Part shown: positions 1-64,000 of the stretch, one piece after another | Numbering within the stretch: the first letter of the stretch is position 1 | Layout: every line of letters begins with the position of its first letter | DNA from: Paracoccus thiocyanatus | GTDB taxonomy: Bacteria; Pseudomonadota; Alphaproteobacteria; Rhodobacterales; Rhodobacteraceae | Length of the DNA: 64,000 bases | Assembly (NCBI RefSeq): GCF_900156255.1 | Contig: NZ_FTMK01000008.1 | Span: forward strand, 62,001 to 126,000 | Direction: 5' to 3' | Translations under genes and position numbers: made by a program | Notes under the pieces: model-generated | The model's input: the letters and a program-made list of their open reading frames with translations, nothing else | Database searches by the model: none | What the model was told of the DNA's origin: nothing

Positions 1-279
1 GGGCGCCGCCGTCGCGGTCGAGAAATCCGGCGTCAGGATCATGTCCGGCTCGGTAAAGGCACCCGAGGGGTTGTCGGCCCAGTCGCCGGTAATGGTTTGC
101 AGGAAGATCGAATTCGGCAGGTAGAAGCGTTCCTGATGCGCGAATTTCGACGCGGGCATCGCCTTGCCCCGCGCGACGCCGGCAATATCGGCGACGATGC
201 ATTCCACCTCGTCCAGGCGGCGGCCGGCGACGTAGTCCTGGGCGGCCTGGGGGGTTTCCTCGATCCAACGCGGTTTCAT
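1..279 (-). CDS. glutamine synthetase-family protein, N-terminal part (runs off the window)
   Basis: Only the first 93 codons are present and the gene continues beyond the left edge. The start ATG overlaps the amidotransferase stop (ATGA), so the two are translationally coupled. The visible residues (MKPRWIEETPQAAQDY, then VECIVADIAGVARGKAMP, then a YLPNSIF-LQTITGDW stretch) fit the N-terminal beta-grasp domain of the GlnA-like/PuuA-like ligases that join glutamate to ammonia or an amine. The DIAGVARGK segment is typical of the gamma-glutamyl-amine ligase branch. Pairing with a class I amidotransferase suggests amine or glutamate-amide metabolism rather than housekeeping GlnA, but the catalytic domain is not visible. 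Substrate unknown. Confidence 0.8.
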   Translation of the reverse strand, partial: MKPRWIEETPQAAQDYVAGRRLDEVECIVADIAGVARGKAMPASKFAHQERFYLPNSIFLQTITGDWADNPSGAFTEPDMILTPDFSTATAAP

Positions 280-986
280 GCGACCCCCAGGCTGGCTTGG
301 GTGCAAAAGCTGCCGGGCGCCTTGAAGAGCGCCTCGATCCGGTCGGCGATGCCGGTGGCCTGCCGCGGGCCGCCCATCCGGTCGCGGGCCTGGTCCAGCA
401 GCGGCTGCGGCACCACACCCGTGGCGCGATGCTCGATCAGGCCCTGGACAAAGGCGTCGCTGAATTCGGGATGGGCCTGCACGGTAAAGGCGCGGCCGGG
501 ATAGACCAGCGCGGCGTTTTCGCAAAACTCGTTGCGGGCCACGACCTTGGCGCCTTCGGGCCGGCGGGCGACCTGGTCCTGGTGCCAGGCGTTCAGCGTG
601 ATCCTTTCGCCGCCGAAATCATAGTCCTGCGCGCCGACCGACCAGCCGCCGGGATGCTTGACCACCCTGCCGCCAAGCGCCTGGGCGATGATCTGATGGC
701 CAAAGCAGATGCCGACCAGCGGCACCTGGTCGCCAAAGGCCGCGCGGATGAAATCCTCTAGCGGCGCGATGAAGGCATGGTCCTCGTAGCTGCCATGGCG
801 CGAGCCGGTCAAAAGCCAGCCCTGCGCGTCATGGACCGATTGCGGGAACTGCATCGCCTCGACGTGATAGCTTGCGAAGTCGAAGCCGCGCCCCGCCAGC
901 AGCCGTTCGAACATGGTGTCGTAATCGCCCAGCTCGCCGCGAAGTGCCTCGGGCGATTGGCCGCATTTGAGAATGCCGATACGCAT
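276..986 (-). CDS. class I glutamine amidotransferase (GMP synthase-like)
   Basis: A 236-residue stand-alone GATase1 domain. The Cys-His-Glu triad is visible: nucleophile C94 in GICFGHQ, H172 and E174 in QAHPEFS. Such proteins hydrolyse a gamma-glutamyl amide, either giving ammonia to a partner or cleaving gamma-glutamyl conjugates. It lies directly upstream of a glutamine synthetase-family gene with a 4 bp overlap, an arrangement that recurs in Rhodobacteraceae and points to a gamma-glutamylation/deglutamylation cycle. It could equally be an amidotransferase subunit. The start codon has no competitor. The 139 bp gap before the divergent aminotransferase gene must hold both promoters. Confidence 0.85.
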   Translation of the reverse strand: MRIGILKCGQSPEALRGELGDYDTMFERLLAGRGFDFASYHVEAMQFPQSVHDAQGWLLTGSRHGSYEDHAFIAPLEDFIRAAFGDQVPLVGICFGHQIIAQALGGRVVKHPGGWSVGAQDYDFGGERITLNAWHQDQVARRPEGAKVVARNEFCENAALVYPGRAFTVQAHPEFSDAFVQGLIEHRATGVVPQPLLDQARDRMGGPRQATGIADRIEALFKAPGSFCTQASLGVA

Positions 987-1125
987 AGGGTTGGCCTGTG
1001 GTTGTTCCCGCCAAAGCTAGTCGGGCGCGGCCCGCCCGACAAGGGGGCGCTGCCCGTTTGGTAGGGCTGGCCGGGACCGCCGCGCCGCGCTAGGCTGCCG
1101 GCAAAACCATCAGAAAGGATCGGCC

Positions 1126-2253
1126 ATGCCCGGACTTCGCCCCGATGTGGACCCCGAGGGATTGCAGGAATTTTCGGTCGTCTTCACCGACCGTTCGCTC
1201 AACCACATGTCGCAGAAATTCCAGGGCGCGATGCGCGACATCTCGGCCATGCTGCACGAGGTCTATGGCGCGGACGCCGTGGCGCTGGTCCCCGGCGGCG
1301 GCACCTGCGCCATGGAGGCGGTGGCGCGCCAGTTCGGCCGTGACGGCCATGCGCTGATCGTCAGGAACGGCCTTTTCAGCTATCGCTGGAGCCAGATCTT
1401 CGAAACCGGCGGATTTGCGCGCCAGACCACGGTGATGATGGCGCGCCCGCAGGGCAACGAGCCCCACGCCCCCTTTGCCCCCGCCCCGATCGACGAGGTG
1501 GTGGCCAAGATCCGCGAAGCCCGCCCCGATGCCGTCTTCGCCCCGCATGTCGAGACGGCGGCGGGCATGATCCTGCCCGATGATTACATCGCCGCGCTGG
1601 CCCAGGCCGCGCATGAGGTGGGCGCGCTGATGGTGCTGGACTGCATCGCCTCGGGGGCGGTCTGGGTGGATATGCGCGAAACCGGCGTGGACGTGCTGAT
1701 CTCGGCCCCGCAAAAGGGCTGGTCGGCCTCGCCCTCGGCCGGGATGGTCATGCTGTCCCAGCGCGCGGCCGAGCGGCTGGAGGCAACCAGCAGCGACAGT
1801 TTCGCCCTGGACCTGAAGAAATGGCGCGCGATCATGAAGGCGTACGAGGATGGCGGGCATGCCTATCACGCCACCCTGCCGACCGACGCGTTGCTGGGCC
1901 TGCGCGACGCAATGCGAGAGACGCGGGATTTCGGCTTTGAAGCGGCGCGCGAGGCGCAATGGCGGCTGGGCGACGCGGTGCGCGCGGAACTGGCGCGGCG
2001 GGGCTTTGCCTCGGTCGCGGCGCCGGGTTTTGCCGCGCCCGGCGTGGTGGTCTGCCGCACCGATGACCCCGAACTGCAAAGCGGCCGCCCCTTTCTGGCC
2101 GCCGGCTATCAGATCGCGGCGGGCGTGCCCTTGCAGGTCGGCGAGGACCAGGGCTTTCGCAGCTTCCGCATCGGGCTGTTCGGGCTGGACAAGCTGGCGG
2201 ATGTCGACGCGACGCTGGCGCGGCTGTCCGGGGCGTTTGACGCGGCGTTGTGA
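1126..2253 (+). CDS. class V PLP-dependent aminotransferase (alanine-glyoxylate/serine type)
   Basis: The protein has 375 residues, the usual length for the fold type I class V family. The PLP Schiff-base lysine is K197 in SAPQKGWSASPSAG, and a GGGTCAMEA motif near residue 65 is the phosphate-binding turn. VLDCIASGAVWVDM supplies the conserved Asp that contacts the pyridine nitrogen. Related enzymes transaminate glyoxylate, serine or alanine, or cleave phosphonates. I cannot assign the substrate from sequence. It is divergent from the amidotransferase and followed by a separate two-gene unit, so it looks monocistronic. The start is ATG with AAAGGA about 10 bases upstream. Confidence 0.85.
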   Translation: MPGLRPDVDPEGLQEFSVVFTDRSLNHMSQKFQGAMRDISAMLHEVYGADAVALVPGGGTCAMEAVARQFGRDGHALIVRNGLFSYRWSQIFETGGFARQTTVMMARPQGNEPHAPFAPAPIDEVVAKIREARPDAVFAPHVETAAGMILPDDYIAALAQAAHEVGALMVLDCIASGAVWVDMRETGVDVLISAPQKGWSASPSAGMVMLSQRAAERLEATSSDSFALDLKKWRAIMKAYEDGGHAYHATLPTDALLGLRDAMRETRDFGFEAAREAQWRLGDAVRAELARRGFASVAAPGFAAPGVVVCRTDDPELQSGRPFLAAGYQIAAGVPLQVGEDQGFRSFRIGLFGLDKLADVDATLARLSGAFDAAL

Positions 2254-2352
2254 CGCGTCCGGCCGGAAATCGGTGCCGGGCCGGGAACGAACTGCGGCGT
2301 TCGCGGGTTTGCCTTTCCGAAACGGATACAGCCTTTGCGAAAGGACCATGTC

Positions 2353-2781
2353 ATGGCGAATAACGAAGCCACCGGCGACGAGATGAAGGCCAAGGCGCGC
2401 GACGCCGCGGATGATGTTGGCCGCCACGCGCGCCGCGCCGCAGACGAGGCCGGGGAAGCCTATGATACCGCCCGCGAGCGCGGCAGCGAGCTTTACGAGG
2501 CCGCGCGCGAGAAAGGGTCGGAATTCGTCGAGACCGCCAAGAAGCGCGGCGCAGAATATGCCGAATCCATGCGCGAACGCGGGCATGACTATGCCGAGCG
2601 CGCCCGCGACGAGGCGCGCCGGCTTTACAATCAGGGCGAGCGCCACGCGCATGACGTTGCCGCCCATGCCGAGGAATATTACGACGAAGTCTCGGAGATG
2701 GTGCGGCGCAACCCGGCGCAGGCGCTGGGGATCGCGGCCGGCGTCGGCTTCCTTCTGGGTCTGATCATCGCGCGCCGCTGA
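2353..2781 (+). CDS. DUF883 (ElaB/YqjD-like) membrane-anchored stress protein
   Basis: A 142-residue protein made almost entirely of a charged helix with repeating ARERGSEL/AREKGSEF/AKKRGAEY/MRERGHDY units (roughly residues 20-100). It ends in one C-terminal transmembrane segment (AAGVGFLLGLII) and a short RR tail. This is the architecture of ElaB/YqjD, C-tail-anchored inner membrane proteins that bind ribosomes in stationary phase in E. coli. The ATG at 2353 is preceded by AAAGGA; a TTG 18 bases upstream is less likely. The gene is followed 8 bp later by a second membrane protein, as in the yqjD-yqjE order. Ribosome binding is inferred from family only. Confidence 0.8.
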   Translation: MANNEATGDEMKAKARDAADDVGRHARRAADEAGEAYDTARERGSELYEAAREKGSEFVETAKKRGAEYAESMRERGHDYAERARDEARRLYNQGERHAHDVAAHAEEYYDEVSEMVRRNPAQALGIAAGVGFLLGLIIARR

Positions 2782-2789
2782 GGCCGGCC

Positions 2790-3491
2790 ATGTTCGACTA
2801 TACCAGAAAGCTGAAGCTTGCCGCATCGGATAAGCTGCGCCGCGCCGGACTGGGTGCCGGCGGCGGGGTCGCCTTGCTGGTCGCAGCGGGCTTCCTGACG
2901 GCGGCGCTGTGGACCTGGCTTGCCTATCACCTGGGCTGGGGGGCGCTTGGCGCATCGCTGGCGCTGGGGCTCGGCTTTCTGCTGGTCGGCGTGATCGCGA
3001 TGGTCATGGCGGGGCGGGAACGCCATCCCGTTCCCACCACCGACGACCTGAAGACCGAGGTGCAAGAGCGGCTGACACTGGCTGCCGACATGGCCATGGA
3101 CAAGGCCACCGGCGCCGCAGACGCGGCGCTGGAGCGCGCATCGCAAAAGGCCAGCCAGCTTATGAGCCAGGCCGAACAGCGGGTGCATTCGATGGCCGAC
3201 AGCCTGACTTACAAGGCCGATCGCCTGGCGGACAGGACCGAGGCGCGGGTCTATGGCGCGGTGCGCCGCGCGGGCGAAAGCGCGGCCAGCAGTCTGGGCC
3301 TGCCGCCCGACGCCCTGAAACGCGCGACCGGCAAGGTGCGCAGCGCCTCGCATTCGCGCGTGGCGGTGATCGCCCCGCTGATCGGCGCCTTTGCGGTGGG
3401 GATGACGCTTGCCTCGCGGCTTCAGGCCCGCGGGGATGACGATCTGGCCGATCCCGGCGGCGCCGGCGACTGGGGCGACGATCCTTATTGA
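2790..3491 (+). CDS. YqjE/phage holin-family-like membrane protein
   Basis: A 233-residue protein with two adjacent membrane segments near the N-terminus (about 25-45 and 50-72), a long Ala-rich amphipathic helix with SQKASQLMSQAEQ-type heptads (about 85-185), and a third hydrophobic stretch near the C-terminus (VAVIAPLIGAFAVGM). The N-terminal part resembles the YqjE/Act superfamily (annotated as putative holin). The long helix is an extension compared with the about 130-residue E. coli YqjE. It lies downstream of the DUF883 gene and before a strong terminator, so the two form one operon. Role unknown; membrane stress association is inferred from the partner. Confidence 0.65.
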   Translation: MFDYTRKLKLAASDKLRRAGLGAGGGVALLVAAGFLTAALWTWLAYHLGWGALGASLALGLGFLLVGVIAMVMAGRERHPVPTTDDLKTEVQERLTLAADMAMDKATGAADAALERASQKASQLMSQAEQRVHSMADSLTYKADRLADRTEARVYGAVRRAGESAASSLGLPPDALKRATGKVRSASHSRVAVIAPLIGAFAVGMTLASRLQARGDDDLADPGGAGDWGDDPY

Positions 3492-3512
3492 ACGGTTCCC
3501 CGGATCGAATGC

Positions 3513-3540
3513 AAAGACCCCGCCGCTGGCGGGGTCTTTT
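3513..3540. terminator. bidirectional rho-independent terminator
   Basis: AAAGACCCCGCC, a GCT loop, then GGCGGGGTCTTTT form a 12 bp perfect stem with a T run on the right and an A run on the left. It ends the DUF883/holin-like operon and can also stop the convergent grxD transcript. Confidence 0.9.
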
Positions 3541-3563
3541 CGCTTGCGGGTCAGGCCCCGGCT

Positions 3564-3926
3564 TCAGGCATTGGCTTCGCGGATCTTTTCCGCGGCGTCC
3601 TTGTCATAGGTGACGCCGGCTTTGTCGAAAAGCTGGTCCAGTTCGCCCGACAGGGTCATCTCGGTGATGATGTCGCAGCCGCCCACGAACTCTCCCTTGA
3701 CATAAAGCTGCGGGATCGTTGGCCAGTCCGAGAAATCCTTTATCCCCTGGCGGACTGCTTCGTCCGCCAGCACGTTCACGTCGCGGTATTGCACGTTCAT
3801 GTAGTTCAACACCCCGGCCACACGGCTTGAAAAGCCGCATTGGGGCATCTCTTTGGTGCCTTTCATGAACAGGACGACATCGTTGCCGTCGATCGTTTCT
3901 TGGATGTTTTGGCGCGCATCGGTCAT
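3564..3926 (-). CDS. grxD: monothiol glutaredoxin, Grx4 family
   Basis: A 120-residue single-domain glutaredoxin with the CGFS active site (C30) that ligates a bridging [2Fe-2S] cluster with glutathione. The [17 protein letters not shown] and GGCDI motifs are the conserved GSH-binding elements. Grx4 proteins carry and deliver Fe-S clusters and sense iron together with BolA. Here bolA is directly upstream on the same strand (53 bp gap), which supports a Grx4-BolA heterocomplex. An in-frame extension upstream exists but lacks homology; the ATG at 3926 starts the canonical [10 protein letters not shown] terminus. Confidence 0.95.
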
Positions 3927-3979
3927 GCTTATAGGTCCTTGCTGAAGCGTCGCCGGGATGCGACGCTTGCGGTTGATCT

Positions 3980-4222
3980 TCAATCGGGGGCCTTGGTGGT
4001 CAGCGCAAGCGCGTGCAGCGCCCCGTTCGAGCCGTCCATCTGGCCCTGAAGCGCGGCATAGACGGCGCGTTGCTGCTGCACGCGGTTCTGGCCGCGAAAG
4101 CTTTCGTCGATCACTTCGGCAGCGTAGTGGTTGCCGTCCCCGGCCAGGTCGGTGATCGTAATCTTTGCCTGCGGAAATGCAGCGCGGATCAGGGCTTCGA
4201 TATCCTGGGCTTCCATCGCCAT
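3980..4222 (-). CDS. bolA: BolA-family protein
   Basis: An 80-residue BolA/IbaG-type protein with the class II KH-like fold. The conserved [11 protein letters not shown] strand holds the His that co-ligates the Fe-S cluster with glutaredoxin, followed by [17 protein letters not shown] and a C-terminal [10 protein letters not shown]. The GDG-H-containing loop resembles the BolA2/YrbA type. Start: ATG at 4222 has AAAGGA seven bases upstream, better than the in-frame ATG at 4237 that lies on that Shine-Dalgarno itself. Cotranscription with grxD is likely. Confidence 0.92.
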
Positions 4223-4379
4223 GGCGGTTCCTTTCATCGTTCAGCAAGATGTAGGGGAAGCCCGCGCAGGTCGCAAGATCGACCGGGCCGAGCCGTGCTT
4301 CGGCAGCAGAGGACGGCATGACCGAAACGCTTGGCCAGAGACCGGAACTCGGGTTTATCGTCAGTCATTTGGATGGATC

Positions 4380-4454
4380 TGGCTGGGGCGGTAGGATTCG
4401 AACCTACGGTACACGGTACCAAAAACCGTTGCCTTACCACTTGGCCACGCCCCA
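4380..4454 (-). tRNA. tRNA-Gln (anticodon TTG)
   Basis: Acceptor arms TGGGGCG and CGCCCCA pair over seven bases. The D arm (GCC..GGC), the anticodon stem ACGGT/ACCGT around the loop TTTTGGT, and the T arm GTAGG-TTCGAAT-CCTAC are all intact. The anticodon reads TTG, decoding CAA and, by wobble, CAG. A discriminator G is followed by a genome-encoded CCA at the 3' end. It has its own sigma70-like promoter just upstream. Confidence 0.96.
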
Positions 4455-4467
4455 ACTTGTGGGGGCG

Positions 4468-4496
4468 TATCTAGCCAAGGCGGTGGGGGCGCGCAA
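4468..4496 (-). promoter_or_regulatory. sigma70-type promoter of tRNA-Gln
   Basis: On the minus strand, TTGCGC (4491-4496) and TAGATA (4468-4473) are separated by exactly 17 bp and lie 13 bp upstream of the mature tRNA 5' end. Spacing and position fit a dedicated tRNA promoter. Confidence 0.65.
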
Positions 4497-4517
4497 GAGG
4501 CAAAAAGGAAAAATCTT

Positions 4518-5759
4518 GTGGCCGCCGCGCAGGCATTCTATGCGCCCCGGATGGAACAGGTGGACACGGTTATTCTTGGCGCCGGGGCGGCCGGGCTTTT
4601 CTGCGCGGGCTCGATCCTGCAACAGGCGGGTCAGGGGGCGAGCCGCGTTCTTGTCCTGGATCACGCCCGCGCGCCGGGCGAAAAGATTCGCATCTCGGGC
4701 GGCGGGCGGTGCAATTTCACCAACCTGGCTACTGGCCTCGATCGCTTCGTCTCGGGCAATCCGCGTTTCGCGGCTTCGGCCTTGGCCGGGTTTTCGCCGG
4801 CGGATTTCGTCGCCCTGGTCGATGATGCCGGCATCGCCTGGCATGAAAAGACGCTGGGCCAATTGTTCTGCGACGGCAGCGCGCGGCAGGTCATCGACAT
4901 GCTGCTGCACCGGATGCGCGGCGCCGAATTGCGGCTTGGGACCGCCGTCGCCGAGGTAGAGCCGGTCGATGGCGGCTTTGTCGTCGCCACGTCGCGCGGC
5001 CAGATCGCGGCGCGGCGCGTGGTCGTGGCGACGGGCGGCAAGTCGATCCCCAAGATGGGCGCGACGGGAATCGGCTATGACATCGCCGCCCGTTTCGGCC
5101 TGGCGCTGGCCGAGCCCAGGGCCGGGCTGGTGCCGCTGACCTTTGCCCAGCAGGACCTGGATCTTTGCAGCCCCTTGGCCGGGCTTTCGGTCATGGCCGA
5201 GGTCAGCCATGGCGCCGGGCGTGGCCGCACCCGCTTTCGCGACGGGCTGCTGTTCACGCATCGCGGGCTGTCGGGGCCGGCGATCCTGCAAATCTCCAGC
5301 TTCTGGCGGCCGGGCGAGGAAATCGCCATCGACCTGGCGCCGGATGCGGATGTCGCGGCGGGCCTGCGCACATTGCGCGGGCAGGGCGGGCGCCAGGGCC
5401 TGGCGGCGGCGCTGGGGCGCTGGCTGCCGGCGCGCCTGGCCGAGGCGATCGCGTCCGAGACCGGGCTTGCCGGCGCGCGGCTGGCGGATCAGGGCAATGC
5501 GGCGCTGGACCGGGTGGCGGCGCGGGTCAATCGCTGGACCCTGCGCCCGGTCGGTTCCGAGGGCTGGCGCACGGCCGAGGTGACGGTGGGCGGCGTCGAC
5601 ACGCGCGGGCTGGAATCCCGGACCATGCAGGCGAAATCCGTCCCCGGCCTTTATTTCGTCGGCGAGGTGGTGGATGTCACCGGCTGGCTGGGCGGCTACA
5701 ACTTCCAATGGGCCTGGGCCTCGGCCCATGCCGCGGCCAGGGCCATCGCGGCGGGTTGA
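4518..5759 (+). CDS. BaiN/HI0933-family NAD(P)/FAD-dependent oxidoreductase
   Basis: A flavoprotein of 413 residues. The FAD dinucleotide-binding motif is VILGAGAAG near residue 16, followed by the family hallmark GEKIRISGGGRCNFTN. The C-terminal VGEVVDVTGWLGGYNFQWAWASA closes the FAD site. Members of this DUF/HI0933 family are widespread and mostly of unknown reaction; one (BaiN) reduces bile acids, but that substrate should not be assumed here. The GTG start at 4518 has AAGGAA at good distance. An ATG at 4551 would give the more canonical short N-terminus but lacks a ribosome site. Its stop abuts the kdsA stop on the other strand. Confidence 0.85.
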   Translation: MAAAQAFYAPRMEQVDTVILGAGAAGLFCAGSILQQAGQGASRVLVLDHARAPGEKIRISGGGRCNFTNLATGLDRFVSGNPRFAASALAGFSPADFVALVDDAGIAWHEKTLGQLFCDGSARQVIDMLLHRMRGAELRLGTAVAEVEPVDGGFVVATSRGQIAARRVVVATGGKSIPKMGATGIGYDIAARFGLALAEPRAGLVPLTFAQQDLDLCSPLAGLSVMAEVSHGAGRGRTRFRDGLLFTHRGLSGPAILQISSFWRPGEEIAIDLAPDADVAAGLRTLRGQGGRQGLAAALGRWLPARLAEAIASETGLAGARLADQGNAALDRVAARVNRWTLRPVGSEGWRTAEVTVGGVDTRGLESRTMQAKSVPGLYFVGEVVDVTGWLGGYNFQWAWASAHAAARAIAAG

Positions 5760-6593
5760 TCAACCCATCACCGGATCGGATTTTGCCAGCGCGTCAAAGC
5801 GCATCAGCGAGGCGACCAGGACGGGCATCCGTTCCAGATGGACCATGTTCGGCCCGTCCGAGGGGGCATTGTCGGGATCCTGATGCGTCTCGATAAAGAC
5901 GCCGGCCACGCCCAGCGCCACCGCCGCCCGCGCCATCACCGGGGCGAATTCGCGCTGCCCGCCCGACGAGCCGCCCTGGCCGCCCGGCTGCTGCACGGAA
6001 TGGGTCGCGTCCATGATCACCGGCCAGCCGGTGCGCGCCATGATCGGCAGGCTGCGCATGTCGGCGACCAGGGTGTTGTAGCCGAAGCTGACGCCGCGCT
6101 CGGTCAGCATGATGCGCCGGTTGCCGGTCGAGGCGACCTTGTCGGCCACGTTGGGCATGTCCCAGGGCGCCAGAAACTGGCCCTTTTTTATGTTCACGGC
6201 CGCCCCCGTTTCTCCGGCCGCAAGCAGCAGGTCGGTCTGGCGTGACAGGAAGGCGGGGATCTGGATGACGTCCACCACCGCGCCGGCCAGCCGGGCCTGT
6301 TCGATGTCATGCACATCGGTCAGCACCGGGCAGCCGATGCGGCGACGCACCTCGTCCAGCATGCGCAGCCCCTCGTCGATGCCGATGCCGCGCCGGCCCT
6401 TCAGCGAGGTGCGGTTGGCCTTGTCGTAGCTGGCCTTGAAGACGAAGCCCGCCCCCGCGTCAGCGCAGGCCTGCGCCATCTTTTCGGCGATCATCAGCGC
6501 ATGGTCCAGCGTCTCAAGCTGGCATGGGCCGGCGATCAGCGCCAAGGGGCGGTCGTTGCCGAAAGTGACGTTGCCGATCTGGACATGGTTCAT
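5760..6593 (-). CDS. kdsA: 3-deoxy-8-phosphooctulonate synthase (Kdo-8-P synthase)
   Basis: A 277-residue TIM-barrel enzyme that condenses phosphoenolpyruvate with arabinose-5-phosphate to make Kdo-8-phosphate, the precursor of the Kdo in lipid A core and in group 2 capsules. The N-terminal IAGPCQLE carries C24, the metal-ligand Cys of class II metal-dependent KdsA (E. coli has Asn there). KASYDKANRTS, ITDVHD-like LTDVHD, and DATHSVQQPGG are all intact. It overlaps the kpsE stop by 4 bp (ATGA), so it is translated with the capsule export genes. Whether another kdsA serves LPS cannot be seen here. Confidence 0.95.
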   Translation of the reverse strand: MNHVQIGNVTFGNDRPLALIAGPCQLETLDHALMIAEKMAQACADAGAGFVFKASYDKANRTSLKGRRGIGIDEGLRMLDEVRRRIGCPVLTDVHDIEQARLAGAVVDVIQIPAFLSRQTDLLLAAGETGAAVNIKKGQFLAPWDMPNVADKVASTGNRRIMLTERGVSFGYNTLVADMRSLPIMARTGWPVIMDATHSVQQPGGQGGSSGGQREFAPVMARAAVALGVAGVFIETHQDPDNAPSDGPNMVHLERMPVLVASLMRFDALAKSDPVMG

Positions 6594-8308
6594 GAGGACA
6601 CCTGTTCGCGCAGGATCGAGGCGGTCAGCGACAGCATCAGGTAGATGCCCGAAAACACCAGGAAGGCCACGATCGTGTTCTGGAAAGCCTTGGGATAGGT
6701 CGCCTCGTCCGGCGGGACCGGGGCGACGGAAAGCGAAAGATAGCGGACCTGCTTGTTGGCCTCGATCCGCGCGGTTTCCATCTGCGCGGCGGCGGCGGCC
6801 AGCAGTTCCTGGCGGGTCAGCAGGTCGGATTCGGCGATGCGGATCTCGCCCGAGATGGTGGCGAGCGAGCCGCGGGTATTGTTGCCTTCGGTCAACTGGC
6901 TGCGGGTCTGGGCCAGCATCGCCTCGAGCCGGGCGATATCGCCCTGGACGGCGGCGACGCGGCCGGCATTGGGGCGCTGGTTGGATTGCAACTGACCCAG
7001 TTCCAGCCGCTTTTCCGCCAGTTGCCGCTCCAGCTCGGCGATATGGCCCATGATGACGCTGCCTTCGGCCACCGGGTCCAGCACCCCCAGCTTTTGCTGC
7101 AATTCCTGCACGCGGCGCTGGGCCTGCTGCACCTTTTCCTCGGCGTCCTGATAGCTTTCGACCGAACCCTTCATCTGGTCCTCGCGCAGGCGAGAGGTCA
7201 TCTGGTCCACTTGGCCCTCGGCATATTTGATCAGCGCGATCGAGAATTCCTGGCTTAGCTTGGGGTCGGGGGCGATCACCTCCATGTTGATGACCCCCTC
7301 GGTCGGATCGTAGCCGATATTTACCGAATTGCGATAGAGCTTGTAGGCCTGTTCGTTCGTCGCGTCGGGTGCCAGGCGCAGGATCGGGTCGATGGCGGGA
7401 TCCTGGAAGGCGCTTTTGAAGCCCAGGTCCTTGTCCAGCCGCAGCAGCGCGTCGCGCGAGGTCAGATAGCTTTGCACCGAAACGGAATCGGTGTTGGTGG
7501 CCAGTTGCGTGCCGCCGAACAGCCCGCCCAACCCGCCAGAGCCGGATTGGTCGGCCTGCTGGATCTGGAATTGCGAGACGGTGGCGTAAAGCGGGGTCGC
7601 CACGACGAAGTAATACCAGCCCGCGATCAGCGTCGGCAGCCCGACAAAGGCCGCAAGCCGCGCCAGCAGCATCAGCAGCCGGCGGCGCCGCCGCCGGGCC
7701 ATGTCCTGCTGGATGCGGATGATCTCGGCCGCGCGGCGGTCCTCGGTCAGCGCCTCGCGCGAGGGCAGGTTGGTCGGGCCGGGCGGCACGGGCATGATCG
7801 CCGTCCCGGCGCCGCGGCGGTCCGTGCGCGCGGGCAGGGCCGTCGCGCCGCTGTCCTGGGCCTGGACCCGCGCCCCTTCCTCCGAAAGGATCCTGCTGAC
7901 CGAGGCGCGGTGGAACGGATCAATGCCGCGGTCGCGCAGCAGGACCACCGCCTCGTGATCGGATGCGGCTTGGATCTCGTGCATGGCGGCGATGCGGCGT
8001 GCCATGCGCAACTGGCGGTCGGTCAGGTTCTCGGCCTTGACGGCGGCGATGCGCTCGGCCATCGGCGCGGCGTCGGCCGGACCCTGACCCTGGCCTGAGG
8101 GCCGGGCAGGTTTCGCCGCACCCGGAAAGCGCATGTCGCCGAAACCGTCTTCATGGGACTCGAAAAGCTGTTCGCCGGGCCTGGCGCCCTTTTGCACCCC
8201 GACCTGGACCTTGCGGGATTCATCGGCCGCCTGCGGGCCTTGACCGACGGCAAGCACCGACTCTTCGCGGTTGATGCGATAGGCGCGCGCCTTAGGCGGT
8301 GTAGTCAT
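6590..8308 (-). CDS. kpsE: capsule polysaccharide export inner-membrane protein, KpsE/CtrB-like
   Basis: A 572-residue protein. About 200 N-terminal residues are cytosolic, charged and not part of classical KpsE (about 380 residues). Then comes a transmembrane segment (LAAFVGLPTLIAGWYYF), a periplasmic region with VSQFQIQQ and a long coiled coil (about 380-500), and a C-terminal transmembrane helix (TIVAFLVFSGIYLMLSL). This is the polysaccharide co-polymerase/adaptor architecture that bridges the ABC exporter to an outer-membrane Wza/KpsD protein. The ATG at 8308 lies 17 bp inside the kpsT end. The following kdsA overlaps by 4 bp. The N-terminal extension has low-complexity, proline/arginine-rich sequence and may interact with biosynthetic enzymes. 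Confidence 0.85.
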   Translation of the reverse strand: MTTPPKARAYRINREESVLAVGQGPQAADESRKVQVGVQKGARPGEQLFESHEDGFGDMRFPGAAKPARPSGQGQGPADAAPMAERIAAVKAENLTDRQLRMARRIAAMHEIQAASDHEAVVLLRDRGIDPFHRASVSRILSEEGARVQAQDSGATALPARTDRRGAGTAIMPVPPGPTNLPSREALTEDRRAAEIIRIQQDMARRRRRRLLMLLARLAAFVGLPTLIAGWYYFVVATPLYATVSQFQIQQADQSGSGGLGGLFGGTQLATNTDSVSVQSYLTSRDALLRLDKDLGFKSAFQDPAIDPILRLAPDATNEQAYKLYRNSVNIGYDPTEGVINMEVIAPDPKLSQEFSIALIKYAEGQVDQMTSRLREDQMKGSVESYQDAEEKVQQAQRRVQELQQKLGVLDPVAEGSVIMGHIAELERQLAEKRLELGQLQSNQRPNAGRVAAVQGDIARLEAMLAQTRSQLTEGNNTRGSLATISGEIRIAESDLLTRQELLAAAAAQMETARIEANKQVRYLSLSVAPVPPDEATYPKAFQNTIVAFLVFSGIYLMLSLTASILREQVSS

Positions 8309-8945
8309 AATATTGCTTTGCCTCTTCGAGGGTTTCAAACTGATACAGCTTGCCGTCGCGCAGAACGGCCGCGGAATTGCAGAATTTTTCAATGGTCCGC
8401 GCCTGGTGCGACACCACGACCACCGTGGCGGATTTCAGGCGCTCGTAAAGCACCGAGCCCGCCTTGCGATTGAATTCGGCATCGGTGGTGGCCGGCATGC
8501 CCTCGTCGATCAGGTAGATGTCGAATTCCAGCGCCAGCATCAGCGAAAAGTTGAAGCGCGCCCGCATGCCGGCGCTGAAGGTGCCGATCGGCATGTCGAA
8601 ATATTCGTCGATATCGGTCAGCCAGCGGCAGAAGGCTTCGACATAATCGGGGTCGAGCCCGTAGATGCGGGCGATGAAGCGCGCATTCTCATTGGCGGTC
8701 AGCGTGCCGCTGACGCCGCCCATGAAGCCCAGGGGAAAGGAAACCCGGCATTCGGTGCGGATCCGCCCCTCGTCGGGTTTTTCCAGTCCGCACATCATGT
8801 TGATGATGGTGGTCTTGCCGGTGCCGTTCGGCGCCATGATGCCCATCGACCGCCCCAGTTCGATGCGGAACGAGGCGCGGTCCAGGATCACCTTGCGCTG
8901 GGTTCCGGTCCAGAAGGATTTGGAGACATCGTCGAATTCGATCAT
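8292..8945 (-). CDS. kpsT: capsule polysaccharide ABC exporter ATPase, KpsT-like
   Basis: A 217-residue stand-alone ATPase, the length of KpsT/BexA. The Walker A is APNGTGKTT (38-46), with Ala where most have Gly, the signature is FSAGMRARF, and Walker B is FDIYLIDE. The short signature and the IDEGMPATTD stretch are typical of group 2 capsule exporters. The ATG at 8945 has CAGGA eight bases upstream; an in-frame extension to 9074 has no homology. The membrane partner KpsM is not adjacent on either side, which is unusual because kpsM and kpsT normally sit together. A promoter candidate lies about 100 bp upstream. Confidence 0.88.
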   Translation of the reverse strand: MIEFDDVSKSFWTGTQRKVILDRASFRIELGRSMGIMAPNGTGKTTIINMMCGLEKPDEGRIRTECRVSFPLGFMGGVSGTLTANENARFIARIYGLDPDYVEAFCRWLTDIDEYFDMPIGTFSAGMRARFNFSLMLALEFDIYLIDEGMPATTDAEFNRKAGSVLYERLKSATVVVVSHQARTIEKFCNSAAVLRDGKLYQFETLEEAKQYYDYTA

Positions 8946-9041
8946 CTGGCCGTCCTGATCCGCGCGCTTGGCCCGGCTGGTAATGGTTACGACATGCTTA
9001 CGTTCCACGCCACGTCGAAACGCCGCGGCGCGGCAGGCCGG

Positions 9042-9070
9042 ACAATATGCCCGGCGACCCGCGCTGTCCA
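9042..9070 (-). promoter_or_regulatory. candidate sigma70 promoter for kpsT-kpsE-kdsA
   Basis: On the minus strand TGGACA (9065-9070), a 17 bp spacer, then TATTGT (9042-9047). It would give a leader of about 90 nt before the kpsT ATG. Pattern match only. Confidence 0.5.
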
Positions 9071-9145
9071 CCATGGCGATGGAAGCTTGAGGAATGATGA
9101 ACGCGGCATCTTTTCCGCGGCGGCCTGCATGCCTATTTGCGGGAC

Positions 9146-9763
9146 ATGCCCACCACGCCCAGCCTTTCGCGCGAAATCTCGGCCTGCCAGCTTTGCGCGC
9201 CGCGCTTTGCGCAGACCGCGACGCGGCACCGGCCGCGCCCCGTCACCTGGTTCCAGCCCGGTGCCCGCATCCTGATCGTCGGCCAGGCGCCGGGCATGCG
9301 CGTCCACGAGGCGGGCCGGCCCTTTGCCGATCGCTCGGGCCAGCGGCTGCGCGAGTGGATGGGCGTGACCGAGGCCCAGTTCTATGACCGCGCGCGGGTG
9401 GCGATCGTGCCGATGGCGTTTTGCTTTCCGGGCTATGACGCCAAGGGCTCGGACCTGCCGCCGCCGCCGATCTGCGCGCAGACCTGGCGCGCCCGCGTCA
9501 TGGCCGAGTTGCGGCCGCGTCTGACGCTGCTGGTCGGCGGCCATGCGCAGCGCTGGCACCTGGGTCCGCCGGCGCGGGCCGGGGTGACAGCCACCGTCGC
9601 CGGCTGGCGCGATCATGCGCCGCATATCTTTCCCTTGCCTCATCCGTCCTGGCGCAATACCGCGTGGCTGCGGCGCAACCCCTGGTTCCAGACCGACCTG
9701 CTGCCGGAATTGCGCGCCGCTATTGCCGCCCAGTTGAGAGAAGCCGATGACACCGCTGGATGA
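9146..9763 (+). CDS. uracil-DNA glycosylase family protein (family 4-like, possible Fe-S)
   Basis: A 205-residue member of the UDG superfamily. Motif 1 is VGQAPGMRVHEAGRPFADRSG and the motif 2 region is LPHPSWRN. Four cysteines are arranged as CxxC (C14, C17) and C-x16-C (AFC...PIC), which resembles the [4Fe-4S] ligand set of family 4 glycosylases (CxxC...C-x15-C). It probably removes uracil or another deaminated base from DNA. GQAPG replaces the usual GEAPG of family 4, so activity may differ. The ATG at 9146 is preferred over TTG at 9137. It overlaps the following gene by 17 bp. Confidence 0.8.
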   Translation: MPTTPSLSREISACQLCAPRFAQTATRHRPRPVTWFQPGARILIVGQAPGMRVHEAGRPFADRSGQRLREWMGVTEAQFYDRARVAIVPMAFCFPGYDAKGSDLPPPPICAQTWRARVMAELRPRLTLLVGGHAQRWHLGPPARAGVTATVAGWRDHAPHIFPLPHPSWRNTAWLRRNPWFQTDLLPELRAAIAAQLREADDTAG

Positions 9764-10499
9764 AATCTGCCAGGTTCCCTTTCATCAGGCCGATGCGCCG
9801 GCGCGGGCCCGCATCCTGTCGCGCCTGGCCGATACCGAACTGTTCGCCGCGCTGCTGGCCGAACCGGCCGGGGATCGCGCCGAATTGCGGCTGTTCGACC
9901 TGGCCGAGGGCCGATTTGCCCTGGCCTGCGACCGCGAGGAGCGGCTGGCCGGCTTTGTGGGCGGCCCCGTGGCCTATGTCGCCCTGCCGGGCCGGGTGCT
10001 GGCCCGCGCCCTGGCCCAGGAAGGGCGCGGGCTTCTGGTCAATCCCGGCGATGTTTCGCAGCTGATGCTGGACGCGCAGACGCTGGGCTGGCTGGTGCAG
10101 GCGCTTGAGGCGCGCCCCGCCTTGGCCCGCGCCGAGATGGCGCGGCGGCTGGGCGCCCCTGCGCCAGATGCGGTTGCGCTGCTGGCCGAGCCGCTGGCGC
10201 AGCGGCTGGCCGACATGGCGGGGCTGGTCGGGCGGCTGGCGCTGGTCGCGGCCGAATGGCAGGACGGGCGCCAGGGACATGCGCTGATCCTTGCCGGGGT
10301 CGATCCGGCGCATGAGGATGCCGTGGCCAAGGCCCTTGCCGAATTGCTGGCCTTTCTGCCCGAGCTGCCCGGCGGCGTCGATATCGGTTTTTCCGGGGGC
10401 GACCTGCCGCGCGACGCCCTGGTCATCGAGCCGCCGCCCCCACCGCCCGCGCCCGAGCCGGTGCGCCGCGACCCCCAGGCCCCGCCCCGGCTGCGCTAG
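9747..10499 (+). CDS. SseB-like protein
   Basis: A 250-residue protein whose N-terminal half (LFAALLAEPAG through FALACDREERLAGFVGGPVAYVALPGRVLA) matches the SseB N-terminal fold, a small alpha/beta domain of unknown biochemical role found in many soluble bacterial proteins. The C-terminal half is Ala/Leu-rich with a run of prolines (EPPPPPPAPEP) near the end. No catalytic motif is visible. It overlaps the uracil-DNA glycosylase by 17 bp, so they are coexpressed, but this does not establish a repair role. Confidence 0.7.
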   Translation: MTPLDEICQVPFHQADAPARARILSRLADTELFAALLAEPAGDRAELRLFDLAEGRFALACDREERLAGFVGGPVAYVALPGRVLARALAQEGRGLLVNPGDVSQLMLDAQTLGWLVQALEARPALARAEMARRLGAPAPDAVALLAEPLAQRLADMAGLVGRLALVAAEWQDGRQGHALILAGVDPAHEDAVAKALAELLAFLPELPGGVDIGFSGGDLPRDALVIEPPPPPPAPEPVRRDPQAPPRLR

Positions 10500-10530
10500 G
10501 GCGCGCAAGGCGGGCGTTGCGCAAACGAAA

Positions 10531-10550
10531 ACCCGCCCCAAGGGGCGGGT
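10531..10550 (+). terminator. rho-independent terminator
   Basis: ACCCGCCCC, an AA loop and GGGGCGGGT form a 9 bp perfect stem followed by CTTTGCG. The U tract is short. Upstream AAAAC on the left makes it usable in both directions between the convergent SseB-like and DUF882 genes. Confidence 0.75.
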
Positions 10551-10585
10551 CTTTGCGTGATCAGCAAAACTTGATCGGTCGCGAG

Positions 10586-11146
10586 TCAGGCGCCCCAATG
10601 CCGGATCGGGCCGCAGTCCATATGGACGAAGTTCGAGCGGGAATACTTGCCGACCCCGCCGCCTTGGCAAGCCGCGGCTGCCTTGTACATCTGCGAGACC
10701 GAGCGCGACTTGAGCCGCAGGTCCGCAGCCTTGCCCACCATGTGCAGCGAGTTCTTGGCCACGCCCGAGGACCGCGACCGCAGCATGGCATTGGTCTTGG
10801 GCGAGCGATAGCCCGACAGCATCATATAGGGTTCGTTGGTTTGCAGCAGCCGGTGCGAGGCTGCGGCGATGTCGATCGTGCGCGGATCGAAGCCAATGGC
10901 CTGGCCGGTTCGCCAGTCGCGCATGAAGATGTTGATTTCATTCAATGCGTCCCGGATATACTTGCCTTCGACCCAGTAGACCGTGTCGATGCTTTCGCCG
11001 GTGCGCCCTGAATACATGCGAATGCGGCGGATGCCGCCGGCACCTCGCAGCAGACCGAAGGCATTGGCCATAACCGGCGCAGCCGCCACCGAGGTCGCCG
11101 CAAAGACGCCAAGGACGCCCCGACGCGAGAGAGTTTCGAACGTCAT
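10586..11146 (-). CDS. DUF882 / YcbK-like peptidase M15-fold exported protein
   Basis: A 186-residue protein with a Tat-type signal (SRRGVLGVFAATSVAAAPVMANA). The mature part is a D-Ala-D-Ala carboxypeptidase/Hedgehog-like zinc fold: SGYRSPKTNAML, SLHMVGKAADLRL (the HxxGxAxD zinc motif) and a C-terminal FVHMDCGPIRHWG supplying the last His ligands. Family members are thought to act on peptidoglycan stem peptides, though activity is little documented. It is divergent from an L,D-transpeptidase gene; E. coli also has ycbK next to the transpeptidase gene ycbB, which supports a shared cell wall role. The start at 11146 gives a proper signal peptide. Confidence 0.88.
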   Translation of the reverse strand: MTFETLSRRGVLGVFAATSVAAAPVMANAFGLLRGAGGIRRIRMYSGRTGESIDTVYWVEGKYIRDALNEINIFMRDWRTGQAIGFDPRTIDIAAASHRLLQTNEPYMMLSGYRSPKTNAMLRSRSSGVAKNSLHMVGKAADLRLKSRSVSQMYKAAAACQGGGVGKYSRSNFVHMDCGPIRHWGA

Positions 11147-11450
11147 GTCAGATCGCCTGTCCTGCTTTCTTTGTTTTGCCACCCGTTCAGCGGCCCGCTC
11201 CGGTTTAGCCGGAACCGGTTAAGACTATGTCACCGGCCCGAGAGTCGAGGGAAGCTTTTCGTTCCCGTTGCAGCAGGATTCCGCCCTGTTCGGCAAAAAT
11301 CCGCCCATCCCCGCATGATTCGGAACCAACGCAAAGGATTTTTTGCGGCCGTGTTTGCGTTGCATCAGTGATGCAAGAAAAAACGCCCGCCGCTGGACCG
11401 GAATCGGGGCGGGTGCGAAAACTTGCCGCAGATGCAAAGGGAAGAAAACT
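11147..11450. other. 304 bp divergent intergenic region (DUF882 / L,D-transpeptidase)
   Basis: No gene of credible coding character is seen here. It holds the promoters of both divergent cell wall genes, a GC-rich imperfect hairpin (around 11200-11220, CCGGTTTAGCCGGAACCGG) and a perfect 17 bp palindrome at 11360-11376 that I list separately. AT-rich runs (AAAGGATTTTTTGC, GAAAAAACGC) flank the palindrome. Confidence 0.6.
11360..11376. promoter_or_regulatory. perfect palindrome, possible operator
   Basis: TTGCATCA-G-TGATGCAA is an exact 8 bp inverted repeat around one base, placed 75 bp before the transpeptidase start. Size and spacing are those of a dimeric helix-turn-helix repressor site (GntR- or LacI-like). 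It is not a terminator because no T run follows. The regulator is unknown. Confidence 0.5.
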
Positions 11451-13070
11451 GTGCGTGCTGCTGGTCTGATTCGTGTGCTGGTTGTCGCGGCCATGGCGGT
11501 TTGGTTCCCGGCGCTGGTCCAGGCGGGGAATGGCGTGCCCACGGCGGCGCCCCGGCTCAGCTTTACCGCGGATGAGATGCGGCTGGCCGAACAGGTCGCG
11601 GCCGATCCCGGCCTGGCGGATTTCTATGGCACGAACGGGCTGAAGCCGATCTTCACCGGCGCCCAGGGCGCGCCGCGCCGCGCGGCGCTGATCGCGGCGG
11701 TGGGGCAGGCGGCCGCGCATGGCCTGCCGCCGGGGCGCTATCGCCCGGCCGTGCTGCGCCGCCTGCACCGCGAAGGCGTCGACACCATGGCCAAGGAAGC
11801 CCGCTTTGCCCGCGCATTCGCGGATTGGAGCCGCGACGTCTCGGGCGGCATCCTTGAGCCGCAGCGGGTCGAGCCGGGGATCAAGCGCAAGGTGCAGCGG
11901 CCCCGCACCGGCGATCTGCTGCGGGCCTTTGCGGCAGCCGCCGATCCCGCCGCGATGCTGGACGGCCTGCCGCCGCAGGACCGCCGCTATGCGGCGCTGC
12001 GCGCGGCGCTGGCGCGCCAGTCGCGGCTGGACGCGCCCCCGGATGCGCCGCCGGTTCCCCAGGGCGTGTGGCGTGAAGGGATCGACGACCCGGCGGTCGC
12101 GGCGCTGCGGCGGCGGCTGGAGGCGATCGGCTTTGCCGCGCCGCCGCTGGACCATGCGCAAAGCTTCGACGCCCCGCTGGCGCGGGCGGTCGCCGCCTAT
12201 CAGCAGGCGGCGGGGCTGCCCGCCGACGGTATCGCCGGGGCCCGCACGGTGGCGCGGCTCAACCGCGGCGCCGGTCCCGAAGCCGCGGCGATCCTGGTCG
12301 CGCTGGAGCGGATGCGCTGGATGCGCGGCCATGACCTGAACGCCCGCCATGTCTGGGTGAACCTGCCCGAATTCAACGTCCGCATCCATGAGAACGGCCA
12401 GGAGGTCTTCCAGACCCGCGTGGTCATCGGCAAGGCCGCCGCCGATTTCGAGACGCCCGAGTTCAGCGAGGCGATGCAATACATGGTGGTCAATCCGCGC
12501 TGGAACGTGCCCCGCTCGATCACCGTGCGGGAATACCTGCCGCGGCTGCAAGCCAATCGCCACGCGGTCGGCCATCTGGACGTGGTGGACGGGGCCGGCA
12601 ATGTCATCCCCCGCGACCGCATCGACTTTCGCCAATACAGCGCCAAGACCTTTCCCTACCGGATGCGGCAAAAGCCCAGCGACGACAACGCGCTGGGGCA
12701 GGTCAAGTTCATGTTCCCGAACCCCTGGAACATCTATCTGCACGACACGCCCACCAAGCATCTCTTCAACCAGTCGAGCCGGGCCTATTCGCATGGCTGC
12801 ATCCGCGTCGGGCGGCCCTTCGACCTGGCGCATGAATTGCTGAAGGGCCAGGTCGAAAGCCCCCAGGCGGTCTTTGCCAAGGCCCTTGAATCCGGGCGCG
12901 AGACCTATCTGAACCTGCGCCCGCCCGTGCCGGTGCATCTGGTCTATTTCACCGCCTTCCCCGACGAGACCGGGCAGATCCGCCGCTTTCCCGACATCTA
13001 TGGCCGCGACGCAAGGATCCATGCGGCGCTGGTCCGCACCGCACTGGAATCCGGCGCCGCGGATGAATAG
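11451..13070 (+). CDS. murein L,D-transpeptidase, YcbB-type
   Basis: A 539-residue exported enzyme. A signal segment (RVLVVAAMAVWFPALVQAG) leads into a YcbB-like scaffold, a peptidoglycan-binding domain (AVAAYQQAAGLPADGIAGARTVARLN) and the YkuD catalytic domain with HDTPTKHLF and SHGCIRVG, where C450 is the nucleophile. Such enzymes form 3-3 cross-links or attach lipoproteins to peptidoglycan in the periplasm. The gene is 26 bp ahead of lpxD, so envelope genes follow in one direction. The start is GTG at 11451 with AAAGGGA about ten bases upstream; GTG at 11455 is out of frame and longer in-frame starts lack a signal. Confidence 0.9.
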   Translation: MRAAGLIRVLVVAAMAVWFPALVQAGNGVPTAAPRLSFTADEMRLAEQVAADPGLADFYGTNGLKPIFTGAQGAPRRAALIAAVGQAAAHGLPPGRYRPAVLRRLHREGVDTMAKEARFARAFADWSRDVSGGILEPQRVEPGIKRKVQRPRTGDLLRAFAAAADPAAMLDGLPPQDRRYAALRAALARQSRLDAPPDAPPVPQGVWREGIDDPAVAALRRRLEAIGFAAPPLDHAQSFDAPLARAVAAYQQAAGLPADGIAGARTVARLNRGAGPEAAAILVALERMRWMRGHDLNARHVWVNLPEFNVRIHENGQEVFQTRVVIGKAAADFETPEFSEAMQYMVVNPRWNVPRSITVREYLPRLQANRHAVGHLDVVDGAGNVIPRDRIDFRQYSAKTFPYRMRQKPSDDNALGQVKFMFPNPWNIYLHDTPTKHLFNQSSRAYSHGCIRVGRPFDLAHELLKGQVESPQAVFAKALESGRETYLNLRPPVPVHLVYFTAFPDETGQIRRFPDIYGRDARIHAALVRTALESGAADE

Positions 13071-13096
13071 ATGAACCCCAAGCAAAGGGGACAAGC

Positions 13097-14191
13097 ATGA
13101 CATTGACCATCGCCGAACTGGCCCGCGCGCTCGATGCCCGCCTTTGGGGCGACGGCAGCCTGACCGTCACCGGCGCGGCCGAGGCCGGGCAGGCCCGCCC
13201 CGACCAGATCGCGCTGGCGACCACCCCCGCCTATGCCGAGAAGCTGGCGCCGGGCGGCATGGCGCTTTTGGCCGAAGGGGCGGACCCCCAGGCGCTGGGG
13301 CTTGTCGCCGCGATCCTGGTCGGCCGGCCGCGGCTGGCCATGGCCGGGCTGACCCGCGCCTTTGATCCCGGCCCCGGCATCGCGCCCGGCATCCATCCCA
13401 GCGCGGTGATCGACCCGACGGCCGAACTGCCGCCGGATGCCGCCATCGGTCCCTTCGTCGTGATCGGGGCGCGGGTGCGGATCGGGGCGGGGGCGCGCAT
13501 CGCCTCGCATGTCTCGATCGGCGCGGATACGGTGATCGGGTGCGACGCGCTGATCCATGCCGGCGTCCGCATCGCCCATGGCGTGACCATCGGCGACCGG
13601 GTCATCCTGAACCCCGGCGTTTCGCTGGGCGCGGACGGGTTTTCCTTTGTCACCCCCGAAAAGTCCGGGGTCGAGGAAATCCGGCATTCGCTGGGCGAGC
13701 GGGCAGAGATCCGCCAGCAGCACTGGACCCGCATCCATTCGCTGGGCGGGGTCGAGATCGGCGACGATGTCGAGATCGGCGCCAATTCCACCGTGGACCG
13801 CGGCACCATCCGCGCCACCCGCATCGGCCGCGGCACCAAGCTCGACAACCTGGTGCAGGTCGGCCACAACTGCCTGGTGGGCGAGGATTGCCTGCTTTGC
13901 GGCCTGGTCGGCATCGCCGGCTCGGCGCGGATCGGCAACCGTGTGGTGCTGGGCGGGCAGGTCGGCGTTTCGGACAACATCTTTGTCGGCGACGACGTGA
14001 TCGCGGGCGGCGCGACCAAGATCTTCACCAACGCCCCCGCCGGCCGGGTGCTGCTGGGCAGCCCCGCGGTCAAGATGGAGGCGCATGTCGAGGCGCAAAA
14101 GAACATCCGTCGCCTGCCACGGCTTTACGCGCAGGTGGCCGAGCTTCGCGAAACTGTTAAGAAATTGCTCGACAAGGGCGGCGAGGAATAG
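13097..14191 (+). CDS. lpxD: UDP-3-O-acylglucosamine N-acyltransferase
   Basis: A 364-residue left-handed beta-helix acyltransferase. An N-terminal LpxD domain (about 1-95) precedes many hexapeptide repeats (GIHPSAVIDPTAEL onward). The catalytic His is in the LVQVGHNCLVG segment, and GGQVGVSDNIFVGDDV is characteristic. It adds a 3-hydroxyacyl chain from ACP to UDP-3-O-acyl-GlcN in lipid A synthesis. Unlike in E. coli, it is not in a bamA-skp-fabZ-lpxA cluster here. It is followed 45 bp later by a separate acyl carrier protein and a ketoacyl synthase. Confidence 0.96.
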   Translation: MTLTIAELARALDARLWGDGSLTVTGAAEAGQARPDQIALATTPAYAEKLAPGGMALLAEGADPQALGLVAAILVGRPRLAMAGLTRAFDPGPGIAPGIHPSAVIDPTAELPPDAAIGPFVVIGARVRIGAGARIASHVSIGADTVIGCDALIHAGVRIAHGVTIGDRVILNPGVSLGADGFSFVTPEKSGVEEIRHSLGERAEIRQQHWTRIHSLGGVEIGDDVEIGANSTVDRGTIRATRIGRGTKLDNLVQVGHNCLVGEDCLLCGLVGIAGSARIGNRVVLGGQVGVSDNIFVGDDVIAGGATKIFTNAPAGRVLLGSPAVKMEAHVEAQKNIRRLPRLYAQVAELRETVKKLLDKGGEE

Positions 14192-14236
14192 CATTCCCGC
14201 GGGCATCGCCCCTGACGGGACAGAACGGAGGCCGAG

Positions 14237-14497
14237 ATGACAGAAATCCGCGATCGCATCATTCAGATCATCGCCGAACAGGCGATGCTGGACCCGTCCG
14301 AGCTGAAGCCCGAGGTGTCGCCCCAGGAAATCGGCATCGACAGCCTGGGCCTGGTCGAGTCGATCTTTGCCATCGAGGAAGCCTTCGACATCTCGGTTCC
14401 CTTCAACGCCAACGAGCCCGAGAAATCCGATTTCGACATATCGAGCCTCGGCGCGATCATCGGCGCCGTGGAAAAGCTGGTCGCCGAAAAGGCATGA
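14237..14497 (+). CDS. acyl carrier protein
   Basis: An 86-residue carrier protein with the phosphopantetheine attachment motif GIDSLGLVE (S36). It is more divergent from typical AcpP (about 78 residues, DSLDTVE) than a housekeeping ACP would be, and it lies between lpxD and a ketoacyl synthase gene whose start overlaps its stop (ATGA). It probably serves a dedicated fatty acyl pathway, perhaps for a lipid A chain; this is inferred from context. A ribosome site GAGGCCGAG precedes the ATG. Confidence 0.88.
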   Translation: MTEIRDRIIQIIAEQAMLDPSELKPEVSPQEIGIDSLGLVESIFAIEEAFDISVPFNANEPEKSDFDISSLGAIIGAVEKLVAEKA

Positions 14498-15831
14498 ACG
14501 CCAAGAAGAACAAGGGCGAGAAGCCGCCTAAATCCGGACGCAAGCCCGGCAAGGTCAAGACCGCGACCAAGATCGCCCGCACCATGCTGGGCCGGGTCAT
14601 CATGGGCCGGCACGCCAACGGCATGCGCCGCGTCGCCATCACCGGCATGGGCACGGTCAACGCGCTTGGCCGCGACGTGCCCACGACGCTGGAGGCGATG
14701 CGCGAGGGGCGCTGCGGCATCGGCTCGCTGGAGTTTCGCGATGTCGAGCGGCTGGCGATCCGCATCGGCGGCCAGGTCCGCGACTGGGAGGCCGAGACCT
14801 ATTTCAACCGCCAGCAGATCGTCCTTTACGACAAGTTCACCCAGTTCACCCTGCTCGCCGCGCGCGAGGCGGTGACGCAGTCGGGCCTGGTCTTCGAGGG
14901 AGAGCTGGGCCTGCGCTCGGGCGTGGTGCTGGGCACCGCAGCGGGCGGCATGAACACCTGGGACGAGAATTACCGCACCGTCTACGAAGAGGGCAAGAAC
15001 CGCGTTCACCCCTTCGTCGTGCCCCGGCTGATGAACAACGCGGCCTGTTCGCATCTTAGCCTGGAATACGGGCTGCTGGGGCCCAGCTTCACCGTGGCCA
15101 CCGCCTGCGCCAGTTCCAACCACGCGATGGGCATGGCCTTCAACATGGTGCGCTCGGGCGCCGCGACGGTCATGCTGACCGGCGGGTCCGAGGCGATGCT
15201 GTGCTTTGGCGGCGTCAAGGCATGGGAGGGGCTGCGCGTCATGTCCAAGGATGCCTGCCGCCCGTTCTCGGCCACCCGCAACGGCATGGTCCAGGGCGAG
15301 GGGGCGGGCGTCTTCGTCTTCGAGGATTGGGAACACGCCACGGCGCGCGGCGCCGACATCCTGGCCGAGGTGGTGGGGTTCGCCATGTCGGCCGATGCGC
15401 AGGACATCGTCATGCCTTCGGCCATCGGCGCGGAACGCACCATCACCGGCGCCATGCTGGACGCGCATATGCGCCCCGACGAGGTCGGCTATATCAACGC
15501 CCATGGCACCGGCACGGCGGCGAACGACAAGACCGAATGCGCCGCCGTCGCCCATGCCTTCGGCCATCACGCCGACCGGCTGATGATCTCGTCCACCAAG
15601 TCCATGCATGGCCATCTGATCGGCGGCACCGGCGCGGTCGAGCTGCTGGCCTGTATCATGGCGCTGCGCGACGGCGTCATTGCCCCCACCATCGGCTATG
15701 AAGAGTTCGACCCCGAATGCGCGCTGGACGTGGTGCCGAACGAAGCGCGCGACGCCAGGGTCGATGCGGTATTGTCCAACGCCTTCGCCTTTGGCGGGCT
15801 GAATGCGGTGATCGCGCTGCGCAAGGTCTAG
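14494..15831 (+). CDS. beta-ketoacyl-ACP synthase II-like (KAS)
   Basis: A condensing enzyme of 445 residues. The nucleophile is C205 in TACASSNHAMG, and two His are in NAHGTGT and SMHGHLIGGTGAVE. The first about 43 residues are Lys/Arg-rich (NAKKNKGEKPPKSGRKPGK) and lack homology, so translation may begin near MRRVAITGMGTVNALG; however, the ATG at 14494 overlaps the ACP stop and is the natural coupled start. It elongates acyl-ACP by malonyl-ACP condensation. Close pairing with its own ACP suggests a special chain rather than bulk membrane lipid. Confidence 0.9.
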   Translation: MNAKKNKGEKPPKSGRKPGKVKTATKIARTMLGRVIMGRHANGMRRVAITGMGTVNALGRDVPTTLEAMREGRCGIGSLEFRDVERLAIRIGGQVRDWEAETYFNRQQIVLYDKFTQFTLLAAREAVTQSGLVFEGELGLRSGVVLGTAAGGMNTWDENYRTVYEEGKNRVHPFVVPRLMNNAACSHLSLEYGLLGPSFTVATACASSNHAMGMAFNMVRSGAATVMLTGGSEAMLCFGGVKAWEGLRVMSKDACRPFSATRNGMVQGEGAGVFVFEDWEHATARGADILAEVVGFAMSADAQDIVMPSAIGAERTITGAMLDAHMRPDEVGYINAHGTGTAANDKTECAAVAHAFGHHADRLMISSTKSMHGHLIGGTGAVELLACIMALRDGVIAPTIGYEEFDPECALDVVPNEARDARVDAVLSNAFAFGGLNAVIALRKV

Positions 15832-15946
15832 GGCCGGGGACCGGGCTGCCGGTCGCCTTATCCCGGCTTGATACGGGCGGCGGTCTTGCGCAGGATCGGG
15901 GCGGGACCGCGCGCGCCCCGGCCTTTGCGTCCGACCCGGCCCGGCT

Positions 15947-17173
15947 TCAGCGCGCCAGGTCCTTGGGCCGCAGCATCAGCCACAAAAGCGCGCCGCCCGC
16001 CAGCACCAGGAACGGCAGCATGGCCAGGTTCACCGCGCTCCACCCCGCCTGGGCCGAGCCGCCCAGGCAGTTCATCAGCCCGCCCGAGGACAGCGAGGCC
16101 AGGAAGACGCCGCCAAAGACGATGGCGTCGTTCAGGCCCTGCACCCGCTCGCGCTCTTCGGGGCGATAGGCGCGGGTCAGCATGGCGGTGGCGCCGATAT
16201 AGCCGAAGTTCCAGCCCAGCCCGAGCAGGATCATGGCGATGTAGAAATGCGCAAGATCCACGCCCGACAGCGCCACCGCCCCGGCGCCGGCCAGGATGAC
16301 CAGGCCCACCATGACGATGCGCGCCGCGCCGAAGCGGGCGATCAGGTGGCCGGTAAAGAACGAGGGCGCGAACATCGCCAGCACATGGCCCGAGACGATA
16401 TTGGCCGCATCCCCGGTGCCGAAGCCGCAGCCCACCACGGCGAGCGGCGCCGAGGTCATCACCAGGTTCATCAGCGCATAGGAAACCATGCCGCAGATGA
16501 TCGCGACGGCGATCTGCGGCACGCGCAAAAGCTCGGCCAGCGGCCGGCCCTCGGAATGGCCGGCGGCGCGGGCGGGCGGGCGCGGAATGTCGAGAAAGGC
16601 GAAAAGCACCGGCCCCAGCAGGTTCAGCCCGATGATCGCCGCATAGGTGGCAAGAAAGGGGATGGCGGTCACATCGGCCGTCAGCCGCACCAGCAGCGGG
16701 CCGGTAAAGGCGGCGGCCAGCCCGCCCGCCAGCACCCAGGAAATGGCGCGCGACTGGAACTGGGGCGGGGCGCAATCGGTGGCGGCAAAGCGATAGAAGC
16801 CCTGCGCCGCCATATAAACCCCGGTCAGCAGCGCGCCCGCGGTGAACAGCCAGAAGCTGCCCGCGGCCAGCGCATAGGCCGAAACCGCCGCCCCCAGCGC
16901 GGCCGAGCCGCAGGAAAGCAGGAATCCCGCCTGCCGCCCGTGCCGGCGCATGAAGCCCGAAAGCGGCCGCGCCGACAGCGCCGAGCCCAGGATCAGCACC
17001 GATAGCGGCAGGGTGGCGATGCAGGGATTGGGGCTGAGCATCTGGCCGGCCAGCCCGCCGACGATGAAGATCATCGACATCTGCGCCCCCAGCACCGCCT
17101 GCGCCAGCAAAAGCACGATGACATTGCGCCAGGCGCGGCGCATCGCGTCGGGTTCGGTCGCGGCCGTCATCAT
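15947..17173 (-). CDS. MFS transporter
   Basis: A 408-residue protein with about twelve hydrophobic helices, a DUF/GRR-rich first cytoplasmic loop (SGFMRRHGRQAGF between helices 2 and 3) and a loop with RPEERERVQGLNDAIVFGG after helix 10. No substrate signature is recognised. It is placed 9 bp downstream of eda on the same strand, so it could move a sugar acid, but many MFS proteins sit beside unrelated genes. The 115 bp gap to the convergent KAS gene holds no clear gene. Confidence 0.8.
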   Translation of the reverse strand: MMTAATEPDAMRRAWRNVIVLLLAQAVLGAQMSMIFIVGGLAGQMLSPNPCIATLPLSVLILGSALSARPLSGFMRRHGRQAGFLLSCGSAALGAAVSAYALAAGSFWLFTAGALLTGVYMAAQGFYRFAATDCAPPQFQSRAISWVLAGGLAAAFTGPLLVRLTADVTAIPFLATYAAIIGLNLLGPVLFAFLDIPRPPARAAGHSEGRPLAELLRVPQIAVAIICGMVSYALMNLVMTSAPLAVVGCGFGTGDAANIVSGHVLAMFAPSFFTGHLIARFGAARIVMVGLVILAGAGAVALSGVDLAHFYIAMILLGLGWNFGYIGATAMLTRAYRPEERERVQGLNDAIVFGGVFLASLSSGGLMNCLGGSAQAGWSAVNLAMLPFLVLAGGALLWLMLRPKDLAR

Positions 17174-17182
17174 CGGCAGCCC

Positions 17183-17821
17183 TCAGCGCAAGGCGGCTGC
17201 GGCGTGGGCGCGGCCCCTGATCGCAGCCCAGTCGCCGGCTGCGACATCGGCATCGGGGGCGATCCAACTGCCGCCGACACAGACCACGTTCGGCAAGGCC
17301 AGATAGTCCGGGGCGTTCTGCAAGGTCACGCCGCCGGTCGGGCAGAAGCTGGCCTGCGGCAGCGGCCCGGCCAGGGATCTGAGCGATTTTGCCCCGCCCG
17401 CCGCCTCGGCCGGGAAGAATTTCAGCATGGAATAGCCCAGCTCCATCGCCCGCATCACCTCGGACGCGGTGGCGGCGCCGGGCAGAAGCGGCAGGCCGAT
17501 GTCTTCGCAGGCCCGCGCCAGCCGCTCGGTCAGGCCGGGCGAGACGGCGAAGCTGGCGCCGGCATCGCGTGCGCGCTTGGCGTCATCCGGGGTCAGCACC
17601 GTGCCGGCGCCGACATGGCCGCCCGGCACCTGGGCCATCGCGCGGATCACGTCGAGGGCCGCGGGGGTGCGCAACGTCACTTCGAGCACCGGCAGCCCGC
17701 CCGAAACCAGCGCCGTCGCCAGTCCCTGGGCACAGCCGGCGTCGCCCACCACCAGGACCGGGATCACCGGGGCCAGTTCGCAAAGCGCGCGGGTCTTGTG
17801 GGACTGTTGTTCGGGGGTCAT
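17183..17821 (-). CDS. eda: 2-dehydro-3-deoxy-phosphogluconate (KDPG) aldolase
   Basis: A 212-residue TIM-barrel aldolase. The Schiff-base lysine is K134 in SMLKFFPAE and the acid/base glutamate is E47 in LEVTLRT. It splits KDPG into pyruvate and glyceraldehyde-3-phosphate, the last Entner-Doudoroff step, and may also act on 4-hydroxy-2-oxoglutarate. The ATG at 17821 follows a GC-rich leader with a poor ribosome site; in-frame residues upstream have no homology. edd is not in the window. Coupled with the MFS gene downstream. Confidence 0.93.
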
Positions 17822-17974
17822 GGCGGGACTCGTGGTTGCGGACAGGTCGCGGCAAGTTGCGCTTTTCCACGCGGCTGCGCAAGGGTGCCGGTTAGCGTTA
17901 ACTTGCCGCGGCAAACCTGCTTTGGCGACAGGGGGCTGTCTGCCCCCTCTTGCGGCTGCGCCGCAATTCACCCC

Positions 17975-17999
17975 CGAGGATATTTCAGCACGAAAGAAG
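17975..17999 (+). repeat. short intergenic repeat, divergent copy
   Basis: CGAGGATATTTCAGCACGAA followed by AGAAG. It shares GGATATTT and the AAGAAG end with the copies near 40014 and is of the type commonly seen between genes in Rhodobacteraceae. It lies between eda and the ygiB gene. Confidence 0.4.
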
Positions 18000-18002
18000 C
18001 CG

Positions 18003-18644
18003 TCAGCCGCCGAAACTGCTGCGCCCGCCCGAGCGCGCGGTGGCCGATGCGCCGAAGCCGCCGCGCTGGCTGACCTGGGCGGCCGACATCGGCGGCTTGC
18101 CGATGGTCGAGGGCGCCCGCTGGAAGGACGCGGCCGGCACCTTGCCCGCGCCGCGATTGCTGGCGAAGCTTTGGTCGCCCTTGGGCGTCGAATAGCGCCC
18201 GTCGGCGGTGTTGACCATCGGCTGCGAGAAGATGCCGCCGCCCCGCGACAGCATCGAGCCCATCATGTAGCCCACCAGCAGCGGCATGAAGGAAAAGCCG
18301 CCGCCCGAGCCCTGGGCCTGCTGTTCCTGGGCCGGGTCGCCGCCGCAATTGCCGACGCCATGTTCCTGTTCGCACAGTTCCTTGGATTCGTAGCGCGGCG
18401 CGGTTTCCAGGAATTCCTGCTGGGCGGCGGCGAAGTTCTGGCGGCAGTCGTCCTCGGTGAACCACAGGCTTTCCTGCTTGCTGGCGGCGATGCAGCTTTC
18501 CAGGTCGGGAAAGCTTTGCGCGTCCACGCGGTCGTCCTCGCAGGCGGCCAGCGCCAGGGTCGCGGTTCCGGCCAGCACCAGCGCGACATGGCGCGAGCGT
18601 TTGCGGGCGGGGCGTTGGCGTTCGGGGGGTTGGCGTTCGGTCAT
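18003..18644 (-). CDS. DUF1190/YgiB-family lipoprotein
   Basis: A 213-residue protein with an N-terminal membrane segment ending in the lipobox-like LALAAC (C35). YgiB features follow: [41 protein letters not shown] and a Gly/Ser-rich tail ([17 protein letters not shown]). In E. coli ygiB and ygiC form a pair, as here: this stop-codon is 3 bp from the ygiC-like gene, downstream on the same strand. Function is unknown. Conserved Cys in the mature part suggest disulphides. Confidence 0.85.
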
Positions 18645-18647
18645 GGA

Positions 18648-19871
18648 TCAGCCCTCGATGAAATGCGGCTTGAAGCGCGACAGGTTGTGGGTGATGGGCG
18701 AGCGGTCTTCGCGCAGGCCGAGGCCGCAGCAGGTTTCGCCCACGATCCAGGCGCCCAGCACCGGATGGAAGCCGCCGAAATCCGGCAGCCGGGCCAGGCC
18801 CTGCACGATCATCGGGTGGTGCGAATAGCTGTCGTCGCCGGTGCGCGCCACCTCGCGGCCGCCTTCATGGATCACCACCCCCGCACCTTCGCGCGAGAAG
18901 ATCGGCTTGGTCACATGGCCTTGCGCCAGCGCGTCGCGCGCGGCCTCGAAGCCCTGGGCCACCCCGGCGGCGGGGGTGCCGCCCGCCAGCGCCTCTTGCA
19001 CATCGGCCAGGAAGAAGGCGGGCAGCAGGTTCGGATGGCCGGGAAACATCTGCCACAGAAGCGGCAGGATCGCCTTGTTCGACAGGACGGCTTTCCAGGG
19101 CGGCTCGATGAAACGGGTGCCCGAGCCTTGCAGGTGCCGGGCGAAGTCGTCGCGCAGCATGTCTTCCCAGGGGTAGAGCTTGAAGAGCGTGCCGATGACG
19201 CGGGACTGGTCGTCGGCGAATTGCCCATCCTGGGTCAGGCCGATCTGGGACAGCGCGGTGAAATGCGCGCCCAGGCCCGCTTCGCGCGCGGCCCAGGCCA
19301 GGGTCTCGACGGTGGCGTAATCCTCGGGGTTCTGGGGGTCGGCGGTGAAATGCACCTCTTCGCCGTCGCCGCAGGTCTGGGTCCAGCGCGCCACGATGGC
19401 TTCGTGGATGCCGTTGAACTGGTCGGTTTCGCCATCCAGCACGCCTGCGGCGCGCTGCTCCTCGAACCACAGCCATTGGAAGCTGGCGGATTCGTAAAGC
19501 GAGGTCGGCGTGTCGGCATTGTATTCCAGCAGCTTGGCCGGACCCTGTCCGTCATAGGCCAGGTCCATGCGGCCATAGAGTTCCGGCTCGCCCCGCGCCC
19601 AGCTTGCCGCCACCAGATCCCAATGCTCTGGCGGGATTTCAAGTCGGGCGAGCCAGGCTTCGTCGCGCACCGCGCGGTCCACCGCCTCGCGGCACATGGC
19701 ATGCAGTTCGGTCGCGGGGGCTTCGATATCCTGCTCGATCTGGCGCAGGGTGAAGCAATAGGCGCTGGTTTCGTCCCAATAGGGCTCTCCGCCCATGTCG
19801 GCGAAGGTGAAGCCCAGTTCCTGCGCCTTGTCGCGCCAGCCGGGCCGCTCGGGCAGAGTGCGTTTTTCCAT
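18648..19871 (-). CDS. glutathionylspermidine synthase-family ATP-grasp protein (YgiC-like)
   Basis: A 407-residue protein matching the C-terminal synthetase half of bifunctional glutathionylspermidine synthetase/amidase; the amidase domain is absent. Signature stretches are LLEYNADTPTSLYESA, FKLYPWEDML, EPPWKAVLSNKAILPLLW and the acidic ATP-grasp segments. YgiC homologues are ATP-grasp ligases that probably do not make glutathionylspermidine. Partner gene ygiB follows by 3 bp. AAGGAG precedes the ATG at 19871 in a very short leader. Divergent from the peptide ABC importer. Confidence 0.88.
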   Translation of the reverse strand: MEKRTLPERPGWRDKAQELGFTFADMGGEPYWDETSAYCFTLRQIEQDIEAPATELHAMCREAVDRAVRDEAWLARLEIPPEHWDLVAASWARGEPELYGRMDLAYDGQGPAKLLEYNADTPTSLYESASFQWLWFEEQRAAGVLDGETDQFNGIHEAIVARWTQTCGDGEEVHFTADPQNPEDYATVETLAWAAREAGLGAHFTALSQIGLTQDGQFADDQSRVIGTLFKLYPWEDMLRDDFARHLQGSGTRFIEPPWKAVLSNKAILPLLWQMFPGHPNLLPAFFLADVQEALAGGTPAAGVAQGFEAARDALAQGHVTKPIFSREGAGVVIHEGGREVARTGDDSYSHHPMIVQGLARLPDFGGFHPVLGAWIVGETCCGLGLREDRSPITHNLSRFKPHFIEG

Positions 19872-19889
19872 GGTTTCTCCTTGCTGTCC

Positions 19890-19919
19890 GAGATAGGACG
19901 GCCCTGCGGCCCGGCGCAA
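19890..19919 (-). promoter_or_regulatory. candidate promoter for ygiC-ygiB
   Basis: On the minus strand TTGCGC (19914-19919), 18 bp, TATCTC (19890-19895). The start site would fall about 12 nt before the ATG, just in front of AAGGAG. Weak pattern match. Confidence 0.35.
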
Positions 19920-20063
19920 GGCTTGGGCGGCGATTTTCCGGGGCCTGCCGCCGGATGGTGCGCCGCAGGCCACGCGGGGCTTGCGACGCGGCCGGCTTCG
20001 CGCCAATCTGCTGCCATACCAGGCCCCGCAAGCGACGGGGCGGGACAACAGGGATGATCAATC

Positions 20064-21671
20064 ATGCAGAACCGCTTTCCGCTTCGCGCGCTGTTTCTGG
20101 CCTCGGCCATCGGGGTGGCCGCGCCGCTTTCCATGTCCGCGGCCTGGGCCGAGACCCCGGCCGGCACCTTGGTGATCGCCCATCAGATCGACGACATCAT
20201 CAGCCTGGACCCCGGCCAGAGCTTCGAGTTTTCCGGCCAGGACGTGGTGCGCAACCTTTACGACCGGCTGGTCGATTTCGACCCGCTGGACCTGAAGGCC
20301 GGCATCAAGCCCAGCCTGGCCCAAGGCTGGGAGGTCAGCGAGGACGGCAAGACCATCACCCTGACCATGCGCGACGGCGTGACGTTCCATTCCGGCAACC
20401 CGGTGCGGGCCGAGGATGCGGCCTGGTCGTTGCAGCGGGCCGTCAAGCTGAACAAGTCGCCGGCCTTCATCCTTAACCAGTTCGGCTTTACCGCTGAAAA
20501 CGTGGACGAGCGCGTGAGTTTCGACGGCAACCGGGTGATCCTGCAACTGGACCAGCCCTATGCGCAAAGCTTCGTGCTGAACTGCCTGGCCTCGGAAGTC
20601 GGCTCGGTCATCGACAAGGAAACCGTCCTGGGCCATGCCGAGGGCGAGGATTTCGGCAATGCCTGGCTTTCGACCAACGACGCGGGATCGGGACCCTTCA
20701 CGCTGGCCGCATGGCGGCCGAACGAGGCGGTGCAACTGGCCGCCTATGCCGATTACTGGCAGGGTGCCCCGGCGATGGCGCGGGTGATCGTGCGCCATGT
20801 CCAGGAAAGCAGCGCCCAGCGGCTGCTGCTGGAACAGGGCGATATCGACGTGGCGCGCAACCTGACGCCCACCGATGTCGAAGGCATCACCGGCAACGAG
20901 GCGGTGAAGGTCACGGACGAGCTGCGCGGCCGCATCCTTTATATGGGGCTGAGCCAAAAGGACCCGCTGCTGTCGCAGCCGGCCATGATCGAGGCGATGA
21001 AATACCTGATTGACTACAAGGGGATGGAGGCAAGCTTCCTGAAGGGTCAATGGAAGGTGCATCAGAATTTCCTGCCCGAAGGCTATCTGGGCGGATCGGA
21101 CGAAAACCCCTGGACCTATGACATCGAGAAAGCCCGCCAGATCCTGGGCGATGCCGGTATCACCTCGGGCACGGTCACGACCGTCGTGCGCGACATCCGC
21201 GAATATCTGGACGTGGCCCAGACGCTACAGGCCGCCATGGCGCAGGTCGGGCTGACGCTGGAGATCCAGCAGATGACCGGGGCGCAGGTGCTTGACGCCT
21301 ATCGCGCGCGGCAGGTGCCGGTCTTTATCGGCGAATGGGGGCCGGACTATGCCGACCCGCACACCAATGCCTCGACCTTTGCCCATAATCCGAACAATGC
21401 CGACGATGCGGGCCTGTCGCAACTGGCCTGGCGCAATAGCTGGGCCGTGCCGGAAGAGATGAACCAGGCGGTCGAGGCGGCGACGCTGGAAGGCGATACC
21501 GACAAGCGGGTGCAGATGTATCTGGACATCCAGAAAGACTATCGCGAGATCGCCCCCATCATCCCCATGTTCCAGAAGATCGAACAGGCGGCCATGCAGC
21601 AGAATGTCCAGAACTGGACTTCGGGCGGTTCGGTCAGTTCGGTCATGTATCGCCAGGTGACAAAGGAATAG
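20064..21671 (+). CDS. ABC transporter substrate-binding protein, family 5 (peptide/nickel type)
   Basis: A 535-residue periplasmic protein with a Sec signal peptide cleaved after AAWA (A29). The family 5 features are there: DPGQSFEFSGQDVVRNLYDRLV, LAQGWEVSEDGKTITLTMRDGVTFHSG and RIAIEPT-like segments. It binds di- or oligopeptides, or another large solute, and feeds the two permeases and two ATPases that follow. Ligand not predictable. It is the first gene of a five-gene operon; the next gene begins 3 bp later. Confidence 0.93.
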   Translation: MQNRFPLRALFLASAIGVAAPLSMSAAWAETPAGTLVIAHQIDDIISLDPGQSFEFSGQDVVRNLYDRLVDFDPLDLKAGIKPSLAQGWEVSEDGKTITLTMRDGVTFHSGNPVRAEDAAWSLQRAVKLNKSPAFILNQFGFTAENVDERVSFDGNRVILQLDQPYAQSFVLNCLASEVGSVIDKETVLGHAEGEDFGNAWLSTNDAGSGPFTLAAWRPNEAVQLAAYADYWQGAPAMARVIVRHVQESSAQRLLLEQGDIDVARNLTPTDVEGITGNEAVKVTDELRGRILYMGLSQKDPLLSQPAMIEAMKYLIDYKGMEASFLKGQWKVHQNFLPEGYLGGSDENPWTYDIEKARQILGDAGITSGTVTTVVRDIREYLDVAQTLQAAMAQVGLTLEIQQMTGAQVLDAYRARQVPVFIGEWGPDYADPHTNASTFAHNPNNADDAGLSQLAWRNSWAVPEEMNQAVEAATLEGDTDKRVQMYLDIQKDYREIAPIIPMFQKIEQAAMQQNVQNWTSGGSVSSVMYRQVTKE

Positions 21672-21674
21672 GGC

Positions 21675-22772
21675 GTGGCCCAGCCCGATATCCTGGGCCA
21701 GCCGGGGCAGGGCGGGCCGGTGCCGGCCGGCCATCGGCCGGGGGCCGGCGGCGCGCGGCTGCGCCGCCGCCTGCGCAGCCTTGGCGGCATCCTGCTGTCG
21801 CTGGCGCTGACGCTGCTGGGCCTGCTGCTGGTCACTTTCGTCATCGGCCGCATCATGCCGATCGACCCGGTGCTGAAGGTGGTGGGCGAGCGCGCGACCC
21901 AGGCGCAATATGACGCGGCCTATCAGGTCATGGGGCTGGACAAGCCGATCTGGCAGCAATTCCTGCGCTACATGGCCGAGGTGCTGCGCGGCGATTTCGG
22001 CCGCTCGATCTCGACCGGGCATGCGGTGGCGCAGGATCTGCTGCGGGTGTTCCCGGCGACGCTGGAACTGGCGATGCTGGGCACGCTGATCGGCGTCTGC
22101 GTGGGCGTGCCGCTGGGCGTGATCGCCGCCGCGCGGCGGGGCGGCTGGCTTGACCAGATCGCCCGCGTGGTGGCGCTGGTGGGCTATTCCATGCCGATCT
22201 TCTGGCTGGGGCTGATGGGGCTTTTGCTGTTCTACGGCATCCTCGGCTGGGTCGGCGGGCCGGGGCGACAGGGCATCATCCATGACGGCATGGTGCCGAC
22301 CGTGACCGGGCTGATCCTGGTCGACAGCCTGATGGCCGGCGACTGGGCCGCGTTTCGCGACGCCTTCAGCCATATCGTGCTGCCGGCCAGCCTGCTTGGC
22401 TATTTCAGCCTGGCCTATATCAGCCGCATGACCCGCAGCTTCATGCTGGAACAGCTTTCGGCGGAATATGTGGTGACTGCCCGCGTCAAGGGCCTGTCCG
22501 AGCGCCGGGTGATCTGGACCCATGCCTTTCGCAACATCCTGGTGCCGCTGATCACGGTGATCGCGCTCAGCTTCGGCTCGCTGCTGGAAGGCTCGGTGCT
22601 GACCGAAATCGTGTTCTCCTGGCCCGGCATCGGCCAATACATCACCAAGGCGCTGCTGGCCGGCGACATGAACGCGGTGCTGGGCGGCACGGTGGTGATC
22701 GGCACCTGTTTCGTGGCGCTGAACCTGCTGTCCGACATCCTTTACCGGCTGCTGGACCCGAGGGCGAGATGA
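21675..22772 (+). CDS. ABC transporter permease, DppB-like
   Basis: A 365-residue inner membrane protein. An N-terminal Pro/Gly-rich cytosolic stretch of about 35 residues is longer than usual, then six helices with the DppB pattern TFVIGRIMPIDPV near the first helix and the EAA loop (YVVTARVKGLSERRVIWTHAFRN) for ATPase contact. GTG start at 21675, 3 bp after the binding protein stop. The C-terminal DILYRLLDPR is typical. Overlaps the next permease by 4 bp (ATGA). Confidence 0.9.
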   Translation: MAQPDILGQPGQGGPVPAGHRPGAGGARLRRRLRSLGGILLSLALTLLGLLLVTFVIGRIMPIDPVLKVVGERATQAQYDAAYQVMGLDKPIWQQFLRYMAEVLRGDFGRSISTGHAVAQDLLRVFPATLELAMLGTLIGVCVGVPLGVIAAARRGGWLDQIARVVALVGYSMPIFWLGLMGLLLFYGILGWVGGPGRQGIIHDGMVPTVTGLILVDSLMAGDWAAFRDAFSHIVLPASLLGYFSLAYISRMTRSFMLEQLSAEYVVTARVKGLSERRVIWTHAFRNILVPLITVIALSFGSLLEGSVLTEIVFSWPGIGQYITKALLAGDMNAVLGGTVVIGTCFVALNLLSDILYRLLDPRAR

Positions 22773-23677
22773 CCGAGATGACCACGCGCGCATGGCTTTT
22801 GTCCGACGCGCCGCAGACAAGGCGGCAGGCGCGGCTGGGGGCGCTTTACCAGGGCTGGCTGACCTTTCGCGCCAACCGGCTGGCGATGGTGGGGCTGGCG
22901 ATCCTGGTCCTGTTGGTGCTGGTCGCCGCCTTCGCGCCCTGGATCGCGCCGCAAAACCCCTTTGCCCAGGATCTGGCCCAGCGGCTGCAACCGCCTTCGG
23001 CCAGCCATTGGCTGGGCACCGACGCGCTGGGACGCGACATCCTGTCGCGGCTGATCCACGGCTCGCGGGTGACGCTGTTCATCGTCGGCACCGTGGCGCT
23101 GATCGCGCCGGTGATCGGGCTTTTCGTCGGCACGGTGGCGGGCTTTGCCGGCGGCTGGGTGGACCAGGTGCTGATGCGCATCACCGACATCTTCCTGGCC
23201 TTTCCCAAGCTGATCCTGGCGCTGGCCTTCGTCGCGGCGCTTGGCCCCGGCATCGGCAATGCGGTGCTGGCGCTGGCCGTCACCTCGTGGCCGCCCTATG
23301 CGCGGCTGGCGCGGGCCGAGACGCTGACCATCCGCCGCGCCGACTATATCGCCGCGGCCCGGTTGCAGGGCGCGGGGCCCTTGCGGCTGCTGATCGGCCA
23401 TGTCTGGCCGCTTTGCGTCAGTTCGCTGATCGTGCGCGCGGCGCTGGACATGGCGGGGATCATCCTTTCCGCCGCGGGGCTGGGCTTCCTGGGCCTGGGC
23501 GCGCAACCGCCGATGCCGGAATGGGGGGCGATGATCTCGGACGGGCGCAGCTATATCCTGGATTTCTGGTGGGTCGCGGCCATGCCGGGCCTGGCGATCT
23601 TTGTCGTGTCTCTGGCCTTCAACCTGCTGGGCGACGGGCTGCGCGACGTGCTGGACCCAAAGGAAGGGCCGCGATGA
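22769..23677 (+). CDS. ABC transporter permease, DppC-like
   Basis: A 302-residue partner permease. The cytosolic start has QTRRQARLGALYQGWLTFRANR, then helices with HWLGTDALGRDILSRLIHGSR, the DppC hallmark, and the EAA loop RADYIAAARLQGAGPLRLLIGHVWP. It ends NLLGDGLRDVLDPK. It forms the heterodimer pore with the upstream DppB-like protein. Overlaps both neighbours by 4 bp. Confidence 0.93.
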   Translation: MTEMTTRAWLLSDAPQTRRQARLGALYQGWLTFRANRLAMVGLAILVLLVLVAAFAPWIAPQNPFAQDLAQRLQPPSASHWLGTDALGRDILSRLIHGSRVTLFIVGTVALIAPVIGLFVGTVAGFAGGWVDQVLMRITDIFLAFPKLILALAFVAALGPGIGNAVLALAVTSWPPYARLARAETLTIRRADYIAAARLQGAGPLRLLIGHVWPLCVSSLIVRAALDMAGIILSAAGLGFLGLGAQPPMPEWGAMISDGRSYILDFWWVAAMPGLAIFVVSLAFNLLGDGLRDVLDPKEGPR

Positions 23678-24528
23678 CCCCGCTGCTTTCGGTCCAGAAC
23701 CTGCGCGTCGGCTTTCCGACCCGCTCGGGCCTGTTCCAGGCGGTCCGCGGCGTCAGCTTCGACCTTGGCCGCGAACGGCTGGGCGTGGTCGGGGAAAGCG
23801 GCTCGGGCAAGTCGATGACCGGCCGCGCCATCCTGGGCCTGGTGCGCCCGCCGGGGCGGGTAACGGCCGATCGCCTGGACCTCGACGGCGAGCCGATCCT
23901 GAACCTGCCGGAATCGCGCATGCGCCGGCTGCGCGGCGCGCGCATCAGCATGGTGATGCAGGATCCCAAGTTCAGCCTGAACCCGGTGATGACCGTCGGC
24001 CGCCAGATCGCCGAGGGCTACCGGCTGCATACCGGCACCAGCCGCGCCCAGGCCCGCGCCAAGGCGCTGGAGATGCTGGCGGCGGTGCAGATCCACGACC
24101 CCGAGCGGGTATTTGACGCCTATCCGCACGAAGTTTCGGGCGGCATGGGCCAGCGGGTCATGATCGCGATGATGCTGGCCCCGGACCCGCAGGTGCTGAT
24201 CGCGGACGAGCCCACCTCGGCCCTTGACGTCTCGGTCAGGAACGAGGTGCTGCGCATCCTGGACCGGCTGGTCTCGGCCCGCGGCATGGGGCTGATCTTC
24301 ATCAGCCACGACCTGAACCTGGTGGCGCAGTTCTGCGACCGCGTGCTGATCATGTATGCCGGCCGCGTGGTCGAGGAATTGCCCGCCCGCGACCTGCACG
24401 CCGCGAAACACCCCTATACCCAGGGCCTCCTGGACAGCCTGCCACGCCTGGACCGCCCGGTCGAACGGCTCGCCACCCTGCAAAGGCAGGCAGGCTGGCG
24501 CGACGCCCCGGAGGAGGGAACCCCATGA
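23674..24528 (+). CDS. ABC transporter ATPase, DppD-like
   Basis: A 284-residue ATPase with Walker A GESGSGKS, a Q-loop MVMQDPKFSLNPVMTV, the signature VSGGMGQR and Walker B VLIADEPTSALDVSV, then the switch His in FISHDLNLV. It has the oligopeptide C-terminal extension (HPYTQGLLDSLP). It powers the importer together with the following ATPase. The first ATPase is separated from the second by 46 bp that contain a short dispersed repeat. Confidence 0.93.
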   Translation: MTPLLSVQNLRVGFPTRSGLFQAVRGVSFDLGRERLGVVGESGSGKSMTGRAILGLVRPPGRVTADRLDLDGEPILNLPESRMRRLRGARISMVMQDPKFSLNPVMTVGRQIAEGYRLHTGTSRAQARAKALEMLAAVQIHDPERVFDAYPHEVSGGMGQRVMIAMMLAPDPQVLIADEPTSALDVSVRNEVLRILDRLVSARGMGLIFISHDLNLVAQFCDRVLIMYAGRVVEELPARDLHAAKHPYTQGLLDSLPRLDRPVERLATLQRQAGWRDAPEEGTP

Positions 24529-24534
24529 TGGCCC

Positions 24535-24555
24535 TTCACCGTTTTCCAAATACTC
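24535..24555 (-). repeat. short dispersed repeat, copy inside the peptide ABC operon
   Basis: On the minus strand the core is GAGTATTTGGAAAACGGTGA(A), one base different from the copy at 39948. It fills the 46 bp between the two ATPase genes, 20 bp before the start of the second ATPase, interrupting an otherwise tightly overlapped operon. Confidence 0.7.
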
Positions 24556-24574
24556 ATCCGCCCCGGTGCCGCCC

Positions 24575-25326
<752 letters not shown>

Positions 25327-25330
<4 letters not shown>

Positions 25331-26034
25331 ACCGCGACGCCGAAGATCTTGCCGATCCCCGCCGTGACCGCCAGGGCAAAGATGCCGCCCGTCACCACCC
25401 GCAGGATGGCCCGGCCGGGCGGGGCGCCGCCGGCCCAGGCCCCCAGCGCCCCCAGCACCGCCAGGGCCACCACGACCGCAACCAGCACGCTGGCCACGAC
25501 CTGGCCCCCCGGCGCAAGCACCGCCGCCAGCAGCGGCACCGCCGCCGCGATGCTGAAGGTCGCGGCCGAGGCCAGCGCCGCTTGCAGCGGATTGGCGTTC
25601 GACGCCTCGCTCAGCCCCAGCTCGTCGCGCACATGCGCGGCCAGCGCGTCGTGGCGGCTGACCTCGCGCGCGGCCTGCAAGGCGGTCGCGGGGGTCATGC
25701 CGCGGGTTTCGTAGATCGCCGCCAGCTCGCGCAACTCCGCCTCGGGCATGTCGCGCAGGGCGGCGGTCTCGCGGGCGATATCGGCGCGCTCGGTATCGGA
25801 TTGCGAACTGACCGAGACATATTCGCCCATGGCCATGGACATCGCCCCGGCCGCCAGCCCGGCCAGGCCCGCGACCATGATCGCGTCCCGCCCCGGTCCG
25901 GCGGCGGCGACGCCCACGATCAGCGCCCCGGTCGAGACGATGCCGTCATTGGCCCCCAGCACCGAGGCGCGCAGCCACCCCATGCGGCTGACATAATGCG
26001 GATCGTCGGGATGGGCGCTGGGTTGCTGGGTCAT
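25327..26034 (-). CDS. VIT/CCC1-family transporter
   Basis: A 235-residue membrane protein with the family signature VLGANDGIVSTGALIVGVAAAG in helix 1, SMAMGEYVSVSSQSDTERAD after helix 2, a charged cytosolic domain (ETAALRDMPEAELRELAAIYE) and two or three C-terminal helices. Plant and yeast relatives move Fe2+ or Mn2+ into vacuoles; bacterial ones probably export or store these metals. It stands beside the Mn/Fe import operon sitABCD, suggesting a paired efflux role, but no regulatory site was seen before it. A 118 bp gap separates it from sitD. Confidence 0.9.
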
Positions 26035-26152
26035 CCGGGCCTTCGGCTGCTGCTTGGCCGACAGCTTAGCCGCGCGCGTGGCTTTTGCCAGCCTTGCCGC
26101 CAGCCTGCGACATTGTCACGCTGCGCCGCGCGCGCGCGCCCCAGGCCCCGGC

Positions 26153-26986
26153 CTAACCCGTCGCGCCCTGCGCCCGGCGGGTGGCGATGCTGCGCCACAA
26201 AAAGGCCAGCACGAAAAGCGCGGTCAGGACCAGGACGATGGTGGGCGCGGGCGCGCTGTCCAGCCAGAAGCTGGCCCAGACCCCGCCGATGGCGCCGAAT
26301 GCCGCGACGCCGACCGCCGTGGCCAGCATCGCCGGCAGACGCCGCGTGACCAGAAAGGCCACCGCCCCCGGCGCGATCAGCAGCGCCACGGCCAGGATGA
26401 TGCCCACGGAACTGAGCATGGCGACCACCGTGGCCGAGATCATGGCCAAAAGCCCGTGGTTCAGCACCGCCAGCGCCAGCCCCGACACCCGCGCCTGCAC
26501 CGGGTCAAAGGCCAGCAGCGCGAAATCGCGCCATTTCAGCACCAGCACCAGCCCGACCAGCGCCGAGATGCCGCCGGCCAGGCGCAGGTCGTCGGCGCCG
26601 ATGCCCAGCATGTTGCCAAACAGGATATGGTCCAGATGCAGTTCGGTCGGCACGGCGGTGTAAAGCACCACCCCCAGGGCGAACATGCCCGACATGACCA
26701 CCCCCAGCACGGTATCGGCCTTGACGCGGCTGTTGCCTTGGATCCAGCCGGTCAGTGCGGCGCAGCCAAGCCCGGCGACAAATGCCCCCAGGATCAGCGG
26801 CAGCCCCGCGACATAGGCCAGCACCACGCCGGGCAGCACCGCGTGACTGATCGCATCGCCCATCAGCGACCAGCCCCTGAGCACCAGGAAGCAGGACAGA
26901 AGCCCTGCCGGCAGGGCGATCATCAGCCCGATCAACGCCGCATCGCGCATGAAGGGAAAGGAAAACGGCAGCAGCAGCCAATCCAT
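26153..26986 (-). CDS. sitD: manganese/iron ABC transporter permease
   Basis: A 277-residue family 3 metal permease with about eight or nine helices. LRGWSLMGDAISHAVLPGVVLAY is the conserved ABC3 segment. Its start overlaps the sitC stop by one base (TGATG). It pairs with the other permease to form the channel. Last gene of the sitABCD operon. Confidence 0.9.
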   Translation of the reverse strand: MDWLLLPFSFPFMRDAALIGLMIALPAGLLSCFLVLRGWSLMGDAISHAVLPGVVLAYVAGLPLILGAFVAGLGCAALTGWIQGNSRVKADTVLGVVMSGMFALGVVLYTAVPTELHLDHILFGNMLGIGADDLRLAGGISALVGLVLVLKWRDFALLAFDPVQARVSGLALAVLNHGLLAMISATVVAMLSSVGIILAVALLIAPGAVAFLVTRRLPAMLATAVGVAAFGAIGGVWASFWLDSAPAPTIVLVLTALFVLAFLWRSIATRRAQGATG

Positions 26987-27846
26987 CACCCGGCCTCCTG
27001 CAAGGCAGCGCGGGCGCGGCGGCGGGCGGCCAGCAGCCCGTGCTTGGGCGCCAGCAGGAATGCCGCCAGGAAGATCAGCGTTTGCAGGCAGACGATCACG
27101 CCTCCGGTCGCGCCGTCCAGGAAGAACGAGACATAGGCGCCGATGGCCGAGGTGATCGAGCCGATCGCCACCGACAGCAGGATCAGCCGCGGAAAGCGGT
27201 CGGTCAGCAGATAGGCGGTGGCGCCGGGCGTCACCACCAGCGCCACGACCAGGAAGGCGCCGACGGTCTGCATCGCCGCCACCGTGCAGGCCGACAGCAG
27301 GGTAAAGAACAGCACCTTCAGCCCCTGCGGGTTCAGCCCGATGGTGCGGGCATGGCTTTCGTCGAAAAAGACCACCATCAGGTCGCGCCATTTCGCCGTC
27401 AGCACCAGCGCCGAGATGCCGCCGATCAGCGCCAGTTGCAGCGTATCGCCCGGCGTGATCGCGAGGATATTGCCCATGGTGATGGTCTGCACCGAAACCG
27501 CCATCGGGTTCAGCGACACCATGAACAGCCCCAGCCCGAAAAACCCGGTAAAGATCAGGCCGATGATCGCATCCTCGCGCAGCCCGGTGCGCTTGTTCAG
27601 AAACAGCATGGTCAGCGCCGCGAGCCCCCCCGACAGGAACGCCCCCAGCGCAAAGGGCAGGCCCAGCATATAGGCGCCGGCGACGCCCGGCACGATGGAA
27701 TGCGACAGCGCGTCGCCGATCAGCGACCAGCCCTTGAGCATCAGATAGGCCGACAGGAAGGCGCAGACCCCGCCGACCAGCGCCGACACCCAGATCGCAT
27801 CCGTCATGTAGCCGTATTCAAAGGGGACAAGCAGGGTCTGGATCAT
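26986..27846 (-). CDS. sitC: manganese/iron ABC transporter permease
   Basis: A 286-residue homologous permease, with [28 protein letters not shown] and the cytosolic loop [21 protein letters not shown] for ATPase contact. Its stop overlaps the sitD start. The FDESHA loop and the chain length fit the Mn/Fe type (SitC/PsaC) rather than ZnuB. Upstream overlap with sitB is 4 bp. Confidence 0.9.
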
Positions 27847-28709
27847 TCCCGCCCCGCCTCTTCGCGGGCGCTGCGCTGCTTGTCGTCGTAAAAGACCAGC
27901 GGGCGCTCGTCATCCGACAGCACGGTCAGGCCGCGCGGATCGTCGTCGTCGTGCAGGTGCCGCGGACCCAGCACGAAATGCCGCAGCACGCCGCCAAAGG
28001 CCAGGCGCAGGTTGTCGGGGGTGAACACCTCGGCCGTAGGGCCATGGGCCAGGACGGTGTTCTTCATCAGCACAACCTGGTCGCAATATTCCGGCACCGA
28101 GCCCAGGTCGTGGGTCGAAACCAGCATCACCCGCCCTTCGTCGCGCATCTGCTGCAACAGCGCGATGATGGCGGATTCGGTCTGGACGTCGACGCCGGTG
28201 AACGGCTCGTCCAGCAGGATGACCGAGGCGCCTTGCGCCAGCGCGCGGGCCAGGAAGACGCGCTTCTTCTGGCCGCCCGAAAGCTCGCCGATCTGGCGGC
28301 GGCGGAAGTCCTGCATGTTCACCCGCGCCAGCGCCTCGTCCACCGCGCGGCGATCCTGGGCGCGCGCCCGGCGCAGGAAGCCCATATGGCCATAGCGGCC
28401 CATCATCACCGCGTCCTCGACCAGCACCGGAAAGGTCCAGTCCACCTCTTCGGCCTGGGGGACATAGGCGACCAGGTTGCGGCGCAGCGCCTGCGGCACG
28501 GTCAGGCCCAGCACCCGCACCTTGCCGGCGGCGGCCGGGACAAATCCCATCAACGCCTTGAACAGCGTCGATTTTCCCGATCCGTTCACCCCCACCAGCG
28601 CCGTGACCGAGCCTTGCGGCACCGTGAAGCTGGCGTCGCGCAGCGCGGTGAAGCCGTTGCGATAGGCCACGGTCAGGCCCGAGACCTCGATGCCCAGGGC
28701 GTCAGCCAT
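27843..28709 (-). CDS. sitB: manganese/iron ABC transporter ATPase
   Basis: A 288-residue ATPase with Walker [10 protein letters not shown], signature [10 protein letters not shown], Walker [13 protein letters not shown] and switch His in STHDLGS. The C-terminal extension ([20 protein letters not shown]) is His/Asp-rich, beyond the usual length, and could bind metal. It overlaps sitA by 8 bp and sitC by 4 bp. Confidence 0.93.
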
Positions 28710-29610
28710 CGGACAGCCCCCTGACGATGGTTTCGCAGGTCACGCGAAGCAGGTCCAGATAGGTCGGCACCGGCCCGTCCGGGCCCGACAGGCTGTCCAC
28801 GTAAAGCACGCCGCCATAGCGCGCCCCGGTCTCGGCCGCGATCTGTTTCGCCGGGCGGTCGGACACGGTGCTTTCCGAAAACACCACCGGGATCTTGTGC
28901 TGCCTGATCGCATCGACCACGCGGCGCACCTGCTGGGGCGTGCCTTGCGCATCGGCATTGATCGGCCACAGGAACAGTTCGTTCAGGCGGAAATCCCGCG
29001 CCAGATAGGAAAACGCCCCCTCTGACGTGACCAGCCAGCGCCGCCCCTCGGGCAGGGCGCGGGCGGCGTCGCGCAAGGGGCCGATGGTGCGGGCGACCTG
29101 CCCCTTGTAGCGGCCGGCATTGGCGCGATAGGCACCTTCGCCCTGGGGGTCGGCCTGGGACAGGGCGGCAGCGATATTGTCCACATAGACCAGCGCCGTA
29201 TCCAGCGCCATCCAGGCATGCGGGTTGGGCTTGCCGTCGTAATGCCCGCCCGCGATCGGCATGGGCGCGATCCCATCGGTCAGCGTCGCCGAAGGCATGT
29301 CATCCAGGTTGCGCAGGAACTGTTCGAACCACAGTTCCAGGTTCAGCCCGTTGCGCAGGACCAGGCTGGCGTCGCGGGCGCCGATCAGGTCGCTGGGGGT
29401 GGGTTCGTAATTGTGGATCTCGGCCCCCGGCTTGGTGATCGAGACCACCTCGGCCCGCTCGCCCGCCACGTTGCGCGCCATGTCGGCCAGGATGGTAAAG
29501 GTGGTGGCTACCTTCAGCCGGCCGCCCTGGGCCAGGGCCGGGCGGGAGGCCAGGGCGGGCGCGGCCAGCCCGGCGCATGCCGCCATCAGGAATGTTCTGC
29601 GCTTCATCAT
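28702..29610 (-). CDS. sitA: manganese/iron ABC transporter binding protein
   Basis: A 302-residue cluster A-I metal-binding protein with a Tat/Sec-type signal ([18 protein letters not shown], cleavage near residue 28). The metal ligands expected of SitA/MntA are seen: His in [12 protein letters not shown], His in KPNPHAWM, Glu in [11 protein letters not shown] and Asp in YVDSLSG. It lacks the His-rich loop of ZnuA, favouring Mn2+/Fe2+ over Zn2+. First gene of sitABCD; the intergenic region to the divergent regulator carries a long dyad at 29638-29681. The start may be the second Met. Confidence 0.92.
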
Positions 29611-29637
29611 CCGATCCTTTTCGCTGTTCCGTTTATC

Positions 29638-29681
29638 TGCGAACGATTCTCAACTGTCAAGTCAGTTGCAATTTATTCGCA
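29638..29681. promoter_or_regulatory. 44 bp dyad, probable Mur/Fur operator
   Basis: Two inverted repeats share one centre: TGCGAA (29638-29643) with TTCGCA (29676-29681), and CAACTG (29651-29656) with CAGTTG (29663-29668). It fills the 90 bp gap between sitA and the regulator, where a manganese- or iron-responsive repressor is expected to bind both divergent promoters. Consensus half-sites of known Mur boxes contain TGCAAAT-like runs, to which TTGCAATTTATTCGCA is similar. Confidence 0.65.
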
Positions 29682-29700
29682 TCTGGGCGAGAAAACCGGC

Positions 29701-30123
29701 ATGGAGATCGAGAGCCGCGCCCAAGCCTTTGAAGACGCGCTGCGCCGGGCCGGCGTGCGCATCACCCGCCAGCGGGCGGCTTTGCTGCGGGTGCTGGCGG
29801 CGGCCGGGGATCATCCCGATGCGACGCAATTGCACCAGCGCGCCACGGCGGAAGGGGCGGGGGTGTCGCTGGCGACGGTCTATCGCACCCTCGCCGCGCT
29901 CAACGCGCAGGGCGTGATCCAGAAGCTGGAATTCGAGGGCGAGCCGGCGCGGTTCGAACCCGCCGACGGCAGCCATCACGATCACATGATCGACGTCGAG
30001 ACTGGCGAGGTGATGGAGTTCGTCAACGAGCGCATCGAGCGCCTGCAAGCCGAGATCGCGGCCGAGATGGGCTATGAGATCGTCCGCCACCGGCTGGAAC
30101 TTTACGTTCGGCGCCGGCGATGA
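29701..30123 (+). CDS. mur: Fur-family metalloregulator, Mur-like
   Basis: A 140-residue Fur-family repressor: winged-helix DNA domain with GVRITRQRAALLRVL and GVSLATVYRTLAALNAQG, then a dimerisation domain with the metal motif SHHDHMIDVETGEV (H92, H93, D94, H95). There is no Cys at all, so the structural CxxC zinc site of classical Fur/Zur is missing. Rhodobacterales genomes commonly place Mur divergently beside sitABCD, as here. Metal identity (Mn versus Fe) is inferred from this context. A YigZ-like gene follows with a 4 bp overlap. Confidence 0.88.
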   Translation: MEIESRAQAFEDALRRAGVRITRQRAALLRVLAAAGDHPDATQLHQRATAEGAGVSLATVYRTLAALNAQGVIQKLEFEGEPARFEPADGSHHDHMIDVETGEVMEFVNERIERLQAEIAAEMGYEIVRHRLELYVRRRR

Positions 30124-30509
30124 GCCTGGCGGTCTTTGACAAGATCATCTCGGATCGCGGATCGCGCTATGCGGTTTCCGGCGGGCCGGCGCGCACCCGC
30201 GCCGAGGCCCAGGCGCTACTGGTCGAGTTGAAGCGCAACAAGCGCTTCGCCAAGGCCACGCATCATAGTTGGGCCGCGGTCCTGTCCGGCGAGGCCATGC
30301 GCGACGACGACGGCGAAAGCGGCGCCGGCCAGATCATCTTGCAGATGCTGGAACGCGCCGGGCTAAGCGATCACATGGTGATTGTCACGCGCTGGTATGG
30401 CGGCAAGCATCTGGGCGGCGACCGCTTTCGCCATGTCGCGGGCGCGGTGCGGCATTACCTGGCGCAGACCGGCTTGGCGCAGGGTGGCCTGGGGCAGGAC
30501 GGGCGCTAG
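30120..30509 (+). CDS. YigZ/IMPACT-family protein, N-terminal domain only
   Basis: A 129-residue IMPACT N-terminal-like fold with KATHHSWAAVL, DDDGESGAG and VTRWYGGKHLGGDRFRHV, the conserved core of UPF0029. E. coli YigZ has about 205 residues with a second ferredoxin-like domain, which is absent here. Function in bacteria is unclear. Overlaps mur by 4 bp, so both come from one transcript, and the DUF2237 gene on the other strand overlaps its end by 4 bp. Confidence 0.8.
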   Translation: MSLAVFDKIISDRGSRYAVSGGPARTRAEAQALLVELKRNKRFAKATHHSWAAVLSGEAMRDDDGESGAGQIILQMLERAGLSDHMVIVTRWYGGKHLGGDRFRHVAGAVRHYLAQTGLAQGGLGQDGR

Positions 30510-30880
30510 GTCGCGGGCCCGGCCGCATGGGTGCGCAGCAGTTCCAGCGGCACGATGTCCAGCGTGCGGGCATGGGTGGCCTTTAGCACGACCTGGGGCG
30601 CGGCGAATTCCTGCGCCGCTTGCAGGAAGCGCGCGGCGCAAAGGCACCAGCGGTCGCCAGGTTTCAGCCCCGGAAAACGGAACTCGGGCCGCGGCGTGCT
30701 AAGGTCGTTGCCCAGGTATTTCGACAGCGCCAGGAACTCGGCGGTGACGATGACGCAGACGGTATGCCGGCCGCGATCCTCGGGGCCGGTATTGCAGTAA
30801 CCATCGCGGAAAAAGCCGGTCAGCGGCGCGGTCGAACAGGTTTCCAGCTTGCCGCCAAGGACGTTGAGCGCGGGGTCCAT
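30506..30880 (-). CDS. DUF2237 protein
   Basis: A 124-residue protein with the complete family signature: NVLGGKLETCSTAPLTGFFRDGYCNTG, then EDRGRHTVCVIVTAEFL, PGDRWCLCAARF and KATHARTLDIVPLELL. The conserved Cys and His suggest a structural or redox role, but the function is not known. It is convergent with the YigZ-like gene and upstream of nothing on its strand; pth is 51 bp away in the same direction. Confidence 0.9.
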   Translation of the reverse strand: MDPALNVLGGKLETCSTAPLTGFFRDGYCNTGPEDRGRHTVCVIVTAEFLALSKYLGNDLSTPRPEFRFPGLKPGDRWCLCAARFLQAAQEFAAPQVVLKATHARTLDIVPLELLRTHAAGPAT

Positions 30881-30931
30881 CTGGGATCTCCTTGGGATGC
30901 CATGGTCTATGACGGCCGGGCGGCCGGGCGG

Positions 30932-31633
30932 TCAGCGGAAGCGGTCGCCCAGGGCTTTCAGCCGGTCGGCAAGGCTGGCCGGTGCCGCCTCGGGCGCCTG
31001 GGCCTGTGCGGGCCGGGGCGCCGGGATGTCGCCGGGCTTTTGCGGCCGGGTGCCGCTGTTGCGGGCAGGCGCCAGCCGCGCCGCCACCGCATTCATGAAG
31101 CGCGCATCGTCGCCCGCCGCCAGCGCCTCGGCCCCGTCCGAGATGGCGCGCAGCACGTCGTCTAGACCCTCTTGCTCGGCCTTGGCAAAGTCCGACAGCA
31201 CATAGCCGGCAACGCGGTCCTTGTCGCCGGGATGGCCGATGCCGATGCGCAGGCGGCGATAGCCCTCGCCGACATGCTGGTGGATCGAGCGCAGCCCGTT
31301 ATGGCCCGCATGCCCGCCCCCGGTCTTCAGCCGCAGCCTGCCGGGGGCAAGGTCCAGTTCGTCATGCAGCACGATCACGTCCTGGGCGGCAAGCTTCAGA
31401 TAGCGCATCGCCTCGCCCACGGACTGGCCCGACAGGTTCATGAAGGTCGCGGGCCGCAGCAGGGTGACGCGCACGCCCCCCAGCCGCCCTTCGGCGATTT
31501 CGCCCTGGAAGCGGGCGCGCCAGGGCGAAAAGCCGTGGTCGGCGGCGATGCGCCCGACCGCCATGAAGCCCACATTATGCCGGTTCGCGGCGTATTTCGC
31601 GCCCGGATTGCCCAGGCCGACGATCAGTTTCAT
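30932..31633 (-). CDS. pth: peptidyl-tRNA hydrolase
   Basis: A 233-residue enzyme that releases peptides from peptidyl-tRNA that has dropped off the ribosome. Catalytic His is in GNPGAKYAANRHNVGF, Asp in VLHDELDLAPG, and Asn in TFMNLSG. A Pro/Ala-rich tail of about 40 residues after the core (ARNSGTRPQKPGDIPAPRP) is extra and probably disordered. rplY, the usual neighbour, is not adjacent. Confidence 0.96.
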   Translation of the reverse strand: MKLIVGLGNPGAKYAANRHNVGFMAVGRIAADHGFSPWRARFQGEIAEGRLGGVRVTLLRPATFMNLSGQSVGEAMRYLKLAAQDVIVLHDELDLAPGRLRLKTGGGHAGHNGLRSIHQHVGEGYRRLRIGIGHPGDKDRVAGYVLSDFAKAEQEGLDDVLRAISDGAEALAAGDDARFMNAVAARLAPARNSGTRPQKPGDIPAPRPAQAQAPEAAPASLADRLKALGDRFR

Positions 31634-31700
31634 GCGTTTCTCCGTCGCTCGCCGGCCAGATTACCGGGCGGGGCGGATGGGGGCAAATTTTATCGCTCTC

Positions 31701-31729
31701 TTGTCCTTCGGGGCTGGCGTTACTAAGAC
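31701..31729 (+). promoter_or_regulatory. weak candidate promoter for clpP
   Basis: TTGTCC (31701-31706), 17 bp, TAAGAC (31724-31729), with about 90 bp to the clpP start. A heat-shock sigma promoter is expected for clpP but no clear CTTGAA/CCCATNT pair was found. Confidence 0.3.
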
Positions 31730-31822
31730 TCTGTCAACCTTTCGCAGCTAAGCGATCCCGCAGGGCAGACCCCTTGGGACGAATCGCGAAACGGGCAGGC
31801 CAGGCAGGGACAAAGGACAGAC

Positions 31823-32452
31823 ATGCACGATCCGGCAGAATTCTACATGAACACACTCGTCCCCATGGTCGTCGAACAGACCAGCCGCGGCGAACGTGCC
31901 TATGACATCTTCTCGCGCCTGCTCAAGGAACGGATCATCTTCCTGTCCGGTCCGGTGCATGACGGCATGGCGACGCTGATCTCGGCCCAGTTGCTGTTCC
32001 TTGAGGCGGAAAACCCGACCAAGGACATCAGCATGTATATCAACAGCCCCGGCGGCGTCGTGACCGCGGGCCTGTCGATCTATGACACGATGCAATACAT
32101 CAAGCCGCGCGTCTCGACCCTGGTGGTGGGGCAGGCTGCCTCGATGGGATCGCTGCTTTTGTGCGCGGGCCAGCCGGGGCACCGCTTCTCGCTGCCCAAC
32201 AGCCGGGTGATGGTCCACCAGCCCTCGGGCGGGTTCCAGGGCCAGGCCACCGACATCCTGATCCATGCGCGCGAAACCGAAAAGCTCAAGCGGCGCTTGA
32301 ACGAGATCTATGTCCAGCATACCGGCCGCACCCTGGAAGAGGTCGAGGAAGCGTTGGAGCGCGACCGCTTCATGTCGCCGCTCGAAGCCAAGGAATGGGG
32401 CCTCATCGACGAGATCCTGGTGGCGCGCGGCAAGGCCGAGCCAGAGAAGTGA
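31823..32452 (+). CDS. clpP: ATP-dependent Clp protease proteolytic subunit
   Basis: A 209-residue ClpP. The triad is S107 in [11 protein letters not shown]132 in [12 protein letters not shown] and D181 in ERDRFMS. It forms a tetradecameric chamber and degrades unfolded proteins fed by ClpX or ClpA. The clpX gene follows on the same strand after 162 bp with its own promoter. A longer N-terminal stretch than E. coli is not apparent. Confidence 0.97.
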
Positions 32453-32492
32453 TCACGGCTGCGGGAAGCCGCCGGGGCTGACGTTTTGGGGA

Positions 32493-32521
32493 TTGTGACG
32501 GGCCGGGGCGGCCCGTAACAT
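32493..32521 (+). promoter_or_regulatory. sigma70-like promoter for clpX
   Basis: TTGTGA (32493-32498) and TAACAT (32516-32521) with exactly 17 bp between. An inverted repeat ACGGGCC-GGGGC-GGCCCGT spans the spacer, so it may also be an operator or attenuator. Confidence 0.6.
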
Positions 32522-32614
32522 GGCAGCCAACCCCGATGGCGCGGCCCGCCGCGCCCGAACAGGCGGTCGTCCGGCACTCCTGCCGGGCCTCCGGTGCAAT
32601 ACGAGGATCAACTG

Positions 32615-33880
<1,266 letters not shown>

Positions 33881-33888
33881 CGCGCTGA

Positions 33889-34452
<564 letters not shown>

Positions 34453-34455
34453 GCG

Positions 34456-34923
34456 ATGAACACCGCCGCCGAACGGGCCGAGCTTTGGGCTGGCGCGGCG
34501 GTGCTGGCCGTGGTGGCGGGCTTTCTGGCCTGGTCCACCGCAGGGGGCAAGCTGGGCGCGTCCCTGGCGGGCGGCTATGACTTGCGCGCGGCTTTCCCCA
34601 ATGTCGACGGCATCGAGGTGGGGACGGATGTCCGGCTGGCCGGCGTCCGCATCGGCCGCGTTTCCGCGGTCGACCTGAACCCCCAGACTTATTTCGCCGA
34701 AGCGCGGCTGCGCCTGCCCCAGGCGATCCGCCTGCCCAGCGACAGCGCGGCGCTGATCCAGTCGGACGGGCTGCTGGGGGGCGCCTATATCGAATTGCAG
34801 CCGGGCGGCGCGCCCGACGATCTGGCCCCCGGCGACGAGATCGAGGATGTGCAGGGCGCGGTCAGCCTGATTTCGCTGATGATGAAATTCGTGGATGCGC
34901 AAAGCGGGGGCCAAGGGCAATGA
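34456..34923 (+). CDS. mlaD: MlaD-like MCE-domain lipid transport protein
   Basis: A 155-residue protein with one N-terminal transmembrane helix (LWAGAAVLAVVAGFLAWSTA) and one MCE domain (AAFPNVDGIEVGTDVRLAGVRIGRV, ending LPSDSAALIQSDGLLGGAYIELQPGG). In E. coli MlaD forms a hexamer on the inner membrane complex MlaFEDB, which moves phospholipid from the outer membrane inward. The other Mla genes are not here. The gene starts 3 bp after NDUFA12 and overlaps the next by 4 bp, so it is a stand-alone mlaD in a mixed operon. Confidence 0.88.
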   Translation: MNTAAERAELWAGAAVLAVVAGFLAWSTAGGKLGASLAGGYDLRAAFPNVDGIEVGTDVRLAGVRIGRVSAVDLNPQTYFAEARLRLPQAIRLPSDSAALIQSDGLLGGAYIELQPGGAPDDLAPGDEIEDVQGAVSLISLMMKFVDAQSGGQGQ

Positions 34924-35411
34924 TCCATCCTCTGGTCCGTGCCGGCCTGTGCCTGCTGCTGGCTGCCAGCCCCGCCCTGGCCCAGGACGAACCGGCCCAG
35001 GATCAGCAGTTGATGATCGACCCCGCCTTCAGCGACGACCCCGATGCGGTGGTTCCCGCCGAACCTTCGGCAGCCGAGCGTCAGCGCGCCGCCGAAGCCG
35101 CCCGCGGCCCTGAAACCGCACGCGGCAACGGCGCGGAACTGCGCGGGCTGGACAAGGTCACCGGCCGGACACAGGATTTCTCGCTGGCGGTGGGCGAATC
35201 GGTCCAGTTCGGGCGGCTTCGGCTTGACCTGGCGGAATGCCGCTATCCGGCGGCGGATCCCAGTTCGGATGCCTATGCCGAATTGACGATCACCGACAGC
35301 CAGGCCAATGCGCGCCTGTTCGCGGGCTGGATGATCGCCTCTTCGCCGGCGCTTTCGGCGCTGGATGACCCGCGCTATGACGTCTGGGTGATTTCCTGCA
35401 ACAGGGCCTGA
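34920..35411 (+). CDS. DUF2155 periplasmic protein
   Basis: A 163-residue secreted protein with a signal peptide (VRAGLCLLLAASPALAQ). The family core is intact: ELRGLDKVTG, SLAVGESVQFGRLRL, AGWMIASSPALSALDDPRYDVWVISC. Function unknown; it occurs after mlaD-like genes in Rhodobacterales and may be an envelope protein. The 3' end overlaps the convergent aat gene by 37 bp. Confidence 0.85.
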   Translation: MIHPLVRAGLCLLLAASPALAQDEPAQDQQLMIDPAFSDDPDAVVPAEPSAAERQRAAEAARGPETARGNGAELRGLDKVTGRTQDFSLAVGESVQFGRLRLDLAECRYPAADPSSDAYAELTITDSQANARLFAGWMIASSPALSALDDPRYDVWVISCNRA

Positions 35412-36016
35412 CGGTCGGGCAGGGGGCTGGCGTTGAAATCGGCGCGGTGCCGCAGCGCCGCGGACAGCCGGCGGCGATATTCCAGCCGCGGGATCGCCTG
35501 GCCCCCCATCGAGGCCAGATGCGGGCTGGGATATTGCGTATCCCATAGCGTGAAGCCGCAGCGCGCCAGATGCGAGGACATCCAGATCAGCGCCGCCTTG
35601 GACGCGTTCTCGCGCCGCGAGAACATGCTTTCGGCAAAGAAGGCGCTGCCCAGCGACAAGCCGAACACCCCGCCGACCAGGTCCCCGCCGTCGCGGATTT
35701 CCAGCGAATGCGCATGGCCCCGCCGGAACAGGTCCAGGTAAAACCCGAAAAGCGTGGCGTTGATCCAGGTTTCGTCGCGTTCGGCGCAGTGCTCGACGGT
35801 GGCGGCAAAGTCGCGGTCCAGCGTCGCCTGCCACCCGCAATGGCGCAGAAAGCGCCGCATCGAGCGCGACACATGCACCCCGCCCACCGGCAGGATGCCT
35901 CGGACACGCGGTTCGAACCAGTAAAGCCGCGGGTCCGAGGCGGATTGCGCCATCGGAAACACCCCTTGGGCATAGGCGGCCAGCATCCCTTCGGAGGTCA
36001 GCCCGCCGCCGCTCAT
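35375..36016 (-). CDS. aat: leucyl/phenylalanyl-tRNA-protein transferase
   Basis: A 213-residue enzyme that adds Leu or Phe from aminoacyl-tRNA to N-terminal Arg/Lys/Met of proteins, tagging them for ClpS-ClpAP. Conserved WFEPRVRGILPVGGVHVSRS, ETWINATLFGFYLDL, GGVFGLSLGSAFFAESMFS and DTQYPSPHLASMGGQAIPR are visible. ATG at 36016 has a serine/glycine start MSGGGLTSEGMLAAYAQG, and residues upstream are unrelated. Next to accC. Confidence 0.95.
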   Translation of the reverse strand: MSGGGLTSEGMLAAYAQGVFPMAQSASDPRLYWFEPRVRGILPVGGVHVSRSMRRFLRHCGWQATLDRDFAATVEHCAERDETWINATLFGFYLDLFRRGHAHSLEIRDGGDLVGGVFGLSLGSAFFAESMFSRRENASKAALIWMSSHLARCGFTLWDTQYPSPHLASMGGQAIPRLEYRRRLSAALRHRADFNASPLPDRQALLQEITQTS

Positions 36017-36051
36017 GCGCAGGCCGCCTGTCTTGCCGGGTGCCGCATCGC

Positions 36052-37404
36052 CTAGCCGCCGGCGGTCATCTCGGCCAGCCAGCGTTCCAGCCAATGGATC
36101 GAATAGTCGCCGCGCTGGATGTCGGGATTTTCGATCAGCGCCCGGAACAGCGGCACGGTGGTGTCGACCCCGTCCACGATCAACTCGCCCAGGGCGCGGT
36201 TCAGCCGCGCCAGCGCCTCGGGGCGGTCGCGGCCATGCACGATCAGCTTGCCGATCAGGCTGTCGTAATAGGGCGGGATGCGATAGCCGTCATAGATCGC
36301 CGAATCCATCCGCACGCCCAGCCCGCCCGGCGCATGATATTGCGAGATCCGGCCGGGCGAGGGGGTGAAGTTCGGCAGCTTTTCCGCATTGATCCGCACC
36401 TCGATGGCATGGCCGCTGATCTTCAGGTCCTGCTGGTGGAACTCCATTCCCTGGCCGGCGGCGACCAGGATCTGCTGGCGCACCAGGTCGACGCCAAAGA
36501 TCGCCTCGGTCACCGGATGCTCGACCTGAAGGCGGGTGTTCATCTCGATGAAATAGAACTCGCCATCCTCGAACAGGAACTCGATGGTGCCGGCGCCGCG
36601 ATAGCCCAGCTTTGCCATGGCATCGGCGCAGATGCCGCCGATGCGGGCGCGCTGCTCGTCGGTAATGACGGGTCCGGGCGCTTCTTCCAGCACCTTCTGG
36701 TGGCGCCGTTGCAGCGAACAGTCGCGCTCGCCCAGGTGCACGGCGCGGCCGCGGCCGTCGCCAAAGACCTGGATTTCGATATGGCGCGGGCGTTGCAGGT
36801 ATTTCTCGATATAGACTTCGTCATTGCCGAAGGCCGCCTTGGCCTCGGCGCGGGCGGTGCGAAAGGCGGTTTCCAGCGCGGCTTCGTCATGCGCGACCTT
36901 CATGCCGCGCCCGCCGCCGCCGGCGGTGGCCTTGATGATGACCGGATAGCCGATTTGGGCCGCCACCCGCTTGGCCGCCGCCACGTCCGCCACGCCGCCG
37001 TCAGAGCCGGGCACCACCGGAATGCCCAGCGACTTTGCCGTCTCCTTGGCGGTGATCTTGTCGCCCATGATGCGGATATGTTCGGCCGAGGGGCCGATGA
37101 AGGTGATGCCGTGATCTTCCAGCATCTGCACGAAACCGCCGTTTTCCGACAGAAAGCCATAGCCGGGATGCACGGCCTGCGCGCCGGTGATCTCGCAGGC
37201 CGAGATGATGGCGGGCTGGGACAGGTAGCTGTCTGTCGAAGAGGGCGGGCCAATGCAGACGGATTCGTCGGCCATGCGCACATGCATGGCATCGGTATCG
37301 GCGGTGGAATGCACCGCGACCGAGGCGATGCCCATCTCGCGGCAGGCGCGGATCACGCGCAGCGCGATCTCGCCGCGGTTGGCGATCAGGATCTTGTCGA
37401 ACAT
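36052..37404 (-). CDS. accC: acetyl-CoA carboxylase, biotin carboxylase subunit
   Basis: A 450-residue ATP-grasp enzyme that carboxylates biotin on AccB, first step of malonyl-CoA synthesis. It has [14 protein letters not shown] at the start, ATP-grasp Gly-rich loop [12 protein letters not shown], the active-site [14 protein letters not shown] and the QQEGK-like RINAEK end segments. The carrier gene accB lies 7 bp upstream. Confidence 0.97.
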
Positions 37405-37411
37405 CCGCGCC

Positions 37412-37930
37412 TCACTCGACGACCATCAGGGGGGCGCCGAACTCGACCGGGCTGCCGTCGTCGACCAGGATGCGCTTGACCGTGCCCGAACGGGGCGAGG
37501 GGATGTGGTTCATGGTCTTCATCGCCTCGACGATCAGCAAGGTGTCGCCTTCCTTGACCTGCTGGCCGATGCTGACGAAATTGGCCGCGCCGGGTTCGGG
37601 CGCCAGATAGGCGGTGCCGACCATGGGCGAGGTCACGACGCCGGGCAGGCTGGCGGGATCTTCGCTGGCCGGGGCCGCGGCCGCGGCAGGGGCGGGCGCG
37701 GCAGCCGCCGGGGCTGCGGCGAATGCGGCCGGCATGGCTTGCGGGGCGGCGGCCTGTTTCTGCTGCTTGGACAGGCTGACGGTCAGCCGGTCGTTTTCGT
37801 CATATTCGCGCTTGACGGTCAGTTCGGTCAGTTGGTTGCGATCGAGCAGTTCCGCAAGCGCCTGGATGAAGGCGACATCGCCCTCGTGATGGCGCTTTTC
37901 GTGACCAGCGTTGTTGGAATCGTCGCTCAT
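37412..37930 (-). CDS. accB: acetyl-CoA carboxylase biotin carboxyl carrier protein
   Basis: A 172-residue carrier. Helical N-terminal half ([32 protein letters not shown]), a long Ala/Pro linker, then the biotinyl domain with K138 in VEAMKTMNH. The usual Met after Lys (AMKM) is Thr-Met here. It feeds AccC and the carboxyltransferase. Followed 7 bp later by accC. Confidence 0.96.
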
Positions 37931-38033
37931 GCCGTCCTCTGGATGTCGTTGTCGGGGCCCGCGTTCTGTCTGCGCGGCGGATTTGCGCGCCCTTATAGCC
38001 CGTCGGGCGACCCGAGGGAAAGGGTTTCGCCGC

Positions 38034-38924
38034 CTAAGCCCGGCGTTTCCAGCGCCGATGCACCCAGAACCATTGCTCCATATGGGCGCGCACCAGACGT
38101 TCCAGATCGTCGTTCAGCGCCTGCATCATGGTCGCGGCGTCGCTATGCGGGATGGGGGCGCCGATCTGGACGCGAAAGCCCAGCCCGTCGGGCTGGCGGA
38201 TGCCCGCCGCCGGCAGGATCAGCGCGTCATAGCGCAGCGCCAGTTCCGCCGGGGTCAGCACGGTCCGGGTCGGCCGCCCGAAAAAGCGCAGCTCGGCACC
38301 GTGGTCGTCGAACTGGTCGAAGCCAAGCGCCAGCCAGCCGCCGCCCTTGAGAAAGCGCAGCATGGCCGCCAGCCCGGAGCGGCCGCGCGGGAACATCGGC
38401 TCGGCGATGGCGCGCATGGCGGGGATGTAGTGGCGGTTGAAGGCCTCGTTGTTCATGGGGCGGTAAAGCGCGCCGATCGGCCAGCCGCGCCCGGAAAGCG
38501 CCGCGCGCAGGGCGTCGTAATTGCCGAAATGCGCCACGGCCAGGATGACCGGGCGCCCCGCCTGCGCGGCCTGTTCCAGCGCCGGCAGGCCGGCGCCGGC
38601 CAGCGGATCGGCTGCATGGATGCGGTCGGTGAACTCGGTCCCGGAATAGATCTCGGCCAGCGAGCGGCCGGCATTCTCGGGCACTGCGCGGGTCAGGCGG
38701 CGGATCTCGGGCGCGGCAAGATCGGGGCGGGCCAGGGCCAGGTTGGCGCGGATGCGTCCCCGCCAGCCGGCCAACGGACCCAGGACATGGGCAAAGAACC
38801 AGCCCATGGCCGCCACGCGCCGGCGATAGGGCAAAAGCCGCGCCAGGACCATCACGGCCAGAAAGGCGCCATTGGCCAGGCGGTCGCGCAGCGGCGCGGG
38901 GTCCTGGATGTCGGTTTCGGTCAT
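38034..38924 (-). CDS. LpxL/LpxM-like lipid A late acyltransferase
   Basis: A 296-residue lysophospholipid acyltransferase-fold protein with a membrane anchor ([20 protein letters not shown]). The catalytic motif is HX4D (H132, D137) in [10 protein letters not shown], followed by [14 protein letters not shown]. It probably transfers a secondary acyl chain to lipid A, the closest role for this family in Gram-negatives. It overlaps the DMT exporter stop by 4 bp. No other LPS gene is nearby, so the exact substrate is uncertain. Confidence 0.8.
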
Positions 38925-39862
38925 TGCGCCCCCGTTCCGGTGGCCCGGTTCATCGCGCGGGCCTCGCGCATCCAGACATATAGCCCGGCGGCCACGATGA
39001 TCAACGCGCCGATAACGGTCCAGCGGTCGGGCAGGGTGCCCCAGAACAGCCAGCCCCAAAGCCCGGCCCAGATCAGCCCGGTATAGCCGAAGGGGGCGAT
39101 GGCCGCCGCCTCGGCCAGGGAAAAGGCGCGGATCAGCAGCGCCTGCGCCGCGGTGCCGAACCCGCCAAGCAGCAGGAAGGCCCAGATGTCGCCGATGGCG
39201 ATGGGCTGCCAGACCAGGGGCACGGCAAGCGACGACAGGGCGGTGCCCACCAGCGCCGACCACAGGATCGAGGTGGCGGTGGAATCGCTTCGCGCCACGC
39301 GGGTCAGGATGGCCCCGGCCGCATAGGTGAAGGCGGCGGCAAGCGCCAGCAGCGCGGCGGGATGAAAGACGCCGGCACCGGGGCGGATGATGAGCAGCGC
39401 CCCGCAAAGCGCGGCCAGGATGCCCAGGATACGCCGGATGCCGATCGATTCGCCCAGGAAAAGCGCCGCGCCCAGCGTGATAAGGACCGGGTTGATGTCC
39501 ATGATCGCCGTCGCCTCGGCCAGGCCGACAAATTGCAGCGCGCTGAAGAACAGCAGGATCGAGCAGAGCTGGGTGAGCCCGCGGAAGGCCTGCACCACCG
39601 GCCTGCGCGTGGCCAGGGTGGCGCGCAGCCGCGGCGCGAAGATCGCCGCGACGATGGCCAGGTTGGTGAGGAAGCGTATCCAGACCACCTGCACCGGGTG
39701 GTAAAGCGTCGAGAGGTGCTTGCCGGTCGCGTCCATCAGCGTGAACAGGAAGATCGCCAGCAGCAAAAGCACGATGCCGCGCAATTGCGTCGGGCGCGCC
39801 GGATCGCCCGTCGGCGCAAGGATGGGCGGCAGGGCGCCGGGGCTGGGTTCGGACGGTGCCAT
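38921..39862 (-). CDS. DMT-superfamily EamA transporter
   Basis: A 313-residue protein with ten helices in two EamA repeats: LLLLAIFLFTLMDATGKHLSTLYHPVQVVWIRF in the first repeat, and ILTRVARSDSTATSILWSAL in the second. It probably exports a metabolite, or moves a lipid-linked compound. The substrate is not predictable. The start is ATG at 39862 with AAAGGGACC upstream. Cotranscribed with the acyltransferase. Confidence 0.85.
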   Translation of the reverse strand: MAPSEPSPGALPPILAPTGDPARPTQLRGIVLLLLAIFLFTLMDATGKHLSTLYHPVQVVWIRFLTNLAIVAAIFAPRLRATLATRRPVVQAFRGLTQLCSILLFFSALQFVGLAEATAIMDINPVLITLGAALFLGESIGIRRILGILAALCGALLIIRPGAGVFHPAALLALAAAFTYAAGAILTRVARSDSTATSILWSALVGTALSSLAVPLVWQPIAIGDIWAFLLLGGFGTAAQALLIRAFSLAEAAAIAPFGYTGLIWAGLWGWLFWGTLPDRWTVIGALIIVAAGLYVWMREARAMNRATGTGAQ

Positions 39863-39947
39863 CGCTGGTCCCTTTCGCCCTTGGTCATGCGCGCCAGCGG
39901 TGGCGGGGACCATGGGTGGCGCGCGCGCCTGTGCTGCGCGGCCGCAG

Positions 39948-39968
39948 GAGTATTTGGGAAACGGTGAA
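39948..39968 (+). repeat. short dispersed repeat, copy 2
   Basis: Core GAGTATTTGGGAAACGGTGA(A), one base different from the copy at 24535-24555, which is in the opposite orientation. It lies between the DMT exporter and transketolase genes. Confidence 0.7.
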
Positions 39969-40013
39969 AGCCGGGCGCGGGAATTGCCTGGGGGCGCGCG
40001 CGCGCCGGTGCAT

Positions 40014-40035
40014 GGGTATTTGGGCAACGAAGAAG
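40014..40035 (+). repeat. short dispersed repeat, variant copy
   Basis: GGGTATTTGGGCAACGAAGA followed by AG. It shares GTATTTGGG with copy 2, 66 bp away. Together with copies 1 and 2 and the one at 17975, these look like one family of intergenic elements. Confidence 0.55.
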
Positions 40036-40084
40036 TCGCGGGTCTGGCCGGTGGGCCGCGCCGGGTGGGCGCGGCCCCGATGGG

Positions 40085-42103
40085 TCAGCCGAGCAGGCGG
40101 CGGGCCTCGGCCACCGTGGCCTCGGGCGTGATGCCGAACTGCTCGTAGAGCGTCGGCGCCGGGGCCGAGGCGCCAAAGCCGGTCATGCCGATGAAGCCCG
40201 AGGTTTCCTCGCGCCCGCGCTCGCCCAGAAGCAGCCAGTCCCAGGGCTGGCGGATGGCGGCCTCGATGGCGATGCGCACGGTGCCGGCGGGCAGCACCTG
40301 CCGGCGGTATTCGGCATCCTGGTCGCGGAAAAGCTCCATCGTCGGGACCGAGACCACGCGGGTGGGCACGCCCTGGGCTTCGAGTGTTTCGCGCGCGGCG
40401 ACGGCGATTTCAACCTCGGAGCCCGAGGCCATCAGGATCACCCTTGGCGCGGCGCTGGCTTCGCGCAGGATATAGGCGCCGCGGGCGGTCAGGTTTTCGC
40501 CCGCATCCTGGCGCAGCAGGGGCAGGTTCTGACGCGACAGCGCCATGACCGTGGGGGTCGATTCGCTTGTCAGCGCGATTTCCCAGGCCTCGGCGGTCTC
40601 GATCAGGTCGCAGGGGCGCAGGGTCAGCGTGTTGGGCGTGGCGCGGCAGATCGCCAGATGCTCGACCGGCTGGTGGGTCGGCCCGTCCTCGCCCAGGCCG
40701 ATGCTGTCATGGGTCATGACATAGGTCACTGGCAGGCCCATCAGCGCCGAAAGCCGCATCGCGCCGCGGGCGTAGTCGGTGAAGCACATGAAGGTGCCGC
40801 CATAGGGGCGAAAGCCGCCATGCAGCCAGATGCCGTTCATCGCCGCCGCCATGCCATGTTCGCGGATGCCGTAATGGATATAGCGGCCCGTGCGGTTTTC
40901 CGGCGTGAACATGCCCAGGTCCTTGGTCCGGGTGTTGTTCGAGCCGGTCAGGTCGGCCGAGCCGCCCAGCGTTTCGGGCAGTTCGGGGTTCACCACTTCC
41001 AGCACCATCTCGCTGGCCCTGCGGGTCGCGACCTTGGGCTGGCTGGCCAGCGCCTGCTGCTTGAGCGCGGCGATGGTGGGCGCCAGCCGGTCGCTGGTGC
41101 CGCCCGAGATGCGGCGGGCGAATTCGTCGCGGTTTTCCGCCGCATCGACGCGGGCGGCCCAGGCTTCGCGTTCCGCCCGGCCGCGGGCGCCGATGGCGCG
41201 CCAGTCGGCCAGGATGTCGTCGGGCACGCTGAAGGCGGCCGCGTCCCAGCCCAGCACCTCGCGCGCGGCGGCGATCTCGGCCGCGCCAAGCGCCGAGCCG
41301 TGCACGCCGGAACTGTCCTGCTTGTTGGGTGCGCCGAAGCCGATGATGGTCTTGCAGGCGACCAGGACCGGGCGGCCGTCCTGGCCGCTGGCGGCATCGG
41401 CCAGGGCGCGTTCGATGTCGGCCGGGTCGTGGCCGTCGCAGGCAAGCGTGCGCCAGCCCGAAGCCTCGAAGCGCTGCAACTGGTCGGTCGAATCCGACAG
41501 CGACACCCGGCCGTCGATGGTGATGTCGTTATTGTCCCAAAGCACGATCAGGTTGCCGAGCTTCTGGTGGCCGGCCAGGCCGATGGCCTCTTGGCTGATG
41601 CCCTCCATCAGGCAGCCGTCGCCGGCGATGACCCAGGTCTTGTGGCTGCACAGCGCATCGCCGAACTGGGCGCGCATCGCCTCTTCGGCGATGGCGAAGC
41701 CGACGGCGGTGGCGATGCCCTGGCCCAGGGGGCCGGTCGTCGTCTCGACCCCCTCGGCATGGCCGTATTCGGGATGGCCGGCGGTGATCGAACCCCATTG
41801 CCGGAAGTTGCGGATCTGGTCGATCGACATCTGCTCGTATCCGGTCAGATGCAGCAGCGAATAGATCAGCATCGAGCCATGGCCCGCAGACAGCACGAAG
41901 CGGTCGCGGTCGAACCAGTTCGGCGCGGCGGCGTCGAATTTCAGGTGGTTGCGGAACAGGACCGTGGCCACGTCGGCCATGCCCATCGGCATGCCGGGAT
42001 GGCCGGAATTCGCCGCCTCGACGGCATCCATGGAAAGGGCGCGGATCGCGGTGGCGAGGCGCCAGTGGGCGGGATCGGCCTTGCGGCGGGCTGCGATGTC
42101 CAT
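40085..42103 (-). CDS. tkt: transketolase
   Basis: A 672-residue thiamine-diphosphate enzyme of the pentose phosphate (and possibly Calvin) cycle. ThDP site: [23 protein letters not shown], and [13 protein letters not shown]; pyrimidine domain [22 protein letters not shown]. It moves two-carbon units between ketoses and aldoses. Start ATG at 42103 gives [21 protein letters not shown]; upstream residues are unrelated. It is isolated here, divergent from a glycosyltransferase-like gene. Confidence 0.97.
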
Positions 42104-42197
42104 ATCGGGATTTCCGTGCTGTTGTATGGCGGCAGGTCCTGATAGGCACGGGGGCGCGCGGTTGCAAGCCGCAAGGGGGGTGGACGGGCGGTTTCGC

Positions 42198-44162
42198 ATG
42201 ACAAAGCACCATGCCATCATCGGTTTCCGGCAGGATCGGATCGGCGCGCGGCTGATCTGCCTGCTCAATGTCATGCGGATGGCGCGCAAGTTCGGGGTCT
42301 CGGGGCGCTATCTGTGGCTGTCCCAGCCGGGCGGTCCCTATCCCGAACTGACCGATCCGCGCGACTTTCTGACGCCGGCATTCGTCGCCGCCCATATCGA
42401 CATCGTGACGCGCCCGCCCGATCGCGCAGGGCGGCGCAACCTGCCTGCGGCGGCGCCGGGCATGAACACCGCCGGCTTTGCGCGGACGCTGGCCGAAGGG
42501 CGGCGCTACGAATGCGATGCGATGTCCGAGGTGATCCGCTTCATGGACGAGCCCGAGGCCGAGGCCGCGGCCGGGCTGCGCGCAATGGCGGCCGAGCTTG
42601 CGCTGTCGCCGCGCCTGTCGGACGCGCTTGCCCAGGCGCGGCGCGTCCTGGGGCGGGCCGGGGGCGGGCAGCCGGTGGCGATCCATGTCCGGCGCGGCGA
42701 CATCCTGGACGGCGATCCCTGGTCCTATTCCTCCTGGGCGTCGAAATATGTGCCCGACGAGTTCTTTCGCGCCTTCGTCGCCGGGGTCGAGGGGCCGGTC
42801 ATCGCCTTTTCGGACACGCCGACGGCGGTCGAGCATCTGCGCCAGGGCTGCGCGCGGGTGGTCCTGGCCCACGAGCTTCTGGATCACGGCGCGCTGACCC
42901 CGGCCGAGCGCGACCTGCTGGAGCTGCTGTTGATGGCCGGCTGCGCCCAGGTGGGCGCGCCCAGCCACAGCGCCTTTTCGCGCGCCGCCGCGATGATCGG
43001 GCAATGCCGGATCGTGGCGTTGCCTTCGGCCTTGCCGGCGGATCGGCGCCTGGCTGCCTATGACGCGCTGCTTGATCGGGTGATCGCGGCGCCGGGCAGC
43101 TTCTTTGCCCCCGGCGACCTGGCGCAAAGCGTCAGCTACGCCGCGGGTCACGCGGCGGGGGCGGGACGCGGGGCGGAACTGGTCGATGCGCTGGCCGGCC
43201 AGCGCGCGCTGCTGGAGCGGTTCCCCTTTCTTTATCGCGAGCTTGCGGTGCTGGCCTGGACCGTCGGCCGCCGGAAAAAGGCGCATGGGCTGGCGCAGCA
43301 GGGGCTGGAGGCGCCGCTGATGCGCAACCGCGACAAGCCGCAATGCCGGCAGGTGGTCCTGGTGACCCAGAACGAAGCCAGGGATGGCAAGGCCGGGCGG
43401 GACGGGCTGGACGCGGCCTTTCTGGATATGGTCTTTACCGGCCGCGCCGCCGAGGGGCCGATCATGCCGGCGCTGGCCTACCGCCTGCTGCGCAAGGGCG
43501 GGCGCGCGGCGTCGGCCTTGGCCTTGCCGCCCGAATTGCTGCCCGCCCTCGCGCAACCCAACCCGGATCGCGACAAGGGCAATATCCTGCCGCTTTGGGT
43601 GCTGCGCGTCGACTGGTCCGAATTCGTGCGCGAGGCGGGGCCGCAGCGGGAACTGCTGCTTTGGCCCGAGTTCTGGCGCAAGCTGTCCCCCTGGGCCGAC
43701 GACCTGGCGCGGGTCGAGGCGGCGCTGGCCAAGGGGGAACAGCCGCCGCTTTCGGACAGGGATGCGCATTGGCTGGGCTTTTGCGCCTCGGTCCTGCGGC
43801 TGCATGGCCGGCTGAACCGGGCGCTGGCGATCCTGCACTGGCTGGACGCGGCCCGGCCGGGGCAGATGCTGACCCGCAAGCGGCTGGCCGATGTCTGTTT
43901 CGCCGCGGGCAATGACAAGGCCGGCCGGCGCTGGCTAAAGGCGGCGCTGGAACTGGCACCGGACCATCCGCTGCTGCTGTTGTCGGCGGCGCTGCGCGCG
44001 GCGGGGGCGCAGGACGCGGCGCGCGCCGGATCGCATCTGCAAGCGGCCGCGGCCGCCTGGCCGGAACTGGGCCTGAGCGCAACCCTGGGCCGGGCCATCG
44101 GCCGCGAGATGCAGGCCGACCCCGCGGCCGGTGCGGGCCTGCGGATCACGCAATCGTCATAA
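42198..44162 (+). CDS. large fucosyltransferase-like protein with C-terminal helical repeats
   Basis: A 654-residue protein that I cannot assign to a named family. The N-terminal part (residues 1-300) has IHVRRGD (162-168) and later [16 protein letters not shown] (252-265), the two conserved elements of GT11/GT23-type fucosyltransferases (HxRRGD; S-xFS). The C-terminal 300 residues look like tetratricopeptide-type helical pairs ([22 protein letters not shown] and [22 protein letters not shown]). It probably transfers a sugar from a nucleotide to a glycan. The start ATG lacks a clear ribosome site; GTG at 42180 in frame is another choice. Confidence 0.65.
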
Positions 44163-44243
44163 AGCGTTTGCCAATCCCCGCCGGCCGGCGCAAGCTTTCA
44201 GCAAAAAGCCACGATATCCGGCAGGACGAACGGGAGCGTTACG

Positions 44244-45734
44244 ATGACCAGGACCGCGACACCCGCGATGGATCCGGTGGACGAGATCCTGCCGCCGCTG
44301 CGCATGGCGACCCTGGGCTTGCAGCATGTGCTGGTCATGTATGCCGGCGCGGTCGCCGTGCCGCTGATCGTCGGCCGGGCGCTGAAGCTTGCGCCCGAGG
44401 ACGTGGCCTTCCTGATCTCGGCCGACCTGTTTTGCTGCGGTATCGCCACCATCATCCAGTCGCTGGGCGTGACGCGCTGGTTCGGCATCCAGCTGCCGGT
44501 GATGATGGGCGTGACCTTCGCCTCGGTCGGGCCGATGGTCGCCATGGCCAACGCCTATCCGGGGCCCGACGGCGCGCGGATGATCTTTGGCGCCATCATC
44601 GGCGCGGGGATCGTGGCCATGCTGATCGCGCCCTTCGTCGGGCGGATGCTGAAGTTCTTTCCGCCGCTGGTGACCGGCACCATCATCCTTGTGATCGGCG
44701 TCACGCTGATGCGGGTGGGGATCAACTGGATCTTCGGCAACCCGGTCGGGCCGACCGCGCCCAAGGTGGTGGACCCGGTCGCGGCGGGCTGGCTGAACCA
44801 GTTGCGCGACCTGGCCGGGACCGGCGTGGTCCCGGCGCTGCCCCAGGGCTTTGCCCCCGCGCCCAGCGTGCAGAACCCGCTTTACGCCCAGCCGGTGAAC
44901 ATCGCCATTTCCGGGGTGGTGCTGGTGGCGATCCTGCTGATCGCCCGCTTCGGCCGCGGCTTCGTTGCCAATATCGCGGTGCTTCTGGGCATGCTGATCG
45001 GCGCGGGGCTGACCATCGTGCTGGGGCAGATGACCTTTCACAAGGTGGCCGAGGCGCATTGGTTCGGCATCGTCGCGCCCTTTCATTTCGGCATGCCGAT
45101 CTTTGACCCGGTGCTGATCGTGACCATGGTGCTGGTGATGATCGTGGTGATGATCGAATCGACCGGCATGTTCCTGGCGCTGGGCGATATGACCGGGCGC
45201 GAGATCACCCCGCGCCGCCTGACCGCCGGGCTGCGCACCGATGGCTTGGGTACGCTGATCGGCGGCATCTTCAACACCTTTCCCTATACCTCGTTCAGCC
45301 AGAATGTCGGCCTGGTCGGCGTCACGGGGATCAAGAGCCGCTTCATCTGCGTCACGGGCGGGATGATCCTGATCCTGTTCGGGCTGGTGCCCAAGATGGG
45401 CGCGGCGGTCGAATCGCTGCCGACCCCGGTGCTGGGCGGAGCGGGGCTGGTGATGTTCGGCATGGTTGCCGCGACGGGGATCCGCATCCTTTCGACGGTG
45501 GATTTCGCCGGCAACCGCAACAACCTGTTCGTGGTGGCGGTGGCGCTTGGCTTCGGGATGATCCCCCTGGTCGCGCCGGATTTCAAGCAATGGACGCCGC
45601 ATGCCATCCACCCGCTGGTCGAATCGGGCATCCTGCTGGCGACCATCGCGGCGGTGGCGCTGAACGCCTTTTTCAACGGCAGCGGCGGCAGCGCCGATGC
45701 AGCCCGGCGCGCCGCCGCCATGGCCGACCATTGA
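44244..45734 (+). CDS. nucleobase:cation symporter-2 (purine permease)
   Basis: A 496-residue NCS2 (UraA/XanQ) transporter with about 14 segments. TLGLQHVLVMYAGAVAVPLIVG is the helix 1 signature with the QH motif, and FIGGIFNTFPYTSFSQNVGLVGVTG followed by SRFICVTGG forms the core helices 9-10. STGMFLALGDMTGR is the other conserved piece. The Q-N-xx-x-x-T-x-x pattern and the length point to xanthine/urate rather than uracil, but this is only a prediction. Overlaps no neighbour; 81 bp after the glycosyltransferase. Confidence 0.9.
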   Translation: MTRTATPAMDPVDEILPPLRMATLGLQHVLVMYAGAVAVPLIVGRALKLAPEDVAFLISADLFCCGIATIIQSLGVTRWFGIQLPVMMGVTFASVGPMVAMANAYPGPDGARMIFGAIIGAGIVAMLIAPFVGRMLKFFPPLVTGTIILVIGVTLMRVGINWIFGNPVGPTAPKVVDPVAAGWLNQLRDLAGTGVVPALPQGFAPAPSVQNPLYAQPVNIAISGVVLVAILLIARFGRGFVANIAVLLGMLIGAGLTIVLGQMTFHKVAEAHWFGIVAPFHFGMPIFDPVLIVTMVLVMIVVMIESTGMFLALGDMTGREITPRRLTAGLRTDGLGTLIGGIFNTFPYTSFSQNVGLVGVTGIKSRFICVTGGMILILFGLVPKMGAAVESLPTPVLGGAGLVMFGMVAATGIRILSTVDFAGNRNNLFVVAVALGFGMIPLVAPDFKQWTPHAIHPLVESGILLATIAAVALNAFFNGSGGSADAARRAAAMADH

Positions 45735-45740
45735 CGGCGA

Positions 45741-47108
45741 TCAGCCGGCCGCCGCCGGCTCAAGCGGGCGGATGCGCAGGCGGGTGATGCGGTTTTCCCG
45801 CCGCGACAGCACCTCGAAACGGTAGCCGTGAAAGGAAAACACCTGCCCCGCCGCAGGGATGGACTGCGCCATGTGGATCACCAGCCCGGCGACGGTATTG
45901 GCCTCGTCGTCGGGCAGCGACCAGTCCAGCGCCCGGTTCAGGTCGCGGATGGTCATCGCCCCCTCGACCACGTAATCGCCCTGCGGTCCCGGCAGCAGCG
46001 ATTGCGCGGCGTCCATGTCGTGTTCGTCGGTGATTTCGCCGACGATTTCCTCCAGGATGTCCTCTAGCGTGATCAGCCCGCGCAGGCTGCCATATTCATC
46101 CACCACCAGCGCGAAATGCGTATGCCGTTTCAGAAACTCGCGCATCTGCTCGTCCAGCGGCGTGGTCTCGGGCACGAAATAGGGCGGCATGGCGGTGTCC
46201 ATGACGTCAAAGCTGCGCAAGGCCTCGGGTCCCTGGTCCTGAAGCGCCCGACGCACGCCGCGCAGCAGGTCCTTGGCATGGATCACGCCGACGACATTCT
46301 CGCGCTCGCCCCGATAGACGGGCAGGCGGGTGTGCGGGCTTTTCAGCACCAGGTCCAGCACCTGATCGGTGGGAAGGCCGGCGTCGATCATCTCGATGCG
46401 CGAGCGGTGCAGCATCACCTCTTCGACCGCGCGCTCGCCCAGGTCCAGCGCGCCCAGCAGGCGGTCCCGGTCCTCTTTTTCGACCGAGCCGCTGGATTGC
46501 GCGATGGCCAGGGCGCCGGCGATTTCCTCCTGGACGGAAAAGACGTGGCTTGCCCGGTCGGGACGAAAGCCCAGCAGCGCCAGGATGCCGCGCACGATCA
46601 GCCGCACCACCGCCACGATCGGGGCCATGATGCGGGTGAAGATGCCGATGGGACGGGCGACGCGGCTTGACAGTTCCTCGGGGGCAAGGATGGCATAGGT
46701 CTTGGGCAGCACCTCTGAAAAGATCAGCACCAGTGCGGTCATCACCAGCGTCGCGACCGCCACGCCGCCGGCGCCAAGGATGCGGGTGAACAGCGCCGTG
46801 GCCAGGCTGGCCGACAGGATGTTGACCACGTTGTTGCCCAGAAGAAGCGAGCCGAGCAGCCTTTCGCTGTCGCGGGTTACGTCAAGCGCCCGCGTGGCGC
46901 CCGCATCCCCCTTGTCGGCCCTAGCCCGCAGCTTGGCCTGGCTGGAGGCGGTCAGCGCCGTTTCCGAGCCCGAGAAGAACGCCGAAAGCGCCAAAAGCAG
47001 CAGGATGGCGGCGCAGGTCAGCCAGATCACCGGATCGGCAAGGATCGAATCGCGGGCCGGCGCGGCGGCCGATGCGGCCGCATCCGCGGCCAGGGCTGGG
47101 ACGGTCAT
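45741..47108 (-). CDS. CNNM/CorC-type membrane protein (DUF21-CBS-CorC)
   Basis: A 455-residue protein with an N-terminal four-helix DUF21 membrane domain (about 27-200, with LSAFFSGSETALTASSQAKLR), a CBS pair (about 215-345, DQVLDLVLKSPHTRLPVY and THFALVVDEYGSLRGLITLEDILEEIVG) and a C-terminal CorC domain (NRALDWSLPDDEANTVAGLVI). Family members (CorB/CNNM) export Mg2+ or sodium. The stop lies 6 bp from the convergent purine permease stop; it overlaps xerD by 4 bp upstream. Confidence 0.92.
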   Translation of the reverse strand: MTVPALAADAAASAAAPARDSILADPVIWLTCAAILLLLALSAFFSGSETALTASSQAKLRARADKGDAGATRALDVTRDSERLLGSLLLGNNVVNILSASLATALFTRILGAGGVAVATLVMTALVLIFSEVLPKTYAILAPEELSSRVARPIGIFTRIMAPIVAVVRLIVRGILALLGFRPDRASHVFSVQEEIAGALAIAQSSGSVEKEDRDRLLGALDLGERAVEEVMLHRSRIEMIDAGLPTDQVLDLVLKSPHTRLPVYRGERENVVGVIHAKDLLRGVRRALQDQGPEALRSFDVMDTAMPPYFVPETTPLDEQMREFLKRHTHFALVVDEYGSLRGLITLEDILEEIVGEITDEHDMDAAQSLLPGPQGDYVVEGAMTIRDLNRALDWSLPDDEANTVAGLVIHMAQSIPAAGQVFSFHGYRFEVLSRRENRITRLRIRPLEPAAAG

Positions 47109-48076
47109 GGCTTCTTTCCGCTGGTGTCGGCATGGGCCAGCGGATGATGGTTCAGCACCAGATCGCGCATCCGCGTGTCCATGACATGGGTATAGATTTC
47201 GGTCGTGCCCAGGTCGGCATGGCCCAGCAGCGTCTGGATCGCGCGCAGGTCGGCCCCGCCCTCCAGCAGATGCGTGGCAAAGGCGTGGCGGATGACATGC
47301 GGCGAGACGCGGGCCGGGTCGATCCCGGCCGCCAGGGCCAGTTGCCCCAGCAGTGCGTTCATCGCCTGGCGGGTCATGTGCCCCTCGCGCGAGGGGGCGG
47401 GAAACAGCCAGCGCGCGCCCTTGCCCGCGACCAGCCGGCCCAGCGGGCTTTCGGCGGGCGCATTGTCGCGCCGCTTCAGCCAGGCGGCCAGCGCCCGGCG
47501 CGCCGGATCGCTAAGCGGCACCATCCGTTCCTTGCCGCCCTTGCCGCGAATAAGCAGCAGCGCCGGATCGCCGCGGCAGGCGCCCACGGGCAGCGAGACC
47601 AGTTCGCTTACGCGCATGCCGGTGGCATAGATCAGTTCGACCAGCGCCAGGTTGCGCGCCCGCTCGGTTTCGTTGCGGCCAAGGCGGGGCAGGGCGTCCA
47701 GCATCGCCTGCACCTCGGCCCGGTCCAGCACCTTGGGCAGGCGCTGCGTCCGGCCCGGCCCGCTGATGCGGCATGCCGGGTCGTCATCGCGCCAGCCTTC
47801 GTCCAGAGCAAAGCGGGTCCATTGCCGGATGGCGGACAGCCGCCGCGCCCGCGTCGCCCGCGACAGTCCCTGGGCGTCGCAATGGGACAGGTAGTCCTCG
47901 ACCCCCTCGCGCGGGACGGTCATCAGGCTGTCGCCCCGCGCCGCCAGCCAATCCGCGAAATCGCGCAGGTCGCGGCCATAGGCCAGCAGCGTGTTGCGCG
48001 CCGCCCCCGCCTCGGCCGCCTGCGCGTCCAGAAAGGCCGAGATCCGGCCTGGATCGCCCTGCTGGCCGCGGCTCAT
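47105..48076 (-). CDS. xerD: site-specific tyrosine recombinase
   Basis: A 323-residue XerC/D-family integrase. The SAM-like N-terminal domain (FLDAQAAEAGAARNTLLAYGRDLRDFADWL) precedes the catalytic domain with Arg in GMRVSELVSL, Lys in RGKGGKERMVPL, HVIRHAFATHLLE and LGHADLGTTEIYTHV supplying the last His and Tyr. It resolves chromosome dimers at dif with XerC. The position after two unknown envelope genes and before a CorC gene, divergent from aroK, is a recurring arrangement in this family. Confidence 0.93.
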   Translation of the reverse strand: MSRGQQGDPGRISAFLDAQAAEAGAARNTLLAYGRDLRDFADWLAARGDSLMTVPREGVEDYLSHCDAQGLSRATRARRLSAIRQWTRFALDEGWRDDDPACRISGPGRTQRLPKVLDRAEVQAMLDALPRLGRNETERARNLALVELIYATGMRVSELVSLPVGACRGDPALLLIRGKGGKERMVPLSDPARRALAAWLKRRDNAPAESPLGRLVAGKGARWLFPAPSREGHMTRQAMNALLGQLALAAGIDPARVSPHVIRHAFATHLLEGGADLRAIQTLLGHADLGTTEIYTHVMDTRMRDLVLNHHPLAHADTSGKKP

Positions 48077-49686
48077 GGTGCGCCGGCGCCCGCCGGGGGC
48101 GTCATCACCGGGGCCAGGACCAGTTCGACCGCGGCCTGGCGGGCGATTTCCTGCTGGCCCAGCACCCGCAGCACCCGCAGCCCCTGCGCCGCGCGCGGCA
48201 GGTCGCCGTCAAGCCCGGCATCGACATCGGCGATGGCGGCCAGCAGCGCCTCGCCGCGGCGGTCGGCCAGGATCAGTTGCGCCGCGCCCTGGGGGACGTC
48301 CCGTTCGGACGGCCCCAAGAAGGCGGGGAAAAGCGCGGCTGCCAGCGGCTCGCCCTGCCCCGGCGGCGGGGCCGAGGCCGGCTCGCCCGCGGCAAAGCGC
48401 AACAGCCACAGGTCGAAGGGCTGCACGTCGGCGGGCGGGCTTTGCACCACCTGCGGCTGGGATGCCTGCAAGGCCAGCCACAGCGCCAATTGGCCGGCGC
48501 GACCGTCAAGCCCCAGGGCGCCGGCTTCGGCCCCGACCATATCGGCCAGGGCCGGCCCCAGCCCCGCCGCCGCCATGGCGTCGAAGGCGGGCGGCAGGCT
48601 GCGCGCCACCGCGGCGCGATCGCGCGCCAGAAGCGCATCGGCCAGCGCCTGCACGGCCGCGGCCCGGTCCCAGACCCCGCCCGAGGCGGCGGGCTTCTGT
48701 TCCAGATAGATCATCCGCAATTGCGAGGCCGGGATGGCGCCGGCCCGCGCCAGCCGCTCGGCCGCGTCCAGCCGCGCCTTCCAGCCTTCGTTCTGATCCA
48801 GGTCGGCCAGGGCAAAGGCCAATGGCAGGCTGGACGACGGCAGCGGCTGGCCGATCGCCTCGTGCAGCCGCAGTTCCAGCGGCGAAACCACCGCAGGCGA
48901 CACCAGTTGCTCGGCGCTGTCGGAATAGCCGTCGTCCAGGTAATGCGCCAGCAGCGCGGCCATTCCAGGGTCGATCTGCGCCAGGGCGTCTGCGCCGTGA
49001 AAGACCAGCGCCGCCGCCGCCCAGTCGCCGCCATAGGCCAGGCAGAAGATGCGCGCCGAAAAGCTGGGCGCGACGCCGGGGGTGCGGTCCATGATCTCGC
49101 AGGCCTGCGCCTCGTCCCCCGACAACAGCGCGATGTCGAACAGCCGCCGGAACCGCTCGGGGTCGCCGGGACCCGCCGCCTTCAGCAATTCCTTGGCCGC
49201 GCCGGTGGCGCCCATGTCCAGAAGCTTGTCGACGCGGGCCAGGAACAGCGCGCCTTCCTGTCCGGCCTCGGCCCGCGGCGGGCTTAGCTGCGCGGCCAGG
49301 ATGCGCCGCTCCAGCCGCCGCAACGCCGGCAGCCGCGGGTTCGAGGCGCGGATCAGCCGCGCCAGTTCGGGCGCCGGGCTGGCGCCCCAAAGCCCAGGCG
49401 GCAGCCCCGCCGCGCGCGGCGAAACCGTCCCCTTGCCGTCGGGATTGCCCTCGCCCAGCCGGGTCACGCCGACGGGACCCACCGCGCCGCTGGGGGCGAT
49501 GTCGCGGCGGCGAAGTTCGGGCGGGCGCGGATCGCCCGGCCGCCACGACGACATGTTGTCGGGTTCCTGCACGCTGCCCGACAGCCAGTCGCTGGCCGAA
49601 AGCGGCGGCTTGGCCGCGGCCGGCTGGCCAAGCGCCAGGCCTGCCGCCAGCACGCAGGCCAGCCCGTATCCGTCAGTCGAGGTCAT
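48073..49686 (-). CDS. exported protein of unknown function
   Basis: A 537-residue protein with a signal peptide (GLACVLAAGLALGQPAAA). The mature part is Ala/Leu-rich with helical pairs, e.g. PPGLWGASPAPELARLIRAS, LLDMGATGAAKELLKAAGPGDPERFRRLFDIALLSGDEAQACEIMD, which look like degenerate TPR/SEL1 repeats. No catalytic motif is seen. The ATG at 49686 gives the signal; the upstream frame reads Arg/Pro-rich nonsense. It overlaps its upstream neighbour by 14 bp and xerD by 4 bp. Likely a periplasmic scaffold, but I do not recognise it. Confidence 0.7.
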   Translation of the reverse strand: MTSTDGYGLACVLAAGLALGQPAAAKPPLSASDWLSGSVQEPDNMSSWRPGDPRPPELRRRDIAPSGAVGPVGVTRLGEGNPDGKGTVSPRAAGLPPGLWGASPAPELARLIRASNPRLPALRRLERRILAAQLSPPRAEAGQEGALFLARVDKLLDMGATGAAKELLKAAGPGDPERFRRLFDIALLSGDEAQACEIMDRTPGVAPSFSARIFCLAYGGDWAAAALVFHGADALAQIDPGMAALLAHYLDDGYSDSAEQLVSPAVVSPLELRLHEAIGQPLPSSSLPLAFALADLDQNEGWKARLDAAERLARAGAIPASQLRMIYLEQKPAASGGVWDRAAAVQALADALLARDRAAVARSLPPAFDAMAAAGLGPALADMVGAEAGALGLDGRAGQLALWLALQASQPQVVQSPPADVQPFDLWLLRFAAGEPASAPPPGQGEPLAAALFPAFLGPSERDVPQGAAQLILADRRGEALLAAIADVDAGLDGDLPRAAQGLRVLRVLGQQEIARQAAVELVLAPVMTPPAGAGAP

Positions 49687-49921
49687 TCTGCCCCGCTTCC
49701 CCGCTGCCCGCCGCCGGGGCGGTCGCGGCCGTTTCGCTGTCTTCGCCTTCCGGGGCGGGGGCGGGTGCCTGTGGCGGGGCGGGGCTTTCGGCATCCAGGT
49801 GCAGTTCGACGGGCATGCGCATCTCGCGCGGGTCGGAACTCATGTCCCCCAGATAGGCATAGCCGGCCAGGCCCGCCAGAATCAGGATGACCAGAACCAC
49901 CACCACCTTCAAAAGCCGCAT
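49673..49921 (-). CDS. small membrane-anchored protein
   Basis: An 82-residue protein: one N-terminal transmembrane helix (LLKVVVVLVILILAGLAGYAYLG) then an acidic, Pro/Ala-rich tail. It is the first gene of an operon that continues with the unknown exported protein and xerD. The tail DMSSDPREMRMPVELHLDA is the only conserved-looking part. Function unknown. Confidence 0.65.
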   Translation of the reverse strand: MRLLKVVVVLVILILAGLAGYAYLGDMSSDPREMRMPVELHLDAESPAPPQAPAPAPEGEDSETAATAPAAGSGEAGQNDLD

Positions 49922-50047
49922 GAATTGCCCCTTCCGCCTCGAACTCTGTTGCCGGTCTGCCGCCGGCTCGTGCGAAATATATATGGCATTTCCCGAAAGA
50001 TCACGCCATCAGTCTGTCCGGTTGCAAAAGGCGGGAACCGGGTGGTG

Positions 50048-50584
50048 ATGCGGCAAAACATCGTGCTGATCGGGATGATGGGGGCGGGCAAGACCGCGAT
50101 CGGCGGCGAAATCGCGCGCCGGTTGCGCCGGCCGTTCTGGGACACCGATGCCGAGATCGAGCGCGCCGCGGCCATGACCATCCCGGAAATCTTTGCCCGC
50201 GATGGCGAGGATTTCTTTCGCGCCCGCGAATCCGAGGTGCTGGGCCGGGTGCTGGATTCGGGGGCCAGCATCGTCTCGACCGGCGGCGGCGCCTGGCTGC
50301 GCCCGGAAAACCGGGCCCGCATCGCGGCCGGCGGCGTCGCGGTCTGGCTGGACTGCGACCTGGAGACGCTGTGGCACCGGGTGCGGCATCGCCCGACGCG
50401 GCCGCTGCTTCAGACCCAGGACCCGCGCGGCACGCTGGAGCGGCTGCTGGCCGAGCGCAGCCCGGTCTATGCGCTGGCCGACATCCGCGTTCCCGCGCAG
50501 CGCGGCGACAGCATCGAACAAACGGCGGACCGCGTGCTGGACGCGATCCGCGCGCATGATCCGGCGATCCTGGAGGGCAAATGA
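50048..50584 (+). CDS. aroK: shikimate kinase
   Basis: A 178-residue kinase with Walker A GMMGAGKT (K15), the shikimate-binding DTDAEIERAAAMTIPEIFARDGEDFFR and STGGGAWLR, and Walker B-like VWLDCDLE. It phosphorylates shikimate in the pathway to chorismate. ATG at 50048 is the usual MRQNIVLIG start. Overlaps aroB by 4 bp. Confidence 0.96.
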   Translation: MRQNIVLIGMMGAGKTAIGGEIARRLRRPFWDTDAEIERAAAMTIPEIFARDGEDFFRARESEVLGRVLDSGASIVSTGGGAWLRPENRARIAAGGVAVWLDCDLETLWHRVRHRPTRPLLQTQDPRGTLERLLAERSPVYALADIRVPAQRGDSIEQTADRVLDAIRAHDPAILEGK

Positions 50585-51684
50585 GCATCGACACCGTTCA
50601 CGTGGATCTTGGCGCGCGATCCTATGACGTGCGCATCGGCCAGGGCCTGCTGGCGCGGGCCGGGGACGAGATCGTGGCCCTGGCGGGCAAGCGCCGCGTC
50701 GCCATCCTGACCGACGAAACCGTGGCCGGGCTGCATCTGCCCGCCCTGCGCGAGGCGCTGGCCCGGCACGGCATCGAGGCGCCGGCGCTGGCCCTGCCGG
50801 CGGGCGAGGCCACGAAATGCTGGGCCGAGCTGGGCCGGGCCGTGGAATGGCTGCTGGCCCAGCGGATCGAGCGCAAGGACCTGGTCATTGCGCTGGGGGG
50901 CGGGGTGATCGGCGACCTGGCGGGCTTTGCCGCCGCGATCCTGCGCCGTGGCGTGCGCTTCGTGCAGATCCCGACCACGCTTCTGGCCCAGGTCGACAGT
51001 TCCGTCGGCGGCAAGACCGGGATCAACAGTCCCCAGGGCAAGAACCTGATCGGCGCCTTTCACCAGCCGGCGCTGGTGCTGGCCGATATCGACGTGCTGA
51101 CCACCCTGGCGCCGCGCGATTTCCGCGCCGGCTATGGCGAGGTGGCCAAATACGGGCTTCTGGGCGACGAGGGCTTCTTTGAATGGCTAGAGGCCAACGC
51201 CACGGGGCTTGCCACCGACCCGGCGCTACGCCAGCGCGCCGTGCGGCATTCGGTGACGATGAAGGCGGGGATCGTCCAGCGCGACGAGACCGAGCAGGGC
51301 GAGCGCGCGCTGCTGAACCTGGGCCATACCTTTGGCCATGCGCTGGAATCGGCCACCGGCTATTGCGACCGGCTGCTGCATGGCGAGGGGGTGGCGATCG
51401 GCTGCGCGCTGGCCTTTGAGCTTTCCGCCAAGCTGGGCCTGTGCAGCCAGGAGGCGCCGTCGCGGGTGGCGGCGCATCTGGCCGCCATGGGCCTGCCGGC
51501 GCGGATCGCCGACATTCCGGGCGACCTGCCCGATGACGAGGCGCTGATCGGGCTGATGGCGCAGGACAAGAAGGTCCAGGACGGCAAGCTGCGCTTCGTG
51601 CTGGCGCGCGGCATCGGGCGGGCCTTTGTCACCGATGCCGTCGATCCGGGGCTTTTGCGGCAGGTGCTGGCGCAGTCGCGCTAG
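50581..51684 (+). CDS. aroB: 3-dehydroquinate synthase
   Basis: A 367-residue NAD- and zinc-dependent enzyme making 3-dehydroquinate from DAHP. NAD site GGGVIGDLAGFAAAILRRGV, lysine-rich SSVGGKTGINSPQGKNLIGAF, and the zinc ligands of GYGEVAKYGLL and LNLGHTFGHALE are visible. Coupled with aroK. The stop overlaps the phaG stop on the other strand by 4 bp. Confidence 0.97.
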   Translation: MSIDTVHVDLGARSYDVRIGQGLLARAGDEIVALAGKRRVAILTDETVAGLHLPALREALARHGIEAPALALPAGEATKCWAELGRAVEWLLAQRIERKDLVIALGGGVIGDLAGFAAAILRRGVRFVQIPTTLLAQVDSSVGGKTGINSPQGKNLIGAFHQPALVLADIDVLTTLAPRDFRAGYGEVAKYGLLGDEGFFEWLEANATGLATDPALRQRAVRHSVTMKAGIVQRDETEQGERALLNLGHTFGHALESATGYCDRLLHGEGVAIGCALAFELSAKLGLCSQEAPSRVAAHLAAMGLPARIADIPGDLPDDEALIGLMAQDKKVQDGKLRFVLARGIGRAFVTDAVDPGLLRQVLAQSR

Positions 51685-52073
51685 GCATCGCCCTGGGGGT
51701 CGTCGTCGGGCGGGACGGCATGGTGGCGGGGCGGCACGTCCTCGTCATGGCCCAGCTTGCGGTCGCGGTCGCGGCGCAGGGCGGCGCGGCCCAGCATCAG
51801 CATGGTGATCGGCGTGGTGATCATGATGAAGACGCCGATCATCAGCTCATGCACCACCGCCCGCCCCTCGGTCAGCGAGAACATCAGCATCGAGGCCAGG
51901 ACGATCAGAAGCGTGCCGTAGCTATAGCCCAGGGTCGGCGCGTGCAGCCGCTGGTAAAAGCTTTTCAGCCGCACCAGCCCGACCCCGCCCAGCAGCGTCA
52001 GCGTGGCGCCGACGACCACGAAGAGCGCGACGATGATCGCGGCCCAGGGCGGAAGCTGTTCCAGATGCCTCAT
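51681..52073 (-). CDS. phaG: Mrp/Pha Na+/H+ antiporter subunit G
   Basis: A 130-residue membrane protein with three helices in the MnhG/PhaG pattern ([41 protein letters not shown], then [18 protein letters not shown]) and a charged tail. Last subunit of the complex. It overlaps phaF by 4 bp and the end of aroB. Confidence 0.9.
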
Positions 52074-52351
52074 TCGATCACCTCGCCGCGCATCAGGAAC
52101 TTGGCGGCGATCACCGTGGTGACAAAGCCCAGCACCGCGATGACCAGCGCGCCTTCGAAGAAGAAAACATTGCCATTGCCCATCCCGATCACCAAAAACA
52201 GCAGCATGGCGATGCTGTACATCGTATCAAGGCCCAGCACCCGGTCCTGGGCGCGCGGTCCCAGCAGCATGCGCCAGCAGGCCAGCGCCAGGGCCAGGAT
52301 CAGGGCGATCTGGGCATAGCCCAGGGCGAAACGCAGGATCTCGGCTGTCAT
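52070..52351 (-). CDS. phaF: Mrp/Pha Na+/H+ antiporter subunit F
   Basis: A 93-residue protein with three helices. [23 protein letters not shown] is the typical MnhF loop and helix 2. It contacts subunits E and G in the ion-translocating complex. Overlaps its neighbours by 4 bp each. Confidence 0.9.
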
Positions 52352-52836
52352 TCGAATATCTCCAAAAGCAGCGCCTCGTAGCGGTCGTGGATCAGGCTTT
52401 GCCAGTCGTCGTCGCTGCGCAGGTCCAGCACATGCAGCAGCAGCCGCCCCTCTTCCTGGTCGAACTCGATCCAGGCGGTGCCGGGGGTGCCGGTCAGGAT
52501 GATCGCCAGCACCGCAATCGCGTTGGGATCGCGCATGCGCAGCGTCAACTGGACGAAGCCGGAATGGTATTTCGGATGGTCGGGGCCCAGGACCAGCACC
52601 CGCGCCACCGAGATGTTCGAGCGCAGGATGTCCAGCGCGACGATCGCCATCAGCTTGGGGATCGCCTGCCAGCGCCGGAAGACGGGCCTGGGCGGGTGCA
52701 GATGCTCGACCGTCCAGCCCGCCCCAAGCGCGATCAGCGTGCCCAGAACCAGGTGGCCCGGCGTGAAGGCGGTCAGAAACAGCCACATCAGCACCAGAAC
52801 CGCCGAAAGCACGGGATGGGGGACAAGCCGGCTCAT
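52348..52836 (-). CDS. phaE: Mrp/Pha Na+/H+ antiporter subunit E
   Basis: A 162-residue protein with two or three N-terminal helices ([32 protein letters not shown]) followed by an amphipathic soluble part ([31 protein letters not shown]). This is the MnhE/PhaE layout. 4 bp overlaps with D and F. Confidence 0.9.
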
Positions 52837-54578
52837 TGCGCCTCCTCGGCCGCGGCGTTCGGGCCGTTCGCGTCCTGGTCGTCCGCGACCGGGTCGGGCG
52901 CCAGGTTCTGCACCGGGGCGGCGCGCACGTCCTGGGCATCGGCCAGCACCGCGTTGCGATAGACCCCAGGTTCAAGCAGCGCGCCGGCGGTGGCGTTGGT
53001 ATAGCCCAGAAGCGCATCCGAACGCAGGGTTTGCAGCCCGATCATGCCCAGCAGCATGACCACCGGCACCACCTCCAGCGCCAGGATGCGGGGGGTCGGG
53101 CCTTCCTCGGCCCAGAAGCGGCGGATGCCAAAGCGCATCAGCGCGATCAGCGCCCCCAGCCCCGACAGGATCAGCATCGCGGCATAGGCCCACAGGATCA
53201 CCGGCAGGTGGCCCCCGGCGGGCAGGTTGTCCTGAACCGCGCCGCGCAGAATGGCGAGCTTGCCGATGAAGCCGGGCATCGGCGGCAGGCCGGCCAGCAT
53301 GGCGGCGACCAGCCCGAAACAGATCGCCATGGTCAGCCAGCTCACGGTGCGCTGGCTGGCGGGCGCGGTGGTATCCTCGACCGTGCCCAGCCCCATGGGG
53401 GCCCAGCGTTCCGACAGCGGGTCGAAACCGTCGGCCTCGGCCGGGGTGTCGTCATCGTCGCCCCGGTCGTCACGGCTGACCGGCTCGGCAATCAGGAAAA
53501 AGGCCGCGATGGCCGCGGTCGAGCCGATCATGTAGTAAAGCGCCCCGCCCAGCATCGAACTGCCGCCGCCGGCCTGGGCGAAACCCACTGCCGCCAGCAC
53601 CGTCCCCGACGAGATGATGGCCAGATAGCCGCCTTTGCGCACCAGTTCCGGGGTGCCCAGCACGCCGATCATGCCAAAGCCCATGGTCAGCACGCCGCCG
53701 ATCATCAGCACCGAGGCGCCGAAACCCGCCGAAAGCCCGGCATCCGGCCCTAGCACCAGCAGCGACAGGCGCAGGATGACATAGACGCCGACCTTGGTCA
53801 TGATGGCCATGATCGCGGCGGCGGGCGGGGCGGCCGCGCCATAGGTGGGCGGCAACCAGAAGCCCAGCGGCCAGGCCGCCGCCTTGATCAGGAAGGCCAG
53901 GCCCAGGAAGGTCGCGGCGGCATGGAACAGCAGCCGTTCCGCATCGTCGAGCCAGTAAAGCGCCCGGCCGATATCGGCCATGTTCAGCGTGCCGGTGGTG
54001 CCATAGACCAGCGCCACCCCGATCAGGAACAGCAGCGACGCCGCCAGGTTCACCGCCAGGTAATGCAGCCCGGCCTTGATCCGCTCGGGCCCCGAGCCGT
54101 GCAGCATCAGCCCGTAGGAGGCCGCCAGCATCACCTCGAAGAACACGAACAGGTTGAACAGGTCCCCGGTCAGGAAAGAGCCGTTGACCCCCGCCAGCAG
54201 GAACTGGAACATGCTGTGGTAATGCTGGCCCTTGCCCTGCCAGCCGGCGGCGGCATAGATCAGCGAGGGCGCAGCCAGCAGCGCCGTCAGCATCACCATC
54301 ATCGCCGACAGCCGGTCCAGCACCAGCACGATGCCGATCGGCACCGGCCAGTCGCCCAGCCGATAAAGGCCGACGACGGTGCCGCCCTGTTCGGTCGCGG
54401 ATTTCACATCCGCCATCAGCTCGATCGAGGCCAGGAAGGTCAGCCCCACCGCCACCAGCCCCATGATCAGCTTGGTCTGCCGGTTGCGGTCGCTGTAAAA
54501 CAGCATCAAGGCGCCCGCGACCAGCGGAATCAGGATCGGCGCGATCATCAGGTGGTCGGGCATGGCGCCGTCGTTCAT
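52833..54578 (-). CDS. phaD: Mrp/Pha Na+/H+ antiporter subunit D
   Basis: A 581-residue NuoN/NuoM-like proton-pumping-type subunit with about 14 helices, including [39 protein letters not shown] and [13 protein letters not shown] charged insert around residues 398-440 ([18 protein letters not shown]) sits in a loop, and an Asp/Ala-rich C-terminal tail is longer than usual. Overlaps phaC by one base (TGATG) and phaE by 4 bp. The internal homology to complex I subunits is known for the family. Confidence 0.93.
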
Positions 54579-54922
54579 CACGATTGACGCTCCTTGCCGT
54601 CGACATGATCGGTGCCCGTCGCCCCGCGCGAGGCGATCATCAGCACCAGAAACAGCGCCGTGGTGGCAAAGCTGATCACGATGGCGGTCAGCACCAGCGC
54701 CTGCGGCAGCGGATCGGCATAGGCGGTCGGATCGACGAAGCCGCCCTTGGGCATGATCGGTGCTGCGCCGACATAAAGCCGCCCCATGGCAAAGATGAAC
54801 AGGTTGACCCCATAGGCCAGCAGGCAAAGCCCGACGATCACCTGATACGAGCGAGGGCGCATAAGCAGCCAGACGCCAGAGCCGACCAGGACGCCGATGG
54901 CAAGGGCCAGGATCAGTTCCAT
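54578..54922 (-). CDS. phaC: Mrp/Pha Na+/H+ antiporter subunit C
   Basis: A 114-residue NuoK-like subunit with three helices (ALAIGVLVGSGVWLLM, QVIVGLCLLAYGVNLFIFAMG, LVLTAIVISFATTALFLVLMIASRG). One-base overlaps join it to phaAB and phaD. The symbol refers to the Pha antiporter, not PHA synthase. Confidence 0.92.
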   Translation of the reverse strand: MELILALAIGVLVGSGVWLLMRPRSYQVIVGLCLLAYGVNLFIFAMGRLYVGAAPIMPKGGFVDPTAYADPLPQALVLTAIVISFATTALFLVLMIASRGATGTDHVDGKERQS

Positions 54923-57801
54923 CAGGCTGTCTCCTCTTTGGGTTCGGCGGGGCGGGCGCGCGGGGCCACGCGCAGCGATTGGTGGGCGATGGCGATCAGC
55001 ATCAGCACGATGGCCCCCAGCACCAGCGCGAAGACGCCGAAATCGAACAGCATCGCGGTGGAAAAAGGCACCTGGCCGATCAGCGGCAGGTCGAGATAGC
55101 GCGCATGCGCGCTGAGGAAGGGATAGCCAAAGATCCACGACCCGGCCCCCACCGCGGCCGCGATGGTCAGCCCCGCCGCCATCCAGCGCACCGGCAGCAC
55201 GACGATCCGCGCCTCGACCCAGCGCACATTGGCGGCGACATATTGAAGCAGCAGCCCGATGGCCAGGGTGACGCCGGCGGCAAAGCCCCCGCCCGGCAGG
55301 TCATGGCCGCGCAAGAACAGATAGGCGGCCAGCGCGATGATCGGCGCGAACAGCCATTGCATCAGCACCGAGGGCACGAAGAGATAGGCTTCCAGCGCCT
55401 GTTCTTCGGCATCAAGCTGCGGGCGCGGGCGCTCGACGCTTTCCGGCGCGGGGCGGAAGCGGCGCAGCAGCGCATAGACGGTCAGCCCGACCGTGGCCAG
55501 CACGGTGATTTCGCCGAAGGTGTCGAAGGCGCGGAAATCGACCAGGATGACATTGACGACATTGGTGCCGCCGCCCTCGACATAGGCGTTGCGCAGGAAC
55601 CAGTCCCCGACCGAGGCGCCGGGCGCGGTCAGCAGCACCGCCAGCGCCAGCGCGGTCATGCCGGTGCCGCAGGCCACGGCGATCAGCAGGTCGCGGGCGC
55701 GGCGCGACCGCGAGACAAAGCTTTGGTCGCCGGGGATTTCCTGGTCGCGCTTGGGCAGCCAACGCAGGCCCAGAAGCAAAAGCGCGGTGGTCGCGATCTC
55801 GACCAGAAGCTGGGTCACGGCCAGGTCGGGCGCCGACAGCCAGACAAAGGTGGCGCAGGTCACAAGCCCCGCCCCGCCCATCAGCACCAGCGCCGCGAAA
55901 CGGTGATACTTGGCCTGCCAGGCGGCGCCCACGGCGCAGGTGCCGCCGACCAGCCACAGCAGGGCAAAGACCAGCTCGCTGGCGCCGATCTGCGGCATCG
56001 GCACGTTCCAGTCCAGCCGGCGCAGGACGAACCATGCCCCCGCCAGCGCCAGCAGCACCTGCACGCGCAGTTGCGCCTGAAGCCCGGCGGTGGACAGCAC
56101 GCGCAGCGCCAGCCGCGGCAGGCGGATGGTCAGGGATTGCAACAGCCAGTCGAAACCGCGGGCGAAATCCAGCCGGCGCAACAGCCGGGTGCCGTCCTCG
56201 CCCGAATCGATCAGCCGCCGCGGCAGCAGATAGATCAGCGCCCCCAGCCCCATCGCGATCATGCTCATGACCAGGGGCGCGTTGATGCCGTGCCAGATCT
56301 TCAGGCTGAAGCGCGGCAGGTCCGGCCCGACCACCGCCAGGCTGGCGGTTTGCAGCCAGGTGCCCAGCACCTGCTGGGGAAACATCCCGACCGCAAGGCA
56401 GATCGCGACCAGGATCGCCACCGGCAGGCGCATCAGCAGCGGCGGCTCGTGCGGTTCCTGCGGCAGGTCGGTGGCCGGCGGGCCGAAGAACACCGTGACG
56501 ATGAAACGCAGCGAATAGGCGGCGCTGAACGCCCCGGCCACGACCGCGACAATGGGTGCGAAACTGTCAAGCGAGCCACCATTGTTCCAGACATAGGTCG
56601 CCTCGAAGAACATCTCCTTGGACAGGAAGCCGTTCAGCAGCGGCACCCCCGCCATGGCGCCCGAGGCGATGATGGCCAGCGCCGCCGTGACCGGCATGGC
56701 GCGCGCCAGGCCAGACAGGCGGCGCATGTCGCGCGTGCCGGTTTCGTGGTCGATGATGCCGGCGGCCATGAACAGCGATGCCTTGAACACCGCGTGGTTG
56801 ACGATGTGAAACACCGCCGCGACCAGGGCAAAGGGCGTGCCGATCCCCGCCAGCGCGGTGATCAGCCCCAGATGGCTGATGGTGGAATAGGCCAGCAGCC
56901 CCTTGAGGTCATGGCGGAACAGCGCCACCACCGCCCCCAGCAGCAGCGTGGTCAGGCCGATGCCGGTGACGATCTGGAACCACAGATCCGTGCCCCCCAG
57001 CGCCGGGTGAAAGCGCAACAGCACGAAGACCCCGGCCTTTACCATGGTCGCCGAATGCAGATAGGCCGAGACCGGCGTCGGCGCCGCCATGGCGTTGGGC
57101 AGCCAGAAATGGAACGGGAATTGCGCCGATTTGGTGAATGCCCCCAGCACGAACAGGATCAGCACCACCGGATAAAGCCGGTGGCCGGTGATCTTCGCCC
57201 CGGCGGCCAGCACCGCGTCCAGGTCATAGCTGCCGGCGATCTGGCCCAGCAGGATCATGGCCACCATCAGGCACAGCCCGCCCGAGGCGGTCACGATCAG
57301 CGACATCCGCGCCCCGTCGCGCGCGTCCTGGCGCTGGAACCAATAGCCGATCAGCAGGAACGAGACGATGCTGGTCAGTTCCCAAAACACCACCAGCATG
57401 ATGATGTTGCCCGACAAAAGCAGCCCCGACATGGCCCCGCAAAAGGCCAGAAGGCTGGAATAAAGCCGCGGCGCGGGGTCGTCGGGCGACATGTAATAGC
57501 GCGCATACAGGATGACCAGAAAGCCGATCCCCGCCACCAGCACCATGAACAGCCAGGAAAACCCGTCGATGCGGAACGTCAGGTCAAGGCCGATGGAACT
57601 GACCCAATAGACCGTCCCGGTGATGTTTTCCCCCCCGGCCACGGCGGGATAAAGAACGCCCAGGATCACCAGCGAGACGATCATCGTCAGCCCCGCCAGC
57701 CAGGCTTCGGCATTGCGCGCCCGAATGGGCAGCGTTGCCGCAAGGGCGGCCGACACGAAAGGCGTCAGAACAAGCATGAGCAACAGGTTCTGTTCGACCA
57801 T
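54922..57801 (-). CDS. phaA: Mrp/Pha Na+/H+ antiporter fused A-B subunit
   Basis: A 959-residue protein. The first about 760 residues are MnhA (NuoL-like, with PFHFWLPNAMAAPTPVSAYLHSATMVKAGVFVLLRFHP and HIVNHAVFKASLFMAAG). The last about 200 residues are the MnhB domain (PSVLMQWLFAPIIALAAYLFLRGHDLPGGGFAAGVTLAIGLLLQYVAANV). The A and B genes are joined in one frame, the group 2 arrangement. It is the first gene of six (A'B-C-D-E-F-G). The ATG at 57801 has AAGGAACACG and a promoter 33 bp upstream. Confidence 0.95.
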   Translation of the reverse strand: MVEQNLLLMLVLTPFVSAALAATLPIRARNAEAWLAGLTMIVSLVILGVLYPAVAGGENITGTVYWVSSIGLDLTFRIDGFSWLFMVLVAGIGFLVILYARYYMSPDDPAPRLYSSLLAFCGAMSGLLLSGNIIMLVVFWELTSIVSFLLIGYWFQRQDARDGARMSLIVTASGGLCLMVAMILLGQIAGSYDLDAVLAAGAKITGHRLYPVVLILFVLGAFTKSAQFPFHFWLPNAMAAPTPVSAYLHSATMVKAGVFVLLRFHPALGGTDLWFQIVTGIGLTTLLLGAVVALFRHDLKGLLAYSTISHLGLITALAGIGTPFALVAAVFHIVNHAVFKASLFMAAGIIDHETGTRDMRRLSGLARAMPVTAALAIIASGAMAGVPLLNGFLSKEMFFEATYVWNNGGSLDSFAPIVAVVAGAFSAAYSLRFIVTVFFGPPATDLPQEPHEPPLLMRLPVAILVAICLAVGMFPQQVLGTWLQTASLAVVGPDLPRFSLKIWHGINAPLVMSMIAMGLGALIYLLPRRLIDSGEDGTRLLRRLDFARGFDWLLQSLTIRLPRLALRVLSTAGLQAQLRVQVLLALAGAWFVLRRLDWNVPMPQIGASELVFALLWLVGGTCAVGAAWQAKYHRFAALVLMGGAGLVTCATFVWLSAPDLAVTQLLVEIATTALLLLGLRWLPKRDQEIPGDQSFVSRSRRARDLLIAVACGTGMTALALAVLLTAPGASVGDWFLRNAYVEGGGTNVVNVILVDFRAFDTFGEITVLATVGLTVYALLRRFRPAPESVERPRPQLDAEEQALEAYLFVPSVLMQWLFAPIIALAAYLFLRGHDLPGGGFAAGVTLAIGLLLQYVAANVRWVEARIVVLPVRWMAAGLTIAAAVGAGSWIFGYPFLSAHARYLDLPLIGQVPFSTAMLFDFGVFALVLGAIVLMLIAIAHQSLRVAPRARPAEPKEETA

Positions 57802-57833
57802 CGTGTTCCTTGTCAGGCTGGGAATGTGCGCCG

Positions 57834-57863
57834 ATAATAGACGGGCGCCCGCCGAAAACACAA
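57834..57863 (-). promoter_or_regulatory. sigma70-like promoter of the pha operon
   Basis: On the minus strand TTGTGT (57858-57863), 18 bp, TATTAT (57834-57839). The -10 box is a near-consensus match, the spacer is GC-rich, and a leader of about 25 nt precedes AAGGAA and the ATG. Confidence 0.65.
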
Positions 57864-57947
57864 CCGATCCGGTCGAGAAAAGCCCCGAAAAAAACTCGGA
57901 TCAGCAATATTTTATCGACGCTGCGGCGAACTGCCCCGGCCCGGCGC

Positions 57948-59198
57948 TTAGCCGTCGCGGATTCGCGTCACCTCGCGCATCTGCCCCCCGGTCACCAGCA
58001 CCTCGGCCGGCATGGGATGGCTGATGAAATGCAGCGGGCTGGCCGTCGGCCCATAGGCGCCGCAGCCATGGATGGCGAGCAGGTCGCCCTCGTCCAGCCG
58101 CGGCAGCAGGACGCCGCCCCCCAGCTTGTCGATCGAGGTGCAGAGCGGCCCGGATATGTCTTGCTTTTCCTGGGGCCGGGTGCCGCTTTCATCGCCACCG
58201 ACGCGGTGCATGACGTAGTTGCGCCGCAGCACCATGCCGAAATTGCCCGAGGCGGCCAGGTTGGCATTCAGCCCGCCGTCGCAGATGGCGATGCGGGTGC
58301 CGCGCGATTGCTTGACCGAGACGACGCGGGTCACGAACCAGCCCGCCGGCCCGACCAGGTAGCGGCCCAGTTCCAGCACCAGCCGGGTCGCGGGAAAGCG
58401 CGCGGCAAAGGCGCCCAGTTCCGGCCCGATCCCGGCGGCGATCTCGGCCAGGTCCAGCGCGTTGTCGCCGGGATGATAGGGGATGCCCAGTCCGGCGCCG
58501 AAGATCAGCTTTTCCGGGCGCAGGTCCAGCGCGGCGCAGGTGTCGGAAAACACCTGCATGAAGATGCGCCAGTTTTCGCAGATCGCCTGGGATTTCAGGC
58601 ATTGCGTGCCGGAATAGATGTGCAGCCCGATGATGCGCAGGTTCGGCAGGGCGGCGATCTGCGGCAGGATCTCGTCCGCGTCCTCGACATCGACGCCGAA
58701 GGGGCTGGGCCGGCCGGCCATCTGGTCACCGAAGCCCTTGGGCACGCGCGCGGGCGCCAGGCGGATCAGCACCGGCTGGACGCGGCCCAGTTCGGCGGCG
58801 ACGGCATCGGCCAGCCGCGCCTCGCGCAGGCTTTCCACGACCAACTCGCCCAGGCCCGCCCGGATGGCGGCGCGCAGTTCCGTTTCGCGCTTGGCCGGGC
58901 CGGTAAAGCTGATCTTCGCCGCATCCCAGCCCGCCTCGCGCGCCAGCGCCAACTCGCCCCCCGAAGAAATGTCGAGGCAGTCCAGCCGGTCCCGCATCCA
59001 GCCCAGCAGCGCGGGATTCGGATTGCTTTTCACCGCGAAGCTGACCGCGAACCAGCGCCCCAGATGCGCGCGCAGATGCGCCAGCCGGGCCTCGATTTCG
59101 TCGGTGGCATAGACATAGGCCGGCGTGCCGAAGCGCGCCGCCGCCCCGGCCAGGTGGCGGTCAAGGTCGGCGGCCAGGTCAGTCAAGGGACTGCACAT
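57948..59198 (-). CDS. type III PLP-dependent decarboxylase (carrier-protein system type)
   Basis: A 416-residue alanine racemase-fold decarboxylase. PLP lysine K57 in FAVKSNPNPALL, an SGGEL turn (LDISSGGELALA), PYHPGDNALDL and the C-terminal dimer motif SGPLCTSIDKLGG and GDLLAIHGCGAYG. It matches the branch that works with acyl carrier proteins: BtrK (decarboxylates glutamyl-BtrI) and the exosortase A-associated decarboxylase. It starts 20 bp inside the end of an ACP gene, strong support for a carrier-bound substrate. A diaminopimelate or ornithine decarboxylase is less likely from the context. Confidence 0.85.
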   Translation of the reverse strand: MCSPLTDLAADLDRHLAGAAARFGTPAYVYATDEIEARLAHLRAHLGRWFAVSFAVKSNPNPALLGWMRDRLDCLDISSGGELALAREAGWDAAKISFTGPAKRETELRAAIRAGLGELVVESLREARLADAVAAELGRVQPVLIRLAPARVPKGFGDQMAGRPSPFGVDVEDADEILPQIAALPNLRIIGLHIYSGTQCLKSQAICENWRIFMQVFSDTCAALDLRPEKLIFGAGLGIPYHPGDNALDLAEIAAGIGPELGAFAARFPATRLVLELGRYLVGPAGWFVTRVVSVKQSRGTRIAICDGGLNANLAASGNFGMVLRRNYVMHRVGGDESGTRPQEKQDISGPLCTSIDKLGGGVLLPRLDEGDLLAIHGCGAYGPTASPLHFISHPMPAEVLVTGGQMREVTRIRDG

Positions 59199-59415
59199 AG
59201 GCCAGGATGGCGTCCACCGTGTCGAAATTCTCCAGCGTCACGTCGCCCGGCTGCACCCGCACCCCGGCCTTGTCCTCGACAAAGGCGATCAGCCCCACCA
59301 TCGCCACCGAATCCAGCATCCCGGTCGAGAAAAGCTCGGTATCGCCGTCCAGCGGCGTGTCGATGTTCAACTCGCTGCGGATATGGCGGATCAGGTCGTC
59401 CTTGCTGAGGCTCAT
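59179..59415 (-). CDS. acyl/aminoacyl carrier protein (phosphopantetheine-binding)
   Basis: A 78-residue carrier protein. The phosphopantetheine site is S36 in STGMLDSVAMVGLI, where many ACPs have DSL. It is preceded by a typical helix 1 (KDDLIRHIRSELNI) and ends YVQSLD. It overlaps the decarboxylase start by 20 bp and lies 19 bp downstream of the AMP ligase. It is therefore the carrier of the amino acid or acyl group that both neighbours act on. The start at 59415 is the only ACP-length choice. Confidence 0.9.
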   Translation of the reverse strand: MSLSKDDLIRHIRSELNIDTPLDGDTELFSTGMLDSVAMVGLIAFVEDKAGVRVQPGDVTLENFDTVDAILAYVQSLD

Positions 59416-59434
59416 GGATTCAATGCCTTTCTGG

Positions 59435-61006
59435 TCAGTTCTGCAATGCCGCCTTGGCGGCGGAAATGATGGCGGGGCGGTCCAGCTTGCCGCTGGCGGT
59501 GCGCGGCATGGCGGCCGGCCAGGAATGATAGCGCTGCGGGCGCATGTAATGGGGCATGGCGCGGGCGCAATGCGCGGCAAGCGCGGCCTCGTCGCCCTGC
59601 GGCAGATAGGTCACGACGGCATGGACGGCCTGGCCCAGTTGGGCATCCTCGACCCCGAAGGCCACCACGTCGGTGACATGACCGCTTTGCGAGATCGCGT
59701 CCTCGACCTCGGTCGGCGACAGGCGAAAGCCCAGGGTCTTGATCATCTCGTCCATGCGGCTGACGAACCACAGGTCGCCATCTTCGTCCACGCGAACCAG
59801 GTCGCCCGACCAGACCACCGGCTGATCGCCCAGCAGATGCGCCAGTTCCGGGCAGGGGCGGATCTTCTGCGCCGTCACCTCGGGCTTTTCCCAATAGCCC
59901 ATGCTGACCAGCGGCCCGGCATGGACCAGCTCGCCCTGTTCGCCGGGGCCGGCCACGCCCTGGCCGTGCTTGACGGCAAAGACCTGCGCGTTCGGGATCT
60001 GCCGGCCGATCGAGCCCATCTTGGCGGCGAATTTCGCCGGCGGCAGATAGGTCGAGCGGAACGCCTCGGTCAGCCCATACATCAGGTAGATGTCGACGCC
60101 CGGAAACACCTGCGGCAGCAATTCCAGGATGTTCGGGGGGATCTTGCCGCCGGTATTGGTGATGCGCCGCAGCGCCGGCAATTCGGTCGGCCGGTCCACC
60201 AGCAGCCGCACGATCTGGTTCCACAAGGGCGGCACCCCGGCGATTCCCGTCACCGATTCGGCCTTGGCCATGCGGATGATCTCGGCCGGCATGGTCAGCG
60301 GCTGGTGCACAACCGTCCCGCCGGTCAGCAACATGGTGGTCAGCTGGTTCAGCCCGGCGTCGAAACTGTAGGGCAGCACCGAAAGCAGCCGGTCGCTTTC
60401 GTCCAGCCCCAGGTAGTCCGCGACCGAGATGGCGCCCACGCGGATATTGCGATGGCTGAGCATCACCCCCTTGGGCGCGCCGGTCGAGCCCGAGGTGTAG
60501 ATGATCATCGCCAACCCGCGCGGGTCGGATTCGTCGGGCGCGGACGCAAGGTCGGCGGCAAGCGGCCCCCAAGGGTCCGCGCCCTGGACAAGGCCCTCGG
60601 CCTTGCCCTGAACAAGATAGGCCGTGCCCTGGGGCAGGGCATGGTCGCCCGCCAGCGCCTCTAGCACCTTGGCGGGCAGGATCGCGGCGCGCGCCCGGCT
60701 GTCGCGGGCGACATAGGCCAGTTGCGCGGGGGTCCAGCGGATGTTCACGTTGACGACGACCGCGCCGATCTTCCAGGCGCCGAACATGGCCGCGACCTCG
60801 TCGATGCCCTTGCGCAGATGCACGATCACCCGGTCGCCGGGGCGGATGCCGCGCCGGACCAGCCAGTCGGCCACGCGCCCCGCCTCGGCCGCGAGTTCGG
60901 CGAAGCTGACCGAGCGGCCCTGGTCCACCGCGGCGATCTTATCCGCGCGGGCGGGCAGGTTGTCGGCCAGCAGGCGCCACATGCTGCGGTCGAAATCGTC
61001 ACTCAT
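59435..61006 (-). CDS. AMP-forming acyl/aminoacyl ligase (exosortase-associated type)
   Basis: A 523-residue adenylate-forming enzyme. Core A3 IIYTSGSTGAPKGVM, A5 YLMYGLTEAFRS, A7 VWSGDLVRVDEDGDLWF and A10 TASGKLDRP with the catalytic Lys are all present, so activation and transfer should work. It probably activates an acid and loads it on the adjacent ACP. The family signature resembles the acyl-CoA ligase of exosortase A loci, but the ATP-activated substrate cannot be read from sequence. It overlaps the acetyltransferase gene by 8 bp. Start ATG at 61006 gives MSDDFDRSMWRLLADNL. Confidence 0.85.
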   Translation of the reverse strand: MSDDFDRSMWRLLADNLPARADKIAAVDQGRSVSFAELAAEAGRVADWLVRRGIRPGDRVIVHLRKGIDEVAAMFGAWKIGAVVVNVNIRWTPAQLAYVARDSRARAAILPAKVLEALAGDHALPQGTAYLVQGKAEGLVQGADPWGPLAADLASAPDESDPRGLAMIIYTSGSTGAPKGVMLSHRNIRVGAISVADYLGLDESDRLLSVLPYSFDAGLNQLTTMLLTGGTVVHQPLTMPAEIIRMAKAESVTGIAGVPPLWNQIVRLLVDRPTELPALRRITNTGGKIPPNILELLPQVFPGVDIYLMYGLTEAFRSTYLPPAKFAAKMGSIGRQIPNAQVFAVKHGQGVAGPGEQGELVHAGPLVSMGYWEKPEVTAQKIRPCPELAHLLGDQPVVWSGDLVRVDEDGDLWFVSRMDEMIKTLGFRLSPTEVEDAISQSGHVTDVVAFGVEDAQLGQAVHAVVTYLPQGDEAALAAHCARAMPHYMRPQRYHSWPAAMPRTASGKLDRPAIISAAKAALQN

Positions 61007-61556
61007 TCGCGGGGGCCTTCTTCTTGGCGGCAAAGATCGGCAGGCTGGGATAGATCCTGGCCGGAGAGCCGATCACCACCGAATCGGGCGGCACATTGGT
61101 CGTCACCGCGGTATTGGCGCCGATCCGCACCCGGTCGCCGATGGTGATCGGCCCCAGCACGCAGGAATTGACGCCGATGAACACGTCGTCGCCGATCACC
61201 GGCGCGCCGGGACCCATATTGGTGCCGATGGTGACGTTGTGCATCACCCCGCAGCGGTCGCCGATCACCACGTCGGGATGGATCGACAGCGAGCCCTCGG
61301 CATGGATGATGTGGAAATCGCGGCCCAGTTGCACCTGCGGCGGGATCCAGACCTTGGTCACGTTCAGCACCAGGATCTTCATCAGCGCATAAAGCTTGCC
61401 CGCCAGCCAGCGCGCCTGCGGGTTCCGCCGCTCCAGGGCCCAGCGGCCATAGCGGTGGACGGCCAGCGACACGAAGGCAGGCTCGGTCAGCGAGCGGCCG
61501 TGTCTTTCATAGTCGTCGCGCAGAGTTTCGAACATCACCATGCACTTGTTAATCAC
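60999..61556 (-). CDS. left-handed beta-helix acetyltransferase (serine acetyltransferase-like)
   Basis: A 185-residue hexapeptide acyltransferase. N-terminal helices (FETLRDDYERHGRSLTEPAFVSLAVHRYGRW) as in CysE-like and VatD-like enzymes, then HIIHAEGSLSIHPDVVIGDRCGVMHNVTIGTNMGPGAPVIGDDVFIGVNSCVLG. The His in HNVTIG is the likely base. It could acetylate a sugar or an amine from acetyl-CoA. Start is GTG at 61556 or ATG at 61541 or 61535; no clear ribosome site helps. It lies between a glycosyltransferase and the ligase, fitting glycan decoration. Confidence 0.85.
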   Translation of the reverse strand: MINKCMVMFETLRDDYERHGRSLTEPAFVSLAVHRYGRWALERRNPQARWLAGKLYALMKILVLNVTKVWIPPQVQLGRDFHIIHAEGSLSIHPDVVIGDRCGVMHNVTIGTNMGPGAPVIGDDVFIGVNSCVLGPITIGDRVRIGANTAVTTNVPPDSVVIGSPARIYPSLPIFAAKKKAPANE

Positions 61557-61582
61557 TTCGCGGAAAATCGGGTTGCCGGCCC

Positions 61583-61611
61583 CATATTCCGTTGTCGCGG
61601 CGCAAACTCAA
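61583..61611 (-). promoter_or_regulatory. candidate promoter before the acetyltransferase-ligase-ACP-decarboxylase genes
   Basis: On the minus strand TTGAGT (61606-61611), 17 bp, AATATG (61583-61588). If used it would start a separate transcript of the last four genes of the cassette. Weak match. Confidence 0.3.
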
Positions 61612-61619
61612 CCTGACTG

Positions 61620-62696
61620 TTAGGATACTTCCGGGGCCGGGTTGCGGGCCGTGGCGGCCGCGATCAGGTCCAGGGTGCGCCGCAACTGGTCCCATTCCAC
61701 CCGGTAGCCGCGGGCGGTGCCCGACCCCACCACCATGGCGTAATTCTGTCGCCAGCAATCCGTCAGCAGCTTGAGCGAGGTCGTCACCCGGTCCGCCGGC
61801 TGCAAGGTCAGCACCGTGCCGCCGGGGGCCATGGCGATGACGCCATGGGCAAGCTGGCTGCCCTCGACCCCGACGACCAGACGGGTCGCGCCGGCCGCCT
61901 GCGCCAGTTCGTCGGCATCCATGCGGTCGATGTAAAGCGTGGAAAATCCGTATTCGGCCTCCAGCCGCTCGGCGATCTCGGCCTCGTTCTCCAGGATGCG
62001 GGCATCGCCGCTGGCGCCGCGAAAGATGAAGACGCCGGGCCGCGGCGACGGATCGTGGCCGGCAAGGACGCGGGCGCGGTTTTCCTGCGCGCGGGCGCGG
62101 CGGTGGCTGTTGTTGTGCAGGTCGTCGAACAGGACCAGCTCGTCGAAATGCACGTCGCCGATGCGGCGGGGCGCCATGCCCAGCAGTTCCTCGTAGCGGG
62201 CGACATGGCCGCCCCGCGGGGGCGCCGAGGTGACGGGCGCGCCGGCGCCTTCGGCCAGCCGATAGGCCAGGCAGTCGTTCAAAAGCCAGTTGCCGAACCA
62301 GCGGTTGCCGATCCAGCTTTCGTAAAGCGCGCCCGACAGGCTTTCGCGGGGCCGCGAATAGGTCAGGCCGGAATGGCGGCGCTGGCGCAGGTGGCGGTCG
62401 GCCCCCCGCGCATGCAGCACCCCATCGACGAAATCCACGTCGCGAAACCGATAGCCCATCGTGGCGGGCGTGGGTTCGGCCGGGTTGCCGCGCATCTGCG
62501 CCAGGATGTCGGGCAGGGCGCCGAATTCGGTGCGGGCGATATGTTCGACCTGGTCGGGCAGCCAGATGCCCGGCGCGATCGCGGCCAGTTCCGGCGGGCA
62601 GATCTGCCAGCGCTCGACCGCGCCGGCAAGGAAATCCGCATGGCCGATGCCCAACAGGCGTCGCAGGCGGTTATGGATCGGTCTTAGCGAGGGCAT
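61620..62696 (-). CDS. GT61-family (DUF563) glycosyltransferase
   Basis: A 358-residue glycosyltransferase. The GT61 C-terminal features are visible: FIFRGASGDARILENEAEIAERL, FSTLYIDRMDADELAQAAG and VGVEGSQLAHGVIAMAPGGTVLTLQPADR. Bacterial GT61 enzymes add pentose or hexose to cell surface glycans. The start at 62696 gives MPSLRPIHNRLRRLLGIGHA; an upstream frame to 62846 looks non-coding. 63 bp separate it from the acetyltransferase. Its acceptor is unknown. Confidence 0.82.
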   Translation of the reverse strand: MPSLRPIHNRLRRLLGIGHADFLAGAVERWQICPPELAAIAPGIWLPDQVEHIARTEFGALPDILAQMRGNPAEPTPATMGYRFRDVDFVDGVLHARGADRHLRQRRHSGLTYSRPRESLSGALYESWIGNRWFGNWLLNDCLAYRLAEGAGAPVTSAPPRGGHVARYEELLGMAPRRIGDVHFDELVLFDDLHNNSHRRARAQENRARVLAGHDPSPRPGVFIFRGASGDARILENEAEIAERLEAEYGFSTLYIDRMDADELAQAAGATRLVVGVEGSQLAHGVIAMAPGGTVLTLQPADRVTTSLKLLTDCWRQNYAMVVGSGTARGYRVEWDQLRRTLDLIAAATARNPAPEVS

Positions 62697-62767
62697 GTCG
62701 GCTCGGCTGGCTGGGTCGGGTGGAGTTTGCGATCGCAGCGCCGCTGGTGCAAGCGCAGATCGACGCA

Positions 62768-63934
62768 TCAGCCCGGTTGCGGTTGCCCAAGCGCCGCCAC
62801 CAGCCTTTCCGCAATGGCGGCGTGGTCGCGGGCCGACAGGTGCCACAGGCAGGCGTCGCGGCGCGGATCGTCCAGGACCAGCAAAAGATTGGCCATGCCG
62901 CGCGCCGACAGCAGGTCCGAGGCGCGGCGATGCGCCTGGACCAGTTCGGGCCCATATTCGCCAAAGGCCAGCAGCACCATCGTCGCGCCGGGATTGTCGC
63001 CCAGGCGCGCGGCGGCGAAATCAGCCAGAGCCGGGCCGAAATCGCCGCCCAGTTCGGCCTTGTCGCCCCAGCCTTCCCCTGGATCCAGGTCCGAGCCGAA
63101 GACATTGGAACCCAGGGCGATGACGACGATATCCGCCCGGCGCTGGGGCAGGGCGGGCGCATCCGGGTCCCCCGGCAGGGCCAGGGAGTAAAGCCGCTCC
63201 ATCGTATGGGCGGGGTCGGCGCCGCCGTAATTGCGCAAAAGCCCGATGCCCGAGCGCGCGATCAGTCGATAATCCGAACCCAGCGCCGCAGCAGCCTGGG
63301 GTCCGAAACCGCGGCTGGTATCGGTGGCGGCAAAGATTTCCTCGGCATCGCAATCGCGGCGCTGCGCGGTGTTGCCAAAGCCGACCGTGTCGGAATCGCC
63401 GATGAACTCGATCAGCCGGGGCGGCGGCGGGGGCGGGGGCAGCGCCGCCGCCCCCTTGTCCAGGAAGAAGCCGCCGAAAGTCGCCGGCGCCGGGGATTCG
63501 CTGATCTTTTCCGCCCGGATGTCATGGACGCCGGGCGAAAGCCCGTCGATGCGCAGGTCCTTTCGGCCGGGGCGCGCAAGTTCGACTGCCTGGCCGTCCA
63601 GCGTGATGCGCCAGCGGTTGACCGCATCGTCGAAGCGCAGGGTGATCGCCGTCCCGGTGAACCGCGCCGAGGCGTGAAAGCCCGGCCATTCATGGCGCAG
63701 GCCCGGCCCCGCCGGGACCGATGCCGCGCGCCCCGTGATCGTGGCGGCAAGCGCCGTCAATCCGGGTTGGGGTTCAACCAGCCGCACCCGGATATCCGCG
63801 CCGTCGTCCAGGCGAAGCGCGGGAACCGGCGTGACCGGGCGCGGCGGGGCGGGCCAGGCATACCACGCCCCGGCGATGGCCAGCATGATCGCCAGGGCCG
63901 CGATGCCGATCCGCTCCGTCCATCCCCAGCCCAT
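62768..63934 (-). CDS. SGNH hydrolase with N-terminal beta-sandwich (CE2-like carbohydrate esterase)
   Basis: A 388-residue membrane-anchored protein: N-terminal helix (ERIGIAALAIMLAIAGAWYAWPA), a jelly-roll domain (WPGFHASARFTGTAITLRFDDAVNRWRITLDGQ), then an SGNH catalytic domain with the Ser in EFIGDSDTVGFGN, IALGSNVFG, and the Asp/His in LWHLSARDHAAIAERL. This two-domain order is that of CE2 acetyl esterases, which remove or transfer O-acetyl groups on sugars. ATG at 63934 chosen; TTG at 63985 is an alternative. First gene of the cassette. Confidence 0.8.
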   Translation of the reverse strand: MGWGWTERIGIAALAIMLAIAGAWYAWPAPPRPVTPVPALRLDDGADIRVRLVEPQPGLTALAATITGRAASVPAGPGLRHEWPGFHASARFTGTAITLRFDDAVNRWRITLDGQAVELARPGRKDLRIDGLSPGVHDIRAEKISESPAPATFGGFFLDKGAAALPPPPPPPRLIEFIGDSDTVGFGNTAQRRDCDAEEIFAATDTSRGFGPQAAAALGSDYRLIARSGIGLLRNYGGADPAHTMERLYSLALPGDPDAPALPQRRADIVVIALGSNVFGSDLDPGEGWGDKAELGGDFGPALADFAAARLGDNPGATMVLLAFGEYGPELVQAHRRASDLLSARGMANLLLVLDDPRRDACLWHLSARDHAAIAERLVAALGQPQPG

Positions 63935-64000
63935 GACCACCCCAAGACATGCCGCCGCCGATCCTGGCCAGAACCAGGCCCGCAAGTCCAGCGCGCCCTG

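Follow-up and report, generated by a model that had tools for sequence, protein, structure and literature searches.

Results

Gene organization of the locus

Within the window (the whole stretch of 64,000 nucleotides that was analysed, from Paracoccus thiocyanatus) six genes follow one another on the minus strand, in the order that an earlier note on this DNA had described. Each open reading frame has a Pfam match that fits its place in the list (CE2_N, GT61, Hexapep, AMP-binding, PP-binding and PLP decarboxylase, respectively):

57948..63940, minus strand: the six-gene run, transcribed in the order CE2, GT61, LbH, ligase, ACP, decarboxylase
62768..63940, minus strand: CE2 carbohydrate esterase, starting at GTG 63940 (gene caller) or, equally good, at the ATG 63934 of the earlier note
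61620..62696, minus strand: GT61 glycosyltransferase, ATG 62696 according to the gene caller, with an open reading frame start at 62846 also allowed
60999..61556, minus strand: LbH, left-handed beta-helix acyltransferase with the serine-acetyltransferase fold
59435..61006, minus strand: AMP-forming, VinN-like ligase, ATG 61006
59179..59415, minus strand: ACP, a stand-alone acyl carrier protein of 78 aa, with Ser36
57948..59198, minus strand: BtrK-like fold-type III PLP decarboxylase, ATG 59198, TTG 59186 possible

The overlaps noted before, 8 bp between LbH and ligase and 20 bp between ACP and decarboxylase, are indeed present, and the remaining genes are separated by 71 bp (CE2/GT61), 63 bp (GT61/LbH) and 19 bp (ligase/ACP). 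The residues previously singled out also hold, with Ser36 of the 78-residue ACP lying within LDSVAM and invariant in 17/17 aligned sequences, and Lys57 of the decarboxylase unchanged in 15/15.

The run continues upstream of CE2, beyond the window edge, with genes for ColD, a ColC-like protein (a fucose-synthase-like SDR beside ColD) and GMD, giving nine same-strand genes with gaps of at most 71 bp. The earlier note missed these three genes because the window edge cut the run. The ColD protein scores 513 bits to 2gms, as compared to 175 for the next family, and reads SHHISTMEGG where the reference ColD has SHHIATMEGG, with a His replacing the PLP Lys at what we take to be the functional position of ColD. 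We rejected the colitose genes as a core part of the cassette, because several species carry the six genes without them at the same proS-mnh site.

Predicted chemistry of the ligase, carrier and decarboxylase

Among PDB sequences the decarboxylase matched BtrK best (231.7 bits), with the best diaminopimelate (DAP) decarboxylase far behind (139.4 bits). An aligned motif reads Cys-Thr in 73/73 cassette rows (70 distinct), as opposed to Cys-Glu in 2p3e and in a second, LysA-like protein encoded elsewhere in the same genome. The BtrK-like relationship proposed earlier is therefore borne out by both the ranking and the residues, and the protein is probably, as judged from its sequence, a decarboxylase of carrier-bound amino acids that resembles BtrK more than it does the DAP decarboxylases; action on free diaminopimelate is disfavoured by the residues. 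BtrK is reported to decarboxylate BtrI-S-glutamate (PMC7857480). In a tree, the cassette decarboxylases formed a clade separate from those of the exosortase-A trios, with BtrK and the DAP decarboxylases both outside it, the placement of BtrK being unsure on its long branch. The carrier protein itself matches PF00550 with 28.5 bits (cut-off 20.8).

The top PDB match of the ligase core was VinN (3wv4), with an ungapped alignment across 174 residues. The equivalents of VinN Asp230 and Arg331 are kept in 73/73 cassette ligase rows, and the Arg331 equivalent appears in 0/7 other aligned AMP-binding proteins of this genome (10 in total, three of them excluded by a motif filter). The beta13-beta14 loop appears short, the alignment having no gap to VinN in a place where LgrA domain 2 has a two-residue insert, and the VinN Ser299 position holds Thr or Ser. 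The pocket nevertheless differs from that of VinN, since the bulky Phe231 is replaced by Ala in the window ligase (Ala in 40 and Tyr in 33 of the 73 rows) and Lys330 by Phe, and the choice between Asp and Glu is therefore not fixed by these residues. A comparison of folds did not point to VinN in particular: VinN was not one of the 50 matches listed by Foldseek, and VIA-align ranked it second, in a tie. Loading of fatty acids is disfavoured by the residues.

With a decarboxylase nearest to BtrK and a ligase that has the VinN Asp/Arg equivalents, the most likely intermediate of the trio is an ACP that carries Asp or Glu linked through the side chain. We lean towards the reading that the trio loads Asp or Glu through the side chain, decarboxylates it on the ACP, and supplies the product to LbH for decorating an exopolysaccharide. 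The earlier proposal of a carrier-bound, GABA-like amine destined for a glycan is thus supported in part, by the BtrK-like relatives and residues, the joint distribution of the genes and the glycan context, and is refined in that side-chain loading by a VinN-like ligase would make a beta-alanyl product possible as well.

Distribution of the cassette

Gene identity, residues, order and co-occurrence are directly readable from the sequences. We counted loci using six-frame BLAST with bit thresholds that we set ourselves, which show presence but not adjacency, and counted adjacency separately from gene calls. In other Paracoccus species, 37/40 loci around decarboxylase homologues have the LbH-ligase-ACP-decarboxylase quartet and 32/40 have all six genes, so that the arrangement exceeds what chance would give. 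The decarboxylase of Paracoccus denitrificans DSM 413 is 90% identical to that of the window. The wider set consisted of 79 named loci from the best 80 of 139 relatives. Here the quartet was found in 68/79, the quartet with GT61 in 62/79, and all genes but CE2 in 32/79; by gene-call adjacency all six genes were found in 28/79 and all but CE2 in 27/79, with 7/79 having no gene call for the decarboxylase. The gene distances agree across 62 loci (Spearman 0.45-0.79, with 0/500 permutations as high). A lack of shared distribution, which would have spoken against the earlier proposal, is thus not the case.

Candidate transfer and editing enzymes

LbH has a Hexapep match over the Pfam cut-off, and its relatives in the PDB are acetyltransferases. 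Of five models the best one, with a pLDDT of 88.2 as against 55-62 for the rest, matches serine acetyltransferases as well. However, the protein carries IHAEG and GPGAP at the sites of the DHATG and DRHP motifs, which we take to be serine-binding in serine acetyltransferases, and the His aligned to that of DHATG is Asn in 5/31 rows. A role as a serine acetyltransferase was rejected, as the fold matches but the serine motifs are absent; we propose that LbH may itself transfer the aminoacyl group and not simply act as an acetyltransferase.

GT61 matches PF04577 with 52.9 bits (cut-off 27). CE2 matches PF17996 (CE2_N) with 56.5 bits (cut-off 27.9), its family profile matches 2w9x with 334.9 bits, and S183, N279, H373, C197 and C364 are invariant in 18/18 sequences, S183 and H373 presumably being the SGNH-type catalytic Ser and His. 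An N-terminal membrane-like segment was read by eye.

Since its PDB relatives are acetyltransferases, LbH may only acetylate, and LbH and CE2 could form a plain acetylation/deacetylation pair, with some other enzyme handing on the aminoacyl group. The below-cut-off matches of LbH to EpsC and serine acetyltransferase models, the shared fold and the strong relationship of CE2 to acetyl xylan esterases all fit such a pair. LbH nevertheless stays with the ligase, ACP and decarboxylase in the 32/79 loci (best 80 of 139 relatives) where CE2 was not found, and its gene overlaps that of the ligase, so that we regard the pair as a somewhat unlikely alternative to aminoacyl transfer by LbH.

Exopolysaccharide context

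Unexpectedly, among 125 Paracoccus species the NRPS of an exopolysaccharide (EPS) locus that bears a PKS/NRPS is present in 38/38 cassette genomes, as compared to 26/87 others; these are related genomes and not independent events, and presence was defined as over 1000 bits, leaving out weaker matches, mostly to other NRPSs. The protein comprises a formyltransferase, an A domain with a luciferase-like insert, and a PCP. It lies within the fetched flank of the cassette in 14/79 named loci (best 80 of 139 relatives), 12 of them in Rhizobiaceae/Rhizobiales. A PKS with the domains KS-AT-KR-DH-ACP-TE adjoins the NRPS in the window genome, where the EPS core is on a different contig from the cassette, and adjoins the cassette in Devosia. 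Of the four Paracoccus cassettes that diverge most, three are located inside this EPS locus. The surroundings in Neorhizobium include Poly_export and priming-transferase genes, plus a Wzz-like gene by BLAST match only, for which Pfam finds nothing; those in Novosphingobium include Poly_export and Wzz. GT61 alongside the quartet, ColD, these EPS-type neighbours, the joint locus in three Paracoccus genomes and the co-occurrence with the NRPS all support the glycan context proposed earlier.

The same association raises an unlikely alternative, in which the PKS/NRPS of the EPS core receives a beta-amino-acyl building block from the trio, in the way that VinN-VinL-VinO provide one for a macrolactam, and no sugar is decorated. 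The NRPS in all the cassette-bearing Paracoccus genomes, its place in some cassette flanks and the PKS beside the NRPS here and beside the cassette in Devosia speak for this scheme, but the NRPS also occurs in the 26 genomes that have no cassette. Moreover, the macrolactam route as reviewed (PMC11284099, section 5) also involves an acyltransferase, an amidohydrolase and a second enzyme for adenylation, in whose place the cassette offers LbH and GT61.

Relation to exosortase loci

The earlier note had proposed scoring the trio against the models TIGR03098 and TIGR03099, and neither cut-off is reached: the ligase scores 503 bits to TIGR03098 (curated cut-off 592.35) and the decarboxylase 366.5 bits to TIGR03099 (478.45). 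A PF09721 search found no exosortase gene in the window's genome (0 matches, 99.92% complete), placing it outside the exosortase-A genomes. The absence of this gene had been called unusual, which it is not in this clade, as only 4/38 Paracoccus cassette genomes have an exosortase. Outside Paracoccus the figure was 16/38 genomes searched (from 42 quartet loci, three MAGs being excluded), and among genomes in which a protein exceeds the TIGR03099 cut-off it was 29/31. In exosortase-A loci a ligase match lies within about 1.5 kb of the decarboxylase in 28/30. An exosortase E gene (TIGR04162, 354.9 and 351.1 bits, the latter for a slightly cut protein; cut-off 150) does, however, accompany two of the three divergent Paracoccus cassettes that sit in the EPS locus. 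We rejected an exosortase as a required partner in the window genome and retain it as a possible ancestral context because of these two loci.

A further alternative is that the cassette is an exosortase-type trio that kept the pathway and the glycan part and lost the protein-sorting half. The ligases of the exosortase-A trios carry the same Asp/Arg equivalents in 28/28, and the two exosortase E loci would fit as well. However, the cassette decarboxylases branch apart from those of the exosortase-A trios, BLAST found no LbH of the cassette kind in nine exosortase-A loci (9 of 31 genomes, fetched whole), and the divergent loci hold exosortase E rather than A, making such a loss quite improbable. 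In its chemistry this scenario overlaps with the side-chain loading reading.

Finally, an ordinary decarboxylase of DAP, lysine or ornithine beside an unrelated fatty acyl-CoA ligase, as might be suggested by sub-threshold matches to the lysA and acyl-CoA ligase models at the family level, is extremely improbable and was rejected on residues and nearest relatives, given that BtrK outranks the DAP decarboxylases, the motif acid is lost, a distinct LysA-like gene exists, the ligase has the Asp/Arg pair, and the ACP gene sits between the other two.

Discussion

From these data we infer the substrate, decarboxylation on the ACP, transfer by LbH to a sugar acceptor, a connection with the product of the EPS core and the role of CE2. 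The ligase would activate an acidic amino acid (L-Asp, 3-methyl-Asp or L-Glu) by adenylating its side-chain carboxylate, and would load it onto the phosphopantetheine at Ser36 of the ACP, and the decarboxylase would then strip the free alpha-carboxylate, leaving beta-alanyl-, 3-aminoisobutyryl- or GABA-ACP. LbH, encoded next to the ligase, would move this amine-bearing acyl group onto a sugar of the exopolysaccharide repeat, to which GT61 would attach a further sugar, and CE2, probably periplasmic, might later trim or edit esters. The polymer backbone would come from the separate EPS core, with its priming transferase and PKS/NRPS pair, and in the window species may additionally take colitose.

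More tentatively, there could be a widespread alphaproteobacterial surface exopolysaccharide whose repeats combine a carrier-made beta-alanyl or GABA group, attached by an LbH acyltransferase, with a polyketide/formyl-aminoacyl part from a dedicated PKS/NRPS, and with colitose in the Paracoccus denitrificans group. Free amines on an exopolysaccharide would be expected to alter charge, adhesion and biofilm behaviour in Paracoccus denitrificans relatives and Neorhizobium, which are open to cultivation and mutation. Side-chain loading and on-carrier decarboxylation would also give a concrete, testable chemistry to a trio that is named in database models solely after its association with exosortases. 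Our literature searches, which reach few subscription papers, found no paper on the cassette.

The cassette can be compared with several known systems. GMD-ColD-ColC, the GDP-colitose pathway, is represented beside it by ColD, GMD and the fucose-synthase-like SDR, as a separable neighbour. The butirosin system BtrI-BtrJ-BtrK includes BtrK, the protein of solved structure to which the decarboxylase is most closely related, but BtrJ is an ATP-grasp ligase whereas the window ligase is AMP-forming. In the exosortase-A trio, too, an AMP ligase with the same Asp/Arg residues stands beside a BtrK-like decarboxylase; the window trio differs in scoring under both cut-offs, in its separate clade, and in its LbH and GT61 neighbours. 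VinN-VinL-VinO (vicenistatin), AfcQ-AfcK-AfcP (AFC-BC11) and BolO-BolC-BolN (bolagladins) each, according to the published work, likewise join an AMP-forming side-chain ligase, a stand-alone carrier and a PLP decarboxylase; Asp loading followed by carrier-bound decarboxylation is reported to have been reconstituted with AfcQ, AfcK and AfcP. In the proposed reading such chemistry would recur in exopolysaccharide loci free of exosortase A: the Vin, Afc and Bol trios feed polyketide or lipopeptide assembly, whereas the window trio is partnered with GT61, LbH, CE2 and EPS genes.

The cassette and its surroundings

The window spans bases 62001-126000 of contig C8 in a genome of 3.52 Mb, 99.92% complete. 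It carries on its minus strand all six genes that the earlier note placed at 57948-63934, each borne out by an open reading frame and a family match: a CE2 esterase, a GT61 glycosyltransferase, a left-handed beta-helix (LbH) acyltransferase, an AMP-forming ligase, an ACP and a BtrK-like PLP decarboxylase. Three more genes lie past the window edge (GMD, a GDP-fucose-synthase-like SDR in the ColC position, and ColD), and the nine share one strand with spacings of -20 to +71 bp, bordered by proS on one side and a cation/H+ antiporter operon on the other.

L009:5-3219 (contig C8, right of the window): GDP-colitose module of GMD, ColC-like SDR and ColD, directly upstream of the esterase
Contig C2, 92466-94258 (L217, L219): two further GT61 matches facing each other, with an in-frame TAA within the match of one

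The decarboxylase is found at more than 400 bits in 38 of 125 Paracoccus genomes (one per species). Among 40 loci from other Paracoccus genomes, 37 hold the quartet of LbH, ligase, ACP and decarboxylase and 32 hold all six genes; the three loci lacking the quartet are those of more distant homologues. The colitose module comes and goes independently of the six genes, and in one Paracoccus locus (L083) it lies near a more distant decarboxylase (43% identity) and ligase (30%).

Among the best 80 of 139 relatives of the decarboxylase, the named ones at 89-90% identity are from Paracoccus versutus, P. denitrificans DSM 413 and Paracoccus sp. MKU1. By six-frame counts in the 79 named loci drawn from these 80, the quartet is present in 68, together with GT61 in 62, and all six genes in 30. 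Among the matches listed, quartet-bearing taxa include Gemmobacter, Rubellimicrobium, Seohaeicola, Neorhizobium, Hyphomicrobium, Devosia, Novosphingobium and Sphingobium, as well as three MAGs outside Alphaproteobacteria. Pairwise distances of the five cassette proteins correlate across 62 loci from the same best 80 of 139 (Spearman 0.45-0.79; 0/500 permutations as high), a correlation that owes part to shared descent alone.

Putative substrate-contacting residues of the ligase

The top PDB match of the 178-residue ligase core is VinN. The AlphaFold model (pLDDT 89.9) aligned in VIA-align to VinN with 3-methylaspartate at rank 2 (Z 49.2, rmsd 2.0, 382 aligned), on a par with aryl ligases; this fold comparison does not test the substrate. 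According to two sources on VinN, Asp230 contacts the amino group of 3-methylaspartate, and Ser299 and Arg331 its alpha-carboxyl group (PMC7756342, PMC11253843). A third source describes AfcQ, which has the same Arg, as activating the L-Asp side chain and loading the carrier AfcK, on which AfcP makes beta-alanine (PMC12186527).

The Asp and the Arg are each present in 73/73 cassette ligases, and also in 28/28 exosortase-A ligases (28 found for the 30 exosortase-A decarboxylase rows). The Arg is absent from the seven other AMP-binding proteins of the window's genome that were aligned, of ten, while the Asp occurs in two NRPS adenylation domains among these seven. At the Ser299 site the 73 cassette ligases have Thr (46) or Ser (27), at the Lys330 site all have Phe, and at the Phe231 site they have Ala (40) or Tyr (33), divided largely by lineage; the latter difference may separate ligases of two substrate classes.

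Window ligase residue 217, counted from the ATG at 61006: Phe231 site, Ala

This Ala and the Phe at the Lys330 site speak against a pocket just like that of VinN, so that aspartate and glutamate are not distinguishable as substrates.

The decarboxylase, acyltransferase and esterase

The best PDB match of the decarboxylase is BtrK, at 231.7 bits, versus 139.4 for the best diaminopimelate decarboxylase. In the alignment, a Thr follows the Cys of the GPLCT motif in 73/73 cassette rows, 30/30 exosortase-A rows and BtrK; the same site is Glu in the LysA-like protein of the window's genome and in 2p3e. In diaminopimelate decarboxylases this Glu recognizes the distal amino group of the substrate. A quick tree with 127 rows groups the 73 from cassettes (70 distinct) in a clade separate from that of the 30 exosortase-A rows; one of the 24 unlabelled rows, from a contig end (L112), falls inside the cassette clade, and BtrK sits on a long branch that makes its position uncertain. 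Other BtrK-like decarboxylases, in other Pseudomonadota (L208, L211, L212), adjoin two or three ligase-like genes and ACP-size small ORFs, an arrangement resembling beta-amino-acid starter-unit operons.

The LbH gene overlaps the ligase gene and accompanies the trio of ligase, ACP and decarboxylase in loci with no CE2 match. Since some LbH enzymes, such as LpxA and LpxD, use acyl-ACP, we propose the LbH protein as the aminoacyl transferase. It adopts a serine-acetyltransferase fold in its best model (pLDDT 88.2, versus 55-62 for the four others); serine acetyltransferase function was rejected, as the serine motifs are absent from the protein. The His aligned to that of DHATG is replaced by Asn in 5/31 rows. 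The esterase is a strong CE2 member (2w9x, 334.9 bits), with Ser183, Asn279, His373 and two Cys unchanged in 18/18.

Association with exopolysaccharide loci

The Neorhizobium vignae cassette is flanked by genes for Poly_export, a Bac_transf priming enzyme and GT2, and a Wzz-like gene (the latter by BLAST alone); an NRPS (formyltransferase, A domain, luciferase-like monooxygenase, PCP) and a PPTase come next. That of Novosphingobium panipatense is flanked by Poly_export, Wzz and GT4. A relative of the Neorhizobium NRPS, 50% identical, lies on contig C12 of the window's genome within an exopolysaccharide (EPS) core, whose PKS has a single module (KS-AT-KR-DH-ACP-TE).

Contig C12, 82755-99978 (L220, L255): EPS core with Bac_transf priming transferase, GT4, PPTase, formyl-A-luciferase-PCP NRPS, GT2, PKS and a WecG-type-like GT
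Devosia submarina (L144), 11267-17659: PKS of the same domain order, right after the cassette

Beside the C12 locus are genes resembling rml sugar genes and an RTX-repeat protein.

Among Paracoccus cassettes, those of G043, G058, G071 and G100 diverge most. G043, G058 and G071 have EPS core and cassette united in a single locus that also holds Wzz-like and GMC genes, to which G043 adds a Polysacc_synt_3 flippase (Pfam); in G100, NRPS and cassette lie on different contigs. Counting the NRPS alone among the core genes, we found it (>1000 bits) in 64/125 Paracoccus genomes, namely 38/38 with the cassette and 26/87 without (Fisher 4e-15, inflated by genome kinship; matches at 54-58% identity may include non-orthologues). 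It lies inside the fetched flank of 14 of the 79 named loci (from the best 80 of 139 relatives): 12 from Rhizobiaceae or Rhizobiales, one from Seohaeicola and one from a Burkholderiales MAG, where LbH and decarboxylase are present and the ligase match is weak.

Independence from exosortase

The earlier note had considered the missing exosortase unusual. A whole-genome search found none in the window's genome; exosortase is present in 4/38 Paracoccus genomes with the cassette, versus 25/87 without (29/125 in all; Fisher 0.037), and in 16/38 searched cassette genomes outside Paracoccus. In a sample of 397 genomes from the phylum it occurs in 96, versus 29/31 of those over the TIGR03099 cut-off and 6/17 of those with intermediate scores (300-460 bits). 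The cassette therefore does not track exosortase, and its absence here is not exceptional. The cassette does share one locus with an exosortase E/VPEID-CTERM gene in G043 and G058 (354.9 and 351.1 bits, cut-off 150; the latter from a protein shortened by ~16 residues); in the G071 genome, with a similar locus, no exosortase was found. The HMM check suggested earlier gave matches of the ligase to TIGR03098 (503 bits) and of the decarboxylase to TIGR03099 (366.5 bits), but both under cut-off (592.35 and 478.45), and by these scores the trio falls outside the exosortase-A equivalogs.

A putative pathway and its known counterparts

A literature search found no account of the cassette. Within the scope of our searches, three things are new: the clade formed by the GT61-LbH-ligase-ACP-decarboxylase unit, the tie between this unit and an EPS locus with PKS/NRPS genes, and the adjoining colitose module. 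Beyond the gene set, the residues and their conservation, the clade and the co-occurrence, which the sequences show, we suggest that Asp or Glu would be loaded through its side chain and decarboxylated on the ACP, that LbH would pass the resulting group to an EPS sugar, and that the CE2 esterase may serve in editing. The carrier-bound chemistry put forward in the earlier note is well supported in outline. Judged by sequence, the trio operates in the manner of VinN-VinL-VinO and BtrI/BtrK.
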